A DNA stretch of 29,339 bases from positions 1 through 29,339 of IMG/VR virus record IMGVR_UViG_3300007345_000177; one strand, written 5' to 3'. The notes under the pieces were generated by a model. It was given only the letters and a program-made list of their open reading frames with translations. It did no database searches and was not told where the DNA came from. Origin of the DNA: a virus. Positions 1-29,339 of this stretch are shown one piece after another (positions within the stretch are counted from its first letter, which is position 1; each line of letters begins with the position of its first letter). A program made the position numbers and the translations under genes.

Positions 1-1
1 A

Positions 2-325
2 CGATTGAAAACAAACATTGTTGACACCGAAATGGATGCTTTAGAGAAGGTCAACCAAGTTCGCATTGTGGACTTTAATTGGGATGACCCCTCTGACACC
101 TCATTCAACAACCGAAATGCGCGTGGCAAATGGACGGGTGTATTGGCTCAAGAGTTGGTCGATATTTTTCCATTTGCGGTAAATGCGCCTCGTAATGAAA
201 GCGACCTCAGCATTGACACAGACAGCGAACAGAGATGGCTTGTTGACCAAGCTCAAATGGTGCCCGTGTTAATTAAAGCAATTCAACAACTATCCGCTCG
301 TGTAGACGAGCTAGAAGAAGGCTAA
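2..325 (+). CDS. Tail fibre/spike C-terminus with S74-type intramolecular chaperone (partial)
   Basis: The frame is open from the left edge, so this is only the C-terminal end of a longer protein; the TTG at 5 is internal and not a start. The visible part fits the end of a peptidase S74 (endosialidase-type) intramolecular chaperone: V-R-I-V-D-F-N-W near the start, then W-T-G-V-L-A-Q-E-L-V-D-I-F-P, matching the family's G-x-x-A-Q-E-V-x-x-x-x-P block, then a helical end (MVPVLIKAIQQLSARVDELE) that would form the trimeric coiled coil. In this family the domain helps trimerise fibres or spikes and cleaves itself off; the catalytic Ser/Lys would lie upstream of the window. Its place before virion genes fits a host-recognition fibre. 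The domain call is good; the type of fibre is unknown. Confidence 0.8.
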   Translation, partial: RLKTNIVDTEMDALEKVNQVRIVDFNWDDPSDTSFNNRNARGKWTGVLAQELVDIFPFAVNAPRNESDLSIDTDSEQRWLVDQAQMVPVLIKAIQQLSARVDELEEG

Positions 326-328
326 AAT

Positions 329-490
329 ATGGAACTACTAATAAACATCTTTAACATTGCTACAGCAGCCGTTGCATTAGCATCAGCAATAACAGCAATG
401 ACACCAACGCCCAAGGACGATGCTATGGTTGCTAAAGCATATAAAGTCCTTGAGTATTTCGCCTTAGTAGTTGGTAAAGCAAAGCAATAG
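329..490 (+). CDS. Small 53-aa membrane protein
   Basis: A 53-codon ORF starts with ATG four bases after the fibre stop, with AAGAAGG about 8 nt upstream as ribosome binding site. Residues 3-24 are hydrophobic and Ala-rich (INIFNIATAAVALASAITAM), one predicted membrane segment; then comes TPTPKDD, a helical stretch, and a basic end (GKAKQ). The compact TM plus T-P-x-P-K-D-D arrangement resembles short hydrophobic proteins I remember next to tail-fibre genes of marine phages, but I cannot name a family. A role in lysis or as a virion membrane peptide is possible. It runs directly into the next gene. Confidence 0.6.
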   Translation: MELLINIFNIATAAVALASAITAMTPTPKDDAMVAKAYKVLEYFALVVGKAKQ

Positions 491-502
491 GTGAAATTAA
501 GT

Positions 503-724
503 ATGGCTATCAACACTGAAATGGAAGTAGCTTTAGAAGCCTTAGAACGCATATCTGAACATGAGAAAGAATGTGGTGAGCGTTGGGGCGAAGCTATCGT
601 AGAGTTACGTGAACTTCGTAAAGTTGCTGACAGTCATGCAGCACGTTGGGAAAGATTAGCCTGGTTAGTTGTATCAGTAGTTATTACTGGTGTTGTTTCT
701 ACTGTAGTAATGAATTTAGGTTAA
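503..724 (+). CDS. Coiled coil plus C-terminal TM protein, holin/XhlA-like architecture
   Basis: This 73-aa product (starting MAINTEMEVALEAL) has a charged amphipathic helix at about residues 5-45, rich in Glu and Arg with heptad spacing, then W-E-R-L-A-W and one membrane span at about 50-70 (LAWLVVSVVITGVVSTVVM). That layout is seen in haemolysin XhlA-type and other small phage membrane proteins, but there is no diagnostic motif. I prefer the ATG at 503, with AGGTG about 10 nt upstream; a GTG at 491, just after the previous stop, would add four residues. Together with the preceding 53-aa protein it forms a pair of small membrane proteins between fibre and virion genes. Confidence 0.6.
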   Translation: MAINTEMEVALEALERISEHEKECGERWGEAIVELRELRKVADSHAARWERLAWLVVSVVITGVVSTVVMNLG

Positions 725-727
725 AAT

Positions 728-3700
728 ATGGCTACTAAGAAAAAAGTTTTAAAATCTTTAAAGAAACCTAGAAGAAAATTTCATAAAGGTTTTCATAATC
801 AAGAAGCAAGTGAAGGTACAGGAAGACCATCTGAGTGGATACCTCATAATCCTAATACAAGAAATCATTCACAAGGAACTTCACAAGAAAGTAAAAAAAT
901 TCCTGGTGCTGGTTCAGCAAGTAAAACAAGTGGATCAGGTGGGGGTGCGCCAGCAAGTGCAGGTTCAGCAAGTACAGTAGCTACAACAACTACAGAAGGT
1001 ACAGCAAGTGGATCAGATTCTACAAATACTTCAGATAATCCAGATTTGGATATGTTGTATAATGATGGTCAAGCTTCAACAGGTGATAACGCAGGAGGTT
1101 CATCAAGTTCCTCAAGTTCATCAAGTTCATCAAGTTCATCAGATCCATCAGGCGGAGGCACTACATTGAATGAGAAAGGTCAAAGATTAACACGTACAGC
1201 TACTAGGGCTGAACAAATAGCTAAAGGAGATCTTAGTGCTTTTGATGATCCTGAAACAGGAGAATCTAATATAAAGATAGCTGCCCCTAAAAAAGTAGGT
1301 GTAGATGCAGAAGGAAAACCTTTAAGTACTTTAGAAACTGCTGATGATGATGTAACAACAATAGCTACACAAACTGATGCACTAGCAGGTACAGCAACTA
1401 CTCCTACAGATGTGACTGCTTCAAAAGGAACTGTTAGCCAAGTTACAACAGATGATTCTGCGATTGATGCTGCTGCAAAAGTTACTGCACAAAAAGTAGG
1501 TGATTTAGATGCTACAAAAGCTGCTACAGGTGATGATCCTGATAAAGCTACTGTAGATGAAAAAACTTCATTAACTGAAAAAGCTACAGCAGCTACAGCA
1601 CCTACTGATGCAGAAATTACAAAAGCTAAAGGAACAGCAGCTACATTTGATGAGCAAGCAGCCACAGCAGTAGCAGCAACTGATGCAACAGCAGCTACAG
1701 TAGATGATACTGTTACTGGCCCTACAGCTACTACAAGAACAGCACAGCAAATTGAAGATGATGCTTTAACAGGTATTATAACTAATCAACAAACAGATGT
1801 TACAAAATTACCTACTTATGCAAAAGCATCTTCTCGTACAGCACAAACACAAGAAGCTGCTAGTAGAATAGCTGCTGAATTAGGGACTGCACCTTCTGTA
1901 GATTTAAAAGGTCGTGAAGCTATTACAGGTAGTGTATCTCAAGGAGATGCAGCACAAATTGGTGGTGTGCCTACTTTAGCTGCTTCATCAAGACAAGCTG
2001 TTACAGGCACAGCACGTACTACAGCAGCAGCAGATATGGCTTCTGTTGTTGCAGATCTTCCTCCAGAAATTACAGCAGCAGTTGCTGAAGATCCTGCGGT
2101 AATGACTGCACAAATAGATACAGGTGCAGATCCTAAAGTAGTAGGAGCAGTGGCAGCTTTACCTCAAGAAGCTTTAGTATCTGTTCAAATGGAACAGTTA
2201 TTGGCTGGTATGGAGTCAGGAGAAACTCCTACATGGGCTAGACCAGCAGTTGCAGCTATAGAGCAACAGATGGCTCAGAGGGGCCTAGAAGTGTCCACAG
2301 TAGGCCGTGATGCTTTATTTAATGCAATCATACAGAGTGCTTTACCAATCGCTCAGAGCAACGCACAGGCCCTTCAGCAACGCGCACAGCAGAATCTAAG
2401 TAATGAGCAACAAGCTAATTTGGCTACTGCTCAAAATACTATGCAATTGCGTATGCAGAATCTTGCTAACCAACAGACAGCAGCATCTCAAACTGCTCAA
2501 ATGGCACAGCAGATTAAAGTACAACAAGGTCAGTTTAGACAAGAAGCTGTAATAACTTCTGCACAACAAAGACAACAAACAGCCCAGGCTAATCTTCAAG
2601 CTGCTCAACAACAAGCATCTCAAGAATCTAGTCAACGTCAACAAGTTGCATTAGCTAACTTAGATGCAGGTAGTCGTTTAGATTTAGCAAACTTACAAGC
2701 TTTAAATGCAGCAGGTTCTGAAAACCTTTCAGTAGAGCAGCAAGCAAGACTTGCAGATTATAATGCAAAAGTTAATAGGACTATGCGTCAAGCTGAACTC
2801 CAACAAGATATGGAGAAAGCTAATCTTTCTACAGAATTACAAGTAGAACTTACTAATTTAACAAATCAAAATGCAGCAGCTAGAGATACTATGACTGCTG
2901 AAAATCAAGAGCGTTTAACTAATCTTAACGTGCTTGTAGACTTTAAAAAGACTAATGCAAATCTAGCACAGCAAATGGATTTAGCTAATTTAAATGCAGA
3001 TCAACAAATGCGTTTAGCTATTTTATCTGAAAAAGCAGCAGCAGACAGTGCTAATTTTACAGCAGATAATCAGTTTGAGCTACAGAGACTTACTACACTT
3101 ACAAATGTTATGTCTCAAAATACTGAGCTTAGACAACGTGCAGAACTCGCACAATTAAGTGCGAATGAAAAAGTAGAATTAGCTAATCTTGCTGCAAAGA
3201 ATCAAGCTGATTCAGAAAGCATGAATGCTCAAAATGTAGCTGACTTACAAAGATTTGAAAAGAAAATGCAAGCTGCTCAAGTAAATGCTCAATTAGCTCA
3301 ACAAATGGGATTAGCTAATTTAAGCAATGAGCAACAAGCTGCAATGTTTAATGCTCAAACTCAAGCTAATATAGATATTACTAAGTTTAATGCAGATCAA
3401 CAGATGGCATTAGCTAATTCTAAATTTATGCAAACTGTTACATTACAAGATTTTAGTAATGAACAACAAGCAGCTATGCAGAATGCTACAGCAATGGCTA
3501 ACTTAGATATGGCTACTGTAGATCAAAGAACTAAATTAGCAATTACAAATGCTCAAAACTTTTTACAAATGGATTTAGCTAATTTAAATAATGAACAACA
3601 AGCTGTAGTTTTAGATCAACAGTTAGAGCAGCAAAGAATGTTATCTGATGCTGCCGCAGCAAATGCTGCTCAACAATTTAATGCTAAATCTGAAAATGAA

Positions 3701-4231
3701 ATAAATCAATTTAATGCTAATTTAGCTGCTGCTCAAAAACAATTTAATGCTTCACAGTCTAATGCAATGGCGCAGTTTAATGCTAATCAAGAGAATATGC
3801 AGAAAGCTAAAAATGCAGATAGGTCAGCAGATGTAGCTAAATTTAATGCGGGTTTAGAAACAGATATTAATAAGTTTAATTCAACTACACAACTTCAACG
3901 TGATACTTGGAATGCTCAAAATGCAGCAGCAGTAGAAGCATCTAATGTTGCTTGGAGACGTAGAGCTAATGAATTAGACACTACAACTGAAAATGCAATT
4001 AATATGCAAAACAGTATGAATGCTTTTAATATGAGTTCACAAGCAAATGCTTTTTTATGGCAAGAAATGCGTGATCAAGCTGACTTTGATTTTAAAGCAT
4101 ATGAAGGTGATCAAGCTAGACGAGCAGCTATTGTTGTTGCTGCCCTTGGTCAAGATAGTGATGCTTATGATGAAAGGTTATGGATTGAAAAATTAGGTGA
4201 AGCAATAAATCAAGGATTAGGATCTTTGTAA
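728..4231 (+). CDS. Large Ala/Gln/Asn-rich repeat-containing virion protein (putative internal or structural protein)
   Basis: 1167 aa. The N-terminus is strongly basic (MATKKKVLKSLKKPRRK), followed by a Ser/Gly/Thr linker with a poly-Ser run at about residues 125-140 and a Thr/Ala-rich low-complexity section to about 490. A distinct block at about 495-555 contains G-E-T-P-T-W-A-R-P-A-V and A-L-F-N-A-I-I-Q-S-A-L-P-I-A-Q; I remember similar blocks in marine phage structural proteins. Residues 560-1060 are coiled-coil-like, with recurring units of the form L-A-N-L-[SN]-x-[ED]-Q-Q and Q-F-N-A. The end (about 1065-1167) is more globular. It is the first of five consecutive large genes between fibre and endolysin, so a virion protein, perhaps internal or ejected, is inferred. 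Specific function unknown. Confidence 0.7.
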   Translation: MATKKKVLKSLKKPRRKFHKGFHNQEASEGTGRPSEWIPHNPNTRNHSQGTSQESKKIPGAGSASKTSGSGGGAPASAGSASTVATTTTEGTASGSDSTNTSDNPDLDMLYNDGQASTGDNAGGSSSSSSSSSSSSSSDPSGGGTTLNEKGQRLTRTATRAEQIAKGDLSAFDDPETGESNIKIAAPKKVGVDAEGKPLSTLETADDDVTTIATQTDALAGTATTPTDVTASKGTVSQVTTDDSAIDAAAKVTAQKVGDLDATKAATGDDPDKATVDEKTSLTEKATAATAPTDAEITKAKGTAATFDEQAATAVAATDATAATVDDTVTGPTATTRTAQQIEDDALTGIITNQQTDVTKLPTYAKASSRTAQTQEAASRIAAELGTAPSVDLKGREAITGSVSQGDAAQIGGVPTLAASSRQAVTGTARTTAAADMASVVADLPPEITAAVAEDPAVMTAQIDTGADPKVVGAVAALPQEALVSVQMEQLLAGMESGETPTWARPAVAAIEQQMAQRGLEVSTVGRDALFNAIIQSALPIAQSNAQALQQRAQQNLSNEQQANLATAQNTMQLRMQNLANQQTAASQTAQMAQQIKVQQGQFRQEAVITSAQQRQQTAQANLQAAQQQASQESSQRQQVALANLDAGSRLDLANLQALNAAGSENLSVEQQARLADYNAKVNRTMRQAELQQDMEKANLSTELQVELTNLTNQNAAARDTMTAENQERLTNLNVLVDFKKTNANLAQQMDLANLNADQQMRLAILSEKAAADSANFTADNQFELQRLTTLTNVMSQNTELRQRAELAQLSANEKVELANLAAKNQADSESMNAQNVADLQRFEKKMQAAQVNAQLAQQMGLANLSNEQQAAMFNAQTQANIDITKFNADQQMALANSKFMQTVTLQDFSNEQQAAMQNATAMANLDMATVDQRTKLAITNAQNFLQMDLANLNNEQQAVVLDQQLEQQRMLSDAAAANAAQQFNAKSENEINQFNANLAAAQKQFNASQSNAMAQFNANQENMQKAKNADRSADVAKFNAGLETDINKFNSTTQLQRDTWNAQNAAAVEASNVAWRRRANELDTTTENAINMQNSMNAFNMSSQANAFLWQEMRDQADFDFKAYEGDQARRAAIVVAALGQDSDAYDERLWIEKLGEAINQGLGSL
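1099..1140 (+). repeat. 9-bp tandem repeat encoding a poly-Ser linker
   Basis: The unit TTCATCAAG is repeated: copies at 1099-1107, 1108-1116 (one mismatch, TTCCTCAAG), 1117-1125 and 1126-1134, with a partial copy to 1140. It lies in frame inside the 1167-aa virion gene and encodes part of an uninterrupted Ser stretch. A 9-bp period keeps the reading frame, so copy number can change without breaking the protein. A flexible linker is the simplest role. Confidence 0.9.
2975..3609 (+). repeat. Degenerate internal coding repeats (LANL-x-x-QQ units)
   Basis: Near-copies of one segment recur within the 1167-aa gene. ATGGATTTAGCTAATTTAAA starts at 2975, a diverged copy at 3305 (ATGGGATTAGCTAATTTAAG) and another at 3569. 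Each encodes M-[DG]-L-A-N-L-[NS] and is followed by an [ED]-Q-Q element (N-A-D-Q-Q, S-N-E-Q-Q, N-N-E-Q-Q). Shorter related units lie outside this span, from about 2396 to 3800. This looks like growth of a helical rod by internal duplication and drift. Confidence 0.75.
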
Positions 4232-4241
4232 AGGAAATATT

Positions 4242-5453
4242 ATGAAGTCATTGTTTAGAAAAATAGGTAAAGGTCTTAGTAATATAGGTAAGGCTATTGG
4301 TAAAGTATTTAACTCTAAAGTTGGTAGAGTTATTGGGACTTTAAGTTTAGCTGCTGGAATGTTTGGCCTTTTTAAAGTTTTAGCTGGGAGTACTAGTACA
4401 GCAGCAAGTGCAGGTTCTACTCTTGCAGGAACTTCAACAGGTACAACAGTTCCTGCTGCAACGTCTGGTGTTACGACTGCGACTACGGGTGCTGGAACTG
4501 CTGCTGCAACTACAACTACAGTTGGTAGCGCATCTGCTGGAACAAGTGCGGCTACTACAGCTACTCAATTAGGTGGAGCAAGTGCTGTGTCACCTATAAC
4601 TACTGAAGCTGTAACAGATACTGTAACTGAAGCTGCTTTAGAAGCTGGCACTAAGACTATTAGCACAGAAATTAATACTCTTGCAGATGTAGATAGAATT
4701 GGCATGAATATGCAACAACAATTACAAGATGCAGCAGCTACAGGAAAAGTAGATGTAATGTCTCCTACTGTTTCTGAAACAACTACTAAAGGTTTAGAAT
4801 TTTATAAAGATGCTTCTACAGCAAAAGATCTTCCAGGATATGAAACTTATGGTAATCAATTATTAGAAAATTATGGTAAAACTAAAGATGTAACTTCTTC
4901 AGATATAGATATGTTTGTAAGATCTAAACAAAGAAGTAAAGATTTTGCAGATTATTTAGCAAATACAGAAAATCGTGAAGCGTATGATGTGTTTGCTAAA
5001 AAATATGATTTACAACCTTCTAATGCTTATGCTAGACAAGAATTTGCATCTTTACAAGATGCTATAAATAAAGGTGAAGGATTTTTTGATACAACTGGAA
5101 ATGTTATTCAATATGGTTTAGAGGCTGATATTACATCTGTAACAGGTGGGGAGTATACAGGTTTTGGAGGAACTTCTAATGTTGCTAGAACAACAGCTAC
5201 AACAGCTTCTTTGTTAACTCCTCCTGAAGAGCCACCTGAACCACCTAACCGACCTAATCTTTATGCAAGCTCAATAGCCTCTTCTCAATTAGATGCAGCA
5301 GAAGCTACAGCAGCTTTACCTACAATGTCACAAACAGTACAACTTAATAATAGTATATCTAATGGGGCTAACCCAATGCAAACACTAAACAGTATTAGAA
5401 GTAATGCAGGATACTCTCAAGTATATGGGCCTTACTTTAGCATGTCATCTTAG
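4242..5453 (+). CDS. 403-aa virion-module protein with basic N-terminus, TM segment and Thr/Ala-rich linker
   Basis: I do not recognise a family. Residues 1-30 are basic and amphipathic with repeated G-K spacing (RKIGKGLSNIGKAIGKVF). A hydrophobic stretch at about 30-48 (RVIGTLSLAAGMFGLFKVLA) could cross or insert into a membrane. Residues 50-120 are an Ala/Thr/Ser/Gly low-complexity linker, then a mixed helical part, then a Pro-rich piece (PPEEPPEPP) at about 327-335 and a short polar tail. AAGGA lies upstream of the ATG. The amphipathic N-terminus and linker would suit a membrane-interacting internal virion protein like those T7-type phages eject, but that rests on layout and location, not sequence similarity. 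Confidence 0.6.
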   Translation: MKSLFRKIGKGLSNIGKAIGKVFNSKVGRVIGTLSLAAGMFGLFKVLAGSTSTAASAGSTLAGTSTGTTVPAATSGVTTATTGAGTAAATTTTVGSASAGTSAATTATQLGGASAVSPITTEAVTDTVTEAALEAGTKTISTEINTLADVDRIGMNMQQQLQDAAATGKVDVMSPTVSETTTKGLEFYKDASTAKDLPGYETYGNQLLENYGKTKDVTSSDIDMFVRSKQRSKDFADYLANTENREAYDVFAKKYDLQPSNAYARQEFASLQDAINKGEGFFDTTGNVIQYGLEADITSVTGGEYTGFGGTSNVARTTATTASLLTPPEEPPEPPNRPNLYASSIASSQLDAAEATAALPTMSQTVQLNNSISNGANPMQTLNSIRSNAGYSQVYGPYFSMSS

Positions 5454-5461
5454 GAACTTAT

Positions 5462-6037
5462 ATGATAAATACAGAAATTGTAAAAATGGTTGATCCTTTT
5501 AATCGACCAATTCCAGGACAGTCTTTAACTAATCCTGTCGATACGCCTTATCCATGGGAAGGCCCTCCTGAGTTTGTAAAAGTTAATGAAGCTATTGAGT
5601 ATATCTTTAAAAGTATTATAGGTGATTCTCAAAGATTGACTGCTTTATTAGAAGTATTAGATAGTAAAACTTTACCTATTGCTGGTATGGCTCAGATATT
5701 ATTAGAAAGTGGGTTTAGGCAGGGAAAATGGAATCCTGATTTAATGTTGCTTTTAGCAGAACCTACTATGGTTATTTTAATGGCTATTGCTGAACGTGCA
5801 GGTATTGGAGACTATGAAATTTATCAAGGCGAAAATGCTGAGTTAGATGAAGAAGAACAAAGAGAAATAACTAATGAAGTTATAAATTCTTTTAAAGAAG
5901 AAGTAAACTTTAAAGGTTTAAGAAAACAAGGTGGTATAGATGTTCGTAGTGTTCCTAAAGAAATACTAGAAGAAATAGAAGAAACTCCTTTGCCTGAAGT
6001 AAAAGAAAAACAGCCTAGTTTATTAGGAGAAAGATAA
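5462..6037 (+). CDS. Conserved-looking virion-module protein, P-I-P-G-Q-S-L-T motif
   Basis: 191 aa. The N-terminal segment F-N-R-P-I-P-G-Q-S-L-T followed by Y-P-W-E-G-P-P-E at about residues 14-38 is a pattern I remember from uncharacterised structural proteins of marine phages; I could not check this. The middle (45-130) is a helical domain with G-x-W-N-P-D-L-M-L-L-L and alternating hydrophobics. The C-terminal 60 residues are acidic, Lys/Glu-rich and probably disordered. The ATG has TAGGA just upstream, and the stop abuts the next gene's ATG with no spacer, so the two are probably translationally coupled. Its function, perhaps a small virion component, is unproven. Confidence 0.65.
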   Translation: MINTEIVKMVDPFNRPIPGQSLTNPVDTPYPWEGPPEFVKVNEAIEYIFKSIIGDSQRLTALLEVLDSKTLPIAGMAQILLESGFRQGKWNPDLMLLLAEPTMVILMAIAERAGIGDYEIYQGENAELDEEEQREITNEVINSFKEEVNFKGLRKQGGIDVRSVPKEILEEIEETPLPEVKEKQPSLLGER

Positions 6038-9000
6038 ATGGCTACTCGTCCTGACATAAGAGATTTTGATGTTGAAAGTTTACTTAAAAGTTTTGCTGCT
6101 GCTAAACGAGGAAGTAGAAAAGATCCTAGTTATTTAAAACAATTAGCTCCTAATCTTATTAAAGGTGTAATAGGTGTTTATGACCAATATCAAACTGAAA
6201 AGCTTCAAGATGAAATAGATCAAGTTAATTTTGATAATACATTAGAGCTTGCAAAACTTAATATGAATGCTGCTAAAAATGCAAAACTATACAAAGCAAC
6301 ATCTCAACAATATAATCAATTAGCTAATCAAGGTTTTAATTTTGATGAAGTAGATAATGAAAAAATATCAGATGCTGCTTTTGCTGCTGCACAACCTATT
6401 CTTGGTGAACAAGCATGGAGAGAAACTACAGAAAAGTTTAAAACTATTCCACAAAGTTTGACAGGTTCTTATGATGATTTTGAACAGTATGTTCAAGACT
6501 ATGCAGTAAGTCCTGAAGCTAAACAAAATATTACTAATTTTTATAGAGCAGCAATTAAAGACCAAGCTAATTATATTAAAACAGGCCAATCTTTTAACTA
6601 TGATAAGTTTCAAGCTGCCGCAGAATCTTTGCAAGCAATGGATATTGATTTTGATGCTGCTGATTATGGCTTACTTGCTAAACTAGATGGAAGACTTAGA
6701 CGTAAAATTAGAATGCGCGATGGCTCTATTGATACTTTTAGATCTACTTATATGTCTAAACCTGCTGCTGATATGGATAATGCTCTTAGTGTTTGGAGAG
6801 ATTCACGTACTAAAGATGATTTTAATACAAATATTCAAGGTTTAGATTTAGGGTATGCAGCTTTATTAACTAATGAACAAAGAGATTACAGTGTAGCTTT
6901 GCCTACTGCAACTAAAGAACGTATACGCATGGCTATGGAAAAAAGATTTGGTGATGTTCCTAATGCGGCTACTTCTGATGTACAAACTTTTTTTAATTCA
7001 TTAGTATATGGTTCAGCAATGCCTACTCAAGCTCAAGTAATAATACAAGAAGATATGTATCGTGAAATAGCTAAAATTGAAAATGATGGCAATCTTACAT
7101 TGCAACAAAAAGAAGAACGAATAACTAATCAAAGAAATAGAGCTAAAAGTTTATTTAACGATATACAAGAAAGGTCTAATATCAGAACTCCTGAAGACGT
7201 TACTAATTTTACATATTTAAATACTGTTCGTCAAGATAGTTTAGCAGCTATTAAAGTTTTAAAAGATAAAGGTAATCTTACTCCTGAAGAACAAACTCGT
7301 TTAATAGATACTCAACAAATTAATCAATTAGCTACTATGGGAATTAATGCTATAGGTTCTCAAGAATATAGTGCTATTAATTCTAAGTTAACTGAACAAA
7401 TTTTAGAAAATATGGCTACTAATTCTTATTCTGGTAGAGGATATGTTATGCGCTTAAATGCTTATGGCAATAAAATAGCAGAAGGAAAAAATGGTGCTTT
7501 ACGTTTAAATACTCCTGAACTTCAAGAAGCAATAAATATGGCTAATGCTAGAGGAGATGAAGTATTGCTACAACGGTTACTTACAGGAGTAGCTCCTGCT
7601 GCCAGATATGGAGAAAAAGATAATCATAGATCTACTACAGGACAAGCAATAGTTGAACAAGTACAACTTACTTTTCAAAATCAAATTGCAGGAGGAAATA
7701 CTTTTGGGTTTGATGATAATGTAGCTGAAAAGTTAAATGCTCAAGCAGGTTTTAGAGGTACAGGTCTTGATGCTTTAGGCCAGGTTATGCATAAAGCAGA
7801 TTTTTGGGTTACGGAACTTCAACAAACAAATGAATTAAATATATTAAGAGGCGGCACTGATGGAATTTTTGGTGATAAAAGTACTTTTGATATAGAAGCT
7901 GGCAAAGCTATGATTCCTGATATGCTTATAGAACTTGGTGGTATTGTCTATGATAAAGATACAGGAAGTTTTCGTGCTGATTTAAATGCTATTAATGAAG
8001 ATAAAGTGTTTGATTATTTAAAAGCAGAAGTAACAACAGCTAAAAATGCTCAGGCAAATATATTCCAAGGATTTAATGTAAGCACTGATGTTCTTGATAT
8101 AAATATTTCAGAAAATGCTTTAGCAGATTTACAAAATGAAGTAAATTCTAGAGGCTCTAAAGATCAAAGAGATGCTCTTAATAGAAAAGTTGAAGCATTG
8201 CGTATGCAACAAGCAGAAGCACAAGCAGAAAAAGAAGAAAAAGAACGTACTAAAATACCTACACAAAAAGATCCTGATCCTAGAGCAATGGGAGGTGATT
8301 TATTAAGTGAAGAAGAACTTCAAAGACGTAGAGATGCGCTTGCAGGAACAGCAAGAAGAAGTTTAGAAATTTTAGGCAGTGGTGCAGGTATAAGAAACGA
8401 TAAAAAAAAAGTAATCCCTGAGCCTACAAGCCCTAAAGAAACTTCAGAAACAACTGTATTAGATACAGTAATTAATACTTTAATACCTTCAGCAGAAGCT
8501 GTTGTTCCTGAAACTCAACAAACTTCCTTATTAGAAGGAGATAATATTTCTAGGGCTGTAGATCGTGCAGATGCAAGGCAACGTAATTTATTTAGCAATA
8601 AAAAAGAAATACCTGTAACTCTTTCAAATGGAACTTCATTAATGGTAGATACTACTAAACCTGTTGTTTATTTAAAAAATAAATTTGATGCAAATGAATT
8701 AACTTTTGATCAAGGTGTAGAAGCATACGCTAAAGCTATTGAAGCTCACAATGCAACTTTAGGTTTAACTAGTAAGGCTAATGCTTTAGATCCTATTGTA
8801 GATTCTCTTACATTTGCTGCACTTGCTAATCCTAAAGAATATAATCCAAAAAGGTTTATAAGAGTAGCCAGTAATAAAAAAGAAAGCCAAAATTTTAAAG
8901 ATAGTGTATTTGAAATAGTTAATGGCGAAAAAGCTCAAGAAGAAATAAATCAATATAGTCTTAAAGTTTCTGATATGACAGATCAACAAAAAGAAAAAGA

Positions 9001-9298
9001 ATTTGAACGACAAGCTAAAAGAGCTAAAAATGTTCCTGTAAATAGTAACAATGATTATGCAAGAAATGCTATTGAATATTTAAAACTTCAAAGTATCTTT
9101 GGAGCAGAAAATGATAGAGCATTACCTAATCTTGGAAAAGAAGAATATGGATCTACTGTTAATTCTAAAGTTAGTCAGTATAATGATTATTTAGAAAATT
9201 ATAGTCCTTCGATGGATTCTAGGCTTATACAAATATATACACAAGTAGCCAATAATTTAAAATCTTCTAATAAAAATTCATTACTAGCGAGTAATTAA
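6038..9298 (+). CDS. Large (1086 aa) putative internal virion protein
   Basis: I recognise no catalytic motif. It is mostly soluble and alpha-helical, Asn/Gln/Lys-rich, without clear membrane segments. Residues 1-60 start D-I-R-D-F-D-V-E-S-L-L-K-S-F-A. A charged coiled-coil-like stretch is at about 710-740 (QQAEAQAEKEEKERTK), and a linker at about 790-840 includes T-V-I-N-T-L-I-P-S-A-E-A, after which a compact segment resumes. It has an AGGAG site overlapping the end of the previous gene, and its TAA shares one base with the next gene's ATG (TAATG). Size, position and coupling to the 2021-aa gene fit a pair of internal or DNA-ejection proteins, as gp15/gp16 form in T7, but there is no visible sequence similarity. 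Confidence 0.65.
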   Translation: MATRPDIRDFDVESLLKSFAAAKRGSRKDPSYLKQLAPNLIKGVIGVYDQYQTEKLQDEIDQVNFDNTLELAKLNMNAAKNAKLYKATSQQYNQLANQGFNFDEVDNEKISDAAFAAAQPILGEQAWRETTEKFKTIPQSLTGSYDDFEQYVQDYAVSPEAKQNITNFYRAAIKDQANYIKTGQSFNYDKFQAAAESLQAMDIDFDAADYGLLAKLDGRLRRKIRMRDGSIDTFRSTYMSKPAADMDNALSVWRDSRTKDDFNTNIQGLDLGYAALLTNEQRDYSVALPTATKERIRMAMEKRFGDVPNAATSDVQTFFNSLVYGSAMPTQAQVIIQEDMYREIAKIENDGNLTLQQKEERITNQRNRAKSLFNDIQERSNIRTPEDVTNFTYLNTVRQDSLAAIKVLKDKGNLTPEEQTRLIDTQQINQLATMGINAIGSQEYSAINSKLTEQILENMATNSYSGRGYVMRLNAYGNKIAEGKNGALRLNTPELQEAINMANARGDEVLLQRLLTGVAPAARYGEKDNHRSTTGQAIVEQVQLTFQNQIAGGNTFGFDDNVAEKLNAQAGFRGTGLDALGQVMHKADFWVTELQQTNELNILRGGTDGIFGDKSTFDIEAGKAMIPDMLIELGGIVYDKDTGSFRADLNAINEDKVFDYLKAEVTTAKNAQANIFQGFNVSTDVLDINISENALADLQNEVNSRGSKDQRDALNRKVEALRMQQAEAQAEKEEKERTKIPTQKDPDPRAMGGDLLSEEELQRRRDALAGTARRSLEILGSGAGIRNDKKKVIPEPTSPKETSETTVLDTVINTLIPSAEAVVPETQQTSLLEGDNISRAVDRADARQRNLFSNKKEIPVTLSNGTSLMVDTTKPVVYLKNKFDANELTFDQGVEAYAKAIEAHNATLGLTSKANALDPIVDSLTFAALANPKEYNPKRFIRVASNKKESQNFKDSVFEIVNGEKAQEEINQYSLKVSDMTDQQKEKEFERQAKRAKNVPVNSNNDYARNAIEYLKLQSIFGAENDRALPNLGKEEYGSTVNSKVSQYNDYLENYSPSMDSRLIQIYTQVANNLKSSNKNSLLASN

Positions 9299-12200
9299 TG
9301 AGTTATAAAGATCGTTCTAATATACGTTTAACATATACTCCTCCTAAAAAACGAGGATACCAAAAAGATACTTTAGATTCTTTAGAAGAAGATGAAGAGT
9401 ATATTGCTGTGTCTGAAAGGTTTTTATCTAGCATAGGTGAAAATGATCAGCAAGTAGAAGATGTATATGAGTATCTTCGTGATGAAGAATGGAACTTAGG
9501 TTCTAGTGCAAAACGTAGTCTTGTAGATATTCCAAGCTTTACAGATCAACAAAAGAAAGACTATAAGTATTTGCGTCAACGATTTGACAATGCTGATATG
9601 GGCGGGTTTAGCCAATATTTAAACTTTGCTAAAGACGCTACAATAGATTTAGCTACAGACCCTTTAACACTTACAGCACTTATTGCTGCTCCGTTTACTG
9701 GAGGCGCAAGTACTTCTGTTTTATTTGCTAATAAAGGTTTAGCACAAGCAGCTAAATTAGGATTAAAAAAAGTAGGTAATACTTTTAAAGATGATGTTCC
9801 GTTATGGGATGTAATTCAAAAAGAAGGTTTAAAACAATTAGACATTGATAATAAAGTAGATTGGAAGTCTACTATTAACAAAGCTAAACTTGCAAGACAA
9901 GAAGCAGTTAGACAGTATTATAAAGATAAAGTAAAAAATACTGCTCTTTTTGGGGCTGCTGAAGGCGCTGTATGGACAGGCATGGATGACTATCTTCGTC
10001 AGGAAAGAGAATCTATAGATGGTATAGATATACGAGATGGTTTAAATTTATATGATATAGCAAGTTCTACATTTATTGGCGGTGCTTTAGGAGCAGGTTT
10101 AGGGGCAGGACTTAGCAAAGCATCTACTGCGTTTTCTCAAGAAGCACGACAAAATTTAGCTAAGTTTTCAGATGAAACATTTGTTGATGAAAACAGTTTA
10201 GGATTTAAAGCTTCTAAACTAAAAGATACTGTTATTTCTAAAACAGTTGGCAAACCCGTAACTAGATTTTTAACTTTAGCAGAATCTTCCCCAGCTCTTA
10301 AAAATTTATTAGCTACTGTTCGTTATGACACTTTTAAATTTAAAGGGCCTGGAGCTGCTAAATTAAATTATTCTTATAATGAAGTGCTAAATAACTATCA
10401 AGGAAAGTATCTCCAGCAATATGAAGATTTAATACGCCCTTTATTAATTAGAGGAAAAATGAATAAAGAAGATGAGTTTATTATGGATAAACTTATGCGT
10501 GTTAAAAATGATCAGTGGAAAACAAAAGTCCCTGAAGCAACTGAAACTCATCGTAAGATAGCTAATAAAGTAAAAGGATTAGCTAGAAATGTTTTAAAGG
10601 ATGGTAAACAAGTAGGAATTTTTAGACAGCCTTTAAATGCTGGCCCTAATGATTGGCTTACTCGTCGTTGGAAGTGGAGCGAAGTTCAGGAAAATAGAAA
10701 AGAACTTGCAGACATTATGGTAAACAGTAATGCTGTTTCTATTTCTGATGTTAAAGTTATTAGTTTATTGCCTGATGGCCCTCAAAAGGAAGAGTATATA
10801 CGCAAAACTAATCTTTCAGATACGTTTGAAGATATGGTAGATAATTTAAAAAATCAACGTGTTGAAGATATAAATAATTTTGTAGAAAAACTACAAAGAG
10901 AATATAACACAGACATTTCTATTGAAGCTCCTTTTTTAGTAAAAAATACAGATGAAATAAATGCTAAATTAGGAGAACTTTTTGTAATAAATGAAAAAGC
11001 TAAAAGAAAAATTGCTAATACTTTACCAGATATTCTTAAAGGTAAAAATGCTGCTGATTTACGCACAGCTAAATATGAAGTAGCTAATAACATTATTGAT
11101 GATATGCTTAGTAAAAAAACTCAAGTTAACACACTTGATATTGAAACTTTAGGTACTGTAGCTCCATCATCTTTTAGTCCTAGAAAATTATTTTTACTTG
11201 ATGATTTAGAAATTGAAAAGTTTATAGACCATGACTTTGACAGTTTAATGCGTGATTACTTTACGCAAAGTTCTAGACTATATGCACGAAGTAGAACTCT
11301 TGGTAAAAATATAAATGACTTTAATGAAAGATATGTTAGAGATATTGAATCACAACTTAAAGCAAAAAACATTACTCTTACTAATAATGATAAAGAAGAG
11401 TTAGCAAGACTTTATAATTTTACTACTGGTTTAGATAATCAAAACTTTGGGATGAATGGTTTAAGTATTGTTCCAGATACTATAAAAATTACACAACAAT
11501 TAGCTCACTTACCTTTAGCCACACTTTCTAGTTTAACAGAAATTTTTATTCCTTTAACTCGTTTAAATACAGCTACATGGGCAAAAGGTGTAGCTCAAAC
11601 TGTTAAGTATTCAGTACAAAAACAAAGTGAAGGTACAGTTAGAGAGCTTCAAGATAGATTTAATTTAAGTAAAGAAGATGCTCTTGCAGAAATGCACAGA
11701 GTATTTTTAGGAATTAACCAAGCAGTAGCTCAACGTATTGATGGCTTGGCTGGAGAAGGCATTCAAAGTACTAAAGGTAAAAAAATACAAAGTGGTTTCT
11801 TTAGATTAAATTTGCTAGAACAATGGACACGTACTGTTCAGCTTGCATCTTTTACAATGGGTAAAGATTTAATTACTCAGAATCTTAGAAAGATGAATAA
11901 ATTAAAAGATATTGAAATAAGTAAAACCGGAAATGCTGATGCATTGCCTAGAAATAAAGAATTTTCTAGATTAACTCAAGAGTTATTAGATTTAGGTGTA
12001 GACATTAAAACAGGTTTGCAGTGGGAAAAAGCTGGAGCTAATAAATACACTGATAATATAGTAAACGGTTTAAGACAATGGAATGATTTTTACGAAACTA
12101 ATGTAATGGGAGGTGCTGCACGTTTTACTAATGAAGTAATTCTAGATCCTTCTAAAGCAGCATCTATTAGACCCCATGCACAACAAACACCTATGGGTAC

Positions 12201-15200
12201 TGTGCTTTTACAATTTATGGGATACCCGACTGCTTTTAGTAATACTGTTCTTAAAAACTTTTACGGCCAAGCAGCCAGAGATCCTATTCGTGGGGGAGGT
12301 AAAGTTTTAGGTACAGGCTTGTTGATGACTATGGCAGCAGCAGGTACTAATTGGGTGCGTAATGGTGGTAACTTTAAAGACTCATCAGGTGAAGAACAAG
12401 ATGCAGGAGAAATAGCATTTGAAGCTGTATCTCGTTGGGGTGGGTTTGGCTATGGTGAGTATGTTAAGAATGCTAGAGAAAATGCAGAGATAGGTGGAGG
12501 TACGTTAGGTTCAGTAACTAAAGCAGTTACAGGGCCAATAGTAGGCGATGCTATTGATGCTATTTTGTATCGTAAAGGGCCAGGAGAGCTTTTAGCAACT
12601 AATACGCCAGGATATAGTTTATATAGAGCATTACCAAGTTTAGTAGAAAATAATTCTTTTAAGCAAGATGTTAAAGAAGTAGGTAAGTCTATTGATAGAG
12701 CTATTGGATTAAAGCCCCCATTAAAAGAACAATCTTATGATGCTTATTTACAACAAGGTAGACGAGAGTATTTAGAAGAAGTTAAGTTATATGCAGAAGG
12801 AGGGGAAGTATTTAGTAATGTTCCTAGAGCTTCTGTAAATCCTAGTAGTCGTATAGATCGTATGACAGGTATGCCTTATGAAGATCAGGCAGGAGATATA
12901 ATTGATAATAGAGCTAAGTTTTCTAAAGGAAAGTTAGTTAAGGCAATACAAAGAACATTAAATCTTACAGATGATGAAATTGATAGAGTTACTTTTGATC
13001 CTACACAAGAAAATAAAGCTGAGTTAGATAATTTCATTAGTTATGAAGATACACCTATTCAAGACAGAAAGCAAGCAGAATTGTTAAAAAGTTTGAACAT
13101 TGAAGAGTCTGCTGTTAAAGATGATATATATATAGTTCAAAATAAAACAGGCTGGATGGTAGCGCAAACTCAACCACCTGTTAATATCCCTAAGTCACGA
13201 AAGGGAACTATTAGAACTTTAAATCCTTTTGTTTATGATGGTGAATTAGATCAAGAGTTTAATCCTAGCGATTTGTTAGAAGATGAAAACTTTATGAGTA
13301 AGCTAAAAGATCCTCAGTTATTAAAACAACTTGATAGATTAAGAAAAGAAAGAAAACGTATTCTTGCTACAAATATTGAAGATCTTTCTTATGCAGATCC
13401 TTTAGATAGTATTTCTTGGAATGCGTTTAGAACTTTAGATAAATCAGTAACAGAACTTTTAAAGAAAGCAGGTTATGATTCTATTCAATTTAATCCTAAA
13501 CAACAACAACCAAAAGATTTAGCAAAAGAAGCTATTAATGTTACAGAGCAAACGGTACAACAAGAAGTACCTCCAGTGCGTACTGCTTTTGAATCTACAG
13601 GAGCTACAGCAACTGCTTTGCTAGAAGAAGCAGATAAAGCTATGCCAGGATCTAGAGAATTACTAGCAGGTGGAGTTAGAGAAATAGAAGCAACAGATAT
13701 ATTGCCTCCTGAAAGACCAGAGTTAATAGACTCTACAGTAACAACATATAGTTTTGAAGGGCGCAATGAGCCTTTACTTGCATCAGAAATGCAACCAAAT
13801 AAAAGCTGGTTTCTTTTAGATGATACAATGTTTATGGAAGATTCAGTATCACCTGTAGTATCAACGCAAACATATTTTGATTTTAATACTCAGTTACACG
13901 AAAATTATCGTACAAAGTTTATTGAGGAAAATAAAATAGGGCCAAACACTTCTACAGAAAGTTTAAAGCAAAAAATTAATGCTGGGCCTTTTAACATTGT
14001 AACTTCTTTAATTCCTAGAGATAAAGAGTTAGGAACATTAAAAGAAGAATTACCTAATGTTCCTGTAGTGTTTGGGCCTTTACCTAAACAAAAAGATGCT
14101 TTTGCTTATCATAGTAAATCTGATAATACAATTTATATTGATCCTGTAAGAATGGAAGAAAAATATCAACAAAAAGCGTGGACAACTTTACGCCCAGATG
14201 TTTTAGAAAAAAAGCCAGGAGCAGAACCATTACCAGAAAATGCAATTCAAACAAGAGAGGAATGGGAAGAGTTTGTAAAACGACACGAATATGCTCATAG
14301 TAAGTATGATCAATTTGAAGGAGAACTTGATGGAGAATATGAAAACAGAATGAATAGAATTGCTTTAGGCATTCCACAAGTTTTTCCTAGCAAGACTTTA
14401 ACAGTTAAACAAGCTACTGAAAGAAACTTAGCTCTTTTAAAATCTGAATTAAATTTAAAAGATGCTGATCAAAATAAAACTTATAATGCTTTTAAAAAGC
14501 AATTTGATGCTAGTTTAATTGTCCCAGAGCGCCAAATACCTGTTCCTTTATATTTTATAACAGAAGTTATTCCAGGACAAAGTTCTAAATATTTAAATAA
14601 TGAGTCTGGTAGGCTTTTAAATGCATCAGAGATGGCTGCATTTCTTAAAGGTAGGCAAGAAACAAAACCTGCTGAAGCTTTACATCATCCTGTAAATAAT
14701 AATATTCGGCATCCTAATGCTAAAGCATTTGCAAGTATTGCTCCTACAATAACAAATCAAAAAGAAAGTCAACAAGCAGCAAATGAGTATCTTAAAAAAG
14801 TTATTATTACAGAAGAACAACCTTATACGCTTTCTGCATTTGAAAAATTTGAAACAAGAAGACAAATGGATTTAGCAAGGGCAAGAGAAACAGATGAAAC
14901 TGAAGGAATTATAGGTCGGCAAGGAAGAGATAAACGTCCAGATTTAGAAGACTATGATCCTAAACAAGATCAAGTTAAACGTGGTAAAGGAGGAGTTAGG
15001 TATATGCGTACTCCTGATGGAGATATTTTAGTAGAATATGATAAAGATACTAAACGTTTTGAGCCTATATTAGCCAATCCGTTAAATAAAAATAGCTTTA
15101 TTTATTATTCTCCTGATAAAGATATGTCAGCATTTAAACCTAAAAAACGTCGTAAAGCTAGAGTAGCTGCTAAAGCTCCTTCATTAAAACAACCTAAACA

Positions 15201-15363
15201 GCGTTCTATACTTGCACCACCTGTAGAACTACCACGTAAAACAGAACTTACAGAACGTGTAAGAGATACTGCTGCTTATAAAGGAGCAAGTGAAGAAGCT
15301 AGAAAACGTATTGATGATCAACTCAATGAATTAACTAGAAGACAAGAGCAAGGTACATTGTAA
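9298..15363 (+). CDS. Giant (2021 aa) multidomain virion protein with C-terminal HExxH zincin-like domain
   Basis: The largest gene in the window. Residues 1-1200 look like a DNA-ejection or internal virion protein: Gly/Ala-rich hydrophobic stretches at about 120-150 and 253-275 (GGALGAGLGAGL), a helical core at 735-970, and a membrane-prone segment at about 967-1025 containing F-M-G-Y-P-T-A-F-S-N and G-L-L-M-T-M-A-A-A-G. At 1166-1199 come A-E-G-G-E-V and R-I-D-R-M-T-G-M-P-Y-E-D-Q-A-G, which I remember as near the end of comparable marine phage proteins. The remaining 820 residues therefore look like an extension. They include G-Y-D-S-I at 1392-1396, reminiscent of ADP-ribosyltransferase-like polyvalent domains (weak), and H-E-Y-A-H at 1663-1667 with E1682 in Y-E-N-R-M-N as a possible third zinc ligand. 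Translation is coupled to the previous gene through TAATG. Confidence 0.7.
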   Translation: MSYKDRSNIRLTYTPPKKRGYQKDTLDSLEEDEEYIAVSERFLSSIGENDQQVEDVYEYLRDEEWNLGSSAKRSLVDIPSFTDQQKKDYKYLRQRFDNADMGGFSQYLNFAKDATIDLATDPLTLTALIAAPFTGGASTSVLFANKGLAQAAKLGLKKVGNTFKDDVPLWDVIQKEGLKQLDIDNKVDWKSTINKAKLARQEAVRQYYKDKVKNTALFGAAEGAVWTGMDDYLRQERESIDGIDIRDGLNLYDIASSTFIGGALGAGLGAGLSKASTAFSQEARQNLAKFSDETFVDENSLGFKASKLKDTVISKTVGKPVTRFLTLAESSPALKNLLATVRYDTFKFKGPGAAKLNYSYNEVLNNYQGKYLQQYEDLIRPLLIRGKMNKEDEFIMDKLMRVKNDQWKTKVPEATETHRKIANKVKGLARNVLKDGKQVGIFRQPLNAGPNDWLTRRWKWSEVQENRKELADIMVNSNAVSISDVKVISLLPDGPQKEEYIRKTNLSDTFEDMVDNLKNQRVEDINNFVEKLQREYNTDISIEAPFLVKNTDEINAKLGELFVINEKAKRKIANTLPDILKGKNAADLRTAKYEVANNIIDDMLSKKTQVNTLDIETLGTVAPSSFSPRKLFLLDDLEIEKFIDHDFDSLMRDYFTQSSRLYARSRTLGKNINDFNERYVRDIESQLKAKNITLTNNDKEELARLYNFTTGLDNQNFGMNGLSIVPDTIKITQQLAHLPLATLSSLTEIFIPLTRLNTATWAKGVAQTVKYSVQKQSEGTVRELQDRFNLSKEDALAEMHRVFLGINQAVAQRIDGLAGEGIQSTKGKKIQSGFFRLNLLEQWTRTVQLASFTMGKDLITQNLRKMNKLKDIEISKTGNADALPRNKEFSRLTQELLDLGVDIKTGLQWEKAGANKYTDNIVNGLRQWNDFYETNVMGGAARFTNEVILDPSKAASIRPHAQQTPMGTVLLQFMGYPTAFSNTVLKNFYGQAARDPIRGGGKVLGTGLLMTMAAAGTNWVRNGGNFKDSSGEEQDAGEIAFEAVSRWGGFGYGEYVKNARENAEIGGGTLGSVTKAVTGPIVGDAIDAILYRKGPGELLATNTPGYSLYRALPSLVENNSFKQDVKEVGKSIDRAIGLKPPLKEQSYDAYLQQGRREYLEEVKLYAEGGEVFSNVPRASVNPSSRIDRMTGMPYEDQAGDIIDNRAKFSKGKLVKAIQRTLNLTDDEIDRVTFDPTQENKAELDNFISYEDTPIQDRKQAELLKSLNIEESAVKDDIYIVQNKTGWMVAQTQPPVNIPKSRKGTIRTLNPFVYDGELDQEFNPSDLLEDENFMSKLKDPQLLKQLDRLRKERKRILATNIEDLSYADPLDSISWNAFRTLDKSVTELLKKAGYDSIQFNPKQQQPKDLAKEAINVTEQTVQQEVPPVRTAFESTGATATALLEEADKAMPGSRELLAGGVREIEATDILPPERPELIDSTVTTYSFEGRNEPLLASEMQPNKSWFLLDDTMFMEDSVSPVVSTQTYFDFNTQLHENYRTKFIEENKIGPNTSTESLKQKINAGPFNIVTSLIPRDKELGTLKEELPNVPVVFGPLPKQKDAFAYHSKSDNTIYIDPVRMEEKYQQKAWTTLRPDVLEKKPGAEPLPENAIQTREEWEEFVKRHEYAHSKYDQFEGELDGEYENRMNRIALGIPQVFPSKTLTVKQATERNLALLKSELNLKDADQNKTYNAFKKQFDASLIVPERQIPVPLYFITEVIPGQSSKYLNNESGRLLNASEMAAFLKGRQETKPAEALHHPVNNNIRHPNAKAFASIAPTITNQKESQQAANEYLKKVIITEEQPYTLSAFEKFETRRQMDLARARETDETEGIIGRQGRDKRPDLEDYDPKQDQVKRGKGGVRYMRTPDGDILVEYDKDTKRFEPILANPLNKNSFIYYSPDKDMSAFKPKKRRKARVAAKAPSLKQPKQRSILAPPVELPRKTELTERVRDTAAYKGASEEARKRIDDQLNELTRRQEQGTL

Positions 15364-15418
15364 TGTTTAGATATTTTTTTTTGCGTTAATACCTTTATTG
15401 GCTTTATTAGGAATACAT

Positions 15419-15787
15419 ATGTACAAATATTTTACAGACAAAGAACTAGAATGCAAGCACTGTGAGTCAGAAGGCATTGACCCTGCATTTATGCAAAAGG
15501 TTGATAAGCTAAGAGGTGAGTTAGGTTTTGCTTTTCCTATTACTTCTGCCTACCGTTGTCCTGACCACCCTATAGAAGCTCGTAAAAACGCTCCTGGCGC
15601 TCATGCATCAGGAAGGGCTGTAGATATAGCGGTAAGAGGAGAACAAGCTCACAAGCTCTTACAGGCAGCTTTAAACGCAGGTTTCACAGGAATAGGTGTA
15701 AGCCAAAAAGGTGGAGTACGTTTTATACATCTAGATGATTTACCAAATTCTAAAGAACGTCCTAGACCGCACGTATGGAGTTACTAA
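15419..15787 (+). CDS. Peptidase M15-family endolysin (D-Ala-D-Ala carboxypeptidase / L-Ala-D-Glu endopeptidase type)
   Basis: 122 aa. It carries the M15 zinc signature H-x-x-G-x-A-x-D (H62-A-S-G-R-A-V-D69) preceded by I-T-S-A-Y-R-C-P, and a second metal/catalytic block F-I-H-L-D (H104, D106), then R-P-H-V-W-S-Y at the end, where H118 may contribute. The enzyme cuts peptide cross-links of peptidoglycan; there is no signal peptide, so a holin would release it. ATG 15419 is preferred because AGGA (15409-15412) sits 6 nt upstream; an in-frame TTG at 15398 would add seven residues without support. The stop overlaps the next ATG (TAATG). It opens the lysis cassette. Confidence 0.88.
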   Translation: MYKYFTDKELECKHCESEGIDPAFMQKVDKLRGELGFAFPITSAYRCPDHPIEARKNAPGAHASGRAVDIAVRGEQAHKLLQAALNAGFTGIGVSQKGGVRFIHLDDLPNSKERPRPHVWSY

Positions 15788-15963
15788 TGATTTTATACAG
15801 TGAAGATATGCTTGGTAAGGTTTACAGGCTTTACCAACTACACCAAGCAAAACACAACTTAGGCTTTATGCAATACGAAGACTTTCGTGTTTTATTTGAA
15901 GAACAACAACAAACTATTTTAGATCAAATAGAGGAAGAAGTTAATGGCGATTCCAGTGCTTGA
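15787..15963 (+). CDS. Small 58-aa helical protein in the lysis cassette
   Basis: Starts at the ATG sharing one base with the endolysin stop; an upstream in-frame ATG at 15775 lies inside the endolysin gene. The product (MILYSEDMLGKVYRLYQLHQ...) is helical, aromatic/Gln-rich in the middle and acidic at the end (DQIEEEVNGD), with no membrane segment or known motif. Its last 20 bases overlap the start of the holin candidate, whose ribosome binding site (GAGGAAG) lies inside this gene. A lysis-accessory or coupling role is possible but unsupported by motifs. Confidence 0.65.
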   Translation: MILYSEDMLGKVYRLYQLHQAKHNLGFMQYEDFRVLFEEQQQTILDQIEEEVNGDSSA

Positions 15964-16309
15964 TGGTCTTGTAAAATTAGGAGGGACTTGGCTAGAAGGT
16001 AAAGTAGCTAAGACTAAAGCTAAAGCAGAAGCAGAAGCTACTGTAATGGTAAAGCAAGCTGAGTCTGCTGCTGATTGGGAAACTGCTATGGCTAGAGCAT
16101 CCAATCAGTCCTGGAAAGATGAGTGGCTTACACTTTTATTTAGTGTGCCTCTTATACTCTGTTTCTTTCCTGCTACTGTGCAATATGTACAAGCAGGATT
16201 TGAAGCTTTAGAAGCTATGCCAGATTGGTATCAGTACAGTTTATCTGTAATTATTGCTGCATCGTTTGGCGTTAGATCTGTAATGGGAATAATGAATAAA
16301 AGGAAATAA
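15944..16309 (+). CDS. Holin candidate with two TM segments
   Basis: 121 aa. Residues 1-55 are a cytoplasmic-type amphipathic helix rich in Lys, Ala and Glu (KAKAEAEATVMVKQAE). W-K-D-E-W then leads into TM1 at about 62-80 (LTLLFSVPLILCFFPA); a short loop with M-P-D-W-Y-Q-Y follows, then TM2 at about 98-116 (YSLSVIIAASFGVRSVMGI) and a basic tail. Proteins with S-W-K-D-E-W and A-A-S-F-G-V-R near the end are, as I remember, commonly annotated as phage holins or transmembrane proteins. Position right after the endolysin strengthens the call: it would make the pore that lets the M15 peptidase reach the wall. GAGGAAG precedes the ATG. Confidence 0.7.
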   Translation: MAIPVLDGLVKLGGTWLEGKVAKTKAKAEAEATVMVKQAESAADWETAMARASNQSWKDEWLTLLFSVPLILCFFPATVQYVQAGFEALEAMPDWYQYSLSVIIAASFGVRSVMGIMNKRK

Positions 16310-16311
16310 CT

Positions 16312-16611
16312 ATGAGTGATGGAACTATTAAGATACCTCAATGGGGACTACCTATAGCAGCAGCGGCTGTAAGCTTAGCAGTTGCTTGGGGCGTACTACA
16401 AGCTAATACTGCACATGCTTCAGAAGATCGTGAGCGTATTGCAGCTATAGCGGAGGAAGCTGCAAAAAAGGCACAGGAGAACGGTCAAGCACAGGCAGTA
16501 ACGAGCGCCAAAGTGGAGGCCATCGTGTCGAGCTTGGAGCGACAGGAAAAAATTCAAGAGAAAACAAACGAACAGATCGCCGCACTGGTTCAAGCTCTCT
16601 TAGCCAAATAG
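16312..16611 (+). CDS. TM plus coiled-coil protein, i-spanin-like; carries a possible -1 frameshift site
   Basis: 99 aa. A single hydrophobic segment at about 12-30 (GLPIAAAAVSLAVAWGVLQ) follows a short N-terminus, and residues 35-99 form a continuous charged coiled coil (ERIAAIAEEAAKKAQE ... TNEQIAALVQALLAK). N-terminal anchor plus long periplasmic coiled coil right after endolysin and holin is the usual layout of an inner-membrane spanin (Rz-like), though no sequence motif proves it and no overlapping Rz1 lipoprotein is seen. AGGAA precedes the ATG. Codons 51-53 read GCA AAA AAG, creating the slippery heptamer A AAA AAG with GGAGG upstream; the -1 frame there is open to 16886. GC content rises after about 16480 compared with neighbours. 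Confidence 0.65.
   Translation: MSDGTIKIPQWGLPIAAAAVSLAVAWGVLQANTAHASEDRERIAAIAEEAAKKAQENGQAQAVTSAKVEAIVSSLERQEKIQEKTNEQIAALVQALLAK
16452..16470 (+). promoter_or_regulatory. Candidate programmed -1 ribosomal frameshift site (SD-like GGAGG + A AAA AAG)
   Basis: GGAGG (16452-16456) is followed after 7 nt by the heptamer A AAA AAG (16464-16470), phased X XXY YYZ relative to the 99-aa gene. The E. coli dnaX frameshift uses the same heptamer with an upstream Shine-Dalgarno-like stimulator. The -1 frame is open from 16434 through the site to the stop at 16884-16886. I see no strong stem-loop immediately downstream; the only one noted is a 5-bp TGTCG/CGACA pair about 55 nt away. The codons also simply encode E-E-A-A-K-K, so chance is possible. 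Confidence 0.4.
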
Positions 16612-16634
16612 ACTATGACCCAGAAAACCCAAAC

Positions 16635-16886
16635 TTGTTCTGCGACATGCGAGAATACAGGATGCTACGCTACGTGCAGCCACCATCGTACCGCCACGAA
16701 GTCGCAAGAAAGTGGCTGTTGTACAACAAAGGACAATGTGGATACGGAGCAGAAGTGTATGTGCGTAACCAAGGCCCAAGAGTACTTGGAACAGCGTGGG
16801 ACATTAAGTTAGTACTTCTTACTTGGGACTTGCGTAAACCTACTGCTGTTAAAACAGAGGCTGTTAAAAAGAAAAGGAGACTGTAG
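16635..16886 (+). CDS. Orphan-start ORF, possibly the -1 frameshift extension of the upstream coiled-coil protein
   Basis: The conserved-looking part reads D-Y-D-P-E-N-P-N-L-F-C-D-M-R-E-Y-R-M-L then a compact region with G-Q-C-G-Y-G-A-E-V-Y-V-R and L-G-T-A-W-D-I-K-L-V-L and a basic tail (KKKRRL). It has several Trp/Tyr/Gly and a protein-like composition, but no credible start: TTG 16635 and ATG 16650 lack a ribosome binding site, and protein-like sequence extends upstream of both. The frame is open from 16434 with no ATG, GTG or TTG before 16635. A -1 shift at 16464-16470 would give a 191-aa fusion with an N-terminal TM. The stop overlaps the next gene's GTG by one base. I recognise no family. 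An assembly indel is an alternative. Confidence 0.55.
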   Translation: MFCDMREYRMLRYVQPPSYRHEVARKWLLYNKGQCGYGAEVYVRNQGPRVLGTAWDIKLVLLTWDLRKPTAVKTEAVKKKRRL

Positions 16887-17116
16887 TGGAAGCTATACCT
16901 CCTTTTCCTAACAGTGTAAATGCACATGACTATGTAGTATTAGATAAAGTACGTGACATACGCTCCATGAAGTATCAAACCCTTACAGGTAAAGATGATG
17001 TACAAGCTGTTAACCAGTATGAGCAACTTTACTACGAGTATAGAAACGGGCAAGTTATGGTAACTATACTGAAAATAAAAAGTCAGTTAAAATACACGGT
17101 AGATATAAAAGCATGA
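16886..17116 (+). CDS. Small hypothetical protein (76 aa), GTG start
   Basis: GTG at 16886 shares a base with the upstream TAG, and GGAG (16876-16879) sits 6 nt before it, so the GTG is well supported. The product starts MEAIPPFPNSVNAHDY and continues as a mixed alpha/beta polar protein (DVQAVNQYEQLYYEYRNGQ) with a hydrophobic strand near the end. I recognise no domain. It belongs to the tightly packed run of small genes after the lysis cassette; its TGA overlaps the next ATG (ATGA). Confidence 0.65.
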   Translation: MEAIPPFPNSVNAHDYVVLDKVRDIRSMKYQTLTGKDDVQAVNQYEQLYYEYRNGQVMVTILKIKSQLKYTVDIKA

Positions 17117-17361
17117 CTATGATGATCTTTGTCCTTATCATACTAGAAAGAGGACAAATTACAGGAGAAGAATTTTATTTTAGAGAATTAACTTCTTGTT
17201 TAGAATATTCTGCTGCCTTAAATAGTCAATCAGTTGCAGATAATAATGCTTTATTAAGTAACAATAATTATTTTAAAACTTATTGTAGGGTTCGTCAGAT
17301 CAATGTATCTGATGCAGGAAGTAAAATACTATTTAGAGATCCAGCAAAGAAAGAGGACTAA
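17113..17361 (+). CDS. Small hypothetical protein (82 aa) with hydrophobic N-terminus
   Basis: Starts in an ATGA overlap with the previous stop; a second in-frame ATG at 17119 is an alternative. Residues 1-11 are hydrophobic (MTMMIFVLIIL), followed by E-R-G-Q and a polar body with two cysteines (LTSCLEY and TYCRV) that could pair if exported. The hydrophobic stretch is short for a signal peptide but could be one or an anchor. No recognised family. It ends one base before the ATG of a Lys-rich protein. Confidence 0.6.
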   Translation: MTMMIFVLIILERGQITGEEFYFRELTSCLEYSAALNSQSVADNNALLSNNNYFKTYCRVRQINVSDAGSKILFRDPAKKED

Positions 17362-17362
17362 T

Positions 17363-17551
17363 ATGGCTGCTAAAAAGAAAACTAAATCTAGAGTTAATGA
17401 GGCTGGTAACTACACCAAGCCTACCATGCGTAAGCGTTTATTTAACAAGATTAAAGCAGGAACAAAGGGCGGTAAAGCTGGTCAGTGGTCGGCGCGTAAA
17501 GCCCAGATGCTTGCTAAGCAATACAAAGCCGCAGGTGGTGGGTATAAGTAA
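17363..17551 (+). CDS. Small basic protein (62 aa), conserved-looking in marine phages
   Basis: ATG 17363 is chosen over an earlier in-frame ATG at 17303 because GAGGA lies just upstream and the protein-like sequence begins there. The product starts MAAKKKTKSRVNEAGNYTKP and contains M-R-K-R-L-F-N-K-I-K, A-G-T-K-G-G-K-A-G-Q-W-S-A-R-K-A-Q and ends K-A-A-G-G-G-Y-K. It is strongly basic. I remember near-identical short proteins (N-Y-T-K-P ... G-Q-W-S-A-R-K-A) across marine phages, with no assigned function. First of five consecutive small basic proteins. The stop overlaps the next ATG (TAATG). Confidence 0.75.
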   Translation: MAAKKKTKSRVNEAGNYTKPTMRKRLFNKIKAGTKGGKAGQWSARKAQMLAKQYKAAGGGYK

Positions 17552-17853
17552 TGGCTGATCCTAAAAAAGGAACAGGCAAAAAGCCTAAAGGCAGCGGTAG
17601 ACGTTTATACACAGATGAGAATCCTAAAGATACTGTAAGTATTAAATATGCTACTGTTCAAGATGCCAGAGATACTGCTCGTAAAGTAAAAGGAATTAAC
17701 AAACCTTATGCTCGTAAGATACAAATACTTACTGTAATGGAGCAGCGAGCTAAGGTAGCTGGCAAGTCTAAACAAGCAGAGATAGCTAAGAAAGCTAAAG
17801 AATCTCTTAGGAAAAAGCATGGCAAAACAAACCCATCAAAAAACAAGAAGTAA
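17551..17853 (+). CDS. Basic protein (100 aa) with G-S-G-R-R-L-Y-T-D-E-N-P motif
   Basis: The N-terminus is Lys/Gly-rich, followed at about residues 14-31 by G-S-G-R-R-L-Y-T-D-E-N-P-K-D-T-V-S, then V-Q-D-A-R-D-T-A-R-K-V, Y-A-R-K-I-Q-I-L-T-V-M-E-Q-R-A and a Lys-rich tail. The R-R-L-Y-T-D-E-N-P-K-D-T-V string, followed by a helix and an A-R-x-x-Q-I repeat, matches an uncharacterised conserved protein type I associate with marine and large viruses; no biochemical role is known to me. Its 3' end overlaps a 29-aa ORF. The charge suggests nucleic-acid contact, but that is inference. Confidence 0.75.
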   Translation: MADPKKGTGKKPKGSGRRLYTDENPKDTVSIKYATVQDARDTARKVKGINKPYARKIQILTVMEQRAKVAGKSKQAEIAKKAKESLRKKHGKTNPSKNKK

Positions 17854-17908
17854 AAAAGAACTTGAAGAGTGGATTAAACAACAACAAGACAAGAGGCACG
17901 ATCAGTAA
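17819..17908 (+). CDS. Very small (29 aa) charged ORF
   Basis: The 29 codons encode MAKQTHQKTRSKKELEEWIK and then QQQDKRHDQ. AGGA (17809-17812) is 6 nt upstream of the ATG, and the stop overlaps the next gene's ATG as TAATG, the same coupling seen elsewhere on this strand. It overlaps the previous gene by 35 nt. Its helical K/E/Q composition resembles its neighbours. It may be a real microprotein or a leader that carries ribosomes to the next gene; size limits confidence. Confidence 0.45.
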   Translation: MAKQTHQKTRSKKELEEWIKQQQDKRHDQ

Positions 17909-18153
17909 TGGCACTTAAAAAATCTCAAAAGTCTTTAAAGTCTTGGACAAAACAGAAGTGGCGTACTAAGTCTGGTAAGAAGTCTAGTGAAACAGGTGAG
18001 CGTTATCTGCCTGAAAAAGCTATAAAAGCTTTATCATCTTCTGAATATGCTGCTACTACTAAAAAGAAACGTGAAGATACTAAGAAGGGTAAACAACATA
18101 GCAAACAACCTAAGAAGATTGCAAAGAAGACAAGGAGCTATAGAAAGAAATGA
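17908..18153 (+). CDS. Lys-rich basic protein (81 aa), conserved-looking
   Basis: Starts MALKKSQKSLKSWTKQKWRT, then S-G-K-K-S-S-E-T-G-E-R-Y-L-P-E-K-A-I-K-A-L-S-S-S-E-Y-A-A-T-T-K-K-K, ending in a Lys/Arg-rich tail. I remember the S-W-T-K-Q-K-W-R-T-K-S-G-K and E-R-Y-L-P block in many uncharacterised proteins of marine phages and larger viruses. No catalytic residues are apparent; extreme positive charge and lack of hydrophobic core outside the Y-L-P segment suggest a nucleic-acid- or virion-associated protein. The ATG comes from a TAATG overlap, and its TGA overlaps the next ATG (ATGA). Confidence 0.75.
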   Translation: MALKKSQKSLKSWTKQKWRTKSGKKSSETGERYLPEKAIKALSSSEYAATTKKKREDTKKGKQHSKQPKKIAKKTRSYRKK

Positions 18154-18464
18154 GAGAAGAATATAAAAAAGGAAGTAAAGCTAAAAAGAAAGATCCTAGA
18201 TTAGCCAGGGCTGGAGTGTCTGGATATAACAAACCCAAACGAACTCCTAAGCACCCTACTAAATCCCATGTTGTTGTAGCTAAAGATGGTGATAAAATTA
18301 AAACCATACGCTTTGGACAACAAGGTGTCCGTGGTGCTGGTAAAAATCCTACATCTAAAAAAGACAAAGCTCGTAAAAAATCATATTATGCTAGACATAA
18401 TGCACAAGACTCTAATCCCTCAAAACTTTCAGCCCGATACTGGTCACACAAAGTTAAATGGTAA
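18150..18464 (+). CDS. Basic protein (104 aa) with R-F-G-Q-Q-G and A-R-Y-W-S-x-K-V-K-W motifs
   Basis: Residues 1-40 are Lys/Arg-rich. A beta-like segment follows (S-H-V-V-V-A-K-D-G-D-K-I-K-T-I-R-F-G-Q-Q-G-V), then K-D-K-A-R-K-K-S-Y-Y-A-R-H-N and the C-terminal S-K-L-S-A-R-Y-W-S-H-K-V-K-W. The order K-T-I-R-F-G-Q-Q-G, R-K-S, R-H, S-A-x-Y-W-x-x-K-V-K-W is a recurring signature of small uncharacterised viral proteins as I remember them. It is the last member of the basic-protein cluster and starts in an ATGA overlap with its neighbour, so the group is probably co-translated. Function unknown. Confidence 0.75.
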   Translation: MREEYKKGSKAKKKDPRLARAGVSGYNKPKRTPKHPTKSHVVVAKDGDKIKTIRFGQQGVRGAGKNPTSKKDKARKKSYYARHNAQDSNPSKLSARYWSHKVKW

Positions 18465-18474
18465 GGACTAAATT

Positions 18475-18693
18475 ATGGAAGACTCTGTAGTACTTTTTGA
18501 ATCTCCAGAAGCAGGAACTCTAAGATTAAATACTGAAGCAATCTCACATCTAAGCACAGCATTTGTTGAAGTTGAAGATGCTGATCTTAAACTGGCTATT
18601 TTTTCTTTAATACAAAAGCACTCTGATTATGTATTAGCTACAAGTGATAAAATATTATGCAAGCAAAAACTTCATTTAACCAAAGTTAAATAA
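18475..18693 (+). CDS. Small hypothetical protein (72 aa), last gene of the plus-strand arm
   Basis: The ATG follows TAAGGA by a few bases. The product (MEDSVVLFESPEAGTLRLNT...) is acidic and globular-looking with alternating hydrophobics, unlike its very basic neighbours; no known motif. Its final codons (H-L-T-K-V-K-stop) lie inside the first copy of a 22-bp direct repeat, which recurs 152 bp downstream at the end of the convergent minus-strand gene. If the repeat came from an insertion, this gene's end is unaltered, because the duplicated copy retains the stop codon. Confidence 0.65.
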   Translation: MEDSVVLFESPEAGTLRLNTEAISHLSTAFVEVEDADLKLAIFSLIQKHSDYVLATSDKILCKQKLHLTKVK

Positions 18694-18694
18694 A
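18673..18694 (+). repeat. Direct repeat copy 1 (22 bp), overlapping the last plus-strand gene
   Basis: This 22-bp sequence is identical to 18825-18846. Its core is itself a perfect small palindrome, ATTTAAC-CAAA-GTTAAAT. It encodes the last six codons and stop of the 72-aa protein. The last base coincides with the first base of the inverted-repeat element that follows. Confidence 0.95.
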
Positions 18695-18823
18695 GCTTCA
18701 TTGCTAAAATCTTGTGTAGTCTCTACTTACCTCAATCTGTTTTGTGTAGCGTGCAAGTTAATTTAGACTACACAAAATACTTTATTGCTATCCCAGACTA
18801 CACAAGATTTTAACAATGAAGCT
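18694..18823. repeat. 130-bp element with 28-bp inverted-repeat ends and a concentric inner palindrome
   Basis: Arms 18694-18721 and 18796-18823 are inverted repeats of each other with one mismatch in 28. Inside, 18740-18749 and 18768-18777 form a perfect 10-bp inverted repeat. Both pairs share the same centre (18758.5), and the unpaired parts are 18 nt left, 18 nt right and an 18-nt loop. The octamer TTGTGTAG occurs four times, two on each strand (18712, 18742, 18768, 18798). The element has no ORF and lies between convergent operons. It may act as a bidirectional terminator or protect RNA 3' ends, be a MITE-like insertion, or bind a protein. The arms are AT-rich and not followed by long T runs, so it is not a textbook terminator. 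Confidence 0.9.
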
Positions 18824-18824
18824 G

Positions 18825-18846
18825 CATTTAACCAAAGTTAAATAAA
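18825..18846 (+). repeat. Direct repeat copy 2 (22 bp), overlapping the last minus-strand gene
   Basis: Exact copy of 18673-18694, 152 bp downstream, beginning two bases after the inverted-repeat element. It contains the stop codon of the convergent minus-strand 70-aa gene (TTA at 18838-18840 on the plus strand). In copy 1 the same TTA is at 18686-18688, within the end of the plus-strand gene, so an ancestral single copy would have made the two genes overlap tail to tail by a few bases. Confidence 0.95.
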
Positions 18847-19050
18847 ACTTTCTAATTCTTTTTCTAATCTTTTATGCAACTTAGTAAACATAGGATCTAG
18901 TTCTTTAAAAACTTTATGCAGAAGAATACTATCCTCACCATCAAAAAACTTTGTAATCTCTTTTTTGGGAAGATAGCTGTACTCTGTCATTAACTTTCCC
19001 TTCTTATCTATAAATACTTTAAAGGATATAATGTTCCCCTCTTCATTCAT
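18838..19050 (-). CDS. Small hypothetical protein (70 aa), last gene of the minus-strand arm
   Basis: The ATG overlaps the nrdB stop as ATGA, so it is read as the last cistron of the minus-strand operon. The product has a beta-like N-terminus (GNIISFKVFIDKKGKLMTEY), a charged middle with F-D-G-E-D, and a C-terminal amphipathic helix (KLHKRLEKELESFI). I recognise no family. Its stop codon is inside the second copy of the 22-bp direct repeat. Placement after nrdB could be incidental. Confidence 0.65.
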   Translation of the reverse strand: MNEEGNIISFKVFIDKKGKLMTEYSYLPKKEITKFFDGEDSILLHKVFKELDPMFTKLHKRLEKELESFI

Positions 19051-20009
19051 GCAAACCTCACTTTTTCTACATTACCGCGTAGTCCTGCTTTCATATATGT
19101 AGTAGCTCGGCCTTCAAAGAAGTTCTGATGCTCTACACCCAACACATCATCAAGCCAATCTAGTGGATTATCTTTTACATTGTAGTTAGGTTTCAAGCCT
19201 AGCTGTAGCAACCTACGATCTGCAATGTACCTAATATACTGTTGCATCTCTTTCTTTGTTAGTCCACGTATGTCACCTTGTTCAAACACAAGATCCAAGA
19301 ACCTATCTTCTAAGTTAACCATCTCACGACATGCCTGATAGATCTCAGCTTTGAAGTCATCAGTCCATAGCTCAATGTTTTCCTGGATAAATTCTCTAAA
19401 TAACTTTGTCATTGCTTCTACGTGCATAGACTCGTCACGTATACTGTATGTAATAATCTGTCCCATGCCCTTCATCTTACCGAAGCGTGGGAAGTTTAGA
19501 AGGATTATGAAGCTAGAAAACAACTGTAGCCCTTCAGTAAAAGCAGAGTAGATAGCTAGTGCTTTAGCAATGGACTGTCTATCGCCTTTAGTGACCCGTA
19601 CAGCGTCGATATACTCATGCTTATCTGCCATAGCTTCATACTCTGCAAACGCCTTATACTCAAGCTCAGGCATTCCTACGGTGTCTAGTAGCAGACTGTA
19701 AGCATGTTGGTGTATTGACTCCATATTATGAAAAGCACCCATCATCATACGTGCTTCAGGTTTCTTAAAGATCTTCATATAACGGTCAACATAACCAGAA
19801 CCAACATCTACATCAGACTGAGTAAACAGTCTAAAGATCTGTGTAAGTAAATTCTTTTCAGACTCATCAAGAACCTGCCAATCTTTCACATCATTGTGCA
19901 GCGGTACATCTTCTGGGAACCAGTGCATCTGATTCTGTTGTGAGTAGTAGTCGAACATCCAAGGATGCTCAAACGGCTTATAATAATCTCTTGTTCCTAG
20001 TAGGCTCAT
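19047..20009 (-). CDS. nrdB: Class Ia ribonucleotide reductase, small (radical) subunit
   Basis: 320 aa, within the usual range for this subunit. It houses the di-iron centre and tyrosyl radical used by NrdA to make dNTPs from NDPs. Predicted iron ligands are all present: D66, E97, H100 (M-E-S-I-H), E160 (F-T-E-G), E193 and H196 (R-D-E-S-M-H). The radical tyrosine is Y104, seven residues after E97, as Y122 follows E115 in E. coli NrdB, so this is the tyrosyl-radical type. It is separated from nrdA by seven small or accessory genes on the same strand. The ATG sits next to the stop of the 69-aa protein (TAATG). Confidence 0.95.
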   Translation of the reverse strand: MSLLGTRDYYKPFEHPWMFDYYSQQNQMHWFPEDVPLHNDVKDWQVLDESEKNLLTQIFRLFTQSDVDVGSGYVDRYMKIFKKPEARMMMGAFHNMESIHQHAYSLLLDTVGMPELEYKAFAEYEAMADKHEYIDAVRVTKGDRQSIAKALAIYSAFTEGLQLFSSFIILLNFPRFGKMKGMGQIITYSIRDESMHVEAMTKLFREFIQENIELWTDDFKAEIYQACREMVNLEDRFLDLVFEQGDIRGLTKKEMQQYIRYIADRRLLQLGLKPNYNVKDNPLDWLDDVLGVEHQNFFEGRATTYMKAGLRGNVEKVRFA

Positions 20010-20218
20010 TAGTTTTGTTCCTGTCTATCTGTTAAGTCTAGTTCTACATAATCTGTTACTGTTAAGTAGTTTTTTAAGTCCCGTACCTCTGATGTCAAGT
20101 TATCTATAGCAGCTATAAGTAACGCTTGGAATGCATGGTTAGCTTGGGTGCTGCCGGTAAAAGCGAATGCTTCTATCTGTAACTCAGTACACTCCTTTAT
20201 TATATCCTCACCTCTCAA
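20009..20218 (-). CDS. Small hypothetical protein (69 aa), TTG start
   Basis: The start is TTG at 20218, overlapping the MazG-like gene's TGA as TTGA, with GGAG (20226-20229, minus strand) 7 nt upstream; no better start exists. The product (MRGEDIIKECTELQIEAFAF...) is helical; a conserved-looking middle (TGSTQANHAFQALLIAAIDN) leads into a heptad-like helix with acidic/polar tail. No recognised domain. Position between MazG-like and nrdB in an overlapping operon suggests co-translation with nucleotide-metabolism genes. Confidence 0.65.
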   Translation of the reverse strand: MRGEDIIKECTELQIEAFAFTGSTQANHAFQALLIAAIDNLTSEVRDLKNYLTVTDYVELDLTDRQEQN

Positions 20219-20520
20219 GCTACATCTCCTTCTTTTATAAAAACGCCATTACTGTTCATATGGCCTTTACGATCTTTAATATCTAAGTAAGCTACACGTA
20301 AACACTGGTCTAGGTCTGTGTCGTGCATAACTGCTAGTGTGTTTAACACCACAAGGCAGTCGCCTATATCGTCTGCAATATCTCGTTGCTTAGCAATGTT
20401 ATCGCCGAGTTCTCCTATCTCTGATACAAGCTTTGCAAACTGTGCAAGTGGTGTGCTGTTGTTAATAATACCTTTGTCGTAGCTCCAAAGAGTTACTAAA
20501 TCTACTAGTGTTGTATTCAT
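20215..20520 (-). CDS. MazG-like nucleotide pyrophosphohydrolase
   Basis: 101 aa starting MNTTLVDLVTLWSYDKG. It carries the all-alpha NTP-PPase metal pattern: E34-x-x-E37 (S-E-I-G-E-L) and D50-D51-x-x-D54 (A-D-D-I-G-D-C), matching the E-x-x-E...[ED]-x-x-D signature of MazG/dUTPase-like enzymes. Such enzymes hydrolyse (d)NTPs to monophosphates and may adjust nucleotide or alarmone pools during infection. The ATG at 20520 is chosen because it overlaps the oxygenase stop as ATGA; a longer in-frame reading to 20610 would run through the oxygenase gene with an Arg-rich, unlikely N-terminus. About half the length of full MazG; a single-domain form. Confidence 0.8.
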   Translation of the reverse strand: MNTTLVDLVTLWSYDKGIINNSTPLAQFAKLVSEIGELGDNIAKQRDIADDIGDCLVVLNTLAVMHDTDLDQCLRVAYLDIKDRKGHMNSNGVFIKEGDVA

Positions 20521-21209
20521 TGTTTCTCCACTGGGAATGCGTTTAAGTTTGCAGCTACAGTACGGCGCTCTCCTTCGCCTTTGAATGGATATACCATATG
20601 TTGCAGCCACGAAGGAAAAAAATATATCTTACCTACTTGTGGTTTAAATACTACAGCCTGAGTAGGCTTTAGTCTTTCTTTATCATTGACTGCGCTCTGG
20701 CCATATACAAACTCTATAAAGCCATCGCTGCATCCTGAAGCATTATAATAACTAAACTTTCCTTCATGTGGCGCTTCTAGTTTTTGTATCTGCTCTGGTA
20801 TTTTAGTCCACGTTGTACAGCTAATACCCATTATAGTCTTAGTGCCGTGGTCATGTATCGGATTGTAGTCGCCTTCGTAACTGTGAACAGACCACAACTC
20901 ATCTATGTCTATTTGCCTATCACCATCCAATACTTGACCAGTATTTTCAAAGAACTGTCCAACGTAGTGTACGGCTAGGTTCTGCAAACAAGCTCTAACG
21001 TCTTGTAAGTCTTTATGAGTATGATCCATACGTAACTGTTCACCAGCCTGTATTTGTCCTACAAGGGTGTCAGCAGCAGTAACTCTATCTTCCTGTAACA
21101 AGAGATCGTCTAAAAAACTATTTAAAGTATCTACATGCTCCATAGGAAAGTCTGCTTCCATCATAAAGACAGAAGGAAGAGGCAGCATTCTATATTGTAT
21201 CTCACTCAT
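20517..21209 (-). CDS. 2-oxoglutarate/Fe(II)-dependent oxygenase-like protein
   Basis: 230 aa. The C-terminal half shows a cupin-fold 2OG oxygenase signature: Y-N-P-I-H-D-H-G (H119, H121 region), then I-Y-F-F-P-S-W-L-Q-H-M-V-Y-P-F (H204), and G-E-G-E-R-R-T-V-A-A-N, where R215 or R216 would bind 2OG. The F-P-S-W-L-x-H-x-V-x-P ... E-R-x-x-x-x-x-N string is typical of a phage/cyanobacterial 2OG oxygenase family of unknown substrate. It could hydroxylate a nucleobase, protein or metabolite; nothing here identifies which. Starts in an 8-base overlap with the preceding small gene and overlaps the MazG-like start as ATGA. Confidence 0.82.
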   Translation of the reverse strand: MSEIQYRMLPLPSVFMMEADFPMEHVDTLNSFLDDLLLQEDRVTAADTLVGQIQAGEQLRMDHTHKDLQDVRACLQNLAVHYVGQFFENTGQVLDGDRQIDIDELWSVHSYEGDYNPIHDHGTKTIMGISCTTWTKIPEQIQKLEAPHEGKFSYYNASGCSDGFIEFVYGQSAVNDKERLKPTQAVVFKPQVGKIYFFPSWLQHMVYPFKGEGERRTVAANLNAFPVEKQ

Positions 21210-21417
21210 TAAATGCGCTCTCTAAAAAAGAAGTTTCTAGTACAACTAATTTATCTTCTGCTTCGGCTATCTTGCCAACTAACTCATCCATAGTCTCAAG
21301 CATTGTATGCTCTCCTACGGCTGCTGGATTTTCAAGATAATTTTTAAGCTCTGAACCAGCCCACATAATCTGAGCTTTGTACATACTCTTCAATGCTTTT
21401 ATCTTATGATCTTCCAT
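21202..21417 (-). CDS. Small hypothetical helical protein (71 aa)
   Basis: Starts MEDHKIKALKSMYKAQIMWA and continues as an acidic amphipathic helix bundle (ELVGKIAEAEDKLVVLETSF), probably two helices. No recognised domain. It overlaps its upstream neighbour by 14 bases and the oxygenase start by 8, so its expression is tied to the operon. Unknown function. Confidence 0.65.
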   Translation of the reverse strand: MEDHKIKALKSMYKAQIMWAGSELKNYLENPAAVGEHTMLETMDELVGKIAEAEDKLVVLETSFLESAFNE

Positions 21418-21643
21418 GTTCTCTTAGCTCCTTTTCATTCTTAGCGAACCACACCGCATAGCTAAGCTTGTCTTCTTTGTTATAGTTCATTGCATACTCA
21501 GCCCATTCTTGGATACAAAAGTTTTTAAACTTAGTATCTTCTGCATCTTTTTTAGCGTAGAACTCTTTGAACTCTTCATAAGAGGCAAGCCTATCTTCTT
21601 CCCATATATAATACTGACAGTCTTCTATTGGATGTTTAGGCAT
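21404..21643 (-). CDS. Small acidic hypothetical protein (79 aa)
   Basis: ATG at 21643 is chosen because it overlaps the lipoprotein stop (ATGCCTAA); an in-frame GTG at 21664 would add seven residues but sits deep in that gene. The protein begins MPKHPIEDCQYYIWEEDRLA and is rich in Glu, Lys, Tyr and Trp (E-W-A-E-Y-A-M-N-Y-N, S-Y-A-V-W-F-A-K-N), helical and acidic. The aromatic, acidic character recalls small phage proteins that bind host factors, but this is analogy only. No family recognised. Confidence 0.6.
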   Translation of the reverse strand: MPKHPIEDCQYYIWEEDRLASYEEFKEFYAKKDAEDTKFKNFCIQEWAEYAMNYNKEDKLSYAVWFAKNEKELREHGRS

Positions 21644-21815
21644 ATAATCTGTCTCGACATTCACAAATTAAATGAGGCCCATATTGTCTACATGTAGGTA
21701 TATAGTTATCAGGACACTTTGTATTTTTAGGTTTATAATAATCCCACTGGCTACGCTGTGTTCCGTCTGTAGCACAAGCAGGTAATAACAATAAAATAAA
21801 TAAAAGTCTAATCAA
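21636..21815 (-). CDS. Small lipoprotein (59 aa) with TTG start
   Basis: Starts at TTG 21815, which overlaps the previous gene's stop (TTGATTAG) and has GGAG (21823-21826, minus strand) 7 nt upstream. The first 14 residues (initiator Met, then IRLLFILLLLPAC) form a short lipoprotein signal with lipobox L-P-A-C, so C14 would be lipidated after signal peptidase II cleavage. The mature part is 46 aa, polar, with four more cysteines (34, 42, 51, 53) and several Tyr. It ends in an 8-base overlap with the next ATG. In Gram-negative hosts such a protein would sit in the inner or outer membrane. Location in the replication operon argues against a standard o-spanin; superinfection exclusion is one idea. 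A gene finder requiring ATG would miss it. Confidence 0.75.
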   Translation of the reverse strand: MIRLLFILLLLPACATDGTQRSQWDYYKPKNTKCPDNYIPTCRQYGPHLICECRDRLYA

Positions 21816-22032
21816 AGTCTTTCTCCGTCAGTATAGGTTTGTTAATAGCTAACAACATCTTTTCTAAATCTTCTTTAATTTCGTCAACACTCTCACCAAA
21901 AGGGGCTACTGGGTTTTCAGTATAAAGACTAGGCTCGCCTTTATGATAGTAAACTTCATGTATAGCTAAATTATTTTCATCTTCCTTAAAGAGCCTGTAA
22001 TTCCATGTTCCGTCAACTTCTTCATCCTTCAC
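21808..22032 (-). CDS. Small acidic hypothetical protein (74 aa), GTG start
   Basis: GTG at 22032 lies in the last codons of nrdA; GGGGAG is about 10 nt upstream. The product starts MKDEEVDGTWNYRLFKEDEN and contains A-I-H-E-V-Y-Y-H-K-G-E-P, E-N-P-V-A-P-F-G-E-S-V-D-E-I-K-E-D-L and a C-terminal helix with K-P-I-L. The W-N-Y-R pattern followed by I-H-E-V-Y-Y and a P-x-G-E-S-x-E-E-L-type helix is a layout I vaguely associate with small uncharacterised phage proteins, without a function. Directly downstream of nrdA and overlapping it. Confidence 0.68.
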   Translation of the reverse strand: MKDEEVDGTWNYRLFKEDENNLAIHEVYYHKGEPSLYTENPVAPFGESVDEIKEDLEKMLLAINKPILTEKDFD

Positions 22033-23911
22033 AACTTAAACACTCCCCTTCTTCAAGATTTATTCTTGGTATTTTGATGTTAACATTCTCTGTATTTCTA
22101 GCTGCATTAGAGCGGAGGTAATACATAGATTTGAGTTTGTTAGCTCCCGCCCAATGTACGCTATTAATATATTCCAAGTACTCATCATGTACCTCCTGTT
22201 CTGCTGTAGCTGGTGGTGGTATAAAGAATAAGTTTACTGACTGAGCTTGGCATACATATTTCTGTCTTTGGTATGCATGTTCAACGATCCAGATTTGATT
22301 GATCTCAGGTGCGGTTTTAAATACTTCTCTTTCTTCTTGAGATAACGCCTCCAAGCCTTCAACAGAACCTTCAGCAGCCGCAATATCCTTCCACGTTTTA
22401 TCTGTGTTGATACCTTTTTCATCTAGTAACTTCTCCAAGTACTTGTTTTTTACTTTAAAAGATCCAGTTAAAGTCTTGTGCGTAAATACGTTAGCCCTCG
22501 TAGGCTCAATACTAGGACTCGTTCCACCACATATAATACTGCTGCTGGCGTTAGGAGCAATAGCAAGAAGATGTGAGTTACGAAGACCACTGCCAACCAT
22601 ATCAGGAGCTTCACCCCTAGATCCAGCCAACTGTGCACTAGCTTCAGTAGCTCTTTCCTTGATGTGTTTAAAGGCTCTATTATTAAAACTGGCAGCGTAC
22701 ATTCTTTCAAAAGGGATTCCATTACGTTGAAGATAAGAATGAAAGCCCATCGCACCAAGGCCAATCGCCCGTTCTCTATATGCACTATAAGCGGCTTTTG
22801 CAAAGCCTGTTTTATCTTGTCCCACATACTCCATAAACTCCTCTAATGTGTCTATTTGCTCTCTGCGGTAAAGCCACAGACCATTTAGTGCATGAACAAT
22901 AAAATGCTCCAGTGTGTTGTCTAGCATGGTAACTAGGTCTGATATAAAGTTTTCATTATCTTTCCACTCATCAAAGTATTCTAAATTAACACTAGACAAG
23001 CAGCAAACTGCTGTGCGTTCCTCACTTGTAGGCAATGTAATCTCAGAGCATAAATTACTCTGTCGCACAGTAAGTCCTAAGTCCTTCTGTTGTTGTGGTA
23101 GGTACTCATTACAGCGGTCTGTATTGACAATGTACGGCTCACCTGTCTCTGCTCTGGTGTGTACTAGCTGCCACCACAAGTCCCTGGCTGAGACAGTTTT
23201 AACTGCTTGCTTAGACTTAGGATCAATCAAACGCCAGGGTAGATCATGCTCTACCGCATATAGGTATTCATCAGATACATTGACACCGTTATGCAAGTTA
23301 AGGCACTTGCGATTGAGATCGCCACCAGTAGTCTTTCGCATTGCAATAAACTCTTCAATTTCTGGATGGCTAATATCCATATACGCTGCATAAGACCCTC
23401 TCCTAGTAACGCCTTGATTAAAGGCAAGCATTTGACTGTCTACTACATGCATGAATGGAATGCTACCAGTAGACTCACTGCCGTTAGCAGTAGATATACC
23501 ATTACTCCTAACATCACCCCAATATCCACCCAGGCCTCCACCTGAACTAGCCAACCATATGTTCTCGTCATAATGATCAGATAGACCACGCCTTGAGTCA
23601 GGAACATAATTAAGAAAGCAAGAGATAGGTAAACCACGAGTAGTTCCCCCGTTGCTAAGGATAGGAGTGCTAAACATAAACCAATTAGAACTTGCGTAGT
23701 TATAAAGTCGCTGTGCAAGATCAAAGTCAGTATGTTCTTGATAAGTAGCACTATAAACAGAGGCCCTTGCAAAAGCTTCTTGAGCATATTCTTCATCTTC
23801 CCAAAAGTATCTATCTTTTAATGTTTGAATAGAAAATTCTGTAAGCAAACTTTCTTTATCGTAATCAATCTCTATCCCCAAATAATTCATCTTGCCAGTT
23901 TTTAATGTCAT
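22022..23911 (-). CDS. nrdA: Class Ia ribonucleotide reductase, large (catalytic) subunit without ATP cone
   Basis: About 629 aa. NrdA reduces ribonucleoside diphosphates using the radical delivered by NrdB. Visible landmarks are the thiol P-I-S-C-F (C98), N-L-C-S-E-I (N286, C288, E290), the radical-relay K-S-M-Y-Y-L-R tyrosine pair near the end, and the C-terminal C-L-S-C redox pair that exchanges with thioredoxin or glutaredoxin. E. coli NrdA is 761 aa with an N-terminal ATP cone; here the catalytic domain starts almost at once, so allosteric activity control is probably lost. ATG 23911 has AAGG 9 nt upstream; ATGs at 23920, 23917 and 23890 are alternatives. Confidence 0.95.
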   Translation of the reverse strand: MTLKTGKMNYLGIEIDYDKESLLTEFSIQTLKDRYFWEDEEYAQEAFARASVYSATYQEHTDFDLAQRLYNYASSNWFMFSTPILSNGGTTRGLPISCFLNYVPDSRRGLSDHYDENIWLASSGGGLGGYWGDVRSNGISTANGSESTGSIPFMHVVDSQMLAFNQGVTRRGSYAAYMDISHPEIEEFIAMRKTTGGDLNRKCLNLHNGVNVSDEYLYAVEHDLPWRLIDPKSKQAVKTVSARDLWWQLVHTRAETGEPYIVNTDRCNEYLPQQQKDLGLTVRQSNLCSEITLPTSEERTAVCCLSSVNLEYFDEWKDNENFISDLVTMLDNTLEHFIVHALNGLWLYRREQIDTLEEFMEYVGQDKTGFAKAAYSAYRERAIGLGAMGFHSYLQRNGIPFERMYAASFNNRAFKHIKERATEASAQLAGSRGEAPDMVGSGLRNSHLLAIAPNASSSIICGGTSPSIEPTRANVFTHKTLTGSFKVKNKYLEKLLDEKGINTDKTWKDIAAAEGSVEGLEALSQEEREVFKTAPEINQIWIVEHAYQRQKYVCQAQSVNLFFIPPPATAEQEVHDEYLEYINSVHWAGANKLKSMYYLRSNAARNTENVNIKIPRINLEEGECLSCEG

Positions 23912-24029
23912 CAACATCATCCTTTTCTCTTAACTGTGATTGCCTGTACCCTCTAGTACGTGCTTTATTTTTAGACTTTTTTCTTTTATTAAACTTTTCA
24001 GTGCGCTCTGCTTTTCTATCCCAAGACAT
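23865..24029 (-). CDS. Very small basic ORF (54 aa) overlapping both neighbours
   Basis: The ATG at 24029 overlaps the end of the DUF3310 gene by 14 bases (ATGTCTTGGGATAG). The product is MSWDRKAERTEKFNKRKKSK followed by a short Arg/Gln segment, an acidic patch (EKDDVDDIKN) and W-Q-D-E-L-F-G-D-R-D. Without it the stretch between DUF3310 and nrdA would be an unusual gap in an otherwise overlapping operon. The 3' end runs about 47 bases into nrdA, more overlap than other pairs here. No recognised function; moderately supported by position and by the basic-then-acidic layout. Confidence 0.5.
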   Translation of the reverse strand: MSWDRKAERTEKFNKRKKSKNKARTRGYRQSQLREKDDVDDIKNWQDELFGDRD

Positions 24030-24399
24030 CCTGATTCTCCATCAAGAACTTGAGCAATCGCTCTTCGTACCAACGAGCTTTATGTAGATCTTCTATAGGT
24101 TTCTTTTTGTATCTAAACCTCCAACGGTATTTGAAAGAGTTACCTCTAAGGAAACCAATAAATTCTTCAGGCGTGAGCATAGCCTCAATAGCTTCAATGC
24201 ATTCTACATTCCCGTTATTGTAGTGAGCAGGATTGTTAACAGCATCTTTACTACTATTATCAGGTATATTTTCACCGTACACAGGATGATTATTAGGCTC
24301 ATCCCATTCCCATTCTTCTGCTGCATCCCAAGCATTAGCTATAGCAGTGTTAAGTTTAAATTTATTCCATTCTTCTGGGGTTGCATTATCAATACTCAT
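24016..24399 (-). CDS. DUF3310 (SaV-like, T7 gp1.7-type) protein
   Basis: 127 aa. The C-terminal part carries the DUF3310 pattern: V-N-N-P-A-H-Y-N-N-G-N-V-E-C-I-E-A-I, then F-L-R-G-N-S-F-K-Y-R-W-R-F-R-Y-K and D-L-H-K-A-R-W-Y-E-E-R-L-L. In T7, gp1.7 containing this domain is a nucleotide kinase-like enzyme acting on dGMP/dTMP, so a role in dNTP supply is plausible next to ribonucleotide reductase. The first 60 residues are acidic and Trp-rich, probably a lineage-specific extension. ATG 24399 has GGAG (24408-24411, minus strand) 8 nt upstream and overlaps the endonuclease stop (ATGA); a longer reading to 24438 is unlikely. Confidence 0.85.
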   Translation of the reverse strand: MSIDNATPEEWNKFKLNTAIANAWDAAEEWEWDEPNNHPVYGENIPDNSSKDAVNNPAHYNNGNVECIEAIEAMLTPEEFIGFLRGNSFKYRWRFRYKKKPIEDLHKARWYEERLLKFLMENQDVLG

Positions 24400-24818
24400 T
24401 CTATCCACTCCTTTGGAAATGTTTTTTCTGAAAACCATCTAAATTTATTCTTTGTTGCCCATTCAGAATGACTAAACTTAGTGCCATTCTTTCTTTTTTT
24501 TGCTCCTGGCATAGGCGCATAAGGTGAAGCAAATAAAAATACTAATTCACAATCATCAGGCAAAGCTTTTTTAACCCAGATATATTTGTTATACTCTTGG
24601 TAATCCCAAAACCTTCCTTTAGATTCTAAAAGAATTGTTTTACCGTCTATAACTTTAATAAAATCAGGCCAATAAATATGCTCTACTACATAAGGCACAG
24701 ACTTATTATGCAAACTCCAAGTCTTTAATTGTTTCTTATGTAGCTCAGCCTCCCATTTAGAATCATAACCTTTAGGTATATTTTTTTCTTTAGGTCTTTT
24801 GACTCTGGGCTTACGCAT
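24396..24818 (-). CDS. T7-like endonuclease I (Holliday junction resolvase)
   Basis: 140 aa, close to T7 gp3 (149 aa). Active-site residues align with those of T7: E23 (S-K-W-E-A-E-L; T7 E20), D52 (W-P-D-F; T7 D55), E65 and K67 (L-E-S-K-G; T7 E65, K67). The order V-P-Y-V-x-x-H-x-Y-x-P-D-F and the C-terminal F-P-K-E-W-I-E also resemble gp3 (I-P-A-E-W-I). The enzyme cleaves branched DNA, resolving replication/recombination intermediates before packaging and helping degrade host DNA. The N-terminus is more basic than in T7. Starts in an 8-base overlap with the upstream 93-aa gene. Confidence 0.92.
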   Translation of the reverse strand: MRKPRVKRPKEKNIPKGYDSKWEAELHKKQLKTWSLHNKSVPYVVEHIYWPDFIKVIDGKTILLESKGRFWDYQEYNKYIWVKKALPDDCELVFLFASPYAPMPGAKKRKNGTKFSHSEWATKNKFRWFSEKTFPKEWIE

Positions 24819-25092
24819 TTATAATCTCATTCAATGTAATTGTCTCTAAAGTTTTATTAGACCTTTTAAGAACTTTCTTTATCTTTTTTCTAAACCATTT
24901 AAAAGTATAAGCATTCGTTCTTATTTGTCCTTGGCTAAAGAAATAAGGTTCTTTTGGCATTAACTCTTGGATTTTCTCAAGAGTTAAAAGCTTTAACTGA
25001 TCTTCAGGTAATAAAGAATACAACCATTCCTTTATTAATCTAGTTATCGTATTGTTAAATTTTTGTTTTTTACTTTTATTTATACGCTGCAC
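24811..25092 (-). CDS. Small basic hypothetical protein (93 aa)
   Basis: Starts MQRINKSKKQKFNNTITRLI; a helical protein rich in Lys, Leu and Ile with a K-W-F-R-K-K-I-K-K-V-L-K-R basic patch at about 65-77. The ATG shares one base with the stop of the RecB-like nuclease gene. No recognised domain. Basic charge and position between two nucleases hint at DNA binding or a nuclease partner, which is only inference from context. Confidence 0.65.
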   Translation of the reverse strand: MQRINKSKKQKFNNTITRLIKEWLYSLLPEDQLKLLTLEKIQELMPKEPYFFSQGQIRTNAYTFKWFRKKIKKVLKRSNKTLETITLNEIINA

Positions 25093-25934
25093 TATATTAC
25101 CTCTTCGACTCTAGGTTCATTAACTACTTTAGTAAAGTATGTTAAGCCTTTGGAATACTTAAAAGTTCTTAAATCAGGATAACATTTATGTTTATGAGAA
25201 CAGTACACACAAGCTTTAGGAAGCTTCATATTCCCTGACTTGCCTTCAGGTACAGGCTCATAACACATCTGTTCTGGAGGACTGTCCTGGTCTATGGCTT
25301 TTTTAGCCCTACTTATTTTATATCTAATGTTAGGCTTATCAAGCTCATCAGGCTGATACAAAGTTAACTCACCTGTTTCTTTATTGATAGCTAAGAAACC
25401 ACCATTAGAAGACTTCTCTGCTTCTTCATAACCACTTAACTGAGCAAGATAACCAAAGGGATCATCGTCTCTAAGTGTTCCTTCTTTAAACTTTTTAAAT
25501 GCAAAGTTAGAAGCAGTCTTTATATCAATAACTTCACCATCAATTTTACAATCAATGTGTCCTTTAATGTTATCAACAACAACTTCTTTCTGCTCATCTG
25601 TTACTGTATGCCCAGAAAGCTTTACTAAAAAGATTAAGATTTCTTCAAGCAAATGACCGTACAAAAATCTAATAGACAGAAAAGGATTTGATTGTTCTTT
25701 CTTTTTCTTTTCTTCTTTAAGATCAAAGTACAATTGTCTTAATGGCCTACCTACATTAGACATTCTGATATATTGCTTTGAGTTTTCTTGCGGTGTAGCC
25801 CAATGAGTAATACACTCTTTTAAATTATTAGTTAGTTCTTCTAATAATTCTTCTGGAACATCTACTGCTTTTTGATTAGATAAAGGTTCTAATGCTTTAT
25901 AAATATCTTCAACTACTGTGTTTACTTTTTTCAT
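25092..25934 (-). CDS. RecB/Cas4-like PD-(D/E)XK exonuclease with C-terminal Cys cluster
   Basis: 280 aa. The nuclease core shows, in order, H94 with E97/E98 (Y-G-H-L-L-E-E), G-H-I-D128, D137-I-K139 (E-V-I-D-I-K-T-A-S) and Q165-L-S-G-Y: the RecB-family motif set including the motif-III Q-x-x-x-Y. The C-terminus has C224, C242, C245 and C251 (A-C-V-Y-C-S-H-K-H-K-C), which could hold an Fe-S cluster as in Cas4/AddB-type enzymes or bind zinc. The likely role is exonucleolytic degradation of host DNA or end processing, filling the place of T7 gp6, which is a different fold. Overlaps the preceding resolvase-like gene by 26 bases. Confidence 0.85.
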   Translation of the reverse strand: MKKVNTVVEDIYKALEPLSNQKAVDVPEELLEELTNNLKECITHWATPQENSKQYIRMSNVGRPLRQLYFDLKEEKKKKEQSNPFLSIRFLYGHLLEEILIFLVKLSGHTVTDEQKEVVVDNIKGHIDCKIDGEVIDIKTASNFAFKKFKEGTLRDDDPFGYLAQLSGYEEAEKSSNGGFLAINKETGELTLYQPDELDKPNIRYKISRAKKAIDQDSPPEQMCYEPVPEGKSGNMKLPKACVYCSHKHKCYPDLRTFKYSKGLTYFTKVVNEPRVEEVI

Positions 25935-26217
25935 GTCTATGTTTTACAAACCTTAATTTACGTGTGAGAGAATTATAATGAAGATATACTACACCCATAG
26001 CTTTTTGTAAAGGAGTTCTTGCAGAAAGCCTACCATCTTTGTAAGACTTAACATCTATTTTTTTAATGTTGCCTTCTTCATCTATAGCAATTAAATCTAT
26101 AGGCCCTGTGCATCCACAGTTCTTAAAGACTTGATAACCCTTATCCCACAACCATGTTATAGCATAATGCTCTGCTAGATCTCCAGTTCTATTAGGGTCT
26201 GTTTTAGTGTGTATCAC
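25909..26217 (-). CDS. Small PD-(D/E)XK endonuclease / resolvase-like protein
   Basis: 102 aa. The motif series T-G-D-L-A-E16 ... G-P-I-D41-L-I-A-I-D ... I-D55-V-K57-S-Y is a compact PD-(D/E)XK fold like archaeal-type Holliday junction resolvases, YraN and related small nucleases. E16, D41, D55 and K57 would form the metal site. The last 30 residues are basic (KLRFVKHRHEKSKHSS). Two nuclease genes of this superfamily next to each other and a T7-type endonuclease I nearby make three candidate nucleases within 2 kb. Starts inside the end of the polymerase gene (14-base overlap). Structure-specific or non-specific cleavage cannot be told from sequence. Confidence 0.78.
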   Translation of the reverse strand: MIHTKTDPNRTGDLAEHYAITWLWDKGYQVFKNCGCTGPIDLIAIDEEGNIKKIDVKSYKDGRLSARTPLQKAMGVVYLHYNSLTRKLRFVKHRHEKSKHSS

Positions 26218-27934
26218 TCCAGTTGTCTCCTATCTTGTATTCTCCATCTAAAGGACAGCGTAAATCAAAGTATATTCCTGCATCTACAATAGCCTGAACA
26301 CCTCTTTGACCTACTTCTTCTGCATCTTTTTCTAAACATTCTACCTGCCATTCATCATGTACATTAGCTACGCACTGAGCATCTAAATGTTTAATAGAAT
26401 CTACAAATAAAACCAAAGCCTTCTTCATAATTATTGCTCCTGCACTTTGCAGCAGTGTATTTAAAGCAGCATGTTCTGATCTTATAGTAACTTTGCGACC
26501 ATCTAATCCTTTTAAGAAACCTCTTTTAGACGCTCGTTCAACTCTATCTTTGAGATTTGCAAGTGCTGGTAAATTAGCAAGGAAAGATTCTCTAAGTCTT
26601 TTACCATCTTTTCTACTTCCTCCAACCACTGAGCCAAGTCGTTCATTTCCTGCTCCGTATAAGTATGCATAAATGAATTTTTTACTCTTATCTCTTGATT
26701 CAAGTCCCGCAAGTTTTTGATTAGCGGTGTGAATGTCTCCGTTAAGGACTTCATTTGTATAACTCCTATCGTTCATGTAATGTGCAAGCATTCTTAATTC
26801 TAAACCACTAGCATCTATACCTACTAATTTGTACCCTTTAGGCACTGTCCAACAAGATCTACAGTCTTTTCCATAAGGACTATAGGTGGCTGGTATCTGT
26901 GCCATATTGGGCTTAAAATGCGTCATACGTCCTGTTACAGCACCATTATGCACTGCGTAACCATGAACTCTATCGCCCTTTAAATTTTTAAACCAGGAAT
27001 CTACTAAAGCAACACGTTTGTTTAATAATAAAAACTCACTAATTAATTTAGCTTGAGATATATCTTCTATTGCATTGAGTGTTGATTCATCTACAATAGG
27101 TTGTCCTGTTGGAGTAAACTTCTTGGGCTTCCAACCAAAGTCCTGTAAGTATTCTCCAATTTGTTTTCTTGAATTTAAATTAAAATCTTGTATCTTATAT
27201 CTATCAAATGCAAGAACTTGAGTAGGGTGTTTTTTAGAATAACATTCATACTCTTCTTCTGTCAACCCTTGTTTAGATAATGTACCATCTTTTTTAAACT
27301 TAGGGACTACTGTTTTTAACTTAACTTTTTTAGGTAAGAAAACTTTATGAACTTCTTCAACAATTTCTTGATTGGTTTGTTTTAATGTAGCCAAAAGCTT
27401 GTGTGCTTTTTCTACATCTAACATGAAGCCATAGTTCTCTTGATCTTTTAATATCTTTGCAACTTGATGCTCAAGCTTTATTGATTCTTCATCAAAGTCC
27501 GTCAACTCAGTTAACAATGCTTGGAAAACTAACGCATTTAATTCGACATCATTTATACAATACTCTAACATTTCTGGTGTGTATTCTTTAAAGTCTTCTT
27601 CTTGCATAAGACCTTTATGGTAATTTAATTTAAAGCCCCACGCTTTTAATCCATGACCATCCCTTTCAGGGTTTGCAAGCCTAGAAAGAACTAACGTATC
27701 TATTATCTTTTTATTCTTAAAAGATATGTCAGTAAGCTTTTCTAATACAGGAATATCAAATCCTAAAATGTTATGTCCTATAAGTATTTTAGACTTCGCC
27801 AACAACTCAATCCCTTCTTCTATATTAGAAGGAGAAAAAGAATATACTTGTTTTGTATCTATATCTTTAGCCACAATGCACCAGATAACTGATGCATCAA
27901 GACCGTCTGTTTCTATGTCAAAGACGAGATTCAT
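26204..27934 (-). CDS. T7-like family A DNA polymerase with 3'-5' exonuclease
   Basis: 576 aa against 704 in T7 gp5. Exonuclease motifs: D-I-E-T-D-G-L (residues 6-12), L-I-G-H-N-I-L-G-F-D, and Y-C-I-N-D-V-E-L-N. Polymerase motifs: A, G-I-D-A-S-G-L-E-L-R; B, R-D-K-S-K-K-F-I-Y-A-Y-L-Y-G-A-G; C, V-H-D-E-W-Q-V-E; the C-terminus G-D-N-W-S-D-T-H parallels T7's G-P-N-W-A-I-C-H. The Tyr in K-K-F-I-Y matches T7 Y526 / E. coli F762, so this is a Tyr762-type polymerase, which viral ecology links to high-fidelity, virulent replication. The thumb insertion that binds thioredoxin in T7 appears much shorter, so processivity may depend on something else. The ATG immediately follows the HTH stop. Confidence 0.96.
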   Translation of the reverse strand: MNLVFDIETDGLDASVIWCIVAKDIDTKQVYSFSPSNIEEGIELLAKSKILIGHNILGFDIPVLEKLTDISFKNKKIIDTLVLSRLANPERDGHGLKAWGFKLNYHKGLMQEEDFKEYTPEMLEYCINDVELNALVFQALLTELTDFDEESIKLEHQVAKILKDQENYGFMLDVEKAHKLLATLKQTNQEIVEEVHKVFLPKKVKLKTVVPKFKKDGTLSKQGLTEEEYECYSKKHPTQVLAFDRYKIQDFNLNSRKQIGEYLQDFGWKPKKFTPTGQPIVDESTLNAIEDISQAKLISEFLLLNKRVALVDSWFKNLKGDRVHGYAVHNGAVTGRMTHFKPNMAQIPATYSPYGKDCRSCWTVPKGYKLVGIDASGLELRMLAHYMNDRSYTNEVLNGDIHTANQKLAGLESRDKSKKFIYAYLYGAGNERLGSVVGGSRKDGKRLRESFLANLPALANLKDRVERASKRGFLKGLDGRKVTIRSEHAALNTLLQSAGAIIMKKALVLFVDSIKHLDAQCVANVHDEWQVECLEKDAEEVGQRGVQAIVDAGIYFDLRCPLDGEYKIGDNWSDTH

Positions 27935-28144
27935 TTATTTATTCCTTCGTTGTTCTTGCCTACGATAATTATATACTGTGGAATATCCTAAGTTTAACTT
28001 TTCAGCCATAGCTCCTACCTGCCAACCTTTTCTTGTTAGTTCAAATATCATTTCTTTTTCTTCATCTGTTAAAGCTGTTTTGTATATTTTTGCTTTCTTT
28101 AAATTGATATATTTTTGCTGTGCTTTGATTGCTTGATAAAACAT
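27935..28144 (-). CDS. Small helix-turn-helix DNA-binding protein (69 aa)
   Basis: Residues 26-60 (T-D-E-E-K-E-M-I-F-E-L-T-R-K-G-W-Q-V-G-A, then M-A-E-K-L-N-L-G-Y-S-T-V-Y-N-Y-R-R) form a three-helix HTH of the resolvase/Hin or sigma-like type: a helix, a G-x-x-V-G-A-M-A turn, and a recognition helix ending in Y-N-Y-R-R. The N-terminus is helical and basic. It lies between primase-helicase and polymerase, abutting the latter, with AAGGA before its ATG. It could regulate early genes or bind a replication site; a remnant of a larger mobile-element protein is less likely given the clean start and stop. Confidence 0.78.
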   Translation of the reverse strand: MFYQAIKAQQKYINLKKAKIYKTALTDEEKEMIFELTRKGWQVGAMAEKLNLGYSTVYNYRRQEQRRNK

Positions 28145-28153
28145 CTTTCATCC

Positions 28154-29339
28154 TTAAAACGGTATGTCATCTATAAGAGTATTTGTAAACTCAGTTTCTA
28201 CTAGTCTTCCTGATATAGAGTCATACAAAAGATTACCTGCTAAACCAACTTCGCCTGTGTGCCTAGATTTTAAGATTCTAATCCTGGTTGTATTAGCCTC
28301 AGTTTTATCTTCAGCTTGTTGGTTTCTTTCTAAAGCTATCACACAATCTGACAGTTGTGCAATAGCTCCACTACCACGTAGATGGCTGATGTTTACTTCT
28401 GCACCATTCTCATGTCCTGCATTACCCTCTATCTTACGCAAGTGAGATACAAGTATAAGTCCTGCACCTGTTTCTTCTACAAGACTACGAAGCTGTGTCA
28501 TTATATTATCTATCAGCCTTCTTTCATCACCACCTTCTAAAGCTGATACAAGCATGTGTAAGTGGTCAAGCACTATCCATTTACATTCGCAACCTACAAT
28601 TAAGTAACGTATTTTTGCAAAGATTTCTTCTACAGTATTGATGCCAAAATGTGAGTGGATAAAAAGTTTATCATTAGACAATACTCTTTGATAAAGATTA
28701 TCTAGTTCTTCTTCTGTGTACTTAGCTCTGACTTCTTCTAAGTGAATCTTTTCATTACAATCAATTGCAAGAATACCATCTACTGTACGCCTCCAATCTT
28801 CCTCTAATGCAATGATGCCTATATTATCTTCACTGTTATTAAGAATCCAATGCTCTAACTCTCTTGTCACACTAGTCTTACCAAGACCTGTACCACCACA
28901 TACAGTTACTAGCTCACCTTTACGGATACCGTGTAGCTTTTCATTAAGCACTCCCCAAGGATATGGAATACTTTCTTTTTCTGTACGATCTTTCCAAGCA
29001 CCAAATTTTTCTGATACTCTGATAATACCCGCAGGTGTAATAGTCTTTGCTTGCCAAAAACAATCAACAAACTTTTTATGTTGTGCTTTTCTAAGCATAT
29101 CATTAGCATCTTTATACTCTGCTGGCAGTGTCATTATCTTTGCTTTGTTAGGTGGGAATAACCCTGCAACTGTTTTTGCTGCATTTCTCCCTGCCTTATC
29201 TGAATCAAAACAAATAATTACATTTTCAAATGAACTAAGAAACTCAAGATTCTTTTTAACATCTGCTGCTGCTGACTGTGCACCATTCTTAATAGAGACA
29301 ACAGGCCATCTACTACCTGTAAGCTCATAAGCTGCCATA
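28154..29339 (-). CDS. T7 gp4-like primase-helicase (partial, N-terminus beyond the window)
   Basis: About 394 C-terminal residues are visible; the ATG near the right edge is probably internal because TOPRIM sequence starts at once. Seen here: TOPRIM F-D-S-D-K-A-G (about 44-50), a linker, Walker A G-G-T-G-L-G-K-T (148-155), Walker B W-I-V-L-D-H-L-H, a downstream S-H-L-R-K box and the arginine-finger region R-G-S-G-A-I-A-Q-L-S-D. In T7 gp4 the same domains prime lagging-strand synthesis and unwind the fork as a ring. The protein ends in a short acidic stretch and Phe (L-I-D-D-I-P-F), like the acidic tail with terminal Phe by which gp4 contacts polymerase. The primase Zn domain is not in view. 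Confidence 0.93.
   Translation of the reverse strand, partial: MAAYELTGSRWPVVSIKNGAQSAAADVKKNLEFLSSFENVIICFDSDKAGRNAAKTVAGLFPPNKAKIMTLPAEYKDANDMLRKAQHKKFVDCFWQAKTITPAGIIRVSEKFGAWKDRTEKESIPYPWGVLNEKLHGIRKGELVTVCGGTGLGKTSVTRELEHWILNNSEDNIGIIALEEDWRRTVDGILAIDCNEKIHLEEVRAKYTEEELDNLYQRVLSNDKLFIHSHFGINTVEEIFAKIRYLIVGCECKWIVLDHLHMLVSALEGGDERRLIDNIMTQLRSLVEETGAGLILVSHLRKIEGNAGHENGAEVNISHLRGSGAIAQLSDCVIALERNQQAEDKTEANTTRIRILKSRHTGEVGLAGNLLYDSISGRLVETEFTNTLIDDIPF

Follow-up and report, generated by a model that had tools for sequence, protein, structure and literature searches.

The DNA analysed here (the window) comprises 29,339 nt, positions 1 to 29,339 of IMG/VR virus record IMGVR_UViG_3300007345_000177. 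It contains a small gene for a 99-residue protein (designated P99) overlapped in the -1 phase by a long reading frame that appears to encode protein and has no start codon of its own. How could this second frame be translated? We assign a probability of roughly 0.92 to programmed -1 ribosomal frameshifting in P99, a small lysis-region gene; slippage and its rate are inferred, as no measurement is available. What the sequences establish is the structure of the frames, selection acting on both products and a conserved slippery motif with its stimulators.

Features of the locus are listed in Table 1. The M15 endolysin, the 121-residue membrane protein, P99, the start-less domain and two small genes are clustered together; the 121-residue protein is holin-like by architecture only. 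An earlier note, made from the letters of the window alone, had proposed a frameshift fusion at this position, and its account of P99, GGAGG, the heptamer, the -1 frame and the GTG of the next gene was correct base by base. The frame is open from 16434 to a TAG at 16884-16886, which shares one base with GTG 16886. Its first ATG, GTG or TTG is the TTG at 16635, as had been claimed, and the only earlier candidate is the weak codon ATA at 16608. Annotation pipelines will either miss the domain or assign a false start at 16635 or 16647. The arithmetic of the proposed fusion also holds (53 + 138 = 191 residues, beside the 99-residue product), although this remains a prediction without measurement of frameshifting. 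Elsewhere in the window, a 1167-residue ORF (728-4231) with a long serine run and Q/N/A-rich repeats is apparently a virion or fibre-type protein, and consecutive short Lys-rich basic ORFs occupy 17303-18464.

Table 1. Features of the lysis region of the window, with the basis for each assignment
Feature	Position	Strand	Basis or remark
Endolysin (peptidase M15)	15398..15787	+	Pfam PF08291, E 4.6e-13; phrog_894 endolysin, E 1.1e-28; upstream, marks lysis region
121-aa small membrane protein, two hydrophobic segments	15944..16309	+	phrog_2524, E 1.4e-35, function unknown; hydropathy
P99, 99-aa 0-frame product: N-terminal TM or signal segment, coiled-coil-like tail	16312..16611	+	ORF, hydropathy
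SD-like GGAGG, 7 nt before heptamer	16452..16456	+	Sequence; codon fixation in relatives
Slippery heptamer A AAA AAG, X_XXY_YYZ phase, P99 codons 52-53	16464..16470	+	Sequence
-1 reading frame after slip, 138 codons then TAG	16470..16886	+	No ATG/GTG/TTG before 16635
P99-overlapping part of -1 frame, hydrophilic linker	16470..16607	+	Open, without residue constraint
Start-less C-terminal domain, four helices, invariant Cys12 and Cys44	16608..16883	+	Relatives, model
Next gene (76 aa), GTG overlapping -1-frame TAG	16886..17116	+	Sequence, ORF
82-aa gene	17113..17361	+	Similar-looking gene directly after P99 in domain-less relatives (by eye)

An initial query with the domain identified 47 IMG/VR loci; a domain alignment and a second subfamily added many more, and P99 had a set of its own. 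After pooling, the domain was found in the -1 frame of a P99 homolog at 198 viral loci with a readable upstream stop, representing 119 distinct sequences from many metagenomes. The phages carrying this layout are uncultured marine tailed phages.

Over the last 42 codons of P99, the -1 frame was stop-free in all 117 testable sequences, and the same frame contained 3-9 stops in 15 P99 relatives without the domain. From the codon usage of the window's genome, a mean of 3.8 stops would be expected over these codons, with a probability of 0.0005 that none occurs; under a stricter synonymous shuffle within the gene, P was 0.018 in the window, and its median over the sequences was 0.048. The within-gene values are only modest for any single sequence, and the relatives are not independent. 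Start codons were likewise absent: all 49 listed sequences lacked ATG, GTG and TTG in the -1 frame of the overlap downstream of the heptamer, and two of them (L067 and L092) had none even 60 nt beyond the overlap. In many of the 49, a conserved YDPxxP-x-LFCD block precedes the first possible start, and thus a normal start cannot make this block.

In 106 of the 119 sequences, the interval from the upstream -1 stop to the P99 stop contained exactly one in-phase slippery heptamer. It belonged to either the A AAA AAR type (42 sequences; A AAA AAG in 27 and A AAA AAA in 15) or the G GGA AAR type (64 sequences; G GGA AAA in 40 and G GGA AAG in 24). Synonymous shuffling produced an in-phase heptamer in 17% of cases, against 89% observed among relatives. 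Codon choice at the motif was fixed: ACG GGA occurred in 64/64 sequences of the second type (elsewhere in the gene, ACG accounts for 14% of Thr and GGA for 29% of Gly), and nnA AAA in 42/42 of the first, with AAA for the first Lys in every one though it encodes 44% of Lys elsewhere in the gene. A Shine-Dalgarno (SD)-like match of 4 or more nt was found upstream of the heptamer in 39 of 42 and 62 of 64 sequences, respectively (101/106 overall; background 31%). In the A AAA AAR set, the codons of this element were GCG in 38/42 and GAG in 39/42, and GCG accounts for 11% of Ala elsewhere in the gene. A AAA AAA was also in phase in a few domain-less relatives, because Lys-Lys is conserved there. 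In E. coli, G_GGA_AAG and A_AAA_AAG are among the most efficient slippery heptamers and A_AAG is the best tetramer (PMC4066793).

The 13 sequences without a heptamer included 12 that read GCG GCA AAG, in which both the heptamer and the SD-like element have been lost and an in-phase A_AAG is retained. All 12 have a stem of 9-10 bp (GGCCAACGGG/CTCGTTGGCT) starting 5-6 nt after AAG, and the spacing used for stimulatory hairpins was 4-10 nt from the slippery motif (PMC4066793). Among six members of this group that were tested by synonymous shuffling, P values for the stem ranged from 0 of 400 to 0.05. The thirteenth sequence, L132, has only a possible A_AAG tetramer further upstream. No downstream stem was detectable in the window (shuffle P 0.54), and RNAalifold over subfamilies 1 and 2 revealed no convincing common stem, stems being found only in subsets. 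Three sequence features of a programmed -1 frameshift of the bacterial X_XXZ_ZZN type, namely a phased conserved motif, an open start-less downstream coding region and a stimulator, are all present. The frameshift reading of the earlier note is supported by relatives, in which heptamer, phase, SD-like element and open -1 frame are all kept. Parsimony requires a minimum of 8 changes of motif type on the domain tree and of 5 on the tree of the P99 5' region; recombination may be behind some of these changes. The family is a natural experiment: three slippery motifs and two kinds of stimulator have replaced each other under a constant frame relation.

The rival that survives best, although we regard it as improbable, is that the domain is a separate gene translated by coupled re-initiation at a non-standard start (ATA, GTA, TTA or similar) near the P99 stop. 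In the window ATA 16608 does overlap the TAG of P99, ATA is found there in many relatives, and the domain is its own gene in far relatives. However, the residue at this position varies among I, V and L, with no single codon kept. Re-initiation also leaves unexplained why stops are absent from the -1 frame as far back as the heptamer in every testable sequence, why synonymous codons are fixed in two unrelated heptamers, and why the heptamer-less clade has a stem. Still less credible is a fusion made by slippage of RNA polymerase rather than the ribosome. A6G and A7 runs can cause transcriptional slippage, and an A run is present in the window, but the 64 G GGA AAR and 12 A_AAG sequences contain no long homopolymer, and the ribosome is implicated by the SD-like elements and by a stem with ribosome-type spacing.

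Selection was compared between frames, a dN/dS-type check that the earlier note had suggested. Purifying selection acts on frame 0 of P99 as far as the stop codon (pN/pS 0.15-0.19 in subfamily 1 and 0.10-0.17 in subfamily 2); after the stop it is the -1 frame, encoding the domain, that is so constrained (0.22 and 0.11, respectively, with other frames above 1). Within the overlap, the -1 frame had pN/pS values of 2.7 and 2.0 and a control frame 1.4 and 1.9, indicating that its residues are unconstrained and that it is only kept open. About 11% of the residues in its translation are hydrophobic. Being open but unconstrained, the overlap would encode a hydrophilic linker of no fixed sequence. The -1 translation had been described as protein-like; this is true from about 16611 onwards (Y-D-P...), and does not extend to the residues between the heptamer and the P99 stop. 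A frame-0 Cys-rich ORF at 16615-16812 (65 aa) looks like a gene and was considered as the real one but rejected, as every relative tested had at least one stop in this frame; it is a shadow of the -1 frame.

The only relative found in cellular genome assemblies was a 44.8-kb contig of 112x coverage (L233, JAAXIF010000071.1) that was binned in a Sphingobacteriales MAG and is probably a misbinned phage genome. It differs from the window by 27 mismatches in 575 nt, with no indel and an identical heptamer, so independent assemblies answer the concern about a missing or extra base. An indel introduced by sequencing or assembly, or a gene fusion in decay, could look like this in one window on its own, but is refuted by 119 distinct sequences from many metagenomes, by this independent contig and by purifying selection, which acts on frame 0 ahead of the P99 stop and on the -1 frame beyond it.

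What, then, would frameshifting produce? The two products share their first 53 residues, containing one hydrophobic segment (about residues 11-31) followed by AHA (an AxA motif); this segment could either anchor the protein or serve as a cleavable signal. The short product is a TM/coiled-coil-like protein, and the long predicted product combines the TM segment, the hydrophilic linker and a four-helix domain, in which Cys12 and Cys44 are invariant in 43 diverse members. The domain had no match in Pfam, PHROGs or PDB sequences. In MW202825 and in three IMG/VR contigs, a far homolog is encoded by a gene of its own, which starts with GTG and specifies a signal-like N-terminus; a holin-like gene lies beside it, as does a lysozyme gene in MW202825. 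By profile comparison this homolog is linked to the domain (probability 96.8, E 2.8e-10), and both Cys and the WL, N and LGTA positions are shared. A separate gene with its own start was the finding that the earlier note considered fatal to a frameshift. Such a gene occurs only in far relatives, next to a different neighbor gene, and frameshifting at this locus is not refuted by it. AlphaFold2 modelled the far homolog confidently as helical, with four helices following the signal segment (mean pLDDT 88); the model of the window domain was weaker (69) but had a matching helix order. Searches of the domain fold against PDB with Foldseek/VIA found no clear match, the best (Z 6.5) being a designed helical protein, and in BFVD three uncharacterised phage proteins of 90-103 aa were retrieved with probability 1.0 but E values of 0.08-0.6. 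Since the distant homologs are separate lysis-region genes with a signal sequence of their own, the domain probably works in the periplasm, an inference from sequence alone. The frameshift would thereby supply an export segment to a domain that elsewhere owns its signal sequence.

We propose that a ribosome translating P99 would reach A AAA AAG while its anti-SD can pair with GGAGG just upstream, and that a fraction of ribosomes would slip back one base and read 138 further codons. Two products with a common N-terminus would result, the 99-residue form with a coiled-coil tail and the 191-residue form with the linker and the four-helix, two-cysteine domain. The common N-terminus may carry the domain into the periplasm, and its two Cys could pair there. 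The relative amounts of the two forms may also matter, perhaps by modulating holin-controlled lysis; all of these steps are inferred. A role in lysis timing is guesswork based on gene position, export and the two Cys, without a direct test. More specifically, and only tentatively, the locus may encode a frameshift-made lysis regulator, in which the ratio of short to frameshifted product sets timing as a translational switch of the antiholin type, and lineages swap A AAA AAR with SD, G GGA AAR with SD and A_AAG with stem while the outcome is kept.

Regarding the origin of this arrangement, a gene like that at 17113 directly follows P99 in domain-less relatives, and for this reason the domain and the 76-residue gene (16608-17116) appear to have been inserted between P99 and the gene at 17113. 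Ten whole records of relatives without the domain behind P99 did not contain it elsewhere either, but this search is weak, having had no positive control. Three sequences (L101, L105 and L067) carried a subfamily-2-like domain (REW...NPP) behind a subfamily-1 P99, which suggests recombination near the overlap with the frame relation kept. When P99 and the domain were compared by tblastn with 50,697 phage records, no match was detected except one far homolog (with subfamily-2-like queries), and at this sensitivity neither was found in isolated phages in GenBank. Weak hits in Pseudomonas phages UF_RH6 and Ep020 appeared unrelated on reading. Positions 17346-17551 match HMO-2011-type phages at the DNA level with about 68-82% identity. 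HMO-2011 is one of the named phages with a short DNA match to the window, and some of its genes resemble, by eye, the gene at 17113 and that of the 121-residue protein; the part of HMO-2011 that was read showed neither P99 nor the domain.

Frameshifting as an event is well known; its use for a TM or secreted lysis-region protein was not found described in the open-access literature. Phage -1 frameshifts in one review and one phage frameshift survey concern tail chaperones and capsid and tail proteins. The earlier note knew of no such case in a lysis cassette, and our search for frameshifts associated with an antiholin, a spanin, a holin or HMO-2011 likewise found none, within open-access sources only. 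A two-component spanin (Rz/Rz1) does not fit: the -1 frame has no start of its own or visible lipobox, and P99 matched an Rz profile only at E 0.089. With the T4 antiholin RI, a small exported periplasmic lysis-region protein (PMC8385771), there is at most a possible functional likeness; the models are helical and the homologs have a signal-like N-terminus, but neither sequence nor fold searches gave a match. Unlike the domain, RI is encoded separately and carries a signal peptide, and holin binding by the present products would be hypothetical. The optional C-terminal domain recalls the Ig-like frameshifted extensions of phage capsid and tail proteins (A2, T3, PSA; PMC5009743); here, however, the domain is all-helical and, as far as can be told, not part of a virion protein.

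The window's signal, A AAA AAG with an upstream SD-like element, resembles those of E. coli dnaX and IS911/IS3-type elements. The SD spacing in dnaX is about 10 nt. In the window it is 7 nt and no stem was detectable in its clade, so the label dnaX-like, used in the earlier note, is apt for the heptamer and SD-like element and not for these other properties; moreover, the gene is different and belongs to a phage rather than a transposon or a polymerase. The A_AAG subset with its downstream stem resembles the tetramer arrangement of the IS3 family (PMC4066793). In the tail-assembly chaperone G/GT of lambda, too, a -1 shift lets one phage gene yield a short protein and an extended version of it. 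Its slippery sequence is GGGAAAG, which belongs to the G GGA AAR type seen in subfamily 2. P99 does not fit the pattern of a lambda-type tail chaperone, a soluble protein encoded between major tail and tape measure genes: it adjoins an endolysin and has an N-terminal hydrophobic segment. Unlike G/GT, the present system combines an N-terminal TM or signal segment and lysis-gene neighbors with a two-Cys helical extension whose homologs are exported.

Follow-up and report, generated by a model that had tools for sequence, protein, structure and literature searches.

The window, by which we mean the whole stretch of DNA that was analysed, comprises the 29,339 bases of one virus record. The nearest named phage record to its nrdB gene (19047-20009) was that of Pelagibacter phage HTVC115P, with 68% identity, and the nearest named records to its DNA polymerase were HTVC103P, HTVC104P and HTVC115P (49-51%). 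Two convergent operons meet at the locus described here. On the late side, the flanking gene (18475-18693, plus strand) encodes 72 residues and gave no Pfam or PHROG match. On the early side, the flanking gene (18838-19050, minus strand) encodes 70 residues, belongs to phrog_27180, a family of unknown function, and lies downstream of nrdB, its upstream neighbour. A putative 2OG-Fe(II) oxygenase (20517-21209, minus strand; PF13759, E 1.2e-15) was found in the interval from nrdB to a frame of 632 aa (22022-23920) that resembles nrdA by eye.

Where these operons converge lies an element of 128-130 bp, enclosed by two identical copies of the 22-mer CATTTAACCAAAGTTAAATAAA (18673-18694 and 18825-18846; 22 of 22 positions). 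The starts of the two copies are 152 bp apart. The direct repeat is exact over 22 bp, and becomes 24 bp long, with a single mismatch, when 128 bp are counted as element. The left copy includes the 3' end and the stop codon of the 72-aa gene, and the right copy includes the 3' end of the 70-aa gene on the minus strand. The outer arms of the element, each of 28 bp (18695-18722 and 18795-18822), are complementary at 27 of 28 positions, the mismatch being between 18704 and 18813. Its inner arms, TTTTGTGTAG (18740-18749) and CTACACAAAA (18768-18777), form a perfect inverted repeat of 10 bp. A loop of 18 nt (18750-18767) separates the inner arms, a spacer of 17 nt lies between outer and inner arm on each side (18723-18739 and 18778-18794), and the two spacers are dissimilar in sequence. 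All inverted parts share the centre 18758.5. As the direct repeat is itself an 18-bp palindrome (ATTTAAC-CAAA-GTTAAAT), the whole forms an imperfect foldback with arms of 57 nt that are 82% complementary.

The arms contain four copies of the short motifs TTGTGTAG and CTACACAA, starting at 18712, 18742, 18768 and 18798. Site 1 (core 18712-18719) falls in the inner part of the left outer arm, TTGTGTAGTCT; sites 2 (18742-18749) and 3 (18768-18775) fall in the left and right inner arms, and site 4 (18798-18805) in the right outer arm. The element can be described as two inverted ends around the 18-nt centre, each end carrying two TTGTGTAG sites that are 30 bp apart from start to start, and one end can be written as the pattern CTACACAAAA-N17-AGACTACACAAGATTTTARCAATGAAGC. 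The sites lie 17 and 47 nt from the 22-bp core on the left, and 19 and 49 nt from it on the right. The only reading frames inside the element are two short, TTG-started ones of 21 and 33 aa.

An earlier note on this DNA had described the 28-bp inverted ends with one mismatch, the perfect inner repeat with exactly the same centre and the identical 22-bp direct repeats 152 bp apart, and we recovered all of these. Its figure of 18 nt for both loop and spacers holds for the loop, the spacers being one nucleotide shorter. Its statement that each direct repeat overlaps the end of one convergent gene was also borne out.

Empty alleles in related phages

The 130-bp segment, which has no recognisable gene, is an insertion in a tail-to-tail overlap of stop codons and is accompanied by the 22-bp direct repeat. 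Through nrdB and the 22-mer, 81 related loci were retrieved, two of which (L004 and L083) contained close homologues of both flanking genes. In L004, the flanks are 96-97% identical to those of the window, exactly 152 bp are missing, and a single copy of the repeat site is present (18 of 22 positions identical). The flanks of L083 are 92% and 85% identical; 152 bp are missing there, in addition to an indel of 1 nt, and the identical 22-mer occurs once (22 of 22). The two genes also stand tail to tail with no insert in the more distant relatives L003 and L007, and a gap of some 20-30 bp separates them in L016. Because the insertion left a 22-bp direct repeat, neither protein was altered, and both C-termini in the window are complete despite the insert (72 aa and 70 aa).

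A sequence search that did match L103 and L085, the two further copies described below, gave no match to the element in the records of L004, L083, L003 and L007. Nor was it matched in 50 nrdB-relative records, a set that held no positive control of its own, the query having matched L103 and L085 elsewhere. The earlier note had proposed the insertion of a MITE-like or recombinase-generated element, and had set against it the case in which all relatives carry the structure and no empty site exists. The relatives without the element, together with the two empty alleles and the piece inserted in the unrelated L103, support the insertion. At the same junction in another relative, L015, an extra open reading frame of 67 aa lies between the convergent genes (6176-6379, minus strand).

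Copies in unrelated phages

A search for the arms in other phages revealed a piece of the element in L103, an unrelated phage, where its centre and right end were inserted. This copy comprises 86 bp (3331-3416 of L103) and is 98% identical to 18744-18829 of the window, plus strand, that is, the end of site 2, the centre, the right end and the first five bases of the right direct repeat. The sequence of the loop is shared and the right spacer is conserved, and the left arm is missing. The left outer arm of the window is 100% identical over 29 bp to the complement of the right arm of L103. The L103 base corresponding to 18813 agrees with the left arm of the window. This base would make the arms of the window complementary at 28 of 28 positions, and the L103 copy is therefore not derived from the present sequence of the window.

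The L103 contig carries primase-like and small-terminase-like genes and has a GC content of 0.50, against 0.305 for the insert. Besides L103 itself, 70 of its relatives were retrieved, nine of which could be aligned on both flanks; the insert is missing in all nine, and the two flanking genes are adjacent there. The element was likewise not matched in 43 L103-relative records, again a set with no positive control of its own, searched with the query that did match L103 and L085 elsewhere. The place of site 2 in L103 is occupied by TAGTGAAG, at the right spacing and with two mismatches. This degenerate site may be native sequence, since a stretch much like it, GAGTAGAGAAGGGT, stands there in two relatives, L189 and L191. 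No significant direct repeat surrounds the L103 copy, the longest shared word being a 7-mer that 1924 of 5000 shuffles equalled or exceeded.

The third copy, in L085, holds the three-site middle only. Its three sites have a spacing identical to that in the window, TTGTGTAG-18-CTACACAA-22-CTACACAA, with a loop of equal length and 83% identity over 41 bp. A direct repeat around it, the 9-mer AATCCTGCT, is weak (68 of 5000 shuffles were as good). In the same record, the first part of the gene that lies upstream of the sites (MSTDYKA..LESTSNHQ; 36-350) recurs about 760 bp downstream (799-870), which suggests that some of this region of L085 was duplicated.

The three pairwise comparisons of the window, L103 and L085, the last represented by 40,000 bases of its record, gave no protein match at E 1e-3, and the element was the only DNA match. 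When 2.09 Mb were scanned for the sites at fixed spacing, a biased sample in that it had partly been retrieved with these motifs, at most two mismatches were found only in the window, L103 and L085. The next loci were L088, itself retrieved by motif, with four mismatches and L010, L011 and L070 with five; the reversed control gave none below six. In all, three copies were found, never two in one record.

Departure from chance and folding

A gapless scan for inverted repeats (minimum score 16, maximum loop 140) over 699,558 bases, comprising the window and the 81 related loci, returned the element as its sole match. The 22-mer common to both flanks was equalled in none of 5000 shuffles. Both strands were folded as RNA over 18660-18860, giving -63 and -78 kcal/mol with z about -10.8 on each, and none of 200 shuffles on either strand reached these values. 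In raw energies, uncorrected for G+C content, the junction folds at -78.8, which is the lowest of 55 junctions, followed by -70.0 and -66.5, and the empty-allele junctions fold at -40.5 (L083) and -37.4 (L004). The L103 copy folds no better than its shuffles (z -1.6 and +0.5).

A proposed non-autonomous, MITE-like element

The explanation that we favour, with a chance of being right that is about even or slightly better, is that the segment is a MITE-like, non-autonomous mobile element whose insertion was recent. It is short and carries no transposase gene, its terminal inverted repeats of 28 bp are complementary at 27 positions, and in the window it is flanked by a 22-bp duplication that has its empty-site counterparts in L004 and L083. 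With regard to copies at different places, exact scans yielded one partial copy with 98% identity (L103) and one divergent copy with three sites (L085).

The arms are conserved, the spacers are free, and mirror-image sites recur 30 bp apart, a combination which, judged from the sequence, would have the look of paired recombinase-binding sites at the two ends. Arms alike at 27 of 28 positions beside dissimilar 17-nt spacers would be expected if constraint acted on the sites and not on the spacers. Each pair of TTGTGTAG sites would thus be a set of putative recognition sites for a recombinase that pairs both ends and moves the element. A 30-bp site repeat corresponds to about three helical turns, which would place the sites on one face of the DNA. 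The recombinase would be supplied in trans, from another mobile element or from the host, since the element is too small to encode an enzyme and none of the window proteins searched is clearly a recombinase. A target duplication arising from a widely staggered cut would be the simplest account of the 22-bp repeat. Binding by a protein, an enzyme acting in trans and a staggered cut are three steps that we infer. The position in a stop-codon overlap is probably that of a survivor of selection, because a long duplication costs nothing there.

Among 20 window proteins compared with Pfam, no recombinase scored above the cut-off. The nearest candidate is a 69-aa helix-turn-helix protein (27935-28144, minus strand), which scored 17.0 bits for a resolvase helix-turn-helix domain (cut-off 23.8), had a sub-threshold match to the transposase family phrog_157 (E 9e-4) and weakly matched a D5-like regulator. 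This protein probably does no more than bind DNA. Several observations argue against the MITE-like reading: exact scans returned no autonomous partner, the copies number only three, the L103 copy is truncated and has no significant direct repeat, its site 2 may be native, L085 has only the sites, and a duplication of 22 bp lies between the size classes of 15-17 and 24-29 bp given for the IS1202 group.

Alternative explanations

The element could also have arisen without a dedicated enzyme, by template switching or illegitimate recombination. While the phage replicated or mended a break, DNA of another phage would have been copied in where the palindromic target and the donor ends are alike over short stretches, with the hairpins of both provoking the copying, and a slip back would have duplicated the 22 bp. 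The weak resemblance of the empty target to both donor ends as they occur in L103 (61 and 322 of 5000 shuffles were as good) is consistent with such copying, as are the truncation of the L103 copy without a significant direct repeat and the restriction of L085 to the three-site middle. Nevertheless, copying of this kind leaves unexplained why two phages that are unrelated received one and the same insert, why the site spacing in L085 is exact and why the ends are paired while their spacers differ. We consider it unlikely.

It is quite unlikely that the segment is a tyrosine-integrase relic or satellite, reduced to its attachment region. Tyrosine-integrase attachment regions have attL and attR cores with inverted core sites, together with arm-type sites. 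The 22-bp repeats would then be the attL and attR cores, in which inverted core sites of 7 bp surround CAAA, and the arm-type sites would be the TTGTGTAG motifs. The exactness of the 22-bp core, which restores the ends of both genes, the inverted 7-bp repeats within it and the nearly symmetric placement of short sites on both sides all fit this arrangement. However, PF00589 was found neither among the 20 window proteins compared with Pfam, the window being a fragment, nor in any of three phage records, also fragments (L004, L083 and L085), its matches being in a bacterial genome instead. Moreover, the sequence beside the L103 copy resembles the window core no better than shuffles do (749 of 5000 were as good). 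Two other kinds of site were set aside. The attC core consensus of integrons is RYYYAAC/GTTRRRY; 7-mers in the repeat fit these cores but are spaced either 4 nt or some 150 nt apart, and an exact 22-bp repeat would be unexpected. For a dif-like site of XerC/D, the GTTAAAT match is short and the spacing is wrong.

It is most unlikely that the structure is primarily a selected RNA or DNA hairpin, which would serve the convergent operons by terminating transcription in both directions or by stabilising 3' ends, with its origin being secondary. Its place where the operons meet, its folds at -63 and -78 kcal/mol and its rank as the lowest-energy junction of 55, in energies uncorrected for G+C, would suit such a function. 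The close relatives L004 and L083, however, manage without the element, and the copy in L103 lies between co-directional genes and does not fold beyond its shuffles. The element is also A+T-rich, a terminator scan of 18300-19200 (a G+C-containing stem ahead of a T run, loops of 3-8 only) returned none, and the window had no Rfam match at the gathering score. A terminator role is possible as a secondary one.

An assembly or amplification artefact is hardly credible. Each of the three copies is from a contig of an uncultivated virus, and long palindromes are error-prone, but two unrelated contigs, the window and L103, have both junctions with native flanks, and the spacers differ, whereas an artefact of inverted duplication would make them alike.

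Relation to known systems

The Correia, ERIC and RPE palindromic repeats of bacteria are about 100-150 bp long and are inserted between genes. Compared by description, the element resembles them as a palindrome of such length inserted between genes, and differs in that it is not repeated in its record. Like tyrosine-integrase attachment sites, it has core repeats that are identical and include inverted core sites, short sites that recur on either side, and gene ends that are restored; in contrast to them, it has only 130 bp between the cores and no integrase was seen. Transposons of the IS1202 group have ends of the TG...CA type, which are not evident in the element, and no transposase of this kind was seen. 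The IS1202 group (IS481 family) resembles the element in having target duplications above 20 bp, in size classes of 5-6, 15-17 and 24-29 bp (PMC10045372); the exact 22 bp of the element fall between the last two.

Bacterial and viral MITEs resemble the element in being short, with no transposase, terminal inverted repeats, direct repeats and a strong hairpin. The hupL MITE of Thiomargarita has 19-bp inverted repeats and 10-bp direct repeats (PMC4853749). MITEs also occur in viruses of insects and amoebae, with duplications of 2-8 bp, in a paper whose main text lacks the word phage (PMC6004678). The present element differs from these MITEs in its phage carrier, its 22-bp duplication, its single copy per record and the site pair with dissimilar spacers at each end. 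The MITE region described in PMC7760358 lies in a plasmid and not in a phage, and was set aside. Among the papers listed, no title or abstract reported an element of this kind in phages or moving between them.

In cells, non-autonomous elements of small size are familiar. We tentatively put forward, as an unlikely proposal, a previously undescribed class of minimal DNA passing from phage to phage. Such ends-only elements, consisting of phased TTGTGTAG pairs, would be moved between unrelated phages by the recombinase of a co-infecting element, and would persist at convergent stop-codon overlaps, where a duplication of more than 20 bp leaves both genes intact. If the MITE-like reading is right, phages exchange such parasites, and stop-codon overlaps, at which long duplications are harmless, are places where compact phage genomes can bear them. 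The conserved architecture of the ends could serve as bait for the missing enzyme.

Wider searches

Viral contigs and 84,980 genomes were scanned for exact patterns, with no mismatch tolerated, and the scans returned no member besides L103 and L085 and no enzyme-bearing version. The two-site pattern had 49 matches in viral contigs, with the architecture in L085 and L103 only, and in the other exact scans of viral contigs, 5 of 6 and 6 of 8 matches had different spacings or sequences. A repeat of host genomes was considered and rejected, as the exact two-site pattern occurs at 11 places in the 84,980 genomes, none of which has the architecture.

In the 'distant' search mode, the best E values among the matches listed were 0.05 (phages) and 0.2 (plasmids) for the window query, and 6 and 0.4 for the L103 query in these two collections; the L085 query gave no matches there. 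The matches at E 0.05, to T4-like phages, are located in annotated genes, and those to Pseudoalteromonas (H91-H93; 27 bases, E 0.6) fall in a place annotated as hisB in H92; both were attributed to chance.

A 17-mer of the arm had 35 viral matches, of which only L103 was clearly longer. In 25 of these 35 loci (within L090-L123), a nearly identical stretch surrounds TAAAATCTTGTGTAGTCGCCATTTAACGCTAC, which is linked to the element by the 17-mer alone as far as seen. Finally, another viral contig, L087, contains an array of alternating TTGTGTAG/CTACACAA palindromic units at about 12700-12860, with a spacing different from that of the element.
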